Below are positions 1 to 64,000 of a stretch of DNA of 64,000 bases, one piece after another (within the stretch, counting starts at the first letter, position 1; each line of letters starts with the position of its first letter). Under the pieces are notes generated by a model. That model was given only the letters and a program-made list of their open reading frames with translations. It was not told where the DNA came from and made no database searches. The DNA lies in assembly GCA_011322625.1 (NCBI GenBank), contig DRMH01000012.1, positions 1-64,000 on the forward strand, written 5' to 3'. The stretch is from Thermosulfurimonas dismutans (GTDB lineage: Bacteria > Desulfobacterota > Thermodesulfobacteria > Thermodesulfobacteriales > Thermodesulfobacteriaceae). A program made the translations under genes and the position numbers.

Positions 1-9
1 GAATTTCAA

Positions 10-1776
10 ATGAAATTCCTCGAAAACTTTATTATTACTTCCGAAGCGGTTATAGATTGGGAGTATATAGTAATAAATGCCCTGGATGGTATTTCGGACA
101 AGATATGTTTCACCTTCTTTTTTGTGGTCTTCAGGGAGGAGGGGGAGGATTTTTACGCCTATATCTTCTGGAATACCAGGGTGCACGGGGATTGTCAGCG
201 GAAGGTGGAGGAATTGATCGAGAAACATCTGCGGCAATCCGGGGCCTGGGAGGAGGAAGCAGGCATAACCTATATTCACCGGGAGGTGGAGACCAAGCGC
301 TCCCCGGAGAAACGCCCCGTGGAGGACCTGGAGGCCTATACCCGGGTCCTGGTGCTAGAGAAACCCCTGATAGGCGGGGCACTGGGGTTGGGGATGAACC
401 TTCTGGATGTCCAGAGCGAGGTCAAGGGGCTGGCGGTTCAGAGTGTACTTCCCACGCTGCTCAATATCGTGGGCTCGGCCAAGGCCATTCACAAGTACAC
501 TAAGGAACTGGAATACTACGCCACCCGTGATCCCCTTACCGAGCTTTACAATCAGAGGGTCCTCTGGGAGTTGCTGGATTACGAAGTGGAAAGGGCCCGA
601 AGACATAACTACAAATTCGCCTTTCTGATCGTGGATATAGACAATTTCAAGTTGATCAACGATGCCTACGGTCACGAATTCGGCGATCAGATGCTCAAGG
701 GGATAGCCGGTATCCTCCGGGACATGTTCCGCAAGGAGGACCTGGTGGCCCGTTACGGGGGCGATGAGTTTGCCATGGTTCTGCCCTATGCCGGCGAGGA
801 ACAGGCCTATTCGGTGGCCCTGCGTCTTCTCAAAAATATCGAGGAATTCTCCCTGATCTCTCCGGAAGGACAAAAGGTCAAGGCCACGGCTTCCATCGGG
901 ATCGCCGTCTTTCCGGATCATGCCCGGGATGCCAAGCAGCTTTTCCTCATCGCGGACAACATGCTTTACAAGGCCAAGAGGGAGGGCAAGAACAAGGTGG
1001 CCCTTCCCAGTCCGGAGGATCTGTCCCTTATTGCCGAGGAGGTTCTGAAAAAGAGCTCCATCCTCTCCACCGCGGTGGAAGAGAAGCGGGTCTTGCCCTA
1101 CTTTCAGCCCATAGTGGATGTGCATACCCTGGAGGCCCGGGCCTACGAGGTGCTCATGCGTATTGAACAACCCGATGGTCGGATTCTCCCGGCCCGGGAG
1201 TTTATCCATATCGCCGAGACCAGCGGTCTTCTCCAAAGGATGGATCTCACCCTCCTGGAGAACGCGGCCCGAAGGATCTCCGCCGAAGCCACCGAGGCGG
1301 AATTTTTCTTTAATCTATCGCCCAAATCCCTGGTGCTTCCCTCCTTTATCGAAGAGGTGCGTTATATTCTGCGCAAATACAATGTCCCTCCCCACCGGAT
1401 CGTCTTCGAACTCACGGAAAGGGAAACGGTAAAGAATCTGAAAATTTTAAAGGATTTTGTGCGCAATCTCAAGAAAGATGGGTTCAAATTTGCGGTGGAC
1501 GATTTCGGTTCCGGTTTTTCTTCCTTTACCTATATCAAGCATTTTCCCATAGATTATCTCAAGATCGAGGGGGATTTTATCCGTTCCATGGCCAGGAACA
1601 AGGTGGATCTGGCCCTGGTGCAGAGTGCGGTGACCCTGGCCCGGACCCTCAATATCAAAACCATCGCCGAATTCGTGGAGGATGAGGAGATCTTTCGGAA
1701 GGTCAGGGAGGTAGGGATCGATCTGGCGCAGGGATATTATCTGGGCAAACCCCGGAGGGAGATCGGCGGGCCTTGA
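10..1776 (+). CDS. GGDEF-EAL bifunctional diguanylate cyclase/phosphodiesterase with N-terminal region of unknown function
   Basis: ARYGGDEF motif with RxxD (RKED) I-site five residues upstream; EAL-type motifs (EVL variant, [24 protein letters not shown]). Confidence 0.93.
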
Positions 1777-1800
1777 CAATCCGCTGAAGAGACATAAAAA
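1773..1800 (+). promoter_or_regulatory. Putative sigma70-type promoter for rplU: TTGACA-16-TAAAAA, overlapping the GGDEF-EAL stop codon
   Basis: TTGACA at 1773-1778, TAAAAA at 1795-1800; flanked by 9-bp inverted repeat AATCCGCTG/CAGCGGATT. Confidence 0.5.
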
Positions 1801-1828
1801 TGCAGCGGATTTCGCGGAAGGAGGAGTA

Positions 1829-2143
1829 GTGGTGTTTGCGGTGATCAAGACCGGTGGAAAACAGTATAAGGTGGCTCCGGGTGAGGTCCTTCGAGTGGAG
1901 AAGCTTCCCGGGGAGCCGGGGGATACGGTAGAGCTCTCCGAGGTGCTTTTGGTGGCCGGTGAGGGAGAACCCCGGGTGGGAACACCTCTGGTGGAGGGGG
2001 CCCGGGTAAAGGCTACCATCCTGGAGCAGGGCAGGAGCAAAAAGATCATTGTCTTCAAAAAGAAACGGCGTAAAAATTATAAACGCAAGCGCGGGCACCG
2101 TCAGTATTACACCGTGCTGCGTATTGAAGAGATTGTGGTGTAG
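1829..2143 (+). CDS. rplU: 50S ribosomal protein L21
   Basis: [21 protein letters not shown]... [33 protein letters not shown] before GTG start; rpmA follows. Confidence 0.97.
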
Positions 2144-2145
2144 AG

Positions 2146-2415
2146 ATGCGGAAAGTCTTGGGGCTTCCGGTGATCATTTCCTGGGAGGAGGATGTATATA
2201 TCGCACGCTGTCCCTTACTTCAGGGAGCCTTTGCCGAGGGCGAAACCCCAGAGGAAGCCCTGAGAGAGCTCTCGGAAGTGATAAAGATGATCCTTACCTA
2301 CCGTTTGGAACAGAAGGAAGATCGAACAATCTTTGAGGAGCTAGAAATAGGTCCGTATAAGATGTGCACCACCTTACCGGTATCTTTTCCGGATGAGCAA
2401 GTTGAGACCGCTTAA
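2146..2415 (+). CDS. HicB-family antitoxin-like protein
   Basis: SWEEDVYIARCPLLQGAFAEGETPEEALRELSEVI is typical of HicB; followed by hicA remnant. Confidence 0.85.
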   Translation: MRKVLGLPVIISWEEDVYIARCPLLQGAFAEGETPEEALRELSEVIKMILTYRLEQKEDRTIFEELEIGPYKMCTTLPVSFPDEQVETA

Positions 2416-2517
2416 ATATGAGGAGGTGGTGCGAAAACTTAAGAAATTCGAAAAGGGACCCTGCGAGCCATTATCAAAGAGCTCGATTTGAGTGTAGAAG
2501 ATTTTATGAAACTTTAG
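2393..2517 (+). pseudogene. HicA toxin remnant: N-terminus MSKLRPLKYEEVVRKLKKFEKG joined out of frame to C-terminus [19 protein letters not shown]
   Basis: Manual translation; middle of HicA missing and frames differ across the junction. Compare intact HicA at 28088-28309 ending EIKKGTLRSIIRQSKLPREEFER. Confidence 0.8.
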
Positions 2518-2530
2518 GAGGAGGTACATT

Positions 2531-2800
2531 ATGGCCCATAAGAAGTCCGGTGGGGCTTCGAGAAACGGGCGCGACAGCCATAGCAAGCGCCTGGGGGTTA
2601 AGCGCTACGACGGCCAGGTGGTCAGGGCTGGAAACATCCTGGTGCGCCAGCGGGGGACCAGGATTCGTCCCGGGGTAAACGTGGGTATGGGGCGCGATTT
2701 CACCCTCTTTGCCAAGATCGATGGGGTGGTGAAATTTGAGTCCCGGGGCGGGCATCGGGTGGTTAGTGTGTATCCCCTGGCGGAAGGCCGGGCCCTTTAG
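2531..2800 (+). CDS. rpmA: 50S ribosomal protein L27
   Basis: [51 protein letters not shown]. Confidence 0.97.
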
Positions 2801-2860
2801 TCCCGAACCGGTGGTGTTGGAAGGGTTTTATTTCCCCGGGCCGAAGGTGTGGGTTAGGCG

Positions 2861-5800
2861 GTGCAGATATGGCCGGAGACAGGCCGTGAATCTCCGGAGC
2901 TCGGGACAACCCGAGAGCGGGGGATTCGATCCCTACTCCTCCGGGTCCAGGAGTGTCTTCGAACCGAGGGGCCGGTGCTCCGGCTGGGCGGGCTCAGGCC
3001 GGTCTCCCTGGCCCTGTTCCTCTCCCGTTTAAACCTTCCCGAAACCCTCCTCCTTCTTTTCCCCGAGGAGAAAGAAGCCCGGGCCTTTGTACAGGCCTTC
3101 AGGGTCTTTTCCCCCCTGGAGATCAAGCTCTTTCCGGCCCCGGAACACCCTCCCTTTGTCGAGGTCCTGCCCTCCCCGGAGGAGGAAGCCTCCCGGATGG
3201 AGGTCCTGGCGGATCTCCTTCTCGGAAGGCCCGGTCTGGTGGCCACCTCGGTGGAGGCCGTTCTGCGACGATTGCCCCCGCGGGAGATCCTGCGCGAGGT
3301 TTATGAATATCTCCTCCCCGGGGAGGATTTCCCCCGGGAATCCCTTCTGGAGAAACTGGTGAGGCTGGGATACGAACGCTCCGGCGTGGTGCAACGGGTG
3401 GGGGAGTTGGCCGTAAGAGGAGGGGTGATCGATTTGTGGCCTCCGGGCTATGAGGGGCCGCTGCGGCTGGACTTTTTCGGGGATACCTTGGAGGAAATCC
3501 GGGTCTTTCATCCCCGGACCCAGCGCACCCTTCAGACCCTGGAGGAGGCCTATATCTTTCCGGTACGCGAGGTCTTCCTGGGCGGGGATGCGGAATCCGT
3601 CTATGAAAAACTGCGGCTCAGGGCCGAGAGCCGTCGTCGTCCCTCGGAGCTGGTGTTTCGCCTGCGGGAGGAGGTGGCCCGGCGTCAGTTTCTGGAACCG
3701 GGGGAATTCTGGTTGCCCCTGCTCTTTCCCTCCCTGGAGAGCCTGAGGGATTTTCTTCCGGCAGGGGTTCCGGTGGTCCTCTTTGAACCGGAGAGACTCC
3801 GGGAGAGGGTGTCCTTTTGCTGGGAGAGGATTCTGGCGGCGGCCCGCCGGATGGAAAGAAAACTCCTGGTGGAACCCGGGGAGGTCTTTCTCACCCCGGA
3901 GGAAATGGAGCGTATGTTCCGGGATTCGGTGAGGATGGAGGTGCGGGAACTGCCGGTGGCCGATTCCCTGGATCCGGGGCTGCGTCCGGCCTCGATTCTG
4001 ATTTCCCCGGATCTGCCCTCCCGGGGGCTCGAACGGGGGCTCGCCCTCCTTCGGAGGGTGCTGGAACAGGGAGAACACCTGGTGCTGGTCCTATCCGCCC
4101 CCACCTCGGCGGAACGCCTGGCTGAACTTCTGGTCCAGGAGGGAATCCTGGAGGAAGCGCCCCCGGTGCACGAAGCCCCTCTGCGGGACTTTCGCTGGAC
4201 CGTTCCGGTGGAGGTGGCGGTGGGAGATCTGTCCGAGGGGCTTTTCTGGCCGGAGATGGCCCTGGTGATCCTATCCGAGAGCGAACTCTTCGGGAAATCT
4301 CCGCGCACCGAGCGTCCCCGTCGGCTTCGGGCGGCGCTTCAGCTCGAGGAATTGCGCCCCGGTGACTACGTGGTGCACCGGGAGCACGGAATCGGTCTCT
4401 ATCGGGGGCTGGTAAAGCTTGAGATTGGAGGGGTTCCCGGAGAGTTCCTTCTAGTGGAATACGCCCAGGGCGACAAGCTCTATCTCCCAGTGGATCGTCT
4501 GGGGGAGATCCACCGGTATGTGGGGGTGGACGATCGTCCGCCCCGCCTGGATCGGCTGGGGGGAAAGGCCTTTGCCCGGCGTAAGGAAAAGGTCAAGAAG
4601 GCCATCCAGGAAATCGCTCAGGAGCTGGTGGCCCTTTACGCCGCCCGTCGCGTGGCCCGGGGGCACGCCTTCTCTCCCCCGGATCTGGTGTATCGGGAAT
4701 TCGAGGCCACCTTTCCCTATCAGGAGACCCCGGATCAGGAGGCGGCTATCGCCGAGGTCCTTTCGGATATGCAGAGCCCCCGGCCCATGGACCGGTTGCT
4801 CGCCGGGGATGTAGGCTACGGAAAGACGGAGGTGGCCCTGCGGGCCACGATGCTTGCCGTGCGCGACGGGAAACAGGTGGCGGTGCTGGTGCCCACCACG
4901 GTGCTCGCCGAGCAGCACTACCGGACCTTCTCCGAGCGTCTGGGGCCTTTCGGGGTGAGGGTGGGGATACTTTCCCGACTCCGCCCCCAGGCGGAACAGC
5001 GGGAAACCCTGCGGTCCCTGGCCTCCGGTGAGATCCAGGTGATCATCGGGACCCAGCGTCTCCTTTCCCCGGATGTGCGTTTCCGGGATCTGGGACTCCT
5101 GATCATCGACGAGGAGCACCGTTTCGGGGTGCGACACAAGGAGCGTCTCAAGGAACTCAAGAAAACCGTGGATGTGCTGGCCCTTTCCGCTACCCCTATC
5201 CCCCGGACCCTTCAGATGTCGCTCTTGGGCATTCGGGATCTTTCGGTGATTGAAACCCCTCCCCCGGGGCGTCTTCCGGTAAAGACCGTGCTGGCCAGGA
5301 TGGAGGCCGAGGTGGTGCGGGAGGCCATCGAGCGGGAGCTTTCCCGGGGAGGGCAGGTCTTTTTCGTTTATCCCCGGGTGCGGGGGCTTTCGGCCCTGGC
5401 GAGCTGGGTGAGGCGCCTGGTGCCCGAGGCCCGGGTGGCGGTGGCCCACGGTCAGATGCCCCCGCGGGAACTCGAGGAGGTCATGGCCCGTTTTGTGCGG
5501 CGGGAGATAGATGTCCTGGTCTGTACCACCATTATCGAGAGCGGGCTGGACATCCCCACAGCCAACACCATTATCGTCTGCCGGGCCGATCGTTTCGGGC
5601 TCTCGGAGATCTATCAGCTTCGGGGACGGGTGGGGCGCGGGAACGTGCAGGCCTACGCCTATCTTCTGGTGCCCTCCCTTACCGGGCTCACCGAGGAGGC
5701 CCGGAAGCGTCTTAAGGCCCTGATGCAGTTTACCGAGCTGGGGTCCGGTTTCCGTCTGGCCCTGAGTGATCTCAAGATCCGGGGGGCCGGGAACCTGCTC

Positions 5801-6328
5801 GGAACCGCCCAGACCGGACATATCGCCGCGGTGGGCTATGATCTCTACCTGGAGATCCTGGAAAAGGCGGTACGAGAACTAAAGGGTGAAAGGATCGAGG
5901 AGGTGCCGGAACCCGAGGTCAACCTGCGGATCCCCGCCTATTTCCCGGAGACTTATGTGCCGGACGTAGAACAGCGCCTGCACCTTTACCGTGAACTCTC
6001 CCTGGTGCGAACCGAGGAGGAATTGAGCCGTTTCGAGGAGGCCCTGGAGGATCGTTTCGGAGATCCTCCCCCGGAGGCCCGCCATCTCCTGGATCTTACC
6101 CGTTTGAAGATCCTTCTTCGCCATCTGCGTGTTCTTAAACTGGAGGCCCGGGGGGAGGAGTTGATCTTTCACCTGGGAGGGCCGGAGGAATTTTACCTCC
6201 GGGGTATTCGGGCCCTTTCCGAGGGATTTCGCTGGGTACGCTATACCCGTAAAGGACAGCTCCGGGTCCGGGTGCAGGGCCCGGTGCTGGCCGAGGCCCT
6301 GCGTGCGGCCCGGCTTCTCCGCGGTTAA
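2861..6328 (+). CDS. mfd: Transcription-repair coupling factor Mfd
   Basis: 1155 aa; LLAGDVGYGKTEVALRA Walker A, DEEHRFGVRHKE, RADRFGLSEIYQLRGRVGR, C-terminal TRCF domain. Confidence 0.96.
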   Translation: MQIWPETGRESPELGTTRERGIRSLLLRVQECLRTEGPVLRLGGLRPVSLALFLSRLNLPETLLLLFPEEKEARAFVQAFRVFSPLEIKLFPAPEHPPFVEVLPSPEEEASRMEVLADLLLGRPGLVATSVEAVLRRLPPREILREVYEYLLPGEDFPRESLLEKLVRLGYERSGVVQRVGELAVRGGVIDLWPPGYEGPLRLDFFGDTLEEIRVFHPRTQRTLQTLEEAYIFPVREVFLGGDAESVYEKLRLRAESRRRPSELVFRLREEVARRQFLEPGEFWLPLLFPSLESLRDFLPAGVPVVLFEPERLRERVSFCWERILAAARRMERKLLVEPGEVFLTPEEMERMFRDSVRMEVRELPVADSLDPGLRPASILISPDLPSRGLERGLALLRRVLEQGEHLVLVLSAPTSAERLAELLVQEGILEEAPPVHEAPLRDFRWTVPVEVAVGDLSEGLFWPEMALVILSESELFGKSPRTERPRRLRAALQLEELRPGDYVVHREHGIGLYRGLVKLEIGGVPGEFLLVEYAQGDKLYLPVDRLGEIHRYVGVDDRPPRLDRLGGKAFARRKEKVKKAIQEIAQELVALYAARRVARGHAFSPPDLVYREFEATFPYQETPDQEAAIAEVLSDMQSPRPMDRLLAGDVGYGKTEVALRATMLAVRDGKQVAVLVPTTVLAEQHYRTFSERLGPFGVRVGILSRLRPQAEQRETLRSLASGEIQVIIGTQRLLSPDVRFRDLGLLIIDEEHRFGVRHKERLKELKKTVDVLALSATPIPRTLQMSLLGIRDLSVIETPPPGRLPVKTVLARMEAEVVREAIERELSRGGQVFFVYPRVRGLSALASWVRRLVPEARVAVAHGQMPPRELEEVMARFVRREIDVLVCTTIIESGLDIPTANTIIVCRADRFGLSEIYQLRGRVGRGNVQAYAYLLVPSLTGLTEEARKRLKALMQFTELGSGFRLALSDLKIRGAGNLLGTAQTGHIAAVGYDLYLEILEKAVRELKGERIEEVPEPEVNLRIPAYFPETYVPDVEQRLHLYRELSLVRTEEELSRFEEALEDRFGDPPPEARHLLDLTRLKILLRHLRVLKLEARGEELIFHLGGPEEFYLRGIRALSEGFRWVRYTRKGQLRVRVQGPVLAEALRAARLLRG

Positions 6329-6359
6329 AATCTAGGAGAAATCCTGCCGGAGGAGATCC

Positions 6360-7280
6360 ATGCTCGCTAAAAGAGGGCTTTTATGCTGGTGTCTGGTGCT
6401 GCTGTTCTGGGGGATGGCCCGGGCCAAGGTGGTGGATCGAATCGCTGCGGTGGTGAATAACGAGGTCATCACCCTTTCTGAGGTGGATGAGGCGGCCCTT
6501 CCCCTCTATCGGAAGTATCTGGCCGGGGTCAAAGACCCCCTGGAGGAACAGAAGATAATCCATCAGATCCGGAGGGAGGTGCTGGAAAGACTCATCCAGG
6601 AGAAACTCATCGCCCAGGCGGTTCGCAAATACAAGATCCGGGTGAGCGACGAGGAGGTGGAGGCCTTTCTGCGGAGGGTCATACAACGTCTGGGGGGCCG
6701 GGAGGCCTTCCGGCGTTTTCTTAAGGAGCAGGGATTGACCCCGGAGGAATACCGCAACCAGATAAGGGAACAGCTGCGCAAGATGAAATTGATTCAGGTA
6801 AGTGTTCAGGCCCGGATCGTGATCACCGATGAGGACGTGAAACGCTACTACCGGGAGCATTATCTCTCCAGGGAGGAGCGCGTCTATCACCTCGCCGCCA
6901 TCGTTACCTCGGATGAGGGACGCATCCGTCGGGCCTGGGAGGAACTGCAGAAGGGGGGAGATTTTCTGGTGGTATCCCGTAAGTACACCGAGATCCCCGG
7001 AAGCGGGAAGGATCTGGGACGTTTTAAGTTCAGCGAACTGGCCCCGGAGATGCGTAAGGTCCTGTCCGGGGCCCGGCCCGGGGAGATCACCCCGCCGGTG
7101 CGCGTGGGCAACCGGTGGTATATCCTCCGGGTCCTTTCGGTTAAGGCCCAGGCCACCCGGCCCCTGGCCGAGGTTCGCGAGGAGATCCGTCAAAAGCTTT
7201 ATAAACAAGCCCTTGACGAATATTTCCAAAAGTGGATAAAAGAGCTTAAAGAACAGGCCTTCATTAAGGTATTTATTTAA
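6360..7280 (+). CDS. SurA/PpiC-like peptidyl-prolyl cis-trans isomerase
   Basis: Signal sequence, DRIAAVVNNEVITLSEVDE SurA N-domain, parvulin-like PpiC region. Confidence 0.85.
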   Translation: MLAKRGLLCWCLVLLFWGMARAKVVDRIAAVVNNEVITLSEVDEAALPLYRKYLAGVKDPLEEQKIIHQIRREVLERLIQEKLIAQAVRKYKIRVSDEEVEAFLRRVIQRLGGREAFRRFLKEQGLTPEEYRNQIREQLRKMKLIQVSVQARIVITDEDVKRYYREHYLSREERVYHLAAIVTSDEGRIRRAWEELQKGGDFLVVSRKYTEIPGSGKDLGRFKFSELAPEMRKVLSGARPGEITPPVRVGNRWYILRVLSVKAQATRPLAEVREEIRQKLYKQALDEYFQKWIKELKEQAFIKVFI

Positions 7281-7648
7281 TGTCTTCCGGAACGGGATTG
7301 GGTGCCTATTTACGCGAGATAAGGGAACGTCAGGGGCTCTCCTTGCCGGAAATTGCCGCCGAGACCAAGATCAGCTGTCGCTTCCTGGAAGCCATCGAGG
7401 AGGAACGCTGGGAGGAACTGCCCGGGGAGGTCTATATCGTGGGGTATCTTCGGGCCTATGCCGAGGCGGTGGGGCTTGATCCCGGCGATGTACTGGCCCG
7501 TTATCGAGAGACGCGTCCGCAAAAGGGCCGGGATACCCTGGGGCATCCTTCGGGAGAGGTTTCCCCTTCCCGTAAGGGCTGGTGGGTGGTGGTTGGGGTG
7601 GTTTTGCTGGTTTTGGCGCTGATCCTCCTTTATCTCTGGAAATTCTGA
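7280..7648 (+). CDS. RodZ-like HTH protein with single C-terminal TM helix
   Basis: GAYLREIRERQGLSLPEIAAETKISCRFLEAIEEERWEELPGEVYIVGYLRAYAEAVGLD (HTH_25) followed by a TM segment. Confidence 0.85.
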   Translation: MSSGTGLGAYLREIRERQGLSLPEIAAETKISCRFLEAIEEERWEELPGEVYIVGYLRAYAEAVGLDPGDVLARYRETRPQKGRDTLGHPSGEVSPSRKGWWVVVGVVLLVLALILLYLWKF

Positions 7649-7649
7649 G

Positions 7650-8387
7650 GTGCTCAAGCCTTTCGAGGCCCTGGTCCTTTCGGTGCAGGAGATCTCGGAA
7701 AGCGATCTCTGGGTGCAGTTCATCTCCGCGGAAAAGGGACGTTTTGCGGCTGTGGCCAAAGGGGCCCGGCGGAGCCGGCGGCGGTTTGTGAACAAACTGG
7801 AACCCGGACATCTTCTGCGGGTCTATCTGCGTCCCTCGCGGCGGGGGCTGGCTCCTATCCTTGAGGCTGCGGACCTTCTTTGGGCTCCGGAAACCCTGCG
7901 CACCCATCCCCGGGCCTTTGTGCTGGCCTCCTATTTTCTGGAACTGTGTGAACGATCCTCTCCTCCGGCCGAAGGGCGGGAGCTGTTCCCCCTTCTGCGG
8001 GAGGCCCTGGAGACCCTGGATCGAACCCCGGAGATCCAGGGTCTCAAGGCCTATTTCGAATATCGTCTGCTCACGCTTCTGGGCTGGGCCCCGGAGATGG
8101 AGGTCTGTCTGGTCTGTGAGAGGCCCCTGTCCGAGAGGGCCTACTTCTCCTTCCGGCGCGGAGGGGTGGTCTGCGCGGAATGTGCCCGGGAGGAGGATCA
8201 GCCCCTGTCCGGACCGGTGCGGGGGCTTCTGCGTTCCTGGGGACGTCTTTCCCCGGAGACCCTGAGCCGGGTGGTGCTCTCCCGGGATCTCTGGCGGGAA
8301 GCGGAGAAGCTTCTGGAGAACTTCTTGCTCCGGGTGCTGGATCAGGATATAAAAACCCTCAAAGTCTGGCGGGAGTTCCGGGAATGA
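7650..8387 (+). CDS. recO: DNA repair protein RecO
   Basis: GTG start; RecO N-terminal OB fold and CxxC...CxxC zinc motif. Confidence 0.9.
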   Translation: MLKPFEALVLSVQEISESDLWVQFISAEKGRFAAVAKGARRSRRRFVNKLEPGHLLRVYLRPSRRGLAPILEAADLLWAPETLRTHPRAFVLASYFLELCERSSPPAEGRELFPLLREALETLDRTPEIQGLKAYFEYRLLTLLGWAPEMEVCLVCERPLSERAYFSFRRGGVVCAECAREEDQPLSGPVRGLLRSWGRLSPETLSRVVLSRDLWREAEKLLENFLLRVLDQDIKTLKVWREFRE

Positions 8388-9055
8388 AACAGGAGTTAGA
8401 CGAGAAACAGTACGTATTAAACGGTCTGGCCGCCCGGGAATCCTGGCGGCTTTTCAAGATTATGGCCGAGTTTGTGGAGGGGTTTGAGGAGCTTCCCCGG
8501 GTCTATCCGGCGGTAACCATCTTCGGCTCTACCCGGGTTCGCCCCGGGGACCCCTGTTACGAGAAAGCCGAGGAGATCGCCCGGGAGCTGGTCCGCGCCG
8601 GTTTCTCCGTAATCACCGGCGGAGGCCCCGGGGTTATGGAAGCCGCCAACAAGGGGGCCGCCGAGGCTGGAGGCTGGTCCGTGGGCATCAACATCCGGCT
8701 CCCCCTGGAACAGGAACCCAATCCCTATGCCAATCTGAAGCTGGAGGTGCGTTACTTTTTCGTGCGCAAGGTGCTCATGGCCAAGTACGCGGTGGCCTTT
8801 GTGTTCCTTCCCGGGGGCTACGGTACCCTGGACGAACTCTTTGAGGTGATCACCCTGGTTCAGACCCGCAAGATTCGTCCGGTTCCGGTGGTGCTGGTGG
8901 GGCGGGAATACTGGCAGGGGCTGGTGGAGTGGCTGCGCCATACGGTCCTTTCCGGGGGAAAGATCTCCGACTCGGATCTGGACCTGTTCACCGTGCTCGA
9001 CGATCCGGGAGAGGTGGTGAATTATATCCGGGAGCACCTTTCCCTGCGGGACTAG
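8384..9055 (+). CDS. LOG family (lysine decarboxylase-like, TIGR00730 type) protein
   Basis: ITGGGPGVMEAANKGAAEAGG and FLPGGYGTLDELFEV; start trimmed from track to ATG 8384. Confidence 0.92.
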   Translation: MKQELDEKQYVLNGLAARESWRLFKIMAEFVEGFEELPRVYPAVTIFGSTRVRPGDPCYEKAEEIARELVRAGFSVITGGGPGVMEAANKGAAEAGGWSVGINIRLPLEQEPNPYANLKLEVRYFFVRKVLMAKYAVAFVFLPGGYGTLDELFEVITLVQTRKIRPVPVVLVGREYWQGLVEWLRHTVLSGGKISDSDLDLFTVLDDPGEVVNYIREHLSLRD

Positions 9056-10092
9056 CCCGGAGGAAAATACAGGCGAAAGAGGGTCCCCCGACCGGGGAAA
9101 CTTTCCACCTCGATACGTCCTTTAAGGGCCCTTACCGAACCCGAGACCACGGAAAGCCCCAGCCCGGCCCCCAGTTCCTTGGTGGTGAAGAAGGGATCGA
9201 AGATGTGGGGAAGGTCCTCCTTCGGGATCCCCCTTCCGCTGTCCCTGACCTCCAGGCAGATTTCCCGATCCTTCCGATAGGCCTTTATCCGGAGCTCTCC
9301 TCCCCGGGGCATGGCTTCGCGGGCATTGGCCACCAGGGGAAGGAGGATCTGGAGCAGTATTTCTTCGTTGCCCCGGAGGGGGAGGGGTTCCGACGGGACC
9401 TCCACCTTCAGTTTTATTCGGTTCCCGGCGGAACTGCGCAGCAAGGGCTCCGCTCTCTTCAGGAATTCGGAGAGATTCAGGGTCTGTTTAGGTTCTACCC
9501 TCTGGCCGGAGAAGGAAAGGAGTTTACGGATGATCTCCGCTCCGCGGTAGCAGGCCTGAAGGATGCGCTGGATATGGGAGGAGAGGCGGTGTTCCTGTCC
9601 CAGATCCAGGAGCACCAGTTCGCTCAGGCCCTGGATGACCATAAGGAGGTTATTGAATTGATGGGCCAGTCCGCCGGCCACCCGGCACAGGGCCTCCCTT
9701 TTCCTGGCCTCCTGTAGTTGCAGCTCCATTTCTATCTGAGGAGTGACGTCCACCAGGATCTCCGCGATACCCCGCAGGTGTCCCCGGGTGTCGTACACCG
9801 GGGAGGCCAGGATTTTTTCGTAACGCTGGATTTCCTCATGGCGGTGACGATGGACGCATACCCGGGGTTGTCCGGTCTCCAGGATGCTCCTCAGGGGACA
9901 TTCCCCGGGGCAGGGTTCTTCGAGTCCGTGGGAGAGGGTATAGCAGGGTACCGGAAGGGCTCCCCGGTATTGATATTCTCTCCGGGCCGCGGTGTTCATG
10001 TACCGTACGCGAAAATCCGCATCGATCACCAGGAGCGGCGCGGCCTCCAGGGCTACCCGATAGGTTTCCGAGCCTTCTCGAAGGATGAACAT
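9052..10092 (-). CDS. PAS-domain sensor histidine kinase (NtrB-like)
   Basis: GGLAHQFNNLLMVIQGLSEL H-box; ANAREAMPRGGELR, DSGRGIPKEDLPHIFDPFFTTKELGAGLGLS ATPase motifs. Confidence 0.92.
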   Translation of the reverse strand: MFILREGSETYRVALEAAPLLVIDADFRVRYMNTAARREYQYRGALPVPCYTLSHGLEEPCPGECPLRSILETGQPRVCVHRHRHEEIQRYEKILASPVYDTRGHLRGIAEILVDVTPQIEMELQLQEARKREALCRVAGGLAHQFNNLLMVIQGLSELVLLDLGQEHRLSSHIQRILQACYRGAEIIRKLLSFSGQRVEPKQTLNLSEFLKRAEPLLRSSAGNRIKLKVEVPSEPLPLRGNEEILLQILLPLVANAREAMPRGGELRIKAYRKDREICLEVRDSGRGIPKEDLPHIFDPFFTTKELGAGLGLSVVSGSVRALKGRIEVESFPGRGTLFRLYFPPG

Positions 10093-10162
10093 AAATATCT
10101 AAAATTAAACCAAAAATAAATAAATATTGATTTGGCTCCTAACTATAGAGAACTTTTTTCGG

Positions 10163-10191
10163 TTGACAAGGGGCGGAAAAGTCCTTTCAAT
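10163..10191 (+). promoter_or_regulatory. Putative promoter of CstA-like gene: TTGACA-17-TTCAAT, 7 nt before ATG
   Basis: Consensus -35 and 4/6 -10 with 17-bp spacing; no usable SD. Confidence 0.55.
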
Positions 10192-10198
10192 TAGGGGC

Positions 10199-11803
10199 AT
10201 GTCGGCCCGGGCGCTGGTTCTGCTGGCCGGGGTTATGTTCCTGGCCGGGTTCATCTTTTACGGGAGGCTTCTTTCGCGCTGGTTCGGGGTGGATGATCGG
10301 CGTCCCACCCCGGCCCATCGTTTGCGGGACGGCCTGGATTTCGTTCCCACCTCCACGCCGGTGCTTTTCGGGCATCATTTTGCCTCCATCGCCGGGGCCG
10401 GGCCCATCGTGGGTCCCATCCTGGCCGCCTCCTATGGATGGCTGGGGGTCTTCCTCTGGCTGGTGCTGGGGGCGGTCCTCGCCGGTGGAGTCCACGACAT
10501 GGGTTCCATTATGGCCTCTCTGCGACACGAGGGGCGCTCCATCGGGGAAATCCTGCGGCAATATCTGGGGCCGGCGGCCCAGAAGGGGTTTCTGCTCTTC
10601 GCCGTGGCCACCCTGATTCTGGTGGTGGCCGCCTTTGATGTGATTGTGGCCAAGACCTTCGTGGCCTCTCCCCCGGTGGCCACCGCTTCCCTGGGGTTCC
10701 TCCTCCTGGCGGTGGTCTTCGGCATACTCTATTACCGGGTTCGTCTTCCCCTGGGAGGCCTCACCCTTCTGGGGATCCTGGGCCTCCTTTTTTCCATCTG
10801 GGCCGGATTCCGATGGCCCCTTCACCTTCCGGAAACCACCTGGAGGCTTCTTCTTTTTGCCTATATCTTCGTGGCCGCGGTCTTTCCGGTATGGCTCCTG
10901 CTTCAACCCCGCGATTACCTCAATGCCTTTCTCCTCTACGGTCTTCTCCTGGGGGCCTTCTGCGGCCTTCTCCTCCATCCTCCCAGGATAGAGCTTCCGG
11001 CCTTTACCGGTTTTTCCAACCAGTTGGGCCCCCTCTTTCCCATCCTGTTTGTGATTACCTCCTGCGGGGCCATCTCCGGTTTTCATTCCCTGGTGGGCTC
11101 CGGCACCACCGCCAGGCAGGTGGCCCGGGAATCACAGGCCCGCTGGGTGGGCTACGGAGCCATGCTTCTCGAAGGGTTGCTGGGCGTCATCTCCCTCTGT
11201 GCCGTGGTGGGTCTGAGTCTGGCCGATTATCAGGGGCTCCTCCACACCCGGGGGCCCATCGCCACCTTTGCCACCGGGGTGGCGGGTTTCTTCTCCGCCC
11301 TGGGGATCCCTTCGGAAAAGGGACGGGCCTTTGCCGCCCTGGCGGTCTCGGCCTTTGCCCTCACCTCCCTGGACACCGCCACCCGCGTGGCCCGCTTTAT
11401 GCTCGAGGAACTCTTCTCCCGGGAGGGGGAACATGTCTCCACCCCCCGGAGCCGGGTGGCCTTTACCCTTGTCGCGGTGGGGCTTTCAGCGGCTCTGGCC
11501 TTCTCCGGGGCCTGGCAGAAGATCTGGCCCCTTATGGGAGCGGCCAATCAACTTCTGGCGGCTCTCGCCCTTCTGGCCCTTACGGTGTGGTTAACCGTGT
11601 CCGGAAAACCGCGCGGGTTCACCCTCCTCCCGGCCCTCTTTATGTTTGCGGTTACCCTTACCGCTCTGGGGATCATCTTCCACCGGAATATGCGTTCCGG
11701 GCATCTCCTGCTCTCCGTCCTGGCCCTGCTGTTGCTGGGACTTACCCTCTTTCTTTTGGGCGTAACCCTGAAACGCGTGCCCCGTCTTCCGGAGAGATCC
11801 TAG
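10199..11803 (+). CDS. CstA-family carbon starvation/peptide transporter
   Basis: TPVLFGHHFASIAGAGPIVGPILAASYGWLGVFLWLVLGAVLAGGVHDMGS; start trimmed to ATG 10199. Confidence 0.93.
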   Translation: MSARALVLLAGVMFLAGFIFYGRLLSRWFGVDDRRPTPAHRLRDGLDFVPTSTPVLFGHHFASIAGAGPIVGPILAASYGWLGVFLWLVLGAVLAGGVHDMGSIMASLRHEGRSIGEILRQYLGPAAQKGFLLFAVATLILVVAAFDVIVAKTFVASPPVATASLGFLLLAVVFGILYYRVRLPLGGLTLLGILGLLFSIWAGFRWPLHLPETTWRLLLFAYIFVAAVFPVWLLLQPRDYLNAFLLYGLLLGAFCGLLLHPPRIELPAFTGFSNQLGPLFPILFVITSCGAISGFHSLVGSGTTARQVARESQARWVGYGAMLLEGLLGVISLCAVVGLSLADYQGLLHTRGPIATFATGVAGFFSALGIPSEKGRAFAALAVSAFALTSLDTATRVARFMLEELFSREGEHVSTPRSRVAFTLVAVGLSAALAFSGAWQKIWPLMGAANQLLAALALLALTVWLTVSGKPRGFTLLPALFMFAVTLTALGIIFHRNMRSGHLLLSVLALLLLGLTLFLLGVTLKRVPRLPERS

Positions 11804-12453
11804 GGAAGCCCCAGTAACTTGTGAAGCTGGATCTGGAACCTTACCGGCAGACGGTCCCGCAGGATGAGGCGGGCCAGTTCCGGAGGAGGCATCTTTCCCC
11901 AGACCGGGGAGAAGAGGACCTGGGTGAAATATGTAAGCCCCAGTTCATGCACCTTCTCCCGGGCCCAGAGGTAGTCTTCCTCGTCGGCAATGACGAACTT
12001 GATCTGATCCTTGCGATCCAGATACCGCAGATTGGCGTAAAGGTTGGCCCGGCTCATGCCCGAGGAGGGGGTTTTGAGATCCATGATCTTGACCACCTCC
12101 CGGGGGACCCGGGAAAGGGAGATACTGCCGTTGGTTTCCAGATAGATTCGGGCCCCTTCGGAAAGCAGGGCCTCCATTAGGGGATAGACCCCGGCCTGAA
12201 GCAGGGGCTCTCCTCCGGTGAGGAGCACCTCGCGCAGCCCGGAGGTTCGCCAGCGCTCAAGGATTTCCGTCAGGGTGAAAAGGGTGCCGCTTTCGGGGGC
12301 TCGAGCCCCCGGGGTGTCGCACCAGGAGCAGGCCAGATTGCAACCGGAAAGTCTCACCAGAAAGACCGGGCACCCGGCAGCGGTTCCCTCCCCCTGCAGG
12401 GTTACCAGGAGCTCGGCGACCCGGAGCGAATCAGTCCTCAAGGTAGCTGGCAC
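11800..12453 (-). CDS. queE: 7-carboxy-7-deazaguanine synthase (radical SAM)
   Basis: LQGEGTAAGCPVFLVRLSGCNLACSWCDTPGA; adjacent queD. Confidence 0.93.
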   Translation of the reverse strand: MPATLRTDSLRVAELLVTLQGEGTAAGCPVFLVRLSGCNLACSWCDTPGARAPESGTLFTLTEILERWRTSGLREVLLTGGEPLLQAGVYPLMEALLSEGARIYLETNGSISLSRVPREVVKIMDLKTPSSGMSRANLYANLRYLDRKDQIKFVIADEEDYLWAREKVHELGLTYFTQVLFSPVWGKMPPPELARLILRDRLPVRFQIQLHKLLGLP

Positions 12454-12802
12454 AGGCCCTTTCGGTTTCGCACACCGTAACCCGATAGACCTTTACCGGT
12501 TTTCCGGCGAGTCGTTCCCGGAGCCGATAAAAGATGTACCGGGCCAGGTTTTCCGAGGAGGGATTGAGTTCGCGAAAGGCCGGAAGTTCGTTGAGATTAC
12601 GGTGATCGAGTTCGGCCAGGACCTCCCGCAGGGCCCTTTTGATCTCCTTGAAATCGATGAGGATCCCGATGGAGTTAAGATCCATGCCCCGTACCGCCAC
12701 CTCAACCTTCCAGTTGTGTCCGTGGAGATGCTCGCAGGCCCCTTCGTATCCCCGAAGCTGGTGAGCGGCGGAGAATTCGTCTTTTACGGTAAGTTCGTAC
12801 AT
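12431..12802 (-). CDS. queD: 6-carboxy-5,6,7,8-tetrahydropterin synthase
   Basis: MYELTVKDEFSAAHQLRGYEGACEHLHGHNWKVEV; start trimmed to the internal Met. Confidence 0.92.
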   Translation of the reverse strand: MYELTVKDEFSAAHQLRGYEGACEHLHGHNWKVEVAVRGMDLNSIGILIDFKEIKRALREVLAELDHRNLNELPAFRELNPSSENLARYIFYRLRERLAGKPVKVYRVTVCETERACASYLED

Positions 12803-12806
12803 CTCT

Positions 12807-13235
12807 TTAATGGAGGAATCTGAATAAAGTGACCAGGATGGTGAGGAGAGCAAACCCCGCCCCCATGAACCATTGCATGAAGTTTAGCCTTTTTTCCATG
12901 GCCTCGAAGCGCTTGTCCATTTCCCGCTGGAGGGCCTCAAAGCGTTTATCCATGGCTTCAAACCGTTTGTCTATGGCTTCAAAGCGTTTATCCATGGCTT
13001 CAAACCGTTTGTCTATGGCTTCAAACCGAGCGTTCATCTCGCGGAGCATAGAGAGCTGGATCTCGCGCAGGGCCTTCAGTTCTTCCTCCACCCGGATGAT
13101 CCTTTCCATGAGGGAAAGTTCCCGGGCCCGAAGCTCGTTTTCCTGGATAAACTTGGCCACGGCCTCAGAGACAAGCTTTTCTATGAGAGGCCTTAAGGCT
13201 TCCTCGGAGAATCCGGGGTTGGAAGCAGCGGACAC
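12807..13235 (-). CDS. Coiled-coil protein with heptad KRFEA(I/M)D repeats and C-terminal TM helix
   Basis: RFEAIDKRFEAMDKRFEAIDKRFEAMDKRFEALQREMDKRFEAMEKRL, then hydrophobic C-terminus; SD GAGG before GTG. Confidence 0.8.
   Translation of the reverse strand: MSAASNPGFSEEALRPLIEKLVSEAVAKFIQENELRARELSLMERIIRVEEELKALREIQLSMLREMNARFEAIDKRFEAMDKRFEAIDKRFEAMDKRFEALQREMDKRFEAMEKRLNFMQWFMGAGFALLTILVTLFRFLH
12942..13025. repeat. Two perfect 42-bp tandem copies (each two 21-bp heptad units) inside the coiled-coil gene
   Basis: gcgtttatccatggcttcaaaccgtttgtctatggcttcaaa at 12942-12983 and 12984-13025. Confidence 0.9.
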
Positions 13236-13254
13236 TTTTTACCTCGCTCCTTAA

Positions 13255-13329
13255 TGGAGGCGGCGCGGGGATTCGAACCCCGGATTCACGGCTTTGCAGG
13301 CCGTCGCCTTACCACTTGGCTACGCCGCC
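13255..13329 (-). tRNA. tRNA-Cys (GCA), 3' CCA encoded
   Basis: Reverse complement GGCGGCGTAGCCAAGTGGTAAGGCGACGGCCTGCAAAGCCGTGAATCCGGGGTTCGAATCCCCGCGCCGCCTCCA folds as cloverleaf. Confidence 0.95.
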
Positions 13330-13353
13330 GTTTTAGCCCCTTCCATTTTACCA

Positions 13354-13425
13354 TGGCGGCGGAGGGACTCGAACCCCCGACCTAGGACTTATGAGATCCC
13401 CGCTCTACCGCTGAGCTACGCCGCC
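13354..13425 (-). tRNA. tRNA-Met (CAT), elongator-like anticodon loop; 3' CCA not encoded
   Basis: Reverse complement GGCGGCGTAGCTCAGCGGTAGAGCGGGGATCTCATAAGTCCTAGGTCGGGGGTTCGAGTCCCTCCGCCGCCA. Confidence 0.92.
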
Positions 13426-13459
13426 AGCATCTACTATAATCTTTCAGGGGATGCCTCCT

Positions 13460-13488
13460 TTGTCAAGAGTCCGGAGTTAGGCTTAAAT
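13460..13488 (+). promoter_or_regulatory. Putative promoter of Crp/Fnr gene: TTGTCA-17-TTAAAT, 9 nt before ATG
   Basis: 5/6 -35 and 4/6 -10, 17-bp spacer. Confidence 0.5.
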
Positions 13489-13497
13489 ATAAGTTCT

Positions 13498-14163
13498 ATG
13501 GAAGTAAAGGAGATCCTGAAGAAATCCACGCTATTTCGGGGACTTTCCGAGGAGGATCTTTCCCGGCTGGCGGAAATAGCCCTGCTCCGGTCCTATGACA
13601 AGGGCGGGGTGATCTTTTCCGCCGAGGAGGAGGCCCGGGGGTTTTATCTGGTGGCGGAGGGGATGGTCAAGATTTATAGATTATCGGCCCGGGGGCGACA
13701 GCAGACCCTACATATCCTGGGGCCCGGAGAGGCCTTTGCCGAAGCGGCCCTCTTTTCCGGTTCCCGATATCCGGCCTGGGCCGAGGCCCTCACCCCGGCC
13801 CGGGTCCTCTTTTTCCCCCGGGAGGCCTTTCTGGAACTCATTCGACGACGCCCGGAGCTGGCCCTGAATATGCTCGCCCTTCTCTCCCTGCGTCTCCGGA
13901 CCATGGCCGCACTGGTGGATTCCCTGTCCCTAAAGGAGGTCCCGGAACGCCTGGCGGCCTATCTCCTCTATCTTTTGGAGCATCGGGGGCCGGAGTTCGA
14001 GCTGGAGATCCCTAAAGGCGAACTGGCCGCCCTCCTGGGGACCGTGCCCGAGACCCTCTCCCGGGTGCTTTCCCGCTTCTCCGAGGAGGGGCTCATCCAG
14101 GTCTCCGGCCGCCAGATAAGGATTCTGGATGAGGGGGGATTGCGTCGAATTGGGCGGGGATAG
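13498..14163 (+). CDS. Crp/Fnr family transcriptional regulator
   Basis: cNMP-binding fold, then HTH: IPKGELAALLGTVPETLSRVLSRFSEEGLI; track start spans tRNAs and was trimmed to 13498. Confidence 0.93.
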   Translation: MEVKEILKKSTLFRGLSEEDLSRLAEIALLRSYDKGGVIFSAEEEARGFYLVAEGMVKIYRLSARGRQQTLHILGPGEAFAEAALFSGSRYPAWAEALTPARVLFFPREAFLELIRRRPELALNMLALLSLRLRTMAALVDSLSLKEVPERLAAYLLYLLEHRGPEFELEIPKGELAALLGTVPETLSRVLSRFSEEGLIQVSGRQIRILDEGGLRRIGRG

Positions 14164-14773
14164 ATACCTGGTTCTCCCCCGGCGACTTTCTCGCATGAGG
14201 GAGGTGCTGGAAAAACGCCAGAGGGATCTGGTCCTTTTCATGGATCGGGTCCGCAACGAACACAATTTCTCCGCTCTCATCCGCACGGCCGAAGCGGTGG
14301 GCATCCTGCGCATCTTTTACGGATATCCGGATCCCAAGGGCCCGCCGATCAACGAGGCGGTAACCCTGGGGGCCCATCGCTGGGTCTTTCTGGAAAGGGT
14401 GGAGGATCCGGTGGAGAAACTCCGGGAGTTTCTTCGGGATGGATATCAGGTAGTGGTAACCTGGCTGGGAGCCGGGACCCGGGACTTTCGCGAGGTGGAC
14501 TACACCCGCCCCACAGTGATCGTGGTGGGGAACGAAGTGGAAGGGGTCTCGCCGGAGCTTCTGCCCCTGGCCACCCACCGGATCATGATCCCCATGATGG
14601 GGATGGTTCGTAGTCTCAACGTTTCCGTGGCCACAGGTATCATCCTCTATGAGGCCTTTCGCCAGCGCGAAGCCGCGGGCCTCTACGAACGCCCTCAACT
14701 CAGCCGGAAGGAGATGGAGGCCATCCTGGAAAAATGGGCCTATGAGGACATCATCACCCAGCGCCGACGCTAG
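14129..14773 (+). CDS. trmH: tRNA (guanosine-2'-O-)-methyltransferase, SpoU/TrmH family
   Basis: VLEKRQRDLVLFMDRVRNEHNFSALIRTAEAVGI; VVGNEVEGVSPELL; IPMMGMVRSLNVSVATGIILYEA. Confidence 0.92.
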   Translation: MRGDCVELGGDRYLVLPRRLSRMREVLEKRQRDLVLFMDRVRNEHNFSALIRTAEAVGILRIFYGYPDPKGPPINEAVTLGAHRWVFLERVEDPVEKLREFLRDGYQVVVTWLGAGTRDFREVDYTRPTVIVVGNEVEGVSPELLPLATHRIMIPMMGMVRSLNVSVATGIILYEAFRQREAAGLYERPQLSRKEMEAILEKWAYEDIITQRRR

Positions 14774-14775
14774 TT

Positions 14776-14804
14776 TTGACAAATTTAAAGTTCAAGTTTA
14801 ATTT
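14776..14804 (+). promoter_or_regulatory. Putative promoter TTGACA-17-TAATTT, 6 nt before ATG of the DUF4143 ATPase
   Basis: Perfect -35; spacer contains near-palindrome AAATTTAAA-GTTCAAG-TTTAATTT; no SD. Confidence 0.5.
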
Positions 14805-14810
14805 TTCCGC

Positions 14811-16004
14811 ATGTATGTTCCACGTCTTCTTAAAAGGGCCGTGGATGAAGCGGTAAAGAATTTTCCTGCGGTCCTCATCACCGGCCCCCGCCAGTCCGGA
14901 AAGACCACCTTTCTTCTCCGGGAATTCGGGGATCGCTATACCTATGTGAGCTTTGACGACCCTCTGGAAAGGGAGTTCGCGCTTTCCGATCCCCGGGGTT
15001 TCCTCTCCCGTTTTCGGGATAAACGCGTCATTCTGGACGAAGTCCAGTATGTTTCCCAACTTTTTCCCTATCTCAAAATGGAAATAGATCGCAAACGTCA
15101 TCTTTCCGGGCGTTTTCTCCTTACCGGATCCCAACAGTTTCAACTCATGAGTCAGATTACCGAGTCCCTTGCCGGGCGTGTGGCCCTCTTGGAACTGCTC
15201 CCCTTTTCCTTTTCCGAGATTAAAGATCTGTTCCCCCGAAGAACGCTCGAGGAACACCTCTGGCTCGGAGGATACCCGGAGGTCGCGTTATATCCCGAAA
15301 AGAGGGACCTCTGGGTTCGTTCTTATCTTCAGACCTATCTGGAAAGAGATGTGCGCCAGCTGCAAAATATCCGCGAGCTGAAACTTTTTGAGACTTTTAT
15401 CCGGCTTCTCGCCGCCCTCCACGGCCAGGAATTGAATTACAGTCGTTTAGCCGCGGAGGTGGGAGTGAGTGTACCCACGATAAAGAGCTGGATCTCGGTG
15501 CTTGAGGCCTCCTATATCGTCTGTCTTCTGCCTCCGTTTTATCGCAATCTCCGCAAGAGGGTGGTCAAGAGACCCCGGTTCTATTTCCTGGATAGCGCCT
15601 TGGTCTGTACCCTTACCCGCTTACCCTCTCCGGAGACGGCTCTTTCCGGTCCCCTGGGAGGTCCCCTCTTTGAGGGGTGGGTGGTCTGTGAGGCCCTAAA
15701 ACTCATGGCTCACTTGGGCCTTTCCCCCGATCTTTATTACTTCCGCACCCGCCAGGGCTTGGAGGTGGACCTGATCCTTCCCCTTCAGGGAAAACTTTAT
15801 CCGGTGGAAATCAAACTCACGGCTACCCCGACGCCCAGGCACTGGGAGCCTCTAAGAAAATTCAGGGAACTTGCGGGAAAGGAAGCCGGGGAGGGGGTAT
15901 TGGTCTGCCAGGTGGAGGAGAGAAGGCTCCTCCCTCAGGGAAATCTGGCCCTTCCCTGGTTTGAGTTTCCCCTCTGGCTTGAGGATAAACTCCGTTCAGG
16001 ATAG
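14811..16004 (+). CDS. AAA ATPase with C-terminal DUF4143
   Basis: PAVLITGPRQSGKTTFL Walker A, VILDEVQ, LLTGSQQF, DUF4143-like C-terminus with EVDLIL...EIK. Confidence 0.9.
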   Translation: MYVPRLLKRAVDEAVKNFPAVLITGPRQSGKTTFLLREFGDRYTYVSFDDPLEREFALSDPRGFLSRFRDKRVILDEVQYVSQLFPYLKMEIDRKRHLSGRFLLTGSQQFQLMSQITESLAGRVALLELLPFSFSEIKDLFPRRTLEEHLWLGGYPEVALYPEKRDLWVRSYLQTYLERDVRQLQNIRELKLFETFIRLLAALHGQELNYSRLAAEVGVSVPTIKSWISVLEASYIVCLLPPFYRNLRKRVVKRPRFYFLDSALVCTLTRLPSPETALSGPLGGPLFEGWVVCEALKLMAHLGLSPDLYYFRTRQGLEVDLILPLQGKLYPVEIKLTATPTPRHWEPLRKFRELAGKEAGEGVLVCQVEERRLLPQGNLALPWFEFPLWLEDKLRSG

Positions 16005-16262
16005 GGCCTCGGCCTCGTCGTCCAGGTAAAAGACCTCGAGTTCCAGTCCCTCCCTTTCCAGCTCCGCTACCAGACGATCTACCTGATGGGCCCGGGCGGG
16101 GTTCCCCTCGGAATGTACCGGAAGCCTGAGCGCGGCCCTGGGAGGCCGATAAGAGTAAACCTCCACCTCCAGCCGGAAATCCGCAGGCAATCCGGGGAGC
16201 CTTTCCCTGAAAAACCTTTTGAGGAAGAGCCGCAGATCCTTGGCCGAACGAAAGGTTTTCAT
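15996..16262 (-). CDS. Hypothetical protein
   Basis: MKTFRSAKDLRLFLKRFFRERLPGLPADFRLEVEVYSY...; occupies the gap and ends in a 9-nt convergent overlap. Confidence 0.55.
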   Translation of the reverse strand: MKTFRSAKDLRLFLKRFFRERLPGLPADFRLEVEVYSYRPPRAALRLPVHSEGNPARAHQVDRLVAELEREGLELEVFYLDDEAEALS

Positions 16263-16333
16263 CCTTAAAGGATTTACAGGGTGGAAATTTTTTAGTAAAG
16301 CCTTGAAGGATAACACCTTGCGGAGGGGAAGAG

Positions 16334-18079
16334 ATGAAAAAGGCGGTGCTGATCCTGGTCCTGGGGTTTTTGTGCTTGGGAATGAAGGGATGGGCCGCGG
16401 AAACCGCCCCTCCCGGGGAAAAACTCCTGCGCCTCCATCTCACCGGAAGGGTGCTGGATACCCACAAAGAGCCAGTGGATGAGGCCGAGATCCGGCTCCT
16501 GATCAGCGGAAAGCCCCTCTCCTTCCGTAAGGGCCGACACGGGCATGAAGAGCTGGAAAGCCTTAAGACCGAGGCCGACGGTTCCTTTCAGGTGGTGGCC
16601 GAGGTGCCGGAGGAAACCTTCCGTAAGGGAAAACTGGTGGTGGAGATTTACAAGAGCAGTTTCCGGCCCGTGGAACTGGAAATAGATCCCTCGGAATGGG
16701 CCGTACACGGACAGGATCTCTTCGTGGTCAAGAACGTGATCCTCAAACGATATCCCGGCCCGGCCTTCTGGATCTCAACCGTGGTCTTCATCCTGGCTTA
16801 CGTGCTCATAAGTTTCGAACTCCTCCATCGAACCGTGGCGGCCATGCTGGGAGCCGCCCTGATGCTCACCGTCACCTACACCCTGGGTATCTGGGATCCC
16901 GCCTTCCATATCATTTCTTATGAACGGGCCATCGCCGCCATCGATATGAACGTGATCTTTCTCCTTATGGGCATGATGATCATTGTGGGGGTGCTCAAAC
17001 GCACCGGGATCTTCCAGTGGTGTGCGTACAAGAGCTATCAACTGGCCCGGGGGAACGTATTCCTGCTCTGCGTAATCCTTTCCACCTTCACGGCGGTTAC
17101 TTCGGCCTTTCTGGATAACGTTACCACCATGCTGCTCCTTACCCCGGTAACCATCGAGATCGCCCTTTCCCTGGGGATCTCCCCTCTGGTCCTTCTCATT
17201 CCCGAGATCCTGGCCTCCAACATCGGGGGCACAGCCACCCTCATCGGTGATCCCCCGAACATCATGATCGGTTCCTACGCCGGGCTTACCTTCATGCAGT
17301 TCGTGGAGAACCTCGGGCCGGTGGTGGCCCTCTCCATGGTGGCCCTTTTCTTCTTTTCCCGGGTGGTCTATGGGAAGGATTACGCCCGGGCCAGGGTGGA
17401 GGACGTAGAGGCCTTTATCGCCAAGCTTCGCGAGGAATATCGCATCACCGACGGCACCCTGCTTGCCGTGGGGCTGATCATCATGACCGTGGTGATCTTT
17501 TTCTTCGTCACCCACGGCATCTTTCACATGGAGGTTTCGGTGGCCGCGCTCTTCGGGGCCTCCCTCCTTTTCACCTATGCCCTGGTAACCAAAAAGGTGG
17601 ATCTCCTGGAGGTGGTGGAAAAGGACATCGAATGGACCACGCTCCTGTTTTTCATATTCCTTTTCATCCTGGTGGGCTCGGTGGAGGAGACCGGGCTGCT
17701 GGATATGGTGGCCGATGGGGTTTACAAGCTCTCTCAGGGTTCCCTTACCGTGGCCACCTGTCTCATCCTCTGGGTGGCGGCCATCATGAGTGCCTTTGTG
17801 GATAATATCCCCTTTACCGCCACCATGCTTCCCATCACCGCCTATCTGAGTCGGGTCATCCCGGGGGCCGAGACGCATGTCCTGTGGTGGGCCTTGGCCC
17901 TGGGGGCCTGTTTCGGCGGTAACGGCACCATGATCGGAGCCAGCGCCAATGTGGTAACCCTGGGGATCGCCGAGGCCGCCGGACATCGGATCAAATTCTT
18001 TGAGTACATGAAGGTGGGATTCATTTATATGCTCATAAGTGTGGCCATAGCCAACGTATGGCTTCTGATCTTCTATTAA
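16334..18079 (+). CDS. ArsB/NhaD (SLC13-like) permease with N-terminal signal peptide and periplasmic carboxypeptidase-regulatory-like domain
   Basis: Signal peptide; LHLTGRVLDTHKEPVDEAEIRLL beta domain; permease motifs FLDNVTTMLLLTPV, NIGGTATLIGDPPNIMI, FVDNIPFTATMLPI, GGNGTMIGASANVV. Confidence 0.9.
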   Translation: MKKAVLILVLGFLCLGMKGWAAETAPPGEKLLRLHLTGRVLDTHKEPVDEAEIRLLISGKPLSFRKGRHGHEELESLKTEADGSFQVVAEVPEETFRKGKLVVEIYKSSFRPVELEIDPSEWAVHGQDLFVVKNVILKRYPGPAFWISTVVFILAYVLISFELLHRTVAAMLGAALMLTVTYTLGIWDPAFHIISYERAIAAIDMNVIFLLMGMMIIVGVLKRTGIFQWCAYKSYQLARGNVFLLCVILSTFTAVTSAFLDNVTTMLLLTPVTIEIALSLGISPLVLLIPEILASNIGGTATLIGDPPNIMIGSYAGLTFMQFVENLGPVVALSMVALFFFSRVVYGKDYARARVEDVEAFIAKLREEYRITDGTLLAVGLIIMTVVIFFFVTHGIFHMEVSVAALFGASLLFTYALVTKKVDLLEVVEKDIEWTTLLFFIFLFILVGSVEETGLLDMVADGVYKLSQGSLTVATCLILWVAAIMSAFVDNIPFTATMLPITAYLSRVIPGAETHVLWWALALGACFGGNGTMIGASANVVTLGIAEAAGHRIKFFEYMKVGFIYMLISVAIANVWLLIFY

Positions 18080-18100
18080 TTCCTGGCAGGAGGACAAAAG

Positions 18101-19042
18101 ATGCCCCAGAGGTTTCTACCTCACCTGGCCAAGCCCATGGTTCCCCTGGGTAAGGACGGGTCTTCGGAGATGCTCCTGGATTTTCTGGTGTGCATGCTCC
18201 GGGAGATGCCCCCCGGGCTGGTGGAGAAGATCTATCTGGTCCATGTGGTTTCGGATGATGCCCTGAAGAAGGCCCTGGGCCGGGACCTGCGCCTGGAGGC
18301 CCTCCTGGAGGAAAGCGGTCTGTTGCGGGATCTTTATGAGAAATATCTTCAGGAGGAGGCCCGGCCCTTTCTGACTCAGGCCGAGGAACGTCTGCGGAGG
18401 GATCTTCCGGAGGTGGCGGTGGAGAGGGTCATTTTGCGCGGTCATCCTCCGCGAGAACTGGTGCTCTGGGCCCATCGCGAGGGGATAAAGGCGGAGATCA
18501 TCGCCCGTCGGGCCCGATCCCATCTGGCGGAACTGGTGCTGGGAAGCTGTACCCATGCCCTTTTGCATCGTCCGGGCGAACATTCCACCTATGTGGTGGG
18601 GCGCCTTTTCGCGGAGAAGGCCCACTGCCGCGATCCGCGATTCCTGGTGTGTCTCGATGGGTCCCCTTACGCCCGTAAGGCCCTGGAGGAAGCCGCCGGG
18701 CTGGGGCTGCTCTGGGAGCCCCGGGAGATTGTGTTGCTCTATGTGGTGGAAATCCTTTCGGTCCTGGAAAAGAAGATCCGTTCCGAACAGGCGGAGGCGG
18801 TGCTCGCCGAGGCCGAACAGTTCCTGCGGGACCTGGGTCTCAGGACCCGCATCCTCACCAAAAGGGTTTCCGGAGACCCGGCGGAGGAGATCGTGCGGGA
18901 GGCCGAGGCCGGGGGTTACGATCTGGTCTTTCTGGGGCGTCGCGGGATGGGGTATCTCAAAGAGGTCCTGGTGGGAAGTGTTTCCGAACGGGTGATCCAC
19001 CGGGTTGTTTCGCCCACCGTGGTGGTAGTAAATAGAACTTAA
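18101..19042 (+). CDS. Universal stress protein, tandem USP domains
   Basis: RFLVCLDGSPYARKALEEA; VFLGRRGMGYLKEVLVGSVSERVIHRVVSPTVVV; following SLC13-like gene. Confidence 0.88.
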   Translation: MPQRFLPHLAKPMVPLGKDGSSEMLLDFLVCMLREMPPGLVEKIYLVHVVSDDALKKALGRDLRLEALLEESGLLRDLYEKYLQEEARPFLTQAEERLRRDLPEVAVERVILRGHPPRELVLWAHREGIKAEIIARRARSHLAELVLGSCTHALLHRPGEHSTYVVGRLFAEKAHCRDPRFLVCLDGSPYARKALEEAAGLGLLWEPREIVLLYVVEILSVLEKKIRSEQAEAVLAEAEQFLRDLGLRTRILTKRVSGDPAEEIVREAEAGGYDLVFLGRRGMGYLKEVLVGSVSERVIHRVVSPTVVVVNRT

Positions 19043-19098
19043 CAACCCCAAAACGGGTACAATTACCCCAGATGGCCGATTTTGGTAAAAAATTCCGT

Positions 19099-19127
19099 TT
19101 GACAGGCGGACCAAAAGTTGCTAAGAG
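19099..19127 (+). promoter_or_regulatory. Putative promoter TTGACA-17-TAAGAG upstream of TSUP gene
   Basis: Perfect -35, weak -10; SD-led gene starts at 19179. Confidence 0.35.
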
Positions 19128-19178
19128 ACTCTGAGATAAAGAAGAGTTGAAACGGAACTAAGTTTCGGAGGCGGATAG

Positions 19179-20063
19179 ATGGAGTGGTCTATTATTCTTT
19201 TTATTTTCACTCTGTTGATCGGTATTATTTCGCCGGTATCCGGAGTGGGTGGAGGAGTGCTTTTTGTCCCTCTTTCCACCATTATCTTTCCCTTCCATGT
19301 AGATTTTATTCGGGGTGCCGGTCTGGTGATGGCGGTGACCTCGGCCCTTTCTTCGGTGCCTTACCTTACCAAGATCGGGCTGGCCAACATTCGTATCTTC
19401 GCCCTCATGGCCCCGGTGATGATCATTACCTCGGTGGTGGGCGGGATCATCGGTCTTAAGGTGACCAGTGCCTTTCCCGGTGGAAAGTACTACATCGAGA
19501 TCATGCTGGGGGCCATCATCCTGCTGGTTTTTGCGGTGATGATGCTTTCGAAGCGTTTGGAGTTTCCGGAGGTGCGCGACGAAGAGGTGGATGGGTGGTC
19601 CCGGGCGCTGGGTCTCCGGGGGGAGTGGTTCGAGCCCTCCCTGGGGCGTATCGTACGCTTTCAGGTAAAGAACACCCCGCTTTCCCTGGTGGTCTTTGCC
19701 ATCATCGGGTTTGTGGCCGGGATGTTCGGTCTGGGAGCCGGGTGGGCCAACGTTCCGGTGCTGAACATGCTCATGGGGGCTCCCATCAAGGTGGCCACCG
19801 CCACCAGTATGCTCATCATCACCGCCAATGCCCCGGCCATCGGGATCTATCTCACCAAGGGGGCCATCCTTCCCTCCATCGTAATTCCGGCGGTGGTGGG
19901 CATTACCATCGGGGCCCGGATCGGGGCCAAAGTGGCGGAGATCATTAAACCGGTCTTTGTGCGCTGGATGGTGCTGGCCATCCTCTTCCTGGCCGGCTTT
20001 ATGAACGTGATCAAAGGCTTACAGGGCCTGGGTGTCATTCCACACATTATTCCGGGGGCGTAG
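19179..20063 (+). CDS. Sulfite exporter TauE/SafE (TSUP) family protein
   Basis: SPVSGVGGGVLFVPL; GFVAGMFGLGAGWANVPVLNMLMGAPIKVATATSMLIITANA. Confidence 0.92.
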   Translation: MEWSIILFIFTLLIGIISPVSGVGGGVLFVPLSTIIFPFHVDFIRGAGLVMAVTSALSSVPYLTKIGLANIRIFALMAPVMIITSVVGGIIGLKVTSAFPGGKYYIEIMLGAIILLVFAVMMLSKRLEFPEVRDEEVDGWSRALGLRGEWFEPSLGRIVRFQVKNTPLSLVVFAIIGFVAGMFGLGAGWANVPVLNMLMGAPIKVATATSMLIITANAPAIGIYLTKGAILPSIVIPAVVGITIGARIGAKVAEIIKPVFVRWMVLAILFLAGFMNVIKGLQGLGVIPHIIPGA

Positions 20064-20065
20064 CC

Positions 20066-20473
20066 ATGGCTGAGGAACGCAAGATTCAGGTGGACGAGAT
20101 GGGGTTGGTTTTCGGGAAGACCATGATCATCTTTACGGTGCTGGGCGTACTTATGATGGTCATTCCGGCCATCCTCTATTTTCTGGGGATCCGGCCCTAT
20201 ATTCCTCTGGCCGAGGTCAGTAAATACTGGACCGGTTCGGCGGCGGAGTTCTGGCGGCAGGTGAAGGGGTTTGAGGTGCACGGGTACGGGTGGATCTTCA
20301 AGAATCTGGGCTACATGGACACCCTAAGCATGCTGGGGGTGCTCCTTCTTATGATCACCCCGCTTATCAGCATGTTGGCCGCTGTCTTTAAGGCTCCCAG
20401 CCTCACCTACCGCATTCTTCTTTTGGTGGGCGCGGCGGAATTCATCATCTCCCTTCTCTTTAAGACCAAATAA
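20066..20473 (+). CDS. Small multi-TM membrane protein in the TSUP operon (DUF1634-like guess)
   Basis: Three hydrophobic segments; 2-nt gap from TSUP gene. Confidence 0.7.
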   Translation: MAEERKIQVDEMGLVFGKTMIIFTVLGVLMMVIPAILYFLGIRPYIPLAEVSKYWTGSAAEFWRQVKGFEVHGYGWIFKNLGYMDTLSMLGVLLLMITPLISMLAAVFKAPSLTYRILLLVGAAEFIISLLFKTK

Positions 20474-20489
20474 ATCCTTAAATTTTCGG

Positions 20490-20519
20490 TTGTTTAGGCC
20501 TCCCTCCCTGTGCTATCAT
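20490..20519 (+). promoter_or_regulatory. Putative clc promoter: TTGTTT-18-TATCAT with extended -10 (TGCTATCAT) in the terminator loop
   Basis: TTGTTT 20490-20495; TGC-TATCAT 20511-20519. Confidence 0.4.
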
Positions 20520-20536
20520 AGGCAGGGAGGTTTTTT
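20503..20536 (+). terminator. Rho-independent terminator: CCTCCCTG/CAGGGAGG stem then T6
   Basis: Arms 20503-20510 and 20523-20530, T20531-20536. Confidence 0.85.
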
Positions 20537-22258
20537 ATTCGGCGGCGTTTTGATGAGCACTTAATAACCGCTCTGCTGGCCATCCTGATCGGCCTCATCG
20601 GAGGCTGGGGGGCCATTGCCTTCCGGTTTCTGATCAAATTCTTTCAGGAATTTTTCTATCGCCATTCCCAGGACTTCATCTATTTCTACCGGGAGGTGCC
20701 TCTCTGGGAGAAACTCCTCTTTCCGGCCCTGGCCGGTCTGGTGGTGGGGCCCATCATTCATTTCTGGGCCCGGGAGGTCAAGGGCCACGGGGTGCCGGAG
20801 ATCATGGAGGCCCTGGTGGTGCGGGGAGGACGTATCCGGGCCCGTCTTACGGTTATTCAGATGCTGGTCTCGGCTATCTGTATCGGTTCCGGAAGCTCGG
20901 TGGGGCGTGAAGGGCCTATCGTGATGATCGGTTCCTCGGCCGGCTCCATGGTAGGGCAACTCCTGCGGGTTCCCCAGGAACGTCTGCGGACTTTTGTGGG
21001 ATGCGGGGCCGCAGCCGGAATCGCCGCCACCTTCAACGCCCCCATCGCCGGGGTGCTTTTCGCCGTGGAGATCCTGCTTTCGGATTTCCGTCTGGAACGC
21101 TTCAGCCCCATCGTGCTTTCCTCGGTTACCGCCACCACGGTGGCCCGTAAATATCTGGGGGATTTCCCGGCCCTCAAGGCCCCTTCTTATTCCCTGGTGA
21201 GTCTTCACGAATATTCCTTCTATCTTCTCCTGGGGGTGATAGCCGGCTTAATCGGGGTGCTCTTCATCGAGGTCCTTTACCGTTCGGAGGACCTCTTCGC
21301 CCGTCTTCCCCTTCCGGAGTATCTGCACCCCTTTATCGGAGGAATCATTATGGGCGGTTTTCTGGTGGGGGTGCCCTACGTTTTCGGGGTGGGCTACGGT
21401 ACGGTCAACCAGGCCCTCTTGGGGCAGCTACCGGCCAAATTGCTCTTTGCTTTGATTTTTCTGAAGATCCTGGCTACCTCCATAGTCCTTGGGGCCGGGC
21501 ACTCCGGGGGAGTATTTGCCCCCTCCCTTTATATCGGGGCCATGACCGGAGGGTTCGTGGGCTCGGTGGCCCATGCCCTGTTTCCCTCCCTTACCGCCTC
21601 TCCCGGGGCCTACGCCCTGGTGGGGATGGGAGCCGTGGTGGCTGCCACCACCCACGGACCCATTACCGCCATCCTGATCATTTTTGAGCTCACCGGGGAC
21701 TATAGCATCATCCTCCCCCTCATGCTCTCCTGCATTGTCTCCACCTTCATTTCCACCTATCTCAAGAGGGGATCCATCTATACGGTCAAGCTCGAGCGTC
21801 GGGGGCTTTCCCTGCGGCGGGGATGGGAGGAGACCCTGCTTAAGAGCGCCAGGGTAAAGGAGATCATGCACCGGGATTTTCCCTCCGTTCCGGAGGATTT
21901 ACCCCGGGAGAAGATCCTGAGCGTATTCGAAAGGGCCCCCCATTCCTACATCCTGGTGCTGGATTCCCGGGGGGAGCTCTCGGGCCTCATCTCCTTTCAC
22001 GATCTGCGACGGGTGCTCTTTTCGGAGAAACCCTTTACCGCCCGGGATATCGCCACCCGAAAGGTGGTTACCGTAACCCCGGAGGATGATCTCTTTACCG
22101 CCCTTTCGCGCATGGCCCGCCTGGGGGTTTCTCAATTGCCGGTGGTGGCCACGGAGGGGTCCCGGCGGGTGGTGGGGATGATCTCGCTTAAGGACATTAT
22201 GGCCTTTCAGGAGAGGGAACTGGCCAAACGGTATCTTCCCGGGGTCAGGGAGACATGA
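20537..22258 (+). CDS. ClC-family chloride channel/antiporter with C-terminal CBS pair; probable non-canonical ATT start (track lists it from internal GTG 20696)
   Basis: In-frame upstream translation (I)RRRFDEHLITALLAILIGLIGGWGAIAFRFLIKFFQ supplies the first ClC helix; GHGVPE, GREGPIV, FAVEILL motifs; CBS domains; SD AGGGAGG 6 nt before ATT. Confidence 0.85.
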   Translation: MRRRFDEHLITALLAILIGLIGGWGAIAFRFLIKFFQEFFYRHSQDFIYFYREVPLWEKLLFPALAGLVVGPIIHFWAREVKGHGVPEIMEALVVRGGRIRARLTVIQMLVSAICIGSGSSVGREGPIVMIGSSAGSMVGQLLRVPQERLRTFVGCGAAAGIAATFNAPIAGVLFAVEILLSDFRLERFSPIVLSSVTATTVARKYLGDFPALKAPSYSLVSLHEYSFYLLLGVIAGLIGVLFIEVLYRSEDLFARLPLPEYLHPFIGGIIMGGFLVGVPYVFGVGYGTVNQALLGQLPAKLLFALIFLKILATSIVLGAGHSGGVFAPSLYIGAMTGGFVGSVAHALFPSLTASPGAYALVGMGAVVAATTHGPITAILIIFELTGDYSIILPLMLSCIVSTFISTYLKRGSIYTVKLERRGLSLRRGWEETLLKSARVKEIMHRDFPSVPEDLPREKILSVFERAPHSYILVLDSRGELSGLISFHDLRRVLFSEKPFTARDIATRKVVTVTPEDDLFTALSRMARLGVSQLPVVATEGSRRVVGMISLKDIMAFQERELAKRYLPGVRET

Positions 22259-22901
22259 AACGTTCCAGGTCCTTCCGGTGCCCGGCCAGATAGAGGAGAT
22301 CCCCTTTTTCGATGGTATAGTCCGCGGCCGGGAAGAGATGCATGTGCTCGGAGAACCCCTTTTTTACCCCCAGAACATGGACCCGATAATTGCGCCGAAG
22401 GTCGAGTTCCTTGAGGCTTTTTCCCAGAAATTCCTCCGGAGCAGGGATCTCGGCGATATAAAAGTCCGGCAGCAGGGGCAGGAAATCCAGGAGATTGGGC
22501 ATGACCAGGGATCGAGCCAGGCGCACCGCGGAATCCCTCTCCGGGATGATGACCTGATGGGCCCCCACCAGGGAGAGGATCTTGCCCTCGGTTTCGTTCT
22601 GGGCCTTGGCCAGGATGCGGGGGACCCCCATCTCCCGCAGGTAAAGGGTGACCAGCACGCTCTGGGATAGGGTTCCTATGGCCACCACCGCGGCATCCAC
22701 CTTATGGAAGCCCAGATGTTCCAGGGTTTCTTTCTGGGTGGCGTCCCCGACCACGGCGTAGGAGACCTCTTCGGCTACCGCCTGAACGGCCTTTTCCGAG
22801 CGGTCCAGGGCCAGCACCTCCTGACCTTCCTTGGCCAGGGTGCGGGCGAGATAACTTCCGAAACGTCCCAGACCTATGATTCCGAAACGTTTGCGAGCCA
22901 T
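22245..22901 (-). CDS. trkA: Trk potassium uptake NAD-binding protein TrkA
   Basis: RFGIIGLGRFGSYLARTLAKEGQEVLALDRSEKAV Rossmann + RCK C-domain. Confidence 0.92.
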   Translation of the reverse strand: MARKRFGIIGLGRFGSYLARTLAKEGQEVLALDRSEKAVQAVAEEVSYAVVGDATQKETLEHLGFHKVDAAVVAIGTLSQSVLVTLYLREMGVPRILAKAQNETEGKILSLVGAHQVIIPERDSAVRLARSLVMPNLLDFLPLLPDFYIAEIPAPEEFLGKSLKELDLRRNYRVHVLGVKKGFSEHMHLFPAADYTIEKGDLLYLAGHRKDLERFMSP

Positions 22902-22904
22902 ATC

Positions 22905-24245
22905 CTACCCCAGAAGGACTTCTTCCTGAGCATAATAAAAGGTTTTGGACCGGGCGGGAAGCCCGCTCAAAAGCATGGCCAGGGAGAGGACTCCCACCCT
23001 TCCGGTGAACATGGTGAGGATGAGCACCCCTTTGGCCGGCGTGGAGAGATGGGGGGTTATGCCGGTGGAAAGCCCCACCGTGCCTAGGGCGGAAAAGACC
23101 TCGAAGAGATGGGCCAGAAACTCCGAGCCAGAGTTAAGGAAGGGGCGATGCGGAGGCAGGGAGATAAGAAAGAACTGAGCGGTAAAGATGACCAGGAGAT
23201 AGAGCCCCACCAGGGTGAGGGCCTTGGTGACCTGGGAGTCGGGGATGGTGCGTCCGAAGACGGAGGTGCGGGAAAACCCCCGCAGCCGGCTCCATACCGT
23301 GGCGGCAAGTACTCCGAAGGTGGTGGTTTTGATGCCTCCCCCGGTGGATCCCGGACAGGCCCCCACCAGCATGAGAAAGAGCAGGAAATAAAGGGAGGGT
23401 ACGCTCAGATACCGGATATCCACAAAGGAAAAACCGGCGGTACGCGGAGTGACCGAAAGGAAGACGGCCTGGAGGACCCGGAGAGGAGCGGGAAATTCCC
23501 GCAGGGCCCCTCCGTTTTCCAGCCACAGAAAGATAAGGGCCCCGATGAGCACCAAAAGGAGATGGATGAGGAGGGTGAGCTTGAAATGCAGCGACCAGGA
23601 GCGATTCTTCTGGCGGAAGCGGTGTACCCCCTCGAAGACAATGGGGAAACCCGTATTACCCGCCAGGATGGCCAGCATCAGGATCAGGGGGAAGAAATAA
23701 CTCCGGGCAAAGGGTACCAGCCCTCCGGGAAGATCGGAGAAACCGGCGTTGCAAAAGGCGGAGACGGCGTGAAACAGGGCATGAAAGAGGGCTGAGGGCC
23801 AGGAGTAATATCGGGCCAGAAAGGGGAAGAGAAGGAGGGTAACCAGAAACTCTACCACCATGGTGTAGAAGAGGATGGTAAGGATGAGGCTGGAGAGACG
23901 CCCTCCTCGACGCCCCCAGAAGCTTTCCCGCAGGATAAGGCGCTCCTCGATGGGGATACGGCGTCCGCGCAGCAGGAAGAACATGGAGTAGAAGGTCATG
24001 ACCCCCAATCCCCCGAGCTGGATCAGGATCATGATGACCACCTTACCGGGCAGGGTAAAGGCCGAGGCGGTATCCACCACCGTTAATCCGGTAACACAAA
24101 CCGCCGAAGTGGCGGTGAAGAGGGCATCGATGAGGGCCAGTTCATCGTGGTGCATCCAGGGCAGCGACAGGAGGATGGTGCCCAGGATTATGGCTCCGGC
24201 AAAGGAAGAGACCAGGTAAAGGGTGGGCTTGAGAGGGGAGGACAT
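22905..24245 (-). CDS. trkH: Trk potassium transporter TrkH
   Basis: FTATSAVCVTGLTVVDTA, FNAGFSDL-like selectivity loops, 446 aa polytopic. Confidence 0.92.
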   Translation of the reverse strand: MSSPLKPTLYLVSSFAGAIILGTILLSLPWMHHDELALIDALFTATSAVCVTGLTVVDTASAFTLPGKVVIMILIQLGGLGVMTFYSMFFLLRGRRIPIEERLILRESFWGRRGGRLSSLILTILFYTMVVEFLVTLLLFPFLARYYSWPSALFHALFHAVSAFCNAGFSDLPGGLVPFARSYFFPLILMLAILAGNTGFPIVFEGVHRFRQKNRSWSLHFKLTLLIHLLLVLIGALIFLWLENGGALREFPAPLRVLQAVFLSVTPRTAGFSFVDIRYLSVPSLYFLLFLMLVGACPGSTGGGIKTTTFGVLAATVWSRLRGFSRTSVFGRTIPDSQVTKALTLVGLYLLVIFTAQFFLISLPPHRPFLNSGSEFLAHLFEVFSALGTVGLSTGITPHLSTPAKGVLILTMFTGRVGVLSLAMLLSGLPARSKTFYYAQEEVLLG

Positions 24246-24254
24246 GGGGACGGG

Positions 24255-25289
24255 TCAGGTGCGCAGGGTGCGGTAGAAGCGTTTTATTTCCTCGAGTTTC
24301 CGGGCTGCGGCCCCGGATTCCAGGATCTCCCGGGCCAGGGCCACCCCGCCCTTGAGATCCAGGGTCTTTTCGGCGGCATAAAGGGCGGCTCCGGCGTTGA
24401 GAAGCACCATGTCCCGGCGCGGGCCGGTGTCGCGACCGGACAGAAGGTCTTCGATGATGCGGGCGTTTTCCCGAGCATCCCCGCCCTTCAGGGCTTCGGG
24501 GTCCTCGCAGAGCTCCAGCCCCACGTCCGGCGGATCCACGTAGTAGGTGGTGATGCGCCCCTCCCGGAGTTCGGAGACCTTGGTTGAACCGGTGACCGTG
24601 AACTCGTCGTAGCCCCCTTCCCCGAAGACTACCAGGGCCCGGCGACAGCCCAGGGCGTCCAGGGCAAAGGCCATCTTTTCGGTGAGCAGGAAGTCGAAGA
24701 CCCCCAGGATCTGAGTATCGGCGCCGGCCGGGTTGCAGAGAGGGCCCAGGAGATTGAAGATGGTGCGAAATCCCAGTTCCCGTCGCGGTCCCATGACCGT
24801 CCGAAGGGCCGGATGATGGGCCGGGGCGAAGAGGAAACAGAAACCCACCTCCTCCAGGGCCCGGGCCGAAAGTTCGGGAGGAACCTCCACCGGGATTCCT
24901 AGGGCCTCGATCACATCCGCACTTCCGGATCGACTGGTCACGGACCGGTTTCCGTGTTTGGCTACCGGTACCCCCGCGGCGGCCACCACCAGGGCCGCGG
25001 CGGTGGAGACATTGAAGGTGCCTTTGGCGTCACCCCCGGTGCCGCAGGTATCCACAACGGGAGACGAGAGCCGGTGAGGCACCGGGATCATGCGCTGGCG
25101 CAGGGCCCGCGCCGCTCCGGCCACCTCGCGCCAGCTCTCGCCGCGCATACGCCAGGCCGTAAGCAGGGCCCCTATCTGAGCCGGGGTGGCCTGCCCCTCC
25201 ACGAGCAGCCCCACCAGCTCCATGGTTTCCTCTTCCGAGAGTTCCTGCCCCTCCACCAGTTTCTTTAAATAGGACTTGAGGGCCTCCAT
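24255..25289 (-). CDS. trpD: Anthranilate phosphoribosyltransferase
   Basis: VDTCGTGGDAKGTFNVSTAAALVVAAAGVPVAKHGNRSVTSRSGSADVIEALG. Confidence 0.95.
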   Translation of the reverse strand: MEALKSYLKKLVEGQELSEEETMELVGLLVEGQATPAQIGALLTAWRMRGESWREVAGAARALRQRMIPVPHRLSSPVVDTCGTGGDAKGTFNVSTAAALVVAAAGVPVAKHGNRSVTSRSGSADVIEALGIPVEVPPELSARALEEVGFCFLFAPAHHPALRTVMGPRRELGFRTIFNLLGPLCNPAGADTQILGVFDFLLTEKMAFALDALGCRRALVVFGEGGYDEFTVTGSTKVSELREGRITTYYVDPPDVGLELCEDPEALKGGDARENARIIEDLLSGRDTGPRRDMVLLNAGAALYAAEKTLDLKGGVALAREILESGAAARKLEEIKRFYRTLRT

Positions 25290-25424
25290 GCCTTAACCCT
25301 GTCTTTAGACCTCCGCCAAGGGCATTTTACCTCCGGGGTCTGGAGAAACAAGTCCGAAATCCAGAGATTGCGAAGGGGGCCTCACGGTGCTAAGAAAGAA
25401 CAAAAAGAGCGGGGAGGAAGAGAA

Positions 25425-27128
25425 ATGGGTAAAAAGGTGGTCGTTATCGGGGCGGTGGCCTGCGGGCCCAAGGCCGCCTGCCGGGCCAAGCGCCTGGATC
25501 CCAGCCTGGAGATAACCCTCATAGACAAGGACGACCTCATTTCCTACGGGGGCTGCGGTATCCCGTATTATGTTTCCGGGGACATTCCGGACGAGAATCA
25601 TCTGCGGGAGACCTCCTTTCACATGCTGCGCGACGAGGCCTTTTTCGAGAACGCCAAGGCCATCGATCGGGTGCTCACCCGGACCCTGGCCACGGAGGTG
25701 GATCGGAAACGCAAGGTGGTAAAGGTAAAGCACCTGGACTCGGGGGAAGAGGAAGAGATTCCCTACGATTACCTGGTCCTGGCCACCGGTTCCACGCCCT
25801 TCGTACCCCCCATTCCCGGACGCGATCTGGAGGGGATATTTACCGTCTCCGATCTGCACAAGGCCATAGAGATCAAACAGCGCCTGGCCAAAGGAGAGGT
25901 GGAACGGGCGGTGATTATCGGGGCCGGACCTATCGGCCTGGAGATGGCCGAGGCCTTCGCCGATCTCTGGGGGGTGAAGACCACGGTGCTGGAGTACTTC
26001 GATCAGGTGCTTCCCCGGCTCATTGATAAGCCTCTGGCCCGGATGGTGGAACATCACCTGCGGGAAAAGGGCGTGGAGGTGGTGGTGAACGCCCGGATCA
26101 AGGAGATCCGGGGCAAGGACGGTCGGGTTACCGAGGTGGTGGAGGAGAGGGGGAATTATCCTGCGGACCTGGTGATCTTTGCCACCGGGGTAAGACCCAA
26201 CGTGGAACTGGCCCGCAAGGCCGGCCTTCTGGTGAACATGGGGATTGTGGTAAACGATCGGATGCAGACCTCGGACCCCACTATCTATGCCGGGGGGGAC
26301 TGTGTGGAGATTCCGCATCTGGTTCTGGGAAAGAGGGTGGTCATGCCGCTCGGCTCGCTGGCCAATCGGGAAGGGCGAGTCATCGGAGACAACCTGGCCG
26401 GGCGTCCCACCAGGTTTCCGGGTACGGTGGGGGCGTTTATTATGAAGTGCTTTGATCTGGCCATTGGGGCCTGCGGGATCTCGCTTTCTGTGGCCCGGGC
26501 CGAGGGCTTTGATGCGGATTATGCCTTAAACAACCAGACCGAGCGGGCCCATTACTATCCCGGGGCGGAATTCATCTTTGTGGAGCTGGTTTTTGACCGG
26601 CGGACCCGCCGGGTGCTGGGTTTTCAATCGGTGGGTCCCAATACCGACGGGACGCTCGCCCGCATCCATGCCATCTCTTCCATCCTTCCTCATCGCCCCA
26701 CGGTGGAGGATCTGATTCAGCTGGAACTGGCCTATGCCCCGCCCTACAATTCGGCGCTGGATCCCATTCATGATGTGGCCCACACCGCCGAGAACCTCCT
26801 CACCGGCCTTCTGGTCCAGATAGACTGGGAGGAGTTCCTCCGGCGCTTGCACGAAGGGGACCCGAATACGGTTTTTGTGGATACGCGTCATCCCCGGGAG
26901 GCCGAACCCCTGGTCAAGAAGTATCCCGGCCGCTGGATCCACGTGGAGTACGACAAGGTGCGGCGCGAGATGGATCGAATCCCGCGGGACAAGGACGTAA
27001 TCCTCATCTGCAACTCCAGTCGCAGGGCCTATGAGGCCCAGCGATGGCTCACCGCTGCCGGATATACCCGAACCTTCGTGCCTCCGGGGGGGCTCAACTT
27101 CCTGCGCCGCTGGGGAGTGGAGCTTTAA
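25425..27128 (+). CDS. CoA-disulfide reductase/NADH-dependent persulfide reductase-like flavoprotein with C-terminal rhodanese domain
   Basis: SYGGCGIPYYVSG redox Cys; FAD/NAD GxGxxG; C-terminal FVDTRHPREAE...ILICNSSRRAYEAQRWL. Confidence 0.88.
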   Translation: MGKKVVVIGAVACGPKAACRAKRLDPSLEITLIDKDDLISYGGCGIPYYVSGDIPDENHLRETSFHMLRDEAFFENAKAIDRVLTRTLATEVDRKRKVVKVKHLDSGEEEEIPYDYLVLATGSTPFVPPIPGRDLEGIFTVSDLHKAIEIKQRLAKGEVERAVIIGAGPIGLEMAEAFADLWGVKTTVLEYFDQVLPRLIDKPLARMVEHHLREKGVEVVVNARIKEIRGKDGRVTEVVEERGNYPADLVIFATGVRPNVELARKAGLLVNMGIVVNDRMQTSDPTIYAGGDCVEIPHLVLGKRVVMPLGSLANREGRVIGDNLAGRPTRFPGTVGAFIMKCFDLAIGACGISLSVARAEGFDADYALNNQTERAHYYPGAEFIFVELVFDRRTRRVLGFQSVGPNTDGTLARIHAISSILPHRPTVEDLIQLELAYAPPYNSALDPIHDVAHTAENLLTGLLVQIDWEEFLRRLHEGDPNTVFVDTRHPREAEPLVKKYPGRWIHVEYDKVRREMDRIPRDKDVILICNSSRRAYEAQRWLTAAGYTRTFVPPGGLNFLRRWGVEL

Positions 27129-27132
27129 CCCA

Positions 27133-27507
27133 ATGAAGTTCCTCTATATCGGTCTGGGAGGAGGGATGGGGGCAGTATGCCGTTATCTGGTGAGCGGCTG
27201 GTTTCTGCGTTTCGGAGCGGGTTTCCCCCTGGGAACCCTGGCTGTGAACGTCCTGGGGTCCTTCATCCTGGGTTTTTTCATGGAACTGGCCACCCAGACC
27301 CTCCTCGTTTCACCGGAATCTCGTCTGCTGGTGGCGGTGGGTTTTCTGGGGTCCTTTACCACTTTCTCCACCTTTGCTTACGAAACGCACCAACTCCTGC
27401 GGGAAGGGGAATGGTTATTTACCTTTCTGAATATTACGCTTAGTATAGGTCTGGGGTTGACCGGGGTCCGGCTGGGAGAGGTCCTGGTCCGATATCTGGT
27501 GCGATGA
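27133..27507 (+). CDS. crcB: Fluoride exporter FluC/CrcB
   Basis: GGGMGAVCRYLVSGW, LAVNVLGSFILGF, GFLGSFTTFSTFAYE; start trimmed to ATG 27133. Confidence 0.94.
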   Translation: MKFLYIGLGGGMGAVCRYLVSGWFLRFGAGFPLGTLAVNVLGSFILGFFMELATQTLLVSPESRLLVAVGFLGSFTTFSTFAYETHQLLREGEWLFTFLNITLSIGLGLTGVRLGEVLVRYLVR

Positions 27508-27842
27508 ACGGACGTTGTGTACTTCTCTCTATCTATGTGGATGAGGACGAAAAGGTGGGTCGTAAACCGCTCTATCGGGCCATTCTGGATTTCCTCTGGG
27601 AACGGGACATCCACGGTCTGACCATGTTCAAGGGGGTCTATGGCTACGGTCCGGACAAGAAGATCCATACCGGTCGCCTCCTGCGGGCGGCGGAGAATCT
27701 TCCCCTGAAGATAGAGGTGGTGGAAACCCGAGAAAAGGTGGAGGAGTTGCTCCCGGAACTGGAAAAAATTCTTACCCGGGGTATGATCACGGTCACGGAC
27801 CTTTATCTCATCTGCCACAAAAAACCACCCTGTGAGAGATGA
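27504..27842 (+). CDS. DUF190 family protein
   Basis: LSIYVDEDEKVGRKPLYRAILDFLWERDIHGLTMFKGVYGYG; typical crcB neighbour. Confidence 0.9.
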   Translation: MNGRCVLLSIYVDEDEKVGRKPLYRAILDFLWERDIHGLTMFKGVYGYGPDKKIHTGRLLRAAENLPLKIEVVETREKVEELLPELEKILTRGMITVTDLYLICHKKPPCER

Positions 27843-27873
27843 GGTCATAAAAAAATTACAAGGGAGAGGGAGC

Positions 27874-28095
27874 ATGAATTTCAAGTTCACGGCCATCATT
27901 CAGAAGGAAGAAGATCTTTATGTGGCCTTTTGCCCGGAACTGGATATTGCCAGTCAGGGGAAAACCGTAGAGGAAGCCAAAAGGAACCTTGAAGAGGCCG
28001 TAACCCTTTTTCTGGAACATGCTTCTCCCGAGGAGGTTCGGGAACGTTTAAAAGGAGACATTTATATTGCTCCTTTAGAGGTAGCGGTTGCCTAA
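27874..28095 (+). CDS. HicB-family antitoxin
   Basis: FKFTAIIQKEEDLYVAFCPELDIASQGKTVEEAKRNLEEAVTLFLEH; overlaps HicA. Confidence 0.9.
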   Translation: MNFKFTAIIQKEEDLYVAFCPELDIASQGKTVEEAKRNLEEAVTLFLEHASPEEVRERLKGDIYIAPLEVAVA

Positions 28096-28309
28096 GCTTT
28101 CTCCTCTTTCGGCAAAAGAAGTTTGTAAGATCCTTGAAAAACATGGTTTTAAGAGAATAAGAAAGACGGGGAGTCACATAGTGATGCAGAAAAAGGTGGG
28201 TGAAAAGACGGTTACGGTGATCGTTCCGGATCACAAAGAGATTAAAAAGGGAACGCTCAGATCTATTATTCGGCAGTCCAAACTGCCGAGGGAAGAGTTT
28301 GAGAGATGA
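28088..28309 (+). CDS. HicA-family mRNA interferase toxin (TTG start)
   Basis: LSAKEVCKILEKHGFKRIRKTGSHIVMQKKVGEKTVTVIVPDHKEIKKGTLRSIIRQ; retains GSH catalytic His. Confidence 0.92.
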   Translation: MPKLSPLSAKEVCKILEKHGFKRIRKTGSHIVMQKKVGEKTVTVIVPDHKEIKKGTLRSIIRQSKLPREEFER

Positions 28310-29568
28310 TCAAGGCCGTAAGGGGTTTCAAGGATCTGCTTCCGGAGGAGGCCGGGGTCTTCAGGTGGCTTGAGGAACAGGCCCGGGAGATCCTGCGGCG
28401 TTACGGATTTTCCGAGATCCGGCTTCCCATCCTGGAGCGCACGGAGCTTTTTGCGCGGAGCATAGGCGAGTCCACGGATATCGTGGAGAAGGAGATGTAC
28501 ACCTTTCAGGATCGCAGCGGGGACAGCCTCACCCTTCGTCCGGAGGCCACCGCCGGGGTGGTTCGGGCCTTTATCGAGCACGGGTTATATAATCGTCCCA
28601 AGCCTTTAAAGCTCTTTACCATCGGGCCCATGTTTCGCCATGAAAGGCCACAGAAGGGGCGTTTGCGCCAGTTCCATCAGATAGACGTGGAGGTCTTCGG
28701 GGCGGCCTCGGCCGGGATGGATGCGGAGTTGGTGGCTCTGGCCCTGGGGATCCTCAGGGCCGGTGGGGCGAGGGACCTGCGTCTGGAGATCAATTCCCTG
28801 GGGTGTCCGGGGTGCCGTGGCCCTTATCGGGAGGCCCTGCGCGAGTTTCTCTTTTCGCGTCGGGAACGCCTCTGCGAGGATTGTCGAAGACGGGCGGAGC
28901 GCAACCCCCTCCGGGCCCTGGATTGTAAGCGAGAGGGGTGCCAGAGGGAATACCAGGAGGCTCCGATGCTCTCCGCTTTTCTCTGCGAGGATTGCCGGCG
29001 GCATTACCAGCATTTTAAAACCTATCTCCAGGAGGGGGGGATCCTCTTTATCGAAAATCCCCGGCTGGTACGGGGGCTTGATTATTACACCCGTACCATC
29101 TTTGAGATCAAGGCCCCGGGGCTCGGGGCCCAGGACACGGTGGCTGCCGGCGGGCGTTACGATGGGCTGGTTTCCGCTCTGGGGGGGCCGGAGACCCCGG
29201 CGGTGGGTTTTGCCATCGGGATGGAACGCTGGTGGCTCGTGAGTCGGGGGTCTCAAAGAGAGGTAGCGGCCCCGGATCTGTTTATTGCCCCGCTGGGGGA
29301 AGAGGCCCGGCGCTGGGCCTTCCGTCTGGCCGCACTTTTGCGGGATAGAGGGCTTAAGGTGGAATCCGATTACGAGGGACGCAGTCTCAAGGCCCTCCTG
29401 CGTCAGGCCGACCGTCTCTCCGCAAGGTGGGCCCTTATTCTGGGAGAACAGGAACTGCAGGAGCAGCGCGCCCTGCTCAGGGACCTGGCCTCCGGCACCC
29501 AGCTTTCCCTCCCCTTTCGGGATCTGGAGGACCTGCTCAACCGCGTCCTGATCGAGATCCTTTTCTGA
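28306..29568 (+). CDS. hisS: Histidyl-tRNA synthetase
   Basis: VRGFKDLLPEEAGVF; RPEATAGVVRAFIEHGL; GLDYYTRTIFE; AAGGRYDGLV. Confidence 0.96.
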   Translation: MIKAVRGFKDLLPEEAGVFRWLEEQAREILRRYGFSEIRLPILERTELFARSIGESTDIVEKEMYTFQDRSGDSLTLRPEATAGVVRAFIEHGLYNRPKPLKLFTIGPMFRHERPQKGRLRQFHQIDVEVFGAASAGMDAELVALALGILRAGGARDLRLEINSLGCPGCRGPYREALREFLFSRRERLCEDCRRRAERNPLRALDCKREGCQREYQEAPMLSAFLCEDCRRHYQHFKTYLQEGGILFIENPRLVRGLDYYTRTIFEIKAPGLGAQDTVAAGGRYDGLVSALGGPETPAVGFAIGMERWWLVSRGSQREVAAPDLFIAPLGEEARRWAFRLAALLRDRGLKVESDYEGRSLKALLRQADRLSARWALILGEQELQEQRALLRDLASGTQLSLPFRDLEDLLNRVLIEILF

Positions 29569-30281
29569 TGCCGGAAGCCCTTATCCTTTTTGTCGCCGCC
29601 TTCGTGCACGGTCTGGCCGGATTCGCTTTCGCCCTGCTGGCGGTGCCTTTTCTTTCCTTCTTTCAGCCCCTGGTCCTGGTGGTTCCCCTGGTGGCCCTTT
29701 TCGGGTTTACCCTCAATGCCGTCATGCTCTGGTGGATGCGGCGGGATTTCCGGATCCGTCCGGTGGCGGGTTTACTTCTGGGAGCCCTTCCGGGGGTCTT
29801 TCTGGGGGCCAAAGCCCTGGGATTTTTCCCGGAACGTATTCCCCGTCTGATCCTGGCGGTAACCGTTTCCGGCTACGCCCTATGGGAGATCCTTCATCCC
29901 GGCTCCACCCGGGGACGAATTTCCCCCTCCTGGGGACCGGTCTTCGGACTGGCCGCGGGGTTCCTGGGAGGTCTCCTCAATACACCGGGGCCTCCGGTGG
30001 TTATTTACGTTAGCCTTCTGGAAATGCAGAAAGACGCCCTGAAGAGCGCCCTGCAGGGGACCTTTCTCATTCTGGTGGGAGGCGTGATTCTGGCCCACGG
30101 TCTTTACGGAAATCTTACCCCTGCGGTCTGGCACCTCTACGGACGCTATCTGCCCGCGGTGCTGGCCGGGATGATCCTGGGGCAGATCCTTTATTTTCGG
30201 CTGGGAGAACGTTCTTACCGCCGTTTAGTCCATTTTTTGCTTTTCCTTTCTGCCTGTGCATCTCTTATCAGGTCTTTTTGA
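29568..30281 (+). CDS. TSUP family membrane transporter
   Basis: VHGLAGFAFALLAVPFLSFFQPLVLVVPLVAL; GFLGGLLNTPGPPVVIY; start trimmed to ATG 29568. Confidence 0.87.
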   Translation: MPEALILFVAAFVHGLAGFAFALLAVPFLSFFQPLVLVVPLVALFGFTLNAVMLWWMRRDFRIRPVAGLLLGALPGVFLGAKALGFFPERIPRLILAVTVSGYALWEILHPGSTRGRISPSWGPVFGLAAGFLGGLLNTPGPPVVIYVSLLEMQKDALKSALQGTFLILVGGVILAHGLYGNLTPAVWHLYGRYLPAVLAGMILGQILYFRLGERSYRRLVHFLLFLSACASLIRSF

Positions 30282-30343
30282 GCGCTCTTGCCGAGAGCGG
30301 GCAATCGGGATAGATTGGGTTAAAAGTCGCCAGGGGAGAGGGA

Positions 30344-30940
30344 TTGAAGGTCAAACACTGGATGGTGAAAGAGGTGGTAACGGTTTCCCCGGAGGCCACC
30401 CTGGAGGAAGCTATTCAGCTCATGAAGCGCCACGCTATAAGGCATCTTCCGGTCACCCGGGGAGAGAGGCTTCTGGGGCTGGTTACCGAGAGCAGCATCC
30501 GTCAGTATGCTCGTCCGGAGGAGTTGAGCCGGATGGTGCGGGAGGTGATGATCCTCAATCCCATCACCGTTTCTCCGGAAGCCACGGTGGACGAGGCGGC
30601 CCGGTTGATCTATCGCTACAAGATCGGCGGGCTTCCGGTGGTGGAGAACCATCGGCTGGTGGGGATCATCACCATTACCGATCTGCTGGAGGCCTTTATC
30701 GAGTTGATGGGGTTGTTGCGATCCAGCTCCAGGCTGGACGTTATTCCCCGGGAGCCGGAGGGGCTGGATGAGGTCATGGATATTATCCGGCAGTACGGAG
30801 GTCGGGTCATCTCCATCGGTATGGATGTAAGCCCCGGAGGGGAGAAGATCTATTACATCCGTCTGGAGAAGTTACCGGTGGAGCCCCTGGCCTCGGCGCT
30901 GGAGGTCTCGGGGCATCGAGTAATCTCCATAGTGGATTAG
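30344..30940 (+). CDS. CBS-CBS-ACT-like domain protein
   Basis: MVKEVVTVSPEATLEEAIQLMKRHAIRHLPV and MILNPITVSPEATVDEAARLIYRYKIGGLPVV; ACT-like C-terminus. Confidence 0.87.
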   Translation: MKVKHWMVKEVVTVSPEATLEEAIQLMKRHAIRHLPVTRGERLLGLVTESSIRQYARPEELSRMVREVMILNPITVSPEATVDEAARLIYRYKIGGLPVVENHRLVGIITITDLLEAFIELMGLLRSSSRLDVIPREPEGLDEVMDIIRQYGGRVISIGMDVSPGGEKIYYIRLEKLPVEPLASALEVSGHRVISIVD

Positions 30941-30949
30941 GAGGGGGAG

Positions 30950-32149
30950 ATGGGAGAGTTTAAGGTCCAGAAGAGCATTGAGGAGATCAACGAGAGGATT
31001 CGCCGGGGTGAGGCGGTGGTGGTTACCGCCGAGGAGATGGTTCGGATAGTGAAGGAGGTCGGCCCGGTGGAGGCAGCGCGGGAGGTGGACGTGGTCACCA
31101 CCGGGACCTTCTCTCCCATGTGTTCCTCCGGGGCCTTTATCAATTTCGGGCACCCTGTTCCCACCATTAAGGCCTATCGGGTCTGGTTGAACGGAGTTCC
31201 GGCCTATGCGGGGCTGGCGGCGGTGGATATCTATATCGGGGCCACCGAGCCGGTGGAGGACGACCCCCTGAACAAGGTCTTTCCCGGGGAGTTTCGTTAC
31301 GGCGGGGGGCACGTGATCCACGATCTGGTGGCCGGAAAGAAGGTGCATCTGCGGGCCATCGCTTACGGTACCCATTGTTATCCCCGTAAGGAATACGAGA
31401 CCGAGATCACCCTTAAGGATCTGCCGTATGCGGTGCTCTGCAACCCCCGAAATGCCTATCAGAACTACAACTGTGCGATCAACCTTTCGGAGAGGACCCT
31501 TTACACCTATATGGGGATTCTGAGACCGCATGCCGGAAACGCCAATTATGCCACCGCCGGACAGCTCTCCCCCCTTCTCAAGGATCCCTATCTCAAGACC
31601 ATCGGGATAGGCACGCGCATCTTTCTGGGCGGAGCCAAGGGGTATGTAATCTACGCCGGCACCCAGCACAACATGAACGTAAAACGTACGGACAAGGGGG
31701 TGCCCTTTACCCCGGCGGCCACCCTCATGGTCCTGGGGAACCTCAAGGAAATGGATCCCCGCTGGATAGTGGGGACCAGTCATCTGGGCTACGGTTGCTC
31801 CATGGCCGTGGGGCTGGGCATCCCCATTCCCATCCTGAACGAGGAGGTGGCCCGTTACGCGGGGCTTTCCGACGAGGAGATCTTTACGCAGATAGTGGAT
31901 TACGCCTACGATTATCCCAACGGGATCAAGCGCAACTACGGGGTGGTAAGTTACGCGGAGCTTAAGAGCGGAAAGATTAAGGTCCTGGACAAGGAAGTGC
32001 CCACGGTGCCGCTTTCAAGCTATGTGCGGGCCCGGGAGATAGCGGAGATCCTCAAGGGGTGGATCAAGCGCGGCGAGATGCTCCTTACCGAGCCGGTGGC
32101 GCCTATCCCCGGAGCGGAGCTTTTTCCCTTCCGACCCAGGAAACAGTGA
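30950..32149 (+). CDS. Homocysteine biosynthesis protein family (DUF39/HcyBio)
   Basis: VVTTGTFSPMCSSGAFINFGHPVPTIK with conserved Cys; YAGTQHN. Confidence 0.88.
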   Translation: MGEFKVQKSIEEINERIRRGEAVVVTAEEMVRIVKEVGPVEAAREVDVVTTGTFSPMCSSGAFINFGHPVPTIKAYRVWLNGVPAYAGLAAVDIYIGATEPVEDDPLNKVFPGEFRYGGGHVIHDLVAGKKVHLRAIAYGTHCYPRKEYETEITLKDLPYAVLCNPRNAYQNYNCAINLSERTLYTYMGILRPHAGNANYATAGQLSPLLKDPYLKTIGIGTRIFLGGAKGYVIYAGTQHNMNVKRTDKGVPFTPAATLMVLGNLKEMDPRWIVGTSHLGYGCSMAVGLGIPIPILNEEVARYAGLSDEEIFTQIVDYAYDYPNGIKRNYGVVSYAELKSGKIKVLDKEVPTVPLSSYVRAREIAEILKGWIKRGEMLLTEPVAPIPGAELFPFRPRKQ

Positions 32150-32904
32150 TCCCGGAGGCCCTGGAGAGGATCCTGCGTTCCTTTCCGGCGGTGGCGGTGG
32201 CCCTTTCCGGCGGGGTGGACAGTGCGGTGCTGGCGGCGGCGGCGGTGCGCATCCTGGGGCCGGAAAGGGTGAGAACCCTCACCGCGGTAGGGCCCATCTT
32301 TCCCTTCGAAGAAGGGCAATGGGCCCGCCGAACAGCCGATCTCCTGGGGACGGATCACCGGGAGGTTTTCTTTGATCCTCTGGATCTTCCGGCCTTTCTT
32401 GAGAATCCTCCGGACCGATGCTATTACTGCAAACGCGAGCTTCTGGTCCGTTTTCAGGAGGAAGCCGGGGGGAGGGTCCTCTGCGACGGGACCCAGGCCG
32501 ATGACCTGCGAAGCGATCGTCCGGGGCTCAGGGCTCTGCGGGAACTCGGGGTAAGGAGTCCTCTGGCTGAAGCGGGTCTTTCCAAGGAGGAGGTTCGGGC
32601 CCTGGCCCGAAATCTGGGGCTCCCTCAGGCCCGCAAACCCCCTTCACCGTGCCTGGCCACCCGTTTCCCCCCCGGGGAACCGGTGAGGCGGGAGGCCCTG
32701 GTGAGGGTGGCCCGGGCCGAGGAGACCCTGAGGAAGAGGCTGGGCCTTGAGGTCCTTCGGGTGCGGTTTGTGCGCGGGGAGGCCCGCCTGGAGGTACCCC
32801 CCTCCGAGATGGAAAGGGTCTTCGCCCGACGTCGGGAAATTTCCCGGTGTCTTCTGGATTTGGGATTTAAACGCGTAAGTCTGGACCTTATCGGTTATTT
32901 TTAG
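32146..32904 (+). CDS. larE: ATP-dependent sacrificial sulfur transferase LarE-like
   Basis: VALSGGVDSAVLAAAAV PP-loop; DRCYYCKREL; ARKPPSPCLATRFPPGEPV. Confidence 0.85.
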   Translation: MIPEALERILRSFPAVAVALSGGVDSAVLAAAAVRILGPERVRTLTAVGPIFPFEEGQWARRTADLLGTDHREVFFDPLDLPAFLENPPDRCYYCKRELLVRFQEEAGGRVLCDGTQADDLRSDRPGLRALRELGVRSPLAEAGLSKEEVRALARNLGLPQARKPPSPCLATRFPPGEPVRREALVRVARAEETLRKRLGLEVLRVRFVRGEARLEVPPSEMERVFARRREISRCLLDLGFKRVSLDLIGYF

Positions 32905-32944
32905 TAGAATTTTTACGCGGAAATAAATCGAGGAGTCAGCCGGA

Positions 32945-34267
32945 ATGAGTATTCTGGTGGAAAGGGATCTGATGGAAATTCGTAACCATCTCCTAGAGAT
33001 GTGTCATCTGGTGGTGGAGATGGTACGTTCGGCGGTGGTGGCCTTTGAGCGACGGGATCCGGAGCTGGCCCGCCGGGTGATCGAACAGGACACCCGGATC
33101 GATGAGCTGGATTTGAAGATCGACCAGATCTGTCTGGAGACCATCGCCCTCAAGCATCCGGTGGCCAGCGACCTGCGGTTTGTGGTTTCCACCCTGGACA
33201 TGATCCGGGATCTGGAGCGTCTGGGGGATCAGGCGGTCAACATTGCCGAAAGGGTGCCCCGGTTGCTTTCCCTGCCCCAGGTGTTCACCTGCCCGGTGGA
33301 CCTTTCGGAGATGGCGCGCAAGGCCCTGCGTATGCTGGAGGAGGTCATCAACGCCTTCGTGGCCCGCGACGCCCAGAAGGCCCGGGAGATCAAGAGCTGG
33401 GATGACGAGGTGGATCGGTACAAGAAGATAGTGATCGAACGCATGGTGGAATGCATGGAGAGGAAACCGGAGGTGGTCCGGGCCGGGGTGGAGTATATCA
33501 TTGTGGCCCAGAATCTGGAACGGGTGGCGGATCTGGCCACCAATATGGCCGAGGAGATCATCTATATCGTGGAAGGCAAACTGGTCAAACACGAGGAGGT
33601 GATTCCGGAATTCAAACCCGCGGAGCGTCCCGATCTCTTCGAGCTTCTGGAAAGACATGCCCGTCTGGTGATAGAATGCACCGAACGTCTTCCCCTGGCG
33701 CTGGAGGCTTATTTTCAGCAGAACACCGGGCGGTTGCAGGAGATCTCCGAGGATATCATCGCCATCGAACGCGAGGCCGATCGCCTCAAGCAGAACATCC
33801 GGGGACATCTTCCCTACGGACTTATTACCCCGGTGGATAAGTTCGAGCTTTTCCTGTTTCTCAAGGAGCAGGATGCGGTAGCGGATGCCGCCGAGGATAT
33901 CCTCAAATGGTTAACCTTCAAACAGGTGAGGGTTCCGGAAGAGCTGGCCCGGGAGATCCTCCGGCTGCTCGAGGAGAACGTAAAGACCGCGGAGTATCTG
34001 GTTCCCCTGGTGGAAAAGGCCAAGGTCTATATAGAGCGCGGGGATGACATCTCCCGTCAGGATGCCAAGGAAATCGTCCGCAATATCCGGCAGCGGGAGC
34101 ATGAAAACGATCTCCTGGCTACGGAGATCAAGCGCAAGATCTTCGCCCTTGATGAGGACTTCTTTAAGGTTTATTTTCTATTGAAGCTTCTGGAATACAT
34201 CTGTGAGATTTCCGGGCGGACGGAGAATGCGGCGGATCTGATGCGAGCCATGATCGCCAAAGCCTAG
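32945..34267 (+). CDS. PhoU-DUF47 fusion protein
   Basis: N-terminal PhoU repeats (DLERLGDQAVNIAER; NLERVADLATNMAEE), C-terminal DUF47/TIGR00153-like helices. Confidence 0.85.
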   Translation: MSILVERDLMEIRNHLLEMCHLVVEMVRSAVVAFERRDPELARRVIEQDTRIDELDLKIDQICLETIALKHPVASDLRFVVSTLDMIRDLERLGDQAVNIAERVPRLLSLPQVFTCPVDLSEMARKALRMLEEVINAFVARDAQKAREIKSWDDEVDRYKKIVIERMVECMERKPEVVRAGVEYIIVAQNLERVADLATNMAEEIIYIVEGKLVKHEEVIPEFKPAERPDLFELLERHARLVIECTERLPLALEAYFQQNTGRLQEISEDIIAIEREADRLKQNIRGHLPYGLITPVDKFELFLFLKEQDAVADAAEDILKWLTFKQVRVPEELAREILRLLEENVKTAEYLVPLVEKAKVYIERGDDISRQDAKEIVRNIRQREHENDLLATEIKRKIFALDEDFFKVYFLLKLLEYICEISGRTENAADLMRAMIAKA

Positions 34268-34277
34268 GGAGGACGGG

Positions 34278-35469
34278 ATGATAAAGGCAACCCTTCAGCC
34301 TGCGGAGATCAAAAACGAACTTCTTCGGGCCGAGGACAAGCTTTCCGAGTTAAGGAGGTGTCTTTGACCCGGCTTCCCTGAGGAAACGTCTTTCCGAACT
34401 GGAAAAGGAGATTCTCCGTCCGGATTTCTGGGATTCTCCCTCGTCCCGAGAGATATTGAAGGAACGTTCCCGGTTGCAGGAGATCCTGTCCCGCTGGGAG
34501 GATCTAACCCGGGAGGTGGAGGATTTACGCGTTCTTTTTGAACTGGCGCTGGAGGAGGGCGACGAGGAGACCCTTCTGGAGGTCCAGAGGGGGCTGGCCA
34601 AGTTGCGGCGGGACCTGGAGGAGGAGGAATTGCGGATCCTTCTCTCCGGGGAGCATGATCACTCCAATGCCATTGTAACCATTCATGCCGGGGCCGGGGG
34701 TACCGAGGCCCAGGACTGGGTGGAGATGCTTTTGCGGATGTACACGCGCTGGGCGGAGAAGAAAGGCTACCGGATCCGGGTGGTGGATCTCCTCCCCGGG
34801 GAGGAAGCTGGGCTCAAGTATGTGACCTTCATGGTGGAGGGGCCCTATGCTTACGGGTACCTTAAGGCCGAAAAGGGGGTCCATCGATTGGTGCGCATTT
34901 CCCCTTTCGACGCCAGCGGTCGCCGGCATACCTCCTTTGCCTCGGTTACGGTGATCCCGGAGATAGAGGAAAACATCGAGGTGGAGATCCGTCCGGAGGA
35001 CCTGCGCATTGAGACCATGCGGGCCTCGGGCCATGGGGGTCAACACGTAAACAAGACCGAAACCGCGGTGCGTATCACCCATCTTCCCACCGGGATTGTG
35101 GTCACCTGTCAGAACGAACGCAGCCAGCATCTGAACAAGGCTACGGCCCTGAAGATCCTCAAGGCCCGGCTTTACGAGCTGGAACGGCGTAAACTGGAGG
35201 AGAAGAAGGCCCAGTTAGCCGGGGAGAAGAAGGAAATCGCCTGGGGAAGCCAGATTCGTTCCTATATCCTTCAGCCCTACCGTCTGGTGAAGGACCACCG
35301 CACCGGTTACGAGACCGGCAATGTGGAGGCGGTACTGGATGGCGAGATAGATCCCTTTATTCGCACCTATCTTCTGACTCAGGCGGGCAAGGGTGGGGAG
35401 ATGCCGGGATGGTCCGGTCCCGGCCCCCGGACGGAGAAGAAGGCGGAGGAGGTGCGTCTTGGCCCGTAA
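34278..35469 (+). CDS. prfB: Peptide chain release factor 2, programmed +1 frameshift at CTT TGA C (34362-34368)
   Basis: ORF1 [31 protein letters not shown]-like AAGGAGG before CTTTGAC; frame 2 carries [25 protein letters not shown] (GGQ). Confidence 0.96.
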
Positions 35470-36592
35470 AAAGGGGGAAAGAGCCCTGGTTATGCTGGAG
35501 GACGGGACCCATTTCTGGGGCTGGTCTTTTACCGGTCCCGGTGAGGCCTTCGGGGAGATGGTCTTTAACACCGCCATGACCGGTTATCAGGAGATCCTTA
35601 CCGATCCCTCCTACAAGGGACAGATCGTGGCCATGACCTATCCCCTGATCGGGAATTATGGGGTGAATTCCGAGGATTCGGAGAGTCGGGGGATTCATGT
35701 GGAGGCCTTTGTGGTGCGGGAGTATCAGCCGCACTACAGTAACTGGCGAGCGGAAAAATCGCTGGCGGAGTGGCTTTCGGAAAACGGGGTGCTCGCCGTG
35801 GAGGGGATCGATACCCGGGCCCTTACCCGACACGTGCGCCTCTTCGGGGCCATGAAGGCCGGGATCACCACCGAGGACCTGGATCCCAAGAGGTTCCTGG
35901 AGCGGGTGAAGGAGAGTCCGGGGCTGGTGGGGCGGGACCTGGTGAAGGAGGTAACCTCCCCGCAACCCTACCGATGGCGGAAAGGGGCCATGGAGGAAGG
36001 AGTGGTTTCCTTTTCCGGAGAGGGGCGGATAAAGATCGCTGTACTGGATTGTGGGTTGAAGCTCAATCAGCTTCGGCTTTTTGAGGAAAGGGGTTGTGAG
36101 TGTGTGGTCTTTCCGGCCCATACCCCGGCCGAGGAGATTCTGGCTGCCGGGCCGGATGGGATCTTTCTTTCCAACGGTCCGGGGGACCCGGCGGCCGTAC
36201 CCTATGTGGTGGAAACGGTCAGGAATCTTCTGGGCAAGAGGCCCCTATTCGGTATCTGTCTGGGGCATCAGATGCTGGGGCAGGCCCTGGGGGCCTCCAC
36301 CTATAAACTCAAATTCGGGCACCGGGGGGCCAACCATCCGGTAAAGGACCTCACCACCGGACGCATCGAGATTACCTCCCAGAACCATGGTTTCTGCGTT
36401 CGGGCCGAGGAACTTCCTCCGGAGGTGGAGGTGACCCATATCAACCTGAACGATAATACCCTGGAGGGTATAAGACACCGGGAAATTCCGGCCTTTTCAG
36501 TGCAATATCATCCGGAAAATGCACCGGGTCCGCACGATGCGGTGTATCTTTTCGATCGTTTCGTGGAGATGATTCGGGCCTATCTGGGATAG
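35459..36592 (+). CDS. carA: Carbamoyl-phosphate synthase small subunit (TTG start, overlaps prfB)
   Basis: [56 protein letters not shown] 6 nt before TTG. Confidence 0.95.
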
Positions 36593-37540
36593 ATGAAGAT
36601 TTATTATCCGCGGGATTTTCCCCTGCATTTAAAGAATCCGGTAGCCACCCTGGGTAATTTCGACGGGGTTCATGTGGGGCACCAGGCCCTCATTCGGGAG
36701 ACGCTGGCCTGGGCCGATAGCCTGGGGGGAGAGCCTCTGGTGATAACCTTTGAGCCCCATCCGCGTAAGGTTCTCCAGCCGGCGGTCCCCCTTCGCCTTC
36801 TTACCCCCTTCGAGGAAAAGCTGGAATTTTTCGAGGAACTGGGGCTTTCCTCGGTGCTGATCATCCCCTTCGATCGGGAGGTGGCCGATCTTCCGGCCGA
36901 GGAGTTTGTAGAGGAATATCTGGTTTATGGCTTGAGATTAAGTGGTCTGGTGGTGGGGTTCAATTATCGGTTCGGGCGGGGGCGTAGCGGCGATTCCGAT
37001 CTTCTGCGTCAGATGGGAGAGAGATACGGATTTCAGGTCCGGGTGATCCCTCCCCAGGTCCTGGATGGTCAGACGGTATCCAGCTCGCTCATAAGGGATT
37101 TCCTGCTTGAGGGCAAGGTCCGGCGGGGAGGAATATTTCTGGGGCGCCCCTATACCTTGCGGGGAAGGGTGATCCGGGGGGAGGCCCGGGGACATAGGCT
37201 GGGGTTTCCCACCGCCAATCTGGAGATCCCTTCCGAAAAACTCCTTCCGGCCCGGGGGGTCTATGCGGTAAAGGTGTTTTTCCGGGGGGAAGGAAAACCC
37301 GGGTTATTCCCCGGGGGCTGGCCCGGGGTGATGAACATAGGAGAAAAACCCACCTTCGGCCGCCACGCTCTGAGCGTGGAGGTGCATATCTTCGATTTCG
37401 AAGGAGACCTCTACGGCCAGCTCCTGGAAGTGGAGGTACTTACTTTCCTGCGGCCGGAGAAGAAGTTTCCTTCCCCGACCGCCCTGATCCAACAGATAGC
37501 CAAAGATTGTATGCAGGCCAGAAAATTGCTTGAAGCCTAG
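36593..37540 (+). CDS. ribF: Bifunctional riboflavin kinase/FAD synthetase
   Basis: ATLGNFDGVHVGHQALI; SSSLIRDFLLEGKV; GHRLGFPTANLEIP. Confidence 0.95.
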   Translation: MKIYYPRDFPLHLKNPVATLGNFDGVHVGHQALIRETLAWADSLGGEPLVITFEPHPRKVLQPAVPLRLLTPFEEKLEFFEELGLSSVLIIPFDREVADLPAEEFVEEYLVYGLRLSGLVVGFNYRFGRGRSGDSDLLRQMGERYGFQVRVIPPQVLDGQTVSSSLIRDFLLEGKVRRGGIFLGRPYTLRGRVIRGEARGHRLGFPTANLEIPSEKLLPARGVYAVKVFFRGEGKPGLFPGGWPGVMNIGEKPTFGRHALSVEVHIFDFEGDLYGQLLEVEVLTFLRPEKKFPSPTALIQQIAKDCMQARKLLEA

Positions 37541-37773
37541 CCCTTTTTGCCCTTCTTGAGTTCCTCCACGAACTCATCAATAGGGTTTTTGCGTTTACCG
37601 GCTTTCTTAGGAATATTTACCCCGCGCTTGCGCAATTCACTTACCACTTTGGTAACCTGAAAGCGGCTTATGCCTAGCTTTTCGGCGATCTCCTGGGAGG
37701 TCATTTTATGATAATTTTCATAAATGAAACGGACATCCTCTTTAGTGATCATTCTGCTTCTTTTGCGTGCCAT
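37537..37773 (-). CDS. Small HTH DNA-binding protein
   Basis: MTSQEIAEKLGISRFQVTKVVSELRKRGVNIP, basic tail. Confidence 0.78.
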   Translation of the reverse strand: MARKRSRMITKEDVRFIYENYHKMTSQEIAEKLGISRFQVTKVVSELRKRGVNIPKKAGKRKNPIDEFVEELKKGKKG

Positions 37774-37839
37774 GCTCTACCCCTCCTTTTCTGGATGTGA
37801 TACTTTAACCTTAATAGATTGATTTTGTTTGTCAAGAGT

Positions 37840-38592
37840 TTAATAGGAGATTTTGATGCTTTCTAAGCGAGTGAGAATTTCAGAATGGGTTAAATCATGA
37901 TGTAGAGGCGTAATGCTTATATAGCCTTGTTTCAAAGCTACTACATCGGTTTCCGGGTCTTCCTCCATGAATTCCTCTCCGCATTGCCAGTAATAAACAT
38001 TCCCGTGAGGATCCAGACGTTTTTCAAAACGCTCTCTTAGTCTATTGGTGCCCTGGCGGGTGAATTTGATGCCTTTTATCTGTTGCGGAGGGAGATGGGG
38101 GATATTGACGTTCAAGCAGAAAGGAAAGGGAAGAGACCAGTGGAAGACTTGATCCACTAATACAGAAACGAAGTAGGCGGCAAAACAGTAACTCTCCTGG
38201 CGATAGGCATCCAGGGACACGGCCAGGGCCGGCATACCCAGGATCGTGGCCTCGGTGGCTGCGGAGACCGTACCGGAATAAAGCACGTTGATCCCTACGT
38301 TGGCTCCCCGGTTGATCCCGGAGATGACCATATCCACCGGGCCCACCAGTTCATAGAAAGCGAGTTTTACGCAGTCGGCAGGGGTGCCGTTTACCGCGTA
38401 GCCCCGAAACTCGCGGCCCCGGCGGACCATTCTTACCCGCAGGGGAACGGAAAGGGTGATGGCATGGCCCACGGCACTGCGCTCGGCCTCCGGGGCCACC
38501 ACAATGACCTCATGATCCAGGGAAAGACACCGATAGAGCGCACACAGCCCCTCGGCGTAGATGCCGTCATCGTTGGTGAGAAGTATCCTCAC
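37840..38592 (-). CDS. surE: 5'/3'-nucleotidase SurE
   Basis: MRILLTNDDGIYAEGLCAL; VVAPEAERSAVGHAITL; SGINRGANVGINVLYSGTVSAATEA. Confidence 0.96.
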   Translation of the reverse strand: MRILLTNDDGIYAEGLCALYRCLSLDHEVIVVAPEAERSAVGHAITLSVPLRVRMVRRGREFRGYAVNGTPADCVKLAFYELVGPVDMVISGINRGANVGINVLYSGTVSAATEATILGMPALAVSLDAYRQESYCFAAYFVSVLVDQVFHWSLPFPFCLNVNIPHLPPQQIKGIKFTRQGTNRLRERFEKRLDPHGNVYYWQCGEEFMEEDPETDVVALKQGYISITPLHHDLTHSEILTRLESIKISY

Positions 38593-38746
38593 CGCGGTTT
38601 TCCCCTTCCCTGCCCCGGTGTTCCTCCTTCCAGATGAGATAAAGCATGCACCCCGGGCGATGGGGACAGTAGTCGTGGGGGTGACGACACCCTCCGGAAA
38701 GAGGGACTTCTTCCTGATATTTCATGCAGAATCCCTTTTCTTCCAT
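38567..38746 (-). CDS. Small Cys/His-rich protein
   Basis: MEEKGFCMKYQEEVPLSGGCRHPHDYCPHRPGCMLYLIWKEEH; fills argJ-surE gap and overlaps surE start. Confidence 0.65.
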   Translation of the reverse strand: MEEKGFCMKYQEEVPLSGGCRHPHDYCPHRPGCMLYLIWKEEHRGREGENRGEDTSHQR

Positions 38747-38756
38747 GGATGGTTCC

Positions 38757-39917
38757 TCAGGTTCGGTATTCGGCATTGATCTTAATATACTCGTAGGAAA
38801 GGTCGCAGGTAAGTATTTCCACCGAGGCCGACCCCCGGGAAAGCCTTATCCGGAACGTGAACTCCGGGCGGCCCATCTCCCTCCGGGCCTCCTCTTCGGA
38901 AAGACCCCGGCCTTCTCTTACCAGGGGCACCTCGTTCACCAGGATCTCCACCCCCCGGGGATCAAGGCCCAGGCCGAGTTTGCCCAGGGCCACAAGGATC
39001 CGCCCCCAGTTGGGGTCTTCGCCGAAGAAAGCGGTCTTTACCAGAGGGGAGTCGGCCACGGCCCGGGCGAGCCTTTCCGCCTCCGTCGCATCCCGCGCCC
39101 CCTCCACCCTTATGCGCACCACCTTGGTGGCTCCTTCCCCGTCCTTTACCATGAGGTAGGAAAGCTCCCGGCACACCTCAAAAAGCGTCTTTCGGAAGGT
39201 TTCTTCCGCCTCCCGGGGAAGAACCCCAGCCCTTCCGTTGGCCAGGAGATAGACCGTGTCGTTGGTGCTGGTGTCTCCGTCAACGGTGATGCGATTGAAG
39301 GATTGATTTACCGCCTCGGAGAGGAGGCGCCTTAAGGTTTCGGCCGGGACTCCGGCGTCGGTAAGCAGGAAAGCCAGCATGGTGGCCATGTTCGGGGCGA
39401 TCATCCCCGCCCCCTTGGCCAGCCCCAGGATCACGGCCCCGGTGCCCGGGATCTTCCGGCTTACCACCTTGGGAAAGGTATCGGTGGTCATCATGGCCCG
39501 GGCCACGAGTGCGGCCTTATCCCGGGAAAGGCCGGAGACGAGCTCCGGAAGACGGTCCTTGATCCGGGGAACGGGGAGCCGGGTGCCGATGACCCCGGTT
39601 GAGGCCGGAAGGATCTCCTCCGGCAAGACCCCGAGGCTCTGGGCCAGGGTCGCAAGGATTTCCCGGGCATCCGAAAGCCCCTCCGGCCCGGTGCAGGCGT
39701 TGGCGCAGCCGCTATTTACCAGCACGGCCCGTGCCGTCTCCCGGTTTTTAAGGCGCTCAAGCGCGAGGAGGACCGGCGCGGCCTTAAAGTCGTTCCGGGT
39801 AAAGACCCCGGCCCAGGCCGCCGGAACCTCGGAGATAATCAGCCCCAGGTCCGGCCGCCCCTGATACTTGATCCCGGCCTCCACCGCGGAAAAGAGAAAA
39901 CCCTCCGGCACCAGCAT
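38757..39917 (-). CDS. argJ: Bifunctional ornithine acetyltransferase/N-acetylglutamate synthase
   Basis: VLVNSGCANACTGPEGL; KGAGMIAPNMATMLAFLLTDA; NRITVDGDTSTNDT. Confidence 0.95.
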   Translation of the reverse strand: MLVPEGFLFSAVEAGIKYQGRPDLGLIISEVPAAWAGVFTRNDFKAAPVLLALERLKNRETARAVLVNSGCANACTGPEGLSDAREILATLAQSLGVLPEEILPASTGVIGTRLPVPRIKDRLPELVSGLSRDKAALVARAMMTTDTFPKVVSRKIPGTGAVILGLAKGAGMIAPNMATMLAFLLTDAGVPAETLRRLLSEAVNQSFNRITVDGDTSTNDTVYLLANGRAGVLPREAEETFRKTLFEVCRELSYLMVKDGEGATKVVRIRVEGARDATEAERLARAVADSPLVKTAFFGEDPNWGRILVALGKLGLGLDPRGVEILVNEVPLVREGRGLSEEEARREMGRPEFTFRIRLSRGSASVEILTCDLSYEYIKINAEYRT

Positions 39918-39923
39918 GCCCTT

Positions 39924-39952
39924 ATCTTAAATCCTTTTTTCGGGGTTGACAA
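39924..39952 (-). promoter_or_regulatory. Putative argJ promoter TTGTCA-17-TAAGAT, 6 nt before ATG
   Basis: Minus-strand reading; -35 overlaps the divergent + strand TTGACA. Confidence 0.55.
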
Positions 39953-39974
39953 AGTAGAGAATGTCTATTAACTT
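39946..39974 (+). promoter_or_regulatory. Putative promoter TTGACA-17-TAACTT for rubredoxin-like gene
   Basis: Perfect -35; SD AGGAGG downstream. Confidence 0.5.
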
Positions 39975-40006
39975 ATCTACAGAAGCTAAAAGCCAGGAGG
40001 TTCGAG

Positions 40007-40159
40007 ATGGCGGTCTGGAAATGTGAAAAATGCGGGTTCAGTAAGGAAAGTCGGTGTAAGCCCCGGAAGTGTCCGGAATGCGGCGAGGCCGGCACCTTCG
40101 TAAAGGAAGGGGCCGGGGCGAAGTCCTCGAGCCGGGGCGGATGTAAGAAATGTAAGTAG
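40007..40159 (+). CDS. Small rubredoxin-like zinc-ribbon (RCKP type) protein, 50 aa (absent from ORF track)
   Basis: MAVWKCEKCGFSKESRCKPRKCPECGEAGTFVKEGAGAKSSSRGGCKKCK; SD, promoter and terminator flank it. Confidence 0.85.
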   Translation: MAVWKCEKCGFSKESRCKPRKCPECGEAGTFVKEGAGAKSSSRGGCKKCK

Positions 40160-40196
40160 GCTTATTCCTGTCCCCCCTCCCTGCCTCCCTCCTCCT

Positions 40197-40230
40197 GCGG
40201 GGGCCCGCAACGGGCCCCCGCTTCTTATTT
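40197..40230 (+). terminator. Rho-independent terminator: 11-bp perfect stem GCGGGGGCCCG/CGGGCCCCCGC, loop CAA, T-rich tail
   Basis: Direct inspection. Confidence 0.9.
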
Positions 40231-40783
40231 AAAAACGTCTTAAGAGCCGGGCGAGATAGGTCACGCGGGAGACCTTCTCGAGCACCAGGGCCAGGTTTAC
40301 GGCCTCGGGAAGGTCCCGCCCCACACTTACGGCTCCGTGCCTTTCAAGGACCGCCACCCGGGCCTTCGCGAGGGCGCAGGCCACGGCCTCCGCAAGCTCC
40401 CTGGTTCCCGGGGGCTTAGGCGGAACCCGGGCCACCTCCCCGAGGAGGATCTCCCCCTCATAGAGGAGGTGCTCGCCGAAGTCGTGCCCGGCAAGGCTTA
40501 AGGCCAGGGTGTATGGGGGATGGGTGTGCACCACCGCGCGGACCCCGGGGTGTCGGCGATAAATCTCAAGGTGCATGGGAAGCTCCGAGGTGGGCCTTCC
40601 GGAAAGGACCCTCCCCGAGAGATCCACCTCGCAGATCTCCTCCGGGGAAAGCTCGGCCTTAAGCCCCCCTGAAGGGGTGATGAGGATCTTCTCCCCCTCC
40701 CTTACGGAAAGATTCCCCTCGCTTCCGGAGATAAGCCCCTCCCGGGCGAGAAACCGCGTGTAGCGGGCAAGGGCCTTGCGCAT
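40229..40783 (-). CDS. Class II aldolase/adducin family protein
   Basis: SGSEGNLSVREGEKILITPSG; VVHTHPPYTLALSLAG; VLERHGAVSVG. Confidence 0.9.
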   Translation of the reverse strand: MRKALARYTRFLAREGLISGSEGNLSVREGEKILITPSGGLKAELSPEEICEVDLSGRVLSGRPTSELPMHLEIYRRHPGVRAVVHTHPPYTLALSLAGHDFGEHLLYEGEILLGEVARVPPKPPGTRELAEAVACALAKARVAVLERHGAVSVGRDLPEAVNLALVLEKVSRVTYLARLLRRF

Positions 40784-40784
40784 T

Positions 40785-41756
40785 TTAGACGGATATGTCT
40801 TTTAGCCAGTATTTATTTTCCAAATACCATTTCACGGTACGCGAAAGGCCTTCGTCAAGGGAGATCTCTGGTCGCCAGTCAAGAAGCCTTTCCGCCTTTC
40901 CGATCTCCGCCCAGGTGACCTTCATGTCCGCCCGGTGAAACTCCCGGTACTCCACCCGGGCCTTCTTTCCCAGGAGGTTTTCTATCTTTTCAATCAGGGT
41001 ATTGATGGAGACCGGGTTTCTTCCTCCGCCGAGGTTGATGATCTCGTAGCCGAGAGGCCTTAGGGCCCGCACCGTGCCCCGGGCGATGTCGTCCACATAG
41101 GTGAAGTCCCGGGCCTGGGTGCCGTCCCCATAGACCACCACCGGTTTTCCCTCGTCAATCCACTTGATGAAGCGAAAATAGCTCATGTCCGGGCGTCCGG
41201 CCGGTCCGAAGACCGTAAAGTAGCGGAGGACGGAGATGTCAAGCCCGTAGAGGTGATGATAGGTATAGGCCAGGACCTCTGCGGCCTTCTTGCTTGCGGC
41301 ATAGGGGGAGAGGGGACGGTTCACCGGAAGGTCCTCCCGATAGGGAAGGGGGGATCCGGCATAGACCGAGGAGGTGGAGGCGAGGACCATCTTCTTTACG
41401 CCCCTATCCCGCATGATCTCTAAGAGATTGAGCGTCCCCTCCACGTTGGTGCGGTAATAGACCCAGGGGTCCTCCATGCTTGCCCGCACCCCGGCCCGGG
41501 CCGCAAGATTTATCACCGCCTCTACCGGAAAGGTTTCAAAGAGGACCCTGAGGGCCCCGTGGTTTTCGATATCCACCTCCAAAAACCGGAAGTCCGGATG
41601 TTTTTTGAGCTTTTCAAGGCGCCAGAGCTTGAGCCTTACCGCGTAATAGTCGTTCAGGTTGTCCACCCCGAGGACCCGGGCTCCCTCGGAAAGCAGGAAC
41701 TCGCAGGTCTTCCAGCCGATAAACCCCGCCGCCCCGGTGACCAGAATCCAGCCCAC
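40785..41756 (-). CDS. NAD-dependent epimerase (UDP-glucuronate 4-epimerase-like)
   Basis: ILVTGAAGFIGWKTCEFL; LNDYYAVRLK; STSSVYAG; YAASKKAAE; GDGTQARDFTYVDDI. Confidence 0.9.
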   Translation of the reverse strand: MGWILVTGAAGFIGWKTCEFLLSEGARVLGVDNLNDYYAVRLKLWRLEKLKKHPDFRFLEVDIENHGALRVLFETFPVEAVINLAARAGVRASMEDPWVYYRTNVEGTLNLLEIMRDRGVKKMVLASTSSVYAGSPLPYREDLPVNRPLSPYAASKKAAEVLAYTYHHLYGLDISVLRYFTVFGPAGRPDMSYFRFIKWIDEGKPVVVYGDGTQARDFTYVDDIARGTVRALRPLGYEIINLGGGRNPVSINTLIEKIENLLGKKARVEYREFHRADMKVTWAEIGKAERLLDWRPEISLDEGLSRTVKWYLENKYWLKDISV

Positions 41757-41813
41757 AGAACCCCTCCTTTTTGAGGAGGCATTATAGGCCCGGTTGGGTC
41801 CTTTAGGAAGGGT

Positions 41814-43022
41814 TTAGGGCAGGGCCCCGTTCTTAAAGGAGAGGGCAAGCCCTATGATCACCATCACCACGATCCAGAGCCAGGAAAGGAGTACCGAGAG
41901 CCTTCCCCAGCCGTGAGCCCCTACCTCCTTCTGGCCCCTTCCGGCCCGATAAACCACAAGCCCCACGTAACCCAGGATCACCAGCCCCATAAGGAAGGTG
42001 AGGAGAAAGAGGGCCGTTGAGGACCAGCTGGGATGGACCGGATAGCTGGCAAAGGAATACCCGGCCCGGGAAAGATATTTCATGCGCAGGGCCTCCCGGG
42101 TGTAACTCATGAAAAAGACCGTGGCCGCAAGAAGGGCCCCGATTCTTCCGGCGTGGGGCTCGGGATTGTGCCGCACCAGAAGCAGATAAAGGATGAAAAG
42201 GAGCCCGAATCCGGCCCCGAGGAGGAAGAGGGGATGGGTGTAAAAGCGGAATTCCGCGGGAAGGGAAAGAAGCCACCAGATACCGACTGCAGCCTGAAGC
42301 AGGGAAAAGATGAGGGCCAGGCGAGCCCCGGTGCGGGCCGCCCAGGAGAGATAATTCGGATCGTAGTCCGCACGTGGACGGAAATAGCGGGCATAAAAGA
42401 GGAGAAAGATCCCGGTTGTGGCCATCGAAGCCAAGAGAAAGTGAAGCAGTCGCGGGAGGCTCAGGGCAAAGAGTTTGCCCCCGGACTGGTATTCCGTGCC
42501 TCCTTTTGCAGCCCATTCCGGCCATTTTTCCGGATGTAAGGCCTGAAGGGAAAGGGCATGGATGATCACCGCCACGAGAAGGAGGGAGATAAAGGCCACC
42601 AGCGGCCAGAGCGGATTCCCGGCCCCCTCGTAGCCTCCCCGGAGGTAATAGAGGTAAAGGAGGGAAAAGGAGAGAGCGATCAGGGCCAGGAAGGCCAGCG
42701 CCCACCAGGCGGAGATCACGTTGGAGAAATACCAGAAGGGGTCGTAAAGGACCTGAATAAAGAGGAGCGGGGCTACTGCCAGGACGATGACCCAGGAAAG
42801 GGTGATGGGAAGGGCCCGGGAAAGGGAACGCGAAAGCCTCCGGCCGTAGGAGCCCCCGAAGAGCCTACCCCAGAGGAGGACGAGTGTTCCCCCCAGAACG
42901 AGGTTTACGGCCAGGATGTGAAGGGTAAAGGTCAGGACCAGCAGAAAGTCAAAGAGCCAGGGATAGAAAGGAAGCCCGCTTACATCCCGTAAATGTTGAA
43001 GATAGAGGGCCAGAGGCTCCAT
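41814..43022 (-). CDS. Polytopic membrane protein, probable subunit II of a bd-type oxidase-like complex
   Basis: About 9-10 TM segments; FTLHILAVNLVLGGT resembles CydA TM1; adjacent to c-heme subunit. Confidence 0.7.
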   Translation of the reverse strand: MEPLALYLQHLRDVSGLPFYPWLFDFLLVLTFTLHILAVNLVLGGTLVLLWGRLFGGSYGRRLSRSLSRALPITLSWVIVLAVAPLLFIQVLYDPFWYFSNVISAWWALAFLALIALSFSLLYLYYLRGGYEGAGNPLWPLVAFISLLLVAVIIHALSLQALHPEKWPEWAAKGGTEYQSGGKLFALSLPRLLHFLLASMATTGIFLLFYARYFRPRADYDPNYLSWAARTGARLALIFSLLQAAVGIWWLLSLPAEFRFYTHPLFLLGAGFGLLFILYLLLVRHNPEPHAGRIGALLAATVFFMSYTREALRMKYLSRAGYSFASYPVHPSWSSTALFLLTFLMGLVILGYVGLVVYRAGRGQKEVGAHGWGRLSVLLSWLWIVVMVIIGLALSFKNGALP

Positions 43023-43035
43023 CCTTCCCTCCTCC

Positions 43036-44367
43036 TTAGGGATTTTCTTTCACCAGGGTGGAGAGGTAGGCCCCGGCAGCCAGCCGCTCCTCCTCGGTGC
43101 CCACGAAAGGCGGCATATAGGGATAGCCGTCAAGCCCCTCCAGAAAGCCGGCGAGATCCTCCGGGGTTTTCAGCCCCAGACCCTTAAGAAGCCGGGGAAG
43201 ACTCCGGAGTCCTTTCGGGGAAAGGGCGTGGCAGTTCGCACATTCGTGGGCCACCAGGATGCGCCCTACGGAAAGTCGGTTCTTCTCCGTGATGGTCCTT
43301 AGCTCCGGGGGAAGATAACCCAAACGGGAGAGATACCCCTTCTCGTTAAGGACCTCCACTTCGGAGGCTATGCCCTTGGCCGGAAGATCCGCCCCCACCA
43401 CCTGATGTGAGTACATGAAGCCGTTTATTATATAAGGACGACGTACGCCCTCTCGCAGCCCCTCTCCGGAGAGGATGCCCAGAAAGAGGATTATCAAGGT
43501 AAGAAGGGCCAGGGGGACATTATTTAATCTCGGAAAGAGGATCCCAAAGAGCAGGAAATAGAGGCCCACGATCCCTCCGGAGATCGCCGCCACCTTAAGA
43601 AGGGTGGAGAGATAGGGGAGGGTTCCTCCGAAGAGGAAATCCCGGGCCTCAGGGGGAAGTTTTTTAAGCCACCAGTAGCCGAAGAGGGTCCCGAGGATAA
43701 GCCCGAAAAGGCCCCAGGCCCCGGCAAGTCGGCTTACCTCCCGGGCCACCTCGCGCTCCTTAAGGGTGGCGGCAATAAGCAGCGCGTAGAGCCCGGCTAT
43801 CCCGAACATGAAGAAGGTGCGGGCTCCGAGCTGGGGCCAGTAGGTGGGGTTGAAGAAGCCGTCGAAGAAACGACCGGTCTCAAGCCACCTTCCCGGAGTG
43901 AGCATGAAGGCCAGGATCCCGGTGATGATGATCATGCTGATCCAGGCGGAAAGGGCGTAGAGATAGCCGATCCGAAGATGGGTGCGCTCGTCCACCTTGC
44001 CCAGGGTGTAATAGTAGGCATAGATGGTGGCCACCTCGATGAGGAAGAAGACCCACTCCGTGGCCCAGCCCCACACATAGTTGTGGATCAGGGCCGAGAT
44101 TCCCCGGGGGCTGGATACGGTGGCCGAATACCAGATCCCCACCCCGGAAAGCGAACCGAACACAAAACAGAAGATCAGGATGAGGAGGGTGTAGCGCCGG
44201 ACAAAGGAAAGGAGCTCCGGCCGGCCCTCCCGATAGGCCTTCCCCTCAATATAGACATTGAACCAGAAGGCCCCCACTGCAAGATGGGAGGGAAGGATAT
44301 GAAAGGAGGCGATAAGGCCGATTACCAGGGCCGAAGAAAGATAGGGTACCACCCAGATAGGATACAT
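43036..44367 (-). CDS. Cytochrome bd-type subunit I-like protein with C-terminal cytochrome c domain
   Basis: [18 protein letters not shown] and [16 protein letters not shown] match CydA helices; C-terminal ECANCH with downstream MPP. Confidence 0.82.
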
Positions 44368-44396
44368 ACCCCACCTCCCGGAGAAGATAATTTTAG

Positions 44397-44425
44397 ATTT
44401 TATATAAAAAATTTTTTAAGATCAA
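44397..44425 (-). promoter_or_regulatory. Putative oxidase operon promoter TTGATC-17-TAAAAT with A6T6 tract in the spacer
   Basis: Minus-strand reading. Confidence 0.6.
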
Positions 44426-44458
44426 GCCCAATTTTCGGGGTGGGTTCGCTCTCGGAGG

Positions 44459-44968
44459 TTAGGGGTGAGGGAGGTTTTTCTGGAGGAGGGTCCGGAGATA
44501 ATCCTCGAGCAGGAAGAGGGTTCGGGCCTCGGGTTCCTGGGCCGCGGTGAGGAGGGTGAGTTTTTCCGCCGGGAACCTTTCCCGAAACCAGGGACAGAAG
44601 AAGTTCCGGCAGAGGAGGGGGCGGGCGGGGAGGGAGCAGCCCTTTAGGCTAAGGAAGAAACAGCCGGAAGGAAAGGCCCTCCTTTCCGGAAGCCGGGCCC
44701 CTAGGGAGAGATTTATCAGAAGGAGTTCCCGGCTGACATGGAGTTCCATGTCCCGGCCGCAGCAGGTGGGCTCCCCCCGGGCCGCACATTCCGCACAGAG
44801 TCGGTAGGCCCCGGTTTCGCGATAAAGCCTTTCGGTTTCCGCAAGGGCCTCCCGTAGATCCTCAAGGAGGCGAACTAAATAAGGGTCTTCGTAGAGCTGG
44901 GGCTTAAGCTTTCGCCACAGCTCGAGGGCTTCCTCCAGGGTGCGAAGGAAGAGGGTTTCGGATTTCAC
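44459..44968 (-). CDS. Cys-cluster (YkgJ-like) protein
   Basis: LCAECAARGEPTCC...GCFFLSLKGCSL...LLCRNFFCPWF. Confidence 0.7.
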   Translation of the reverse strand: MKSETLFLRTLEEALELWRKLKPQLYEDPYLVRLLEDLREALAETERLYRETGAYRLCAECAARGEPTCCGRDMELHVSRELLLINLSLGARLPERRAFPSGCFFLSLKGCSLPARPLLCRNFFCPWFRERFPAEKLTLLTAAQEPEARTLFLLEDYLRTLLQKNLPHP

Positions 44969-46209
44969 GGGCAGGGCGGTGAAGCCTCGGGATTTATGCG
45001 GAAGATGACCAGTCCGGTAAGGATTTTGGGGTAAAAGTAGGTGGATTTATGGGGCATGACCTTTCCGCTGCGGGCCACTTCCTCCAGTACCTTTGCCGGG
45101 GTGGGGGGAAGCAGAAAGGCCAGAGCCCCTTTGTCTGCTTCGTGGCGCACCTCCTCCGGCCAGGGAGTATAGGTGAGGAGACCCTTTTCCTTGAGGTCCT
45201 TTTCCGTTTCTCCGAAGAGCCGAAGCACGATCCGGGCGCACCAGGAGGCCGGGAGTCGGTTTTCCGGAAGCCCGCTTTCCCTTTCCCATCGTTCCAGGAT
45301 CTCCCGGTGCAGGCGCACCTTATAGGCCCGGCGCTGAAAGAAAAGAAGAAAGGCCCCTTCCTCGGAGGGAAGGGATGCGGTGAAGGAGACCTCCCTCATC
45401 TCGCCCAGTTCCGTGAGGATCTCCCGTAGCCGGGACTCTTCAGGGACCCGTCTCAGGATACGATGGGTGGGCAATACCAGAAGTCCCGGGTCCTCGAAGG
45501 GGCACATGTACATCATCATGTAATGGAAACATCGGGGGCCTTCCGGACGCAGACGCGATTCCATTTCCTGGGCGTAGCGCAGAGCGGTGGTGTAGCGATG
45601 GTGGCCATCGGCGATATAGAAGGGCCTTTCCTGCCAGAAGGAACAGAGGGCCCGCTGTACTTCGGGGTCCCGGAGGCGATAGAGTTCGTGGCGCTGCCCT
45701 CCTTCGGTCTGAATTTCCAGGATTTTTTCCTCCGGGCGCGACTGAAGGGTGAAAAGTTCCGGATCGCGATAGAGAACAAAGATCTGGCTGAACTGAGCGG
45801 AGGTGGCCCGCAGGAGCTCCAGACGGTCCTCGGTCACCCGGGGGAAGGTCTTCTCATGGGGAAGGATTTTCCCCTGGGTAAAGGGACTCAGCCGGACCAG
45901 GGCTATGAACCCCGTGCGGGTGTATTCTTTTCCGGCCACCGAGAAATGCAGACGATAGAGATAGATGCTGGGAGAGTCTTCCCGGATGAGGATCCCTTCT
46001 TTTATCCACTGTTGGAGGGAGCGGGCGGCCTGGCGATAGCGTTCCGGCCCCCCGCCCAGCTCAAGATGAAAGATATTGTACGGATCGCGGCGCAGATATT
46101 CCTGGGCCTCCTCCGGCGTAACCACGTCGTAAGGCGGAGCCACCACCCGGGAGAGATCCACCCGCCCGGGATGATACCGCCAGCCGTAAAAGGGTCTTAC
46201 CTCGGGCAT
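44965..46209 (-). CDS. DUF1015 family protein
   Basis: VDLSRVVAPPYDVVTPEEAQEYLRRDPYNIFHLELG; FYIADGHHRYTTALRY. Confidence 0.92.
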   Translation of the reverse strand: MPEVRPFYGWRYHPGRVDLSRVVAPPYDVVTPEEAQEYLRRDPYNIFHLELGGGPERYRQAARSLQQWIKEGILIREDSPSIYLYRLHFSVAGKEYTRTGFIALVRLSPFTQGKILPHEKTFPRVTEDRLELLRATSAQFSQIFVLYRDPELFTLQSRPEEKILEIQTEGGQRHELYRLRDPEVQRALCSFWQERPFYIADGHHRYTTALRYAQEMESRLRPEGPRCFHYMMMYMCPFEDPGLLVLPTHRILRRVPEESRLREILTELGEMREVSFTASLPSEEGAFLLFFQRRAYKVRLHREILERWERESGLPENRLPASWCARIVLRLFGETEKDLKEKGLLTYTPWPEEVRHEADKGALAFLLPPTPAKVLEEVARSGKVMPHKSTYFYPKILTGLVIFRINPEASPPCP

Positions 46210-46313
46210 GGCCTTTCACCTAATATGAAACCTCTTTTTCGTCAACTTGCCTCGCGGGGTTTAGTGTTTATATGTTGAAATAGACCCGGTGATATCCTTA
46301 AGGGAGGGGAGGA

Positions 46314-46916
46314 ATGCAGGTTTTACTGGCCATTCTGGTAGCCGTAGCCATTCTGGTCCTTTTGGTGCTGGGGGTGGTGCTCTGGAAGCTAAAGGAGGTG
46401 CTGGAGAGGGTGCAGGTTACGGTGGCACGCTCGGAGCAGACCCTGGCGGCCACGACCCAGACCCTGGAAAGGGTTAACCATCTGGCCGAGGAGGTGGCGG
46501 TGCTGCCCGGGGCCATCCGGGAACTCCTGGATTCCTTCCGGGAAATAGCCCGGGATCTCTCCGAAGAGGTTAAGGCGCGTCTGGAGCGGCTGGATACTCT
46601 GCTTGAGGCCCTGGAAGGAAGGGTCTCCGGAGAAATCCCCCGGGTACTGGTGCAGACCGAACGCACCCTCTCGGAGGTGGAGGGGCTGATAGCCGGTCTG
46701 CGGGAGAAGCTTTCGGCGCTGGATGAACTGACCGAGGCGGTGCGAACCCTTTCCCGCTCTTTCCGCGAGGTGAGCCGCACGGCCACCGTGGCCGTGGATA
46801 CGGTAAATCGTGAGTTGCAGGACCTGGTGGTGGAGCTTTCGGCTGCCGTGGCCGGAGTGAGGGAAGGGATGAAGGTGGTTTCCAAATTAATACCTTTCCG
46901 AAAACGTAATCCTTAA
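46314..46916 (+). CDS. DUF948-like single-TM coiled-coil protein
   Basis: N-terminal TM, long coiled coil; SD AGGGGAGG. Confidence 0.75.
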   Translation: MQVLLAILVAVAILVLLVLGVVLWKLKEVLERVQVTVARSEQTLAATTQTLERVNHLAEEVAVLPGAIRELLDSFREIARDLSEEVKARLERLDTLLEALEGRVSGEIPRVLVQTERTLSEVEGLIAGLREKLSALDELTEAVRTLSRSFREVSRTATVAVDTVNRELQDLVVELSAAVAGVREGMKVVSKLIPFRKRNP

Positions 46917-46931
46917 AGGAGGTGGTCAAAG

Positions 46932-47324
46932 ATGGCGGAACGGGGAATCTCTCTGGGTAATGTAGCGGTGGCTTTTGTCCTGGGAGGGCTGGTGGGAGCC
47001 GGTCTGGCTCTGCTTTTTGCCCCGGCCAGCGGCGAGGAGGTAAGGGAGCGGCTGCGTTCCAAGGGAGAGGAGACCAGGGAAAGACTGAGGGAGAAGACCG
47101 GGGAACTCCGGATGCGGGCCGAGGAATTACGGGAGCGGGCCGAGGAGCTCAAGAGTCGAATCCTGTCCGGAGCCGAGGAGATCAAGGGCCGCGGGATAGA
47201 GACGCTGGAGGAGGCCAAACGGGTGCTGGAGGAGGCCATCGAGGCCGGTAAGGAGGCCATGCGTCGGGAGAAGGAAAAGCTGGCCCAGAAGCTGAAAAGG
47301 GAGGAAGCCGCGGGGACGGCCTAA
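46932..47324 (+). CDS. YtxH domain protein
   Basis: VAVAFVLGGLVGAGLALLFAPASGEEVRERLRSK. Confidence 0.88.
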   Translation: MAERGISLGNVAVAFVLGGLVGAGLALLFAPASGEEVRERLRSKGEETRERLREKTGELRMRAEELRERAEELKSRILSGAEEIKGRGIETLEEAKRVLEEAIEAGKEAMRREKEKLAQKLKREEAAGTA

Positions 47325-48103
47325 ATCTTGCTCTCCCCCCACCCGAGCTTATCCCTCAGGATGGTAAAATAGCTCCGGGTGGGGGAGGTGAGAAGTTTAA
47401 GCGGGCGCGGATGGCGCTGAATGGTTACCTTCCCCCCGGCCGGAAGTTCCCGGTTGATTCTTCCATCCACCACCAGATGCACCTCGGGAGAAGGGCTGAT
47501 GAGCTGGATTTCCACCCGGGTTTCCGCCGGAAGGACCAGGGGCCGGGCGCTTAACATGAAGGGGCAGATAGGGGTCAGGACCAGGGCCTGAGTGCGGGGA
47601 TGGAGAATGGGGCCCCCGGCGGAAAGATTATAGGCCGTGGAACCCGTGGGGGTGGCGGCGATGAGCCCGTCGCCGTAGTAGGTGGTGAGATATTCCTCTC
47701 CGGCCCGTACCCGCAGATGAATCATATGCCCCAGAGGCCCCTTGAGGATGGCGGCCTCATTAAGGGCCAGGAACTCCTCCCCCTTTAGGTTCACCCGCAG
47801 CAACATGCGTTCCTCCTGGGGCAGGTCTCCGCGGAGAAGACGGGAAAGAGCCAGTTCTGCTTCTTCCAGCTGAATTTCGGTGAGGAAGCCCAGTTTGCCG
47901 TAGTTTATCCCCAGGATGGGAAGATCCAGTTGATGGGCCACCGGAGCGGCCCGCAACAGGGTGCCATCCCCCCCCACCACCAGAACGAAATCCGCTCCTT
48001 CCCCCCGGCGGGGGGATACGGTTTCAATGCCCATTTTCTCCAGGAGATCCACCAGAGGAGGTGGCAGGGAAAGCCCTTCCTTCAGATAGAGAATGGCCCT
48101 CAT
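47321..48103 (-). CDS. nadK: NAD kinase
   Basis: VLVVGGDGTLLRAAPVAH; ILGINYGKLGFLTE; GDGLIAATPTGSTAYNLSAGGPI. Confidence 0.95.
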   Translation of the reverse strand: MRAILYLKEGLSLPPPLVDLLEKMGIETVSPRRGEGADFVLVVGGDGTLLRAAPVAHQLDLPILGINYGKLGFLTEIQLEEAELALSRLLRGDLPQEERMLLRVNLKGEEFLALNEAAILKGPLGHMIHLRVRAGEEYLTTYYGDGLIAATPTGSTAYNLSAGGPILHPRTQALVLTPICPFMLSARPLVLPAETRVEIQLISPSPEVHLVVDGRINRELPAGGKVTIQRHPRPLKLLTSPTRSYFTILRDKLGWGESKI

Positions 48104-48111
48104 TGGTTGAC

Positions 48112-48139
48112 ATTTTAGAAGGTCTGGGCGAAAGGTAAA
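48112..48139 (-). promoter_or_regulatory. Putative nadK promoter TTTACC-16-TAAAAT, 8 nt before ATG
   Basis: Minus-strand reading. Confidence 0.45.
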
Positions 48140-48141
48140 GT

Positions 48142-50259
48142 GTGAAGATCCCGGCCCTGGTGTGTCTTATTTTGATCCTGTGGGGTGGTCTGGCGCGTGC
48201 GGCCTGGCGGATCGAGGCCCGAAAACTGACCCTCTACCACCAGCGCCATATAGCCATCGCCGAGGGTCAGGTGGTTATCTCCGGTCGGGGGCTTACCATT
48301 TTTGCCCCCCGGGCCCGTTATGAAATGGAGACCAAACGCCTGTGGCTCTGGGGGCCGGTGAAGATACTCACCCCGCACGGGGACTGGCTCAAGGGAAAAT
48401 GGGCGGTTATAGATCTGCGTTCCGGCGAGGGAGAGATAGAAGGGGCTTATCTCTTCATCAAGAAGGACCGGGTCCAGGTGCGGGCCAAGAGGATGGTCCG
48501 CCTGGGGGAGGACCGCTACGAGGCCTATCAGGCGGTGATTTCCACCTGCGATCTGCGGTGCGAGGAGGCCCCTCCCTGGAGTTTTCACGCCCGGAAGGTG
48601 GAGATCCGGGAGGGAAGGGCCCGGGCCCACTGGGTCTCCTTCTGGGTTAAACGTCTCCCCCTGGCCCTGAGCCCTCTGGTGACCATGGCCATCAAACGGA
48701 AACGTAAAAGCGGTTTCCTGTTCCCCCGTCTGGTTACCGGTTCTCGCTCCGGAGTGGGTGTGGAGGCCCCGCTTTTCCTGGCCCTGCACGATAGCTTCGA
48801 TGCCACCCTCTCTCCCCTCTGGATGAGTCGGCGAGGGGTGCTGTTTTCCGTGGAGGGACGCTGGCGGCTGTCCCGGGATGCGCAGGGGATAATTCGCTAT
48901 CGCTATCTCCACGATCGCCTGGAAGACCGCGATTATAACCACGACGGCATCGTACGCGGCAACACCAGCCGTTACTGGATAACCGCCCGCGTGGATCAGA
49001 GGCTTTCCCCCCGCACCGATCTTCACCTGGACCTGGATCTCCTTTCGGATCGGGATTTTCTGGAGGAGTTCGAGGGAGGGCCCTTCGGATTTTCCGAGAC
49101 CAATCGGGTCTATCTGAAATGGTTCGGCCGGAGCCTGGAGGAAAGGAATCAGCGCTACCGCACCTCCAGGCTCTGGCTGGCCCATCGACGGTTCAATACC
49201 TATCTGGAAGCGGGGGGAGCTTACCGCGACTGGGTGCTTCCCGGCGGGCAGGCCACGGTGCTCTCCCCGCTGGCCGATATATACCTCTTTTCCCTGACCC
49301 GTCCGCTCCGGGGGCCCTTTACCTTCAACCTGGGGGCCGAGGGGACTTACTGGTATCGGGAAGAAGGGTCCAGAGGATGGCGATTTCACCTGGCCCCGGA
49401 GCTGGCCCTTAATCTGCCCCTGGGGCCTCTGGAAAATCGCTTCAGTTATCAGCTCCTTCACACCCGTTACGCCGTGGACTGGGACAACGGCACCACCCGG
49501 GATCTGACCCGAACCCTCTATCAGATCAAGGCCGAAAGCACCCTGGAGTTTTATCGGGTTTATCCCCTGAACCACGGAGACCTGGTGGGTCTGAGACACA
49601 GTCTGCGCCCCTACCTGCGTTATTTTTATCGTCCGCCCAAAAACCAGGAGGATCTGCCCCTCTGGGAGAGTGCCGACCGTCTTCCCCCGGCCCATTACCT
49701 GGAATACGGGGTCCTCCAGTTCCTCACCGCCAAGAGCCGGTCCGGAGGAAAACCGCATTACTGGGATCTCATGCGTTTTAATCTCTATCAACGTTACGAT
49801 TTTCGACGGGAGGCCTCAGCCGGAGAAGAACGACATCCCTTTTCCAATCTCTTTTCCGAACTGGAAGTTCGCTTCCCCTCCCGGCTCAGTTTGCGCTACG
49901 ATCTGGTCTATAATTTCTACGGTCTGGGGCTTACCCGACAGGAACTGAACCTCTCCTGGTCGCGTTTTCTCCTGGATCGGGTCAATGTGGGGTATCAGAG
50001 AGACAAACTCCGGAGGATAAAACAGCTCAATCTTTCCGGACGCAAACGTTTCTGGCATCATTTCATCCTCCACGGGGCCCTTTCTCGCAATCTCATCCGC
50101 CAGGAGACCTCCTCGGCCTCTCTGGGTTTGACCTATGAGGGCTCGTGTTTCAGCCTGGATTTCACCCTGGGGGTGACGCCGGAGGAGACCCGTTTTTCCT
50201 TCTGGGTGAACCTCTACGGGTTGGGAGGCTACGGAAGACAGTTCACCCGGGGGCCGTGA
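48142..50259 (+). CDS. lptD: LPS assembly protein LptD/OstA
   Basis: GTG start, signal peptide, OstA-like N-domain (ARKLTLYHQRHIAIAEGQVVI), long beta-barrel C-domain. Confidence 0.88.
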   Translation: MKIPALVCLILILWGGLARAAWRIEARKLTLYHQRHIAIAEGQVVISGRGLTIFAPRARYEMETKRLWLWGPVKILTPHGDWLKGKWAVIDLRSGEGEIEGAYLFIKKDRVQVRAKRMVRLGEDRYEAYQAVISTCDLRCEEAPPWSFHARKVEIREGRARAHWVSFWVKRLPLALSPLVTMAIKRKRKSGFLFPRLVTGSRSGVGVEAPLFLALHDSFDATLSPLWMSRRGVLFSVEGRWRLSRDAQGIIRYRYLHDRLEDRDYNHDGIVRGNTSRYWITARVDQRLSPRTDLHLDLDLLSDRDFLEEFEGGPFGFSETNRVYLKWFGRSLEERNQRYRTSRLWLAHRRFNTYLEAGGAYRDWVLPGGQATVLSPLADIYLFSLTRPLRGPFTFNLGAEGTYWYREEGSRGWRFHLAPELALNLPLGPLENRFSYQLLHTRYAVDWDNGTTRDLTRTLYQIKAESTLEFYRVYPLNHGDLVGLRHSLRPYLRYFYRPPKNQEDLPLWESADRLPPAHYLEYGVLQFLTAKSRSGGKPHYWDLMRFNLYQRYDFRREASAGEERHPFSNLFSELEVRFPSRLSLRYDLVYNFYGLGLTRQELNLSWSRFLLDRVNVGYQRDKLRRIKQLNLSGRKRFWHHFILHGALSRNLIRQETSSASLGLTYEGSCFSLDFTLGVTPEETRFSFWVNLYGLGGYGRQFTRGP

Positions 50260-50261
50260 GG

Positions 50262-50290
50262 TTGACCACCATATCCGGGCGCAGTAGTCT
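50262..50290 (+). promoter_or_regulatory. Putative nadE promoter TTGACC-17-TAGTCT, 7 nt before ATG
   Basis: Good -35, weak -10, 17-bp spacer. Confidence 0.4.
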
Positions 50291-50297
50291 TTCGGGC

Positions 50298-51992
50298 ATG
50301 AGGATCGCCCTGGCCCAGATCAACCCCACGGTGGGTGATCTGGAAGGTAATCTGGAGAAGATCCTCGCTTACTGGGAAAGGGCCCGGGAGGTCTCGGCGG
50401 ATCTGGTCTGTTTTCCCGAACTGGCCCTGTGCGGTTATCCTCCCCGGGATCTCCTCTACCGGCGGGAGTTCCTTGCCGCGCTGGAGGAGACCCTGCGGAA
50501 ACTGGTCTCCCGGGTGGATCGGCCGGCCCTGGTCCTGGGGCTTCCGGAAAGGAACCAGGGCCCCGGACACCTCCTCTGGAACTCCCTGGTCTTTATTCGC
50601 GAACACCGGATCCTTTATCGCTATCGGAAGGGTTTGATCCCCTATTACGACATCTACGAGGAACCCAGGTATTTTGAAGGAGGCACCGAGCCCGGGCTCC
50701 TTGAATTTTGCGGCCTGCGTCTGGGTTTCACCATCTGCGAGGATATATGGAACGAACCCGGTTTTGTCCCCAAACCCTATGCGCGAGATCCGGTGCGGGA
50801 GCTTTCCGCCTGTCGTCCCCAGGTGACCATCAATCTTTCCGCCAGTCCCTTTCACCTGGGAAAGCTTTCCACCCGGCTGGATCTCCTGGCCCGCAAGATC
50901 AGGCTCCTGGGCACGCCCTTTTTTTATGTCAATCAGGTGGGGGCCCAGGATCACCTCATCTTCGACGGGGCCAGTATGGTCCTTTCCCCGGAGGGGCGTA
51001 TCCTGGCCCAGGCCCGGGATTTCGAGGAGGACCTCATCTGGTACGATCTGGCTACCGGAGAAGGCACCCTGCATCCCGTCTCCAGCCGCCGCTCCGAGGC
51101 CCTGCTTAAGGCCCTGGTCCTGGGGGTGAGGGATTTTTTCCGAAAGGTGGGGGCCCGCGGGGCCCTGATCGGTCTTTCCGGAGGGATAGACTCCTCGGTC
51201 ACCGCAGCCATCGCCGTAAAGGCCCTTTCTCCGGACCGGGTCATCGGGGTGCTGATGCCCTCCTCCTATAATCCCCCGGAAAGCGAGGAGGACGCCCTGC
51301 TTCTGGCCCGCAACCTGGGCATTCGAACCCTCAGGCTCCCCATTTCCGCCCCCTTTTCCGCCTTCCGGGAGGTCCTTTCCGAGGGACTCGGAGAGAAGGT
51401 CTCCGGCCTGGTGGAGGAGAACCTTCAGGCCCGGATCCGCGGAGTCCTCCTTATGGCCCTTTCCAACCATTTTCCCGGATACCTGGTGCTCAATACCGGG
51501 AACAAGAGCGAAATCGCCGTGGGTTACTGTACCCTCTACGGGGATACCTGCGGGGCCCTTTCGGTCCTGGGGGACGTGACCAAGGATCTGGTCTATGAAC
51601 TGGCGCTGGAGATCAATCGCGAAGGGCCGGTAATCCCGGAACGGGTCCTGCGCAAGCCCCCCTCGGCGGAGCTGCGACCGGATCAGAAAGACGAGGACGA
51701 TCTCCCCCCTTATTACCTGGTGAACAACGTGGTGCGCGCCTATGTGGAGCGGGGACTTTCTCCGGAGGAGATTATAAGGCTGGGGATCCCGGAGAGGGTG
51801 GTCAGGGAGGTACTCGGAAGATTGCGTCGGGCGGAATTCAAACGCTGGCAGTTGCCTCCCACCCTGCGGGTAAGTCCCCAGGCCTTCGGTTACGGATGGC
51901 GCTATCCCATTGCCCACGGTTTCCCCCTGGAAAATCCGGAAAGGCTTTACCGATCCGGGGAACCGGAGAAAAAGACGCCGAGCGAGGGATGA
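50298..51992 (+). CDS. nadE: Glutamine-dependent NAD+ synthetase
   Basis: MRIALAQINPTVGDLEGN amidase domain; IGLSGGIDSSVTAAIAVKAL; LNTGNKSEIAVGYCTLYGD; start trimmed to 50298. Confidence 0.95.
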   Translation: MRIALAQINPTVGDLEGNLEKILAYWERAREVSADLVCFPELALCGYPPRDLLYRREFLAALEETLRKLVSRVDRPALVLGLPERNQGPGHLLWNSLVFIREHRILYRYRKGLIPYYDIYEEPRYFEGGTEPGLLEFCGLRLGFTICEDIWNEPGFVPKPYARDPVRELSACRPQVTINLSASPFHLGKLSTRLDLLARKIRLLGTPFFYVNQVGAQDHLIFDGASMVLSPEGRILAQARDFEEDLIWYDLATGEGTLHPVSSRRSEALLKALVLGVRDFFRKVGARGALIGLSGGIDSSVTAAIAVKALSPDRVIGVLMPSSYNPPESEEDALLLARNLGIRTLRLPISAPFSAFREVLSEGLGEKVSGLVEENLQARIRGVLLMALSNHFPGYLVLNTGNKSEIAVGYCTLYGDTCGALSVLGDVTKDLVYELALEINREGPVIPERVLRKPPSAELRPDQKDEDDLPPYYLVNNVVRAYVERGLSPEEIIRLGIPERVVREVLGRLRRAEFKRWQLPPTLRVSPQAFGYGWRYPIAHGFPLENPERLYRSGEPEKKTPSEG

Positions 51993-52504
51993 AGGGTTAT
52001 ATCCAGGTCTATACCGGGGAAGGAAAAGGGAAGACCACCGCTGCTCTGGGGCTGGCCCTGCGGGCCCTGGGGGCCGGGCTTCGGGTGGCCCTGATCCAGT
52101 TCCTCAAAAAGGGGGAGTACAGCGAGATTCGGGCCCTGACCAATTTCGGTCCCTGGGTGGAGGTCTGGCAGTTTCATTCCGGGGGGTTCGTGCGCGGGGA
52201 ACCGGATGAGGCCGTAAAAGAGGCGGTGGCCCTGGGATGGGACAAGGCCCGAAGGATCATCCTCTCCGGGGATTTCGAGGTGGGGATCCTGGACGAGATC
52301 AATCTGGTCCTGCACCTGGGCCTGATCCCGGTCTCCGAGGTGCTCGAGGTCCTTTCCTCCCGTCCGGAAGGGGTGGAGGTGGTGCTTACCGGGCGTTACG
52401 CCCCCCGGGCCCTGATCGAGGCCGCGGATCTGGTTACGGAGATGCGCAAGGTGAAACATTATTACGATCGGGGGGTGCCGGCCCGGAAGGGGATCGAAAA
52501 ATGA
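51989..52504 (+). CDS. Cob(I)alamin adenosyltransferase (CobO/BtuR type)
   Basis: GYIQVYTGEGKGKTTAALGLALRALGAGLRV; VLTGRYAP; VTEMRKVKHYYDRGVPARKGIE. Confidence 0.93.
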   Translation: MKGYIQVYTGEGKGKTTAALGLALRALGAGLRVALIQFLKKGEYSEIRALTNFGPWVEVWQFHSGGFVRGEPDEAVKEAVALGWDKARRIILSGDFEVGILDEINLVLHLGLIPVSEVLEVLSSRPEGVEVVLTGRYAPRALIEAADLVTEMRKVKHYYDRGVPARKGIEK

Positions 52505-53104
52505 TTACCTGAGCACCTCTCGATAGGTAAGGGCCCGTTTCAGGGTCAGGGGGTCGGCGTAACGTACCTCCATCCCCAGGGCCAGGCCACAGGCCAGACG
52601 GGTAACCCGCACCGGATAGTCCTTGAGCAACTCCAGGATATAAGCCGAGGTGGCCTCCCCGGCTGCGGTGGGAGAGAGGCCCAGCAGAACCTCCCGGATT
52701 CCGTTCTGTTTTATCCGGCTCAGGAGTTCCGGAAGGCGCAGTTCCTCCGGCCCCAGCCCGTCCCGGGGCGAAAGCAGCCCGTGGAGAACGTGATAACGCC
52801 CGCGGAAGACCCCGGCGGATTCGATCACCGCGAGCGCCGCCGGGTCTTCCACCACACACAGTACCGAAGGGTCTCGCTGCGGGTCCTGACACAGGGAACA
52901 CAGGTCCTCTTCGGTGAAGTTTCCGCATTCCCGACACAACCTGATGCGGGGAAGTTCCCCCAGGGCCCGGGATAGTTCCTCGGCCCGTTCAGGATGTGAG
53001 ACCAGGTAAAGGGCCAGCCGGGTGGCACTTTTTTCTCCCAGCCCGGGCAGAAGGGCGAGAGCCCGAATGGCCCGTTTTAGGGCTTCGGGAAATCCGGCTT
53101 CCAT
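52505..53104 (-). CDS. recR: Recombination protein RecR
   Basis: LPGLGEKSATRLALYLV; CRECGNFTEEDLCSLCQDPQRD; TOPRIM. Confidence 0.95.
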   Translation of the reverse strand: MEAGFPEALKRAIRALALLPGLGEKSATRLALYLVSHPERAEELSRALGELPRIRLCRECGNFTEEDLCSLCQDPQRDPSVLCVVEDPAALAVIESAGVFRGRYHVLHGLLSPRDGLGPEELRLPELLSRIKQNGIREVLLGLSPTAAGEATSAYILELLKDYPVRVTRLACGLALGMEVRYADPLTLKRALTYREVLR

Positions 53105-53107
53105 TCC

Positions 53108-53431
53108 CTACATGCCGAAAAGTCCCGGGATTTTGAGCCCGCCCGTGATCTTGGCCATTTCCTCCTGTACCATTTCCTGGGAGCGCCTCAGGGCTTCGTT
53201 TACCGCCGCCACGATCAGATCTTCCAGCATCTCCCGATCTCCGGCTTCAAAAACCTCGGGGTCGATCTTTATCGAGACCACCTCCTGGCGTCCGTTGACC
53301 ACCGCGGTGACCATTCCGCCCCCGGCGCTGGCCGAAACGGTGCGCTCCGCCAGCGTTTCCTGCAGTTCCGCCATCTTTTTCTGAATCTTCTGTACCTGTT
53401 TCATGAGCTGTTGCATCTGCGGTGGAAGCAT
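53108..53431 (-). CDS. YbaB/EbfC nucleoid-associated protein
   Basis: QVQKIQKKMAELQETLAERTVSASAGGGMVTAVVNGRQEVVSIKIDPEV; next to recR and dnaX. Confidence 0.93.
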   Translation of the reverse strand: MLPPQMQQLMKQVQKIQKKMAELQETLAERTVSASAGGGMVTAVVNGRQEVVSIKIDPEVFEAGDREMLEDLIVAAVNEALRRSQEMVQEEMAKITGGLKIPGLFGM

Positions 53432-53435
53432 AGGT

Positions 53436-54953
53436 TCACTCCTCTGTTCGGGGTTTTACCCAGGCCACCTTACCTCCGAAAATGGCCAGGGCTTCTTTTA
53501 CCTCGGGTCTTTCGAGAAGCCTTTCCTTGAGGTTCTGCCCCGGGCTCTCCTCCACCCGGATTTCCAGGATCTTTCCGGTGCGGGTAAAAAAGTATCCGCT
53601 GAGCTCCTCCTGGAGATCCCGATCCTCAAGCAGGGTCCCCCGGGGGACTTTCAGCACCAGATGTTCCCCCTCTCTTTCCGGGGGGGAGAGGGAGGCCAGC
53701 AGGGCCGCAAAACGGGGTTTTTCCTTGCGGGCCTGAGCCAGGAATTCCTCCCAGGAGGTATCCGTTTCCGGCTTCGAGGGTTCCCTGGTCACGGTCTCCG
53801 CAGCCGGGGGGCCCTCCGGGGTCTTCTGATAAAGCTCCTCCAGTTTGCGCAAGATCTCCCTCAGGGAGGCCAGTTTCCCGATTTCACAGAGCCGGGCCAG
53901 ATGGAGTTCAAAGCTTAGGTGGGGATAGGCACTGCGTTTCAGGGCCTCGGTGCCCCGAAGAAGATGCTGGAAGAGGAGGAGGGCCTCCTCGGGTTCCACC
54001 TCCATGGATAGGGCTCGCAGGGTGGCGATTTCGGCCGGAGAGAGTTCCTCCGCCGGCCCCTTTCGGCTTACCTTGAAGGCCAGGAGATGCCGGAAGAATT
54101 CGGTAAGACTTTCCGAAAGATAGACCAGATCCACCCCCTGACGATAGGCCTCCTCGGAGAGGGCCAGAACCTCGGCCAGGTCCCGATTGATGATGGCCCG
54201 GGCCAGTTTTTCCACCAGTTCCCTTTCGGCCAGACCGAAGGCCTCAAGAAGCTCCTCCCGGGTGCGAACTCCGTAAGCCAGGGCCTGGTCGAGCAGAGAA
54301 AGGGCATCCCGCAGGCTGCCCTCGGCCTCCCGGGCCATGATCAGCAGGGCGTCTTCCTCTATCTGGACCCCTTCCCGCCGGGCTATGTCCTGGAGATGTT
54401 CCACCAGCACCGCCGGGGGAATACGCCGGAAGTCGTAGCGCTGACACCGGGAGAGGATGGTCACCGGTAGCCGGTGGGGTTCGGTGGTGGCCAGGATGAA
54501 ATAGACATGCGGAGGAGGTTCCTCCAGGGACTTGAGCAGGGCGTTGGCCGCCTCACGGGTGAGCATGTGGGCCTCGTCGATGATGTAAATCTTGGCTCTC
54601 CCCCGGGCCGGAGCGAACTTGAGATTCTCGCGCAATTCCCTTACCTCATCGATACCCCGGTTGGAGGCCGCGTCGATTTCGATCACGTCCAGGGACCGGC
54701 CCGCGGTGATTTCCTCACAGGACAGACACCGATTGCACGGCTCCGCCGGATCGTTTCCTTCACAATTCAGGGCCTTGGCCACGATCCGGGCCACGGTGGT
54801 CTTTCCGACCCCTCTTATTCCGCAGAAGAGAAGGGCATGGGCCAGACGCCCCTGGCGCAGGGCGTTCTGGAGGGTGCGCACCACGTGAGGCTGCCCCACC
54901 ACCTCGGCGAAACGCTGGGGCCGATATTTCCGTGCCAGGACCAGATAGGCCAT
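53436..54953 (-). CDS. dnaX: DNA polymerase III subunit gamma/tau
   Basis: LARKYRPQRFAEVVGQPHVVRTLQNAL; HALLFCGIRGVGKTTVARI; IYIIDEAHMLTREAANALLKSLEEPP. Confidence 0.95.
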   Translation of the reverse strand: MAYLVLARKYRPQRFAEVVGQPHVVRTLQNALRQGRLAHALLFCGIRGVGKTTVARIVAKALNCEGNDPAEPCNRCLSCEEITAGRSLDVIEIDAASNRGIDEVRELRENLKFAPARGRAKIYIIDEAHMLTREAANALLKSLEEPPPHVYFILATTEPHRLPVTILSRCQRYDFRRIPPAVLVEHLQDIARREGVQIEEDALLIMAREAEGSLRDALSLLDQALAYGVRTREELLEAFGLAERELVEKLARAIINRDLAEVLALSEEAYRQGVDLVYLSESLTEFFRHLLAFKVSRKGPAEELSPAEIATLRALSMEVEPEEALLLFQHLLRGTEALKRSAYPHLSFELHLARLCEIGKLASLREILRKLEELYQKTPEGPPAAETVTREPSKPETDTSWEEFLAQARKEKPRFAALLASLSPPEREGEHLVLKVPRGTLLEDRDLQEELSGYFFTRTGKILEIRVEESPGQNLKERLLERPEVKEALAIFGGKVAWVKPRTEE

Positions 54954-54963
54954 TTCTTAGAGA

Positions 54964-54992
54964 ACTATAGCGCCTTTCGGTCCGGATAAAAA
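54964..54992 (-). promoter_or_regulatory. Putative dnaX promoter, -10 TATAGT 10 nt before ATG; candidate -35 TTTTTA overlaps the terminator T-run
   Basis: Minus-strand reading; no SD. Confidence 0.4.
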
Positions 54993-55026
54993 GGGGCCGG
55001 AGATTCGGCTCCGGGTTCGGATCCCC
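54986..55026 (-). terminator. Terminator-like hairpin on minus strand: GGGG...CCGGAG/CTCCGG...CCCC then TTTTTAT, just upstream of dnaX promoter
   Basis: Inner arms 54997-55002/55009-55014; outer G4/C4; A-run 54988-54992 on + strand. Confidence 0.5.
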
Positions 55027-55084
55027 TTTCACACCCCGAGGGGTAGTGGAAAGCAGACCCCGGAAAAGGGGGTAAAATGATCGG

Positions 55085-56515
55085 GTGATGGGAAAGGCCC
55101 TGGCCTTTGTGGGAACCATGTCCTCGGTGGGAAAGAGCCTGCTTGCGGCCCTGGCCTGCCGGTATTTTTCCCGCCGGGGGCTTCGGGTCTGGCCCTTTAA
55201 GGCCCAGAACATGAGTCTTAACGCCCTGGCCACCGAGGAAGGGGAGATGGCCTGGGCCCAGGCCTATCAGGCCTTGGCTGCCGGGCGCCGGCCCTCGGTG
55301 CGCATGAATCCCCTGCTGCTCAAGCCCCTGGCCGAACGTCGGGCCGAGATTATCTTCCTGGGGCGCCCGGAAGGGGTTCTCCCCGCCGGAGAATTCCGCG
55401 CGTTTCGCCGGCGCTACCGGGAACGCGTTTTCTCGGTGTTCGAGGAGGTGCTTTCCGCCAACGATCTGGTCATCGTGGAAGGGGCCGGAGGGCTGGCGGA
55501 ATTGAATCTCCTGGACGGGGATCTGGCCAACTACGAGCTTCTGCGCACCTTCCGGGTTCCTTACGTCCTGATCGGAGACATCGATCGGGGAGGCATCTTT
55601 CCCCAGATCTGGGGGACCTACGCCCTCCTTCCCGAGCTCCGTGAACAATCGCTGGGTTTTGTGGTGAACAAGTTCCGGGGAGATCCCGGGCTTTTTGAGG
55701 AGGGAATGGAGCTTCTTGCCCGGCGCACCGGCAAACCGGCCCTGGGTCTCCTTCCCTATCTTCCGGATCATTTCCTGGAAGAGGACAGCGCTTCCCTGCC
55801 CCTTTCCGCCGGGTTCAGGAAAGGGGAAGCCCTCCGGATAGCGGTCCTGGCCTATCCCTATCTCTCCAACTTTCTGGATTTCGATCCCCTGCGCCAGGAA
55901 GAGGAGGTGGAGGTGGTGTTTACCCGGGACCCCAGGACTCTCGCCGAGGCCCATCTGGTGATCCTCCCGGGGTCCCGCAATGTGGGCCAGAGCCTGAGAT
56001 GGATAAGGGAACAGGGGCTTGAGGATCTCCTGCGGGAAAAGGCCCGCCGGGGTTTTCTGTTCGGTCTCTGCGGAGGTTTCCAGATCCTGGGAGAGGTTCT
56101 GGAGGACCCCGAAGGCCTGGAATTCGGGGGTCGGCTGGAGGGGCTGGGGATCCTTCCTCATCGGACCCTGTTCCGCCGACCCAAACGGGCCGGAAGGCTG
56201 GAAGACCGCCCGGGGTTTCCCTTCTGGTCCGAACCCCTCTCGGGGTTTGAAATTCGCTACGGAAGGAGTTTTCTCGGCCAGAGAGAGATCGTGAGCCTGG
56301 CCTCGGAACGGGTGTTCGGCACCTACCTTCACGGGATCTTCTTTCAGGATCGCTTCCGGCACTCCTTCCTGGCCTATCTGCGTAAGACCCTCGGTCTGCC
56401 GGCCGCCCCTCCTGTTTCCTATCAGAAAAGGGTGGAGGGGCTTCTGGACCGGGTCCTGGCCCGACCGGAATGGGCGGCCTTTTTCCGGCGCCTGGAAGAT
56501 CTCTGGCTGGGCTAG
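55085..56515 (+). CDS. cobQ: Cobyric acid synthase CobQ-like
   Basis: FVGTMSSVGKSLLAALACRYFSRRG; FKAQNMSLNALAT; VVEGAGGLAELNLLDGDLANYEL; LCGGFQILGEVLEDP (GTG 55085 or ATG 55088). Confidence 0.92.
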   Translation: MMGKALAFVGTMSSVGKSLLAALACRYFSRRGLRVWPFKAQNMSLNALATEEGEMAWAQAYQALAAGRRPSVRMNPLLLKPLAERRAEIIFLGRPEGVLPAGEFRAFRRRYRERVFSVFEEVLSANDLVIVEGAGGLAELNLLDGDLANYELLRTFRVPYVLIGDIDRGGIFPQIWGTYALLPELREQSLGFVVNKFRGDPGLFEEGMELLARRTGKPALGLLPYLPDHFLEEDSASLPLSAGFRKGEALRIAVLAYPYLSNFLDFDPLRQEEEVEVVFTRDPRTLAEAHLVILPGSRNVGQSLRWIREQGLEDLLREKARRGFLFGLCGGFQILGEVLEDPEGLEFGGRLEGLGILPHRTLFRRPKRAGRLEDRPGFPFWSEPLSGFEIRYGRSFLGQREIVSLASERVFGTYLHGIFFQDRFRHSFLAYLRKTLGLPAAPPVSYQKRVEGLLDRVLARPEWAAFFRRLEDLWLG

Positions 56516-57324
56516 AGACGGTGGAGAAAATACACCCGGGTCTTTCCGGAGGGATTCTGGGGGAGGGAAGGGGGAAGCTCAAGAAGCTCGCGGGTGGAAA
56601 GTGGATAGAGCCATTCCGTAACCTCCAGACCGGGACCGAGGGAGCGGGAACCCATCTTCTGAGGGGCTAGATCGGCCCACTCCTCCAGTAGGGCCGGTTG
56701 ATCTACGATCAGGGTTTCCGGCAGTTCGGAAAGTACCGGCAGGAGTTTCTTCCAGGCCCTCAATCTCTCCGTAAGGGCCGGTAGTTCCCAGTGGGGCTCC
56801 CGGACCTCGGTGACCCAACGGGGAAAGCGCACCTCGATGATGTCCCCCACGATCATGCGGGAGAGAAAACGGCTTTTCTCCTCCAGACGTTTGAGTTCCT
56901 CGTCCAGACTTTCCAGTTTGTGGTCCAGTCTTTCCGCCAGGGCCAGGATTATCCGGGCGGAAAGCACCGGATCGTCTTCCCTCTGGTCTTCTCCCCGGAG
57001 GGCGCGTTTGATTTCCGAAACGCTTTCCTCGAGAGGCCCGGGGCTCCCTTTAAAGAGGGCTACATTTTCCGGATAACGCATAAGGAGCCCCCATTCTTCG
57101 TAGCCCTGGATGAGATCCAGAAAGGTTTTGAGTCGTTCGCCCAGAGGGGGAGGGGTGAGAAAACGGACCCGCCCCTCCTGGTTCAGTTCCCGGGCGAGGC
57201 CCTCCGGGGGATATTCAGCCGGACGTAACAGGACCAGTTGTTCCACCGTCTGGAGAGCGGCTTCGGCCAGATCCCTCCGAAGATAGGTTTGCGGATAGAG
57301 CAGAGCCTCCACGCCTGAAAGCAT
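56512..57324 (-). CDS. Conserved-looking hypothetical protein, 270 aa (only the 3' part of track ORF 56512-58284)
   Basis: MLSGVEALLYPQTYLRRDLAEAALQTVEQLVLLRPAEYP...; convergent to cobQ; the upstream extension is antisense to the antiporter gene. Confidence 0.65.
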   Translation of the reverse strand: MLSGVEALLYPQTYLRRDLAEAALQTVEQLVLLRPAEYPPEGLARELNQEGRVRFLTPPPLGERLKTFLDLIQGYEEWGLLMRYPENVALFKGSPGPLEESVSEIKRALRGEDQREDDPVLSARIILALAERLDHKLESLDEELKRLEEKSRFLSRMIVGDIIEVRFPRWVTEVREPHWELPALTERLRAWKKLLPVLSELPETLIVDQPALLEEWADLAPQKMGSRSLGPGLEVTEWLYPLSTRELLELPPSLPQNPSGKTRVYFLHRL

Positions 57325-57423
57325 AGCTTTTTCCTGGTTTCGGTCAAGCCCCGGACCGGAGATTCCGAGAGGCGGGAGAAAAAGGGTTACCCGGGGGGTA
57401 CTTTCGGTAATAAACTCTAAAAC

Positions 57424-58683
57424 ATGGGCTCTCACTTTTTGCTGGATCTTCTTTTGGTCCTGAGCGGGGCCTGGGCTTTGGGGTATCTGGCTCAATGGCT
57501 GGGGCTTCCGGTAATGCTGGGGGAGCTTGCCGCGGGTCTCCTCCTGGGGCCCACGGTGCTTGGGCTCATAAAGCCCTCCGAGGCCCTCGATCTTCTGGCC
57601 GAACTGGGGATCTTTTTGGCCATGTTTTACGCCGGGCTGGAGATGGATCCCCGGGAGCTTGTGGAACACTTCCGACCCTCGGTGGCGGTGGCTCTGGGGG
57701 GTTTCTTTCTGCCCTTTGTGCTGGGTGCCGGGGTGATTTATCTCCTGGGCGGGACCGTTTATCAGAGCCTGTTTGTGGGCATGGGCACCTCCATCACCGC
57801 TATCGCCGTACAGGCGGTAATCCTTCAGAGCCTGCGCATTCATCGCACGCAGCTCGGCCACATCATCATAGGAGCCGCCCTGGTGGATGATGTTCTGGCC
57901 CTGATCACCCTCTCCTTCCTGATCGGATTGGTGCGTCGGGGTCAGCCGGATCTCGCGGGTATGACTCTTCTCGCCCTCAAGGTCCTCCTTTTCTTCGGGC
58001 TCACCATTCTTATAGGCGAGTTTCTGGTCCCCAGGGTGGCCGGGAGGATCACCGATGAGGGCGGAAAGGCCCTTACCTTTGCCCTGCTGGTGGCCCTGAT
58101 CATGGCCTATCTGGCCGAGAGGGCCGGGCTCCATCAGGTCATCGGGGCCTTTCTGGCCGGGCAGTTCGTGCGGCGGGAGATCCTGCGTCCGGAGGTCTAT
58201 GAGAATATATCCCGGTATTTCTATGGCTTGAGCTATGGTTTCCTGTTGCCGGTCTTCTTCGTTACCCTGGGTTTTCAGTTGCACTGGAGTATGGAGCCCC
58301 GTTTCTGGCTCCTGGCGGGGCTCATCACCGCGGTGGCGGTGATAGGAAAATTCGCTGGAGCCGGGCTGGGGTTGAGGATCTTCGGCTTCGGATTCTGGGA
58401 ATGTCTGGTGGTGGGGGCCGGAATGAATGGTCGGGGGGCGGTGGAGCTCATCGTGGCCGCGGTGGCCATGAACCTGAGCCAGGATCTCCTCTCCCGCGGG
58501 GTGATCTCGGCTCCCCTGCTCACCCCGAGCCAGTTTTCGGCCCTGGTAATCATGGCCTTCCTTACCACCTTTATGGCCCCTATTGTTCTGAAATGGGCGG
58601 CTTTGAGGGCCTGCCGCGGTTCGGAAAGGGCCGAGTTCTGTCGCTTGCTCCGGGAAGCCCGCCGGGAACCCGCTGCCGGTTAG
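57424..58683 (+). CDS. Monovalent cation/proton antiporter, Kef/CPA2 type
   Basis: YLAQWLGLPVMLGELAAGLLLGP; GLEMDPRELVEHF; GAALVDDVLALI; GMNGRGAVELIVA. Confidence 0.92.
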   Translation: MGSHFLLDLLLVLSGAWALGYLAQWLGLPVMLGELAAGLLLGPTVLGLIKPSEALDLLAELGIFLAMFYAGLEMDPRELVEHFRPSVAVALGGFFLPFVLGAGVIYLLGGTVYQSLFVGMGTSITAIAVQAVILQSLRIHRTQLGHIIIGAALVDDVLALITLSFLIGLVRRGQPDLAGMTLLALKVLLFFGLTILIGEFLVPRVAGRITDEGGKALTFALLVALIMAYLAERAGLHQVIGAFLAGQFVRREILRPEVYENISRYFYGLSYGFLLPVFFVTLGFQLHWSMEPRFWLLAGLITAVAVIGKFAGAGLGLRIFGFGFWECLVVGAGMNGRGAVELIVAAVAMNLSQDLLSRGVISAPLLTPSQFSALVIMAFLTTFMAPIVLKWAALRACRGSERAEFCRLLREARREPAAG

Positions 58684-58686
58684 GGG

Positions 58687-59091
58687 CTATCGGCTGAAGC
58701 GGAACCACAGGTCCCAGAGGATGGCCGCCAGGGAAAAGAGGGAAATAATGGTATAGTTCCAGCGCTCCTTGGACACCGCCAGACTGGCCACCAGATAACG
58801 CAGGGCCTCCAGATCGGCAGGGGAAAGATCGGACCGATTCTCCAGCTTTTCCAGAAGATGGAGCTCACGGATGGTGCGCCGGCGCCGGGCGGTGATGTAA
58901 GAGCGAAAGAGGAAAAAGATCATGTTCCCGCAGACCCCTATGTACCAAAGGAGATCGATGAGCTGGGGGCGATAGGCCTTGGCCACCAGAATGAGCCGCA
59001 GGGAAAGGGAACCCGTTATCCCCAGGGCAAAAGCCAGCCAGGATACCCAGGTCGGAAACCGGTGAGGCACGTGAAACTTTTCCTCGGCCAT
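58687..59091 (-). CDS. Small membrane protein (two or more TM)
   Basis: WVSWLAFALGITGSLSLRLILVA; VCGNMIFFLFRSYITARRRRTI. Confidence 0.75.
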   Translation of the reverse strand: MAEEKFHVPHRFPTWVSWLAFALGITGSLSLRLILVAKAYRPQLIDLLWYIGVCGNMIFFLFRSYITARRRRTIRELHLLEKLENRSDLSPADLEALRYLVASLAVSKERWNYTIISLFSLAAILWDLWFRFSR

Positions 59092-59153
59092 GTTCTATGA
59101 ATGTAACGGGAAAGGGGCCGAAGGCCAAACCCTGTGGGAGGGGGAAGGTCCTG

Positions 59154-59162
59154 TGTTAAAAT
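59154..59162 (+). promoter_or_regulatory. Extended -10 TGT-TAAAAT, 7 nt before GTG start of the helicase gene
   Basis: TGTTAAAAT at 59154-59162; no SD. Confidence 0.5.
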
Positions 59163-59169
59163 AGACCTC

Positions 59170-61662
59170 GTGCCGCAGGCCCTGGAACTTCCCTTCTATC
59201 CCGAGCCGCGGGGGATTGTTCAGGTTTCGGCCTCCGCCGGAGCCGGGAAGACCTATCGCCTGGCCCTTCATTACCTGCGCCTTCTAAAAAGTCTTTCTCC
59301 CCCCTCGGAAGCGGGACTTTCCGCGGTGGTGGCCCTGACCTTTACCAACCAGGCCGCGGCCGAGATGCGCGAACGCATCCTCACCTTTCTTAAGCACATG
59401 GCTCTTGCGACCTCCCTGGGGCGCAGACTCTCGATGGAGACCGGGCTTTCGCCGGCTGAGGCCGAGGCCTGGCTGGAGACCATCTTTTCCGCCTATCCCG
59501 CCTTCCAGGTTCGCACCATAGACAGCCTCATCTTTACCCTCATTCGGGGACTGGCCTGGGAGCTGGGCTTAAGACCCGATCTTTCCGCGGAGATCCGGGA
59601 AGAATTCTTCCTTAATCGGGCCTTCGATCGTCTCCTCCTGCGTCTGCGCTCGGACCCCCGGGTGAGGTCCCTTTTCGAGGAGGCCCTCCAGACCTTCCTG
59701 GAGATCGAGGAACGGGGGGGATTCAACCCCGAAAGACACTTCCGCCGGCGTATGGAGGAGCTTCACCGGCTTCTGCGCCGCCGGGGAGGCGGAGGAAACT
59801 GGTCTCCCCCGCCGGCCTTTGAGGATCTGGTCGCCCTGGAGGAGGATCTGCGGGAACGGGGACGCAGACTCTCGGAAAGACTTTTCGGGCAACTGAGGCT
59901 TCAGCCCCGATACCCCGGCTGGCCCGAGGCCCTGGCGGATCCTCCACGTTATTTCGACCGCGCGGTTTTCAGGAAGGATTCCGTCCGGCAACTGGTGAAG
60001 GGCCGTATCCGGGCGGATCTGGAGCCCCTGGAGGAGGAGTTTCGGACCCTCAGGGCCCGTCTGGAGGTCTATCTCAAGGCCAAAGCCCGGGCCGAGGTGG
60101 CCCCTTACGAAAGGCTTTTCCGGGAGATCCTGCGCGAACTCCTCCATATCCGGGAGGAGGAAGGGGTGCTTCAGGCCGGAAGCTGGACCGATCTCCTGGC
60201 CGAGCACGCCCGGGGACTCCTTCCCCTCATCTACCTGAAACTGGGTTCGCGTCTGCGACATTTTCTGCTGGATGAATTCCAGGACACGGATCGCAAACAA
60301 TGGGAGGCCCTGCGTCCCCTGGTGGAGGAGATCCTGGGAAGCGGGGGTTCGCTCTTTTATGTGGGGGATGTGAAACAGGCCATCTATATGTGGCGCGGAG
60401 GGGATCCGGAACTTTTCTACGAGGTGCCCCGGAGTCTTCCGGCGGAACTCTCCGCAGAGATCCTCCCGGTGAACCGTCGTTCCGCAAGACGCATAGTCCT
60501 TTTCAATAACCTGCTTTTCTCGCGCCTACGCGAAAATCTGCCCCGGGTGGTCCGAAGGTTCCTTTACGGAGAACGCGAGCGAAGGGAATCCAGGGATTGC
60601 CCGATCTCTCAGGCGCTCACCCGGCGTCTTTCCGGGGTGTATCAGGCCGTGGAACAGGAGGTGCTTCCCGAAGCCCCGGAAGGGCGGGTGGAGTTTATCC
60701 GGGTCCCTTCGGACGAGGATCGGGAGGTCTTTCGTCAGGGGGTTTTCCGGGTCCTTGCGGAGATCATGCCCCGGCTCTATCAGGCGTATGTGGAGAAGGG
60801 GCGGAGCGTGGCCCTTCTGGTGCGGGAGAACCAGGAGGCCGAGGAACTGGCTACCTTTCTCTTCGGCCTGGGGATTCCTGCGGTCACCGAACGGGCCCTG
60901 CGGCTCGAAAATTCGCCCCTGGTAAAGGGTCTCCTTTCCCTGCTCAAATACCTGGACTATCCCGCGGACGAGACCGCTCTGGCCGGTTTTCTGGCCAGTC
61001 CGTTTACCTCTCAGGGGGCGGAGATCCTAAGGGATTACTTTCGGGAGGGGAAAAGCCTGGAGGAGTTTCTGGCCCTGCGGGCCCCGGGGATCCTGAACCG
61101 GCTTCGGCGTCTCTCGGAACTTCACGAAAGAGGAATATCCATCTACGAACTGGTCCAGGAGATCCTCCGGGAATTCGGTCTTCGCGAACGTTTTCCCGAA
61201 GAGGAGCTTTATCTGATGCGTTTTCTTTCCACGGTCCTCTCTTATGAGGAGGAGGTTCTGGGGCTTTCGGATTTCCTGGCCCGCTGGGAGGAATCCGGCG
61301 GGGAGGAAAAGATCGGGCTTCCGCGCGAGCTTCAGGCCGTAAGGGTGTTTACCATTCATGCCTCTAAAGGGCTTGAATTCGACGCCGTGGTGATCCCTTT
61401 TCTCACTTGGGGGCCGAAAGGACGGGGAGAGGTGGTCCTTACCGACTGGGGGCTCATCCGGGCCCGAAGGGACTCGGCCGAGGAGGTGGCTCGCGCCCGG
61501 CTCGAGGAGAAGGCCCGGGAGGTCTTCGAGAGCCTGAACCTCCTTTATGTGGCTCTGACCCGTCCCCGCGAGGCCCTATATATTTTGCTTCCGGAAAAGA
61601 CCCGCTACTACACCGTGGCCTCGGTCCTCCACGACCTCGGGGCCGAGAATCTTCTAGCCTGA
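59170..61662 (+). CDS. UvrD/RecB/AddA-like superfamily 1 helicase lacking a C-terminal nuclease domain
   Basis: VSASAGAGKTYRLALHYLRLL; ALTFTNQAAAEMRERI; LLDEFQDTDRKQWEAL; FYVGDVKQAIYMWRGGDP; FTIHASKGLEFDAVVIP; LLYVALTRPREALYI. Confidence 0.92.
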   Translation: MPQALELPFYPEPRGIVQVSASAGAGKTYRLALHYLRLLKSLSPPSEAGLSAVVALTFTNQAAAEMRERILTFLKHMALATSLGRRLSMETGLSPAEAEAWLETIFSAYPAFQVRTIDSLIFTLIRGLAWELGLRPDLSAEIREEFFLNRAFDRLLLRLRSDPRVRSLFEEALQTFLEIEERGGFNPERHFRRRMEELHRLLRRRGGGGNWSPPPAFEDLVALEEDLRERGRRLSERLFGQLRLQPRYPGWPEALADPPRYFDRAVFRKDSVRQLVKGRIRADLEPLEEEFRTLRARLEVYLKAKARAEVAPYERLFREILRELLHIREEEGVLQAGSWTDLLAEHARGLLPLIYLKLGSRLRHFLLDEFQDTDRKQWEALRPLVEEILGSGGSLFYVGDVKQAIYMWRGGDPELFYEVPRSLPAELSAEILPVNRRSARRIVLFNNLLFSRLRENLPRVVRRFLYGERERRESRDCPISQALTRRLSGVYQAVEQEVLPEAPEGRVEFIRVPSDEDREVFRQGVFRVLAEIMPRLYQAYVEKGRSVALLVRENQEAEELATFLFGLGIPAVTERALRLENSPLVKGLLSLLKYLDYPADETALAGFLASPFTSQGAEILRDYFREGKSLEEFLALRAPGILNRLRRLSELHERGISIYELVQEILREFGLRERFPEEELYLMRFLSTVLSYEEEVLGLSDFLARWEESGGEEKIGLPRELQAVRVFTIHASKGLEFDAVVIPFLTWGPKGRGEVVLTDWGLIRARRDSAEEVARARLEEKAREVFESLNLLYVALTRPREALYILLPEKTRYYTVASVLHDLGAENLLA

Positions 61663-61782
61663 GGTTACTCCCCTCTCTCGGATACCCGCGCCCCGGGCTT
61701 CCGGAGATCTCCGTGTCGGGGGTTCGTTAGTAAATAACCGGGCGGGCGGAGGCGGGGTTCCGGAGGTAAAATAGGCCCCAGG

Positions 61783-62313
61783 ATGAGGCTCAGGATCTAT
61801 CAGCAAAAGAGGGCCCTTGCCCTTCTCGGGGAAAGGGACGAGGAGCGGCAGCTCGGAGAGATGGCCCACCTGGCCCTCTATTTCCTGGAGGACTATGACG
61901 GAACCCCGGGGAGGATCGAAGAGGCCGTGTCCCGGGCCCTGGCCCTTTACACCGAACCCCTCCCGGAAAGGGAGAAATTTCGAAAAAGGCTCCTTGAGGT
62001 CCTTACGCGGGCCCTTTCCCATCCGGAGATCGCCCGCTTTTTTGCCCCGGGGATCCCGGACCTGAGGGAGCATCCCTTCGTCCGGCATAAGGGGCGCGGC
62101 GGGGAACCCGAGGTCCACCGTCCGGATCGGGTGCTTCTCCTCCCCGAGGGGCCGGTGGTCCTGGAGTACAAGCTTCACCGGCCGGAGGACCCGGGCGAAC
62201 ACGAAAGACAGGTAAGGGAGTATCTCTCCGGGCTTTCCCTGGTGCTTAAGCAACCGGTTCGGGGATGTCTGGTCTATCTCGAGCCCCCGGAGGTGAGGGA
62301 GGTGCGTCCCTGA
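61783..62313 (+). CDS. Stand-alone RecB-type PD-(D/E)XK nuclease domain protein
   Basis: GEMAHLALYFLED (motif H), HRPDRVLLLPEGPVVLEYKL (D...ExK), QVREYLSGL (QxxxY). Confidence 0.85.
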   Translation: MRLRIYQQKRALALLGERDEERQLGEMAHLALYFLEDYDGTPGRIEEAVSRALALYTEPLPEREKFRKRLLEVLTRALSHPEIARFFAPGIPDLREHPFVRHKGRGGEPEVHRPDRVLLLPEGPVVLEYKLHRPEDPGEHERQVREYLSGLSLVLKQPVRGCLVYLEPPEVREVRP

Positions 62314-64000
62314 TGTCCGGGAAGGCCTGGATCATACCCCCCCAGGCGGGTTTCCTTCCCACCCTCAGCCGGGAAATCCTCCGCCGACACCGCGAGGATC
62401 TCTCCCGGGTCACCGTGATCTTTCCCACCCGCCGGGCGGCCCATTTCTTTCGCTATTACCTGGGTCGGCACCTGCGAGGTTCTTTTTTCCTGCCCCGGAT
62501 CTATGCCTTTTCCGACTGGGTGAATGAACTTGCCGTGCGCCTGGATCCCCGGCCGATCATTCCGCCGGCGGAAAGGGCCTGGTGGCTCTACCGGGTCGTT
62601 TCCGGCCGACCGGGGTTCGAACAGGTCACGGAGAGCTTCGACCGGTTTCTTCCCTGGGGACTTAGGTTCTCCGAGGTGCTGGAGGAATTCGAACGGGAGG
62701 CCGTACCCCTTAAGGATCTTCTGGAACCCCCGGAGGATCTCCCCCCGCACGGACAGGCCTTTCTTTCCGCCCTTTCGGAGATCGGAAGGGACTTTCGGGA
62801 GATCCTTTCCGGTGCCGGGGTCACCACACCCGCGGCCCGACTGAGGCTTCTTTCCGAAAGGCTCCCGGAGGTCTTTTCCCCGGAGGGGCCGGTGTATCTC
62901 TGCGGTTTTGCCGCCCTTTCCCGGGCCGAAAGGTTCCTTTTCCGGCGACTTCTGGAACTGGGAGCGGAGGTCTTCCTGGAGATGGACCCCGGGTGCCGGG
63001 CCCCGGATTTCCTGGCCGAGGTCTTAAGGGACCTCAAACTCTCCCCGGAGATCCTCTCCCGCCCCCGTTCCCGGAGACCCCGGCTGCGCTTCTTTGCCGC
63101 CGCCGATGTACATCAGGAGGTGCGGGAGGCCGCCCGGCTCCTTCCCCCGGATCCCGAGACCCCGGATGAGGTCCTGATCCTCTTGCCCGTGGCCGGACAT
63201 CTCCTACCCCTGCTTTATACCCTCCCCGAGGACCTTCCGGTGAACATTACCCTGGGATTTCCGGTAAAACGCTCCCTTCCGGCCACCTTTCTCCTTCTTC
63301 TGTTTGAGCTTTACGAGAAGCGTCTTTCGGAACGTTATCCGGTACTTACCTATCTCTCCCTGCTCAAACATCCCTATGCCCGGGGGGTTCTCGGGGCCTG
63401 GGCGGCGGAACTTCATGCCTTCGAGACCCGACTCCGGGCCCACGGAAGCCCCTATCTGAGCCTTTCCGAGATCGAGGATCTGGCCGGGGGAGTGGATCCC
63501 CTGCGGCGTTTCCACCGGGAATTCCTGGAGGTCTTTTACGGGGTAAAGACCCCCCGGGACTTCGCCCGGGTGCTTAAGGAGATCCTGCACCGAGTCCTTG
63601 AACCCCATCGGGAAAGACTCCGTGAGGCCCGGGAGAACCGCGAGATCCTGGCCCGGCACTTCCTCTACGCCTTTGAGACGGAGATCCTTCCGGTCTTTGA
63701 GAGCTCATCCTTTTCCGGAGAGCCCATGCCCCTGGAGGGTCTCTTTCGCATGTTCCGGGAATTACTCCAGACGGTTTCGGCCCCCTTCGAGGGGGATCCC
63801 CTGTGCGGGGTCCAGGTCATGGGGTTGCTCGAGACCCGGCTTCTTTCCTTCCGAAAGGTGATCGTGCTCGATGCCAACGAGGGGGCGCTTCCCTCGCCGG
63901 AGGAGATCAATCCGCTCCTTCCCGAGGGGCTGCGCCCGGCCCTTTCCCTTCCCCGGCGTTCGCGCCAGGAGGCCCTGGAACGGTATTATTTCGACCGTTT
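62313..64000 (+). CDS. AddB-like inactivated-helicase/PD-(D/E)XK family protein, 3'-truncated by window end
   Basis: Manual translation MSGKAWIIPPQAGFLPTLSREILRRHREDLSRVTVIFPTRRAAHFFRYYLGRHL... KVIVLDANEGALPSPEE; no stop before 64000, so absent from the ORF track. Confidence 0.85.
   Translation, partial: MSGKAWIIPPQAGFLPTLSREILRRHREDLSRVTVIFPTRRAAHFFRYYLGRHLRGSFFLPRIYAFSDWVNELAVRLDPRPIIPPAERAWWLYRVVSGRPGFEQVTESFDRFLPWGLRFSEVLEEFEREAVPLKDLLEPPEDLPPHGQAFLSALSEIGRDFREILSGAGVTTPAARLRLLSERLPEVFSPEGPVYLCGFAALSRAERFLFRRLLELGAEVFLEMDPGCRAPDFLAEVLRDLKLSPEILSRPRSRRPRLRFFAAADVHQEVREAARLLPPDPETPDEVLILLPVAGHLLPLLYTLPEDLPVNITLGFPVKRSLPATFLLLLFELYEKRLSERYPVLTYLSLLKHPYARGVLGAWAAELHAFETRLRAHGSPYLSLSEIEDLAGGVDPLRRFHREFLEVFYGVKTPRDFARVLKEILHRVLEPHRERLREARENREILARHFLYAFETEILPVFESSSFSGEPMPLEGLFRMFRELLQTVSAPFEGDPLCGVQVMGLLETRLLSFRKVIVLDANEGALPSPEEINPLLPEGLRPALSLPRRSRQEALERYYFDR

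Follow-up and report, generated by a model that had tools for sequence, protein, structure and literature searches.

Initiation of translation at AUU behind a strong Shine-Dalgarno (SD) sequence is known from infC and pcnB of E. coli, and the transposase of Tn10/IS10 is controlled by fold-back inhibition of read-through RNA. In the late genes and homing endonuclease genes of phage T4 and its kin (e, soc, I-TevI, segB, Aeh1 mobE), a hairpin covers the ribosome binding site (RBS) on early read-through RNA, and in the T4 late genes and I-TevI a late internal promoter leaves out the 5′ part of that hairpin (PMC2988022). The AUU start of S. aureus cvfC1 supports about 10% of the level of an AUG reporter in poor medium (PMC13009471).

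We set these systems beside a ClC chloride channel/antiporter gene in a 64,000-nt stretch of Thermosulfurimonas dismutans DNA (the window), where all features named in a first-pass annotation were located at the positions it had given, its description being nearly exact. The predicted protein matches Voltage_CLC (PF00654, E 1.2e-101) and CBS (PF00571, E 8e-26) in Pfam. The upstream operon includes genes for a TauE/SafE (TSUP) transporter and for a small protein that matches no Pfam family, the latter gene ending with TAA 20471-20473; TrkA and TrkH are encoded downstream on the other strand (Table 1). Orthologs from a whole-genome search came from four members of the same genus as the window genome (G000), namely G002 (99% amino acid identity; L004/L055), G004 (83%; L001/L056), and G005 and G003 (72%), and from G007 of another genus (77-78%). 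The DNA of the sister assembly G002 is 93% identical to the window in this region. A contig labelled Archaeoglobales archaeon (L003) also encodes a ClC, 70% identical to that of the window, and is likely to be mis-binned bacterial DNA or the product of transfer.

Table 1. Features around the 5′ end of the ClC gene (window coordinates)
Feature	Position	Strand	Remarks
Last gene of upstream TSUP operon	20066..20473	+	135-aa protein, no Pfam match
TTGTTT, weak -35-like hexamer	20490..20495	+	3/6 to TTGACA; identical in G002, no equivalent in G004
Intrinsic terminator of TSUP operon	20499..20536	+	Stem + T6; arms identical in G002
Extended -10 TGC-TATCAT in terminator loop	20511..20519	+	TG 20511-12 + C + TATCAT 20514-20519 (5/6)
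SD sequence GGGAGG, 3′ arm of terminator	20525..20530	+	Predicted transcription start site (TSS) 20525-20527 puts SD at mRNA 5′ end
ClC chloride channel/antiporter, C-terminal CBS domains	20537..22258	+	573 aa from ATT
ATT, proposed start codon	20537..20539	+	Conserved in G000, G002, G004
53 codons 5′ of first canonical start GTG 20696	20537..20695	+	Protein-level constraint

The explanation that we favor, and hold to be reasonably likely as a whole, combines a promoter of the gene's own, a leader that opens with the SD, an AUU start, the embedding of the SD in a terminator and possible insulation. Under this explanation, the extended -10 element would drive ClC from its own start site, the transcript would have a leader of about 10-12 nt beginning with GGGAGG, and AUU 20537 would be the first codon translated. 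Promoter and SD would lie within the TSUP terminator in this species and its sister, the loop holding the -10 and the 3′ arm forming the SD. Most TSUP transcripts would stop in the T6 run, while in rare read-through RNAs, which would contain both arms, the SD would be paired within the hairpin and ClC poorly translated. The terminator may thereby also insulate ClC, repression of read-through RNA being the least certain step.

Terminator, probable promoter and Shine-Dalgarno sequence

The TSUP operon had been proposed to end in a Rho-independent terminator, and its parts were confirmed: a 5′ arm, CCTCCCTG (20503-20510), a loop (20511-20522), a 3′ arm, CAGGGAGG (20523-20530), and six T residues (20531-20536). 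A GC-rich 8-pair stem leading directly into T6 is the mark of an intrinsic terminator, and no other of the 10 stem-plus-T5 matches on both strands had as many G-C pairs (8). The repeat CCTCCCTCCCTG permits two registers, the alternative one beginning at 20499; a 111-nt fold gave a fuller structure of 10+6 pairs, and the SD is buried in both registers. Depending on register, the hairpin has a predicted energy of -16 to -23 kcal/mol at 37°C and of -7 to -8.5 kcal/mol at 74°C, the growth optimum of T. dismutans. Shuffling gave a z-score of only -1.74 for the 111-nt stretch as a whole, so that the regional fold is not extreme. A simple terminator scan missed the hairpin because its loop limit was 8 nt. 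Rfam searches of L054 and L056 at gathering thresholds returned no match, nor did a search for plasmid origins. The terminator reading of the hairpin is supported.

A similar structure occurs at a DHH-like junction elsewhere in the genus. In L110:1501-1547 (G000:C30), and also in L107, L108, L115 and L123, a conserved CCTCCCT...AGGGAGG-C-T7 hairpin extends over the 3′ end of the preceding gene, with the ATG of the following gene a few nt away; five members of the genus share this arrangement. The gene that follows encodes 348-349 aa (family assigned by eye), and the three copies of the hairpin that were searched had no Rfam match.

The loop of the TSUP terminator holds the extended -10, and the spacer between TTGTTT and the -10 is 18 bp, as first described. 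The window has about 0.1 matches per kb to TGN followed by a hexamer with 5/6 or more of TATAAT; the -10 of G002 and G004 scores lower, at 4/6. Upstream of the gene only 21 of 60 bases match between the window and G004, and the DNA is otherwise unalignable. TGCTAT nevertheless stands exactly 26 nt before ATT in G000, G002 and G004, at a shuffle probability of 0.0005, which speaks for an extended -10 promoter with a short leader. We consider it probable that ClC has such a promoter, with the activity and the TSS predicted from sequence. A TSS about 7 nt beyond the -10 would place the 5′ end at 20525-20527; a start near 20526 had been suggested at first, and the comparison of the three genomes supports it.

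Within the SD, GGAGGT can pair with ACCTCC of 16S rRNA, whose tail TGGATCACCTCCTTT (CCTCC) occurs in both G000 and G002. The spacing to ATT is 6 nt in the window, and the calculated energies are -11.8 (G000), -11.6 (G002) and -11.9 kcal/mol (G004), a strength conserved among the three; -10 kcal/mol is reached at about 5% of random positions. The strong, well-spaced SD expected of an AUU-initiated gene is thus present, as had been claimed for the window.

Read-through RNA and the overlap of terminator and SD

The first-pass annotation had further proposed that the terminator acts as a translational off-switch on read-through RNA. For G000, folding at 74°C put the cost of opening the SD at 7.3 kcal/mol in read-through RNA vs 1.5 kcal/mol in the short RNA; for G002 the values were 8.3 vs 1.4 kcal/mol, and for G004 3.8 vs 4.0, with no difference. 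An SD buried in the long RNA and freer in the short one, as in the T4 genes, is therefore predicted in G000 and G002, and the arrangement is absent from G004. A lock of this kind would be physically plausible in two genomes and is lacking in the third. The ATT, the SD and the -10 offset are common to the three ATT-bearing genomes, whereas hairpin and SD are fused in G000 and G002 alone; the terminator of G004 stands apart, about 100 bp upstream, after the same operon end.

The strongest rival reading departs from our favored explanation in the last step only. It keeps the ATT start and the gene's own promoter but takes the overlap with the terminator for mere compaction, read-through being too rare for burial of the SD to matter, and we put its probability somewhat short of even. 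ATT, SD and -10 occur in G004 without the hairpin, and since the off-switch is absent there and terminator and SD lie apart, the overlap seems to reflect compaction in this lineage and not a conserved switch. Terminators are also packed against the next gene elsewhere in the genus, as at the DHH-like junction in five genomes, which speaks for an origin of the overlap by compaction. Against this reading, folding predicts clear sequestration of the SD, and the hairpin arms differ between G000 and G002 at 0 of 16 bases, compared with 7 of 63 intergenic bases. A terminator alone would also be conserved, however, as would the SD, so the unchanged arms do not single out a lock. A read-through lock with a biological effect is a reasonable proposal, specific to this lineage, but we regard it as unlikely. 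It is slightly less likely still that a single element of about 40 bp would unite terminator, promoter, RBS and a read-through-specific lock, with ClC made only from its own transcript.

Start codon of the ClC gene

The ClC frame is closed upstream by an in-frame TAG at 20519-20521 and, as originally noted, contains no ATG, GTG or TTG before GTG 20696 (codon 54). The same is true between the TAG and codon 54 of G002, a separate assembly, so that in both genomes no canonical start precedes the constrained region. Between the window and G002, all 9 differences in codons 1-53 are synonymous and fall at third positions (binomial p 5e-5); between the window and G004, 27 of 36 fall at third positions, with 5/4/27 at codon positions 1/2/3 (p 4e-7). 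From this pattern, the region before GTG 20696 is translated.

ATT 20537 is the sole near-start codon from -5 to 54 that is unchanged in the three genomes and has a strong SD. G002 repeats the layout of the window (TAG GCA GGG AGG GTT TTT ATT CGG), and G004 reads TTATTTGGGGAGGGGCCC ATT CGG. In G004, an in-frame TTG nine codons upstream of ATT is preceded by AGGG and is a possible start for that genome, which makes it the weak spot of the case for ATT. ATT is confined to these three genomes. The relatives that lack it start slightly upstream, at ATG in G005 and G003 (5-6 codons before the first conserved arginine) and at GTG in G007, indicating that the start position drifts within this family. 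The proposal that translation starts at ATT 20537 withstood this comparison, and we consider it very probable; the predicted N-terminus is (f)Met-RRRFDEHLITALLAILIG.

If translation began downstream of ATT 20537, at GTG 20696 or elsewhere, the protein would lack the first ClC helix. GTG 20696 is the first canonical in-frame start, and ATT 20615 (codon 27; ATT, ATT and ATA in the three genomes) is preceded by SD-like GGAGG, which at -9.5 kcal/mol is weaker; the codon lies inside the first helix. The silent third-position differences in codons 1-53 make initiation at GTG 20696 very unlikely, however, and this codon lacks an SD (+2.4) and is replaced by GTT in G004, so it was rejected. The orthologs contain the first helix, which, as remarked at the outset, a start at GTG 20696 would delete. 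Downstream initiation in general is accordingly very improbable.

Even less probable is entry into the ClC frame by -1 frameshifting or transcript slippage from an upstream frame with TTG 20490. T6A (20531-20537) reads as the classical slippery heptamer U UUU UUA in the ClC register, and no stop codon interrupts the upstream frame there. That frame, however, has no nearby ATG or GTG, and TTG 20490 has no recognizable SD in front of it. The possibility was discarded because the run is broken in G002 (G-T5-A) and missing in G004 (GGGGCCC); the heptamer is probably just the T-run of the terminator. Least probable of all is a sequencing or assembly error that removed an ATG or GTG from the window genome, for although metagenome-assembled genomes carry errors, the same ATT and in-frame TAG recur in G002, and ATT in G004 too.

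Comparison with described systems

Initiation at ATT had been likened to infC. The comparison is valid for other bacteria. The infC frames of the six genus members (L089-L094), however, all open with SD-like purines and then TTG GGN AGC, a conserved non-AUG beginning. In this genus infC thus most likely starts at TTG, and it was dismissed as a local precedent for ATT. Like infC, pcnB and cvfC1, the ClC gene has a strong SD before AUU that is conserved in relatives; it differs from them in encoding a ClC transporter and in that its start codon is deduced from sequence. Beyond infC and pcnB, it provides a further AUU start with comparative support, from a thermophilic bacterium. Gene callers limited to ATG, GTG and TTG would begin ClC at GTG 20696 and lose the first helix.

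As in Tn10/IS10, RNA from outside promoters would bury the RBS, but ClC is not a mobile element and its hairpin is a terminator. The predicted layout resembles the T4 system, in which the SD hairpin forms only in long upstream transcripts and a promoter makes a short transcript without the 5′ part. Here the gene is a chromosomal transporter gene with an AUU start, the hairpin doubles as the intrinsic terminator of the TSUP operon, and the lock is predicted. The locus is a cellular candidate for a read-through lock of the phage T4 type, merged with a terminator.
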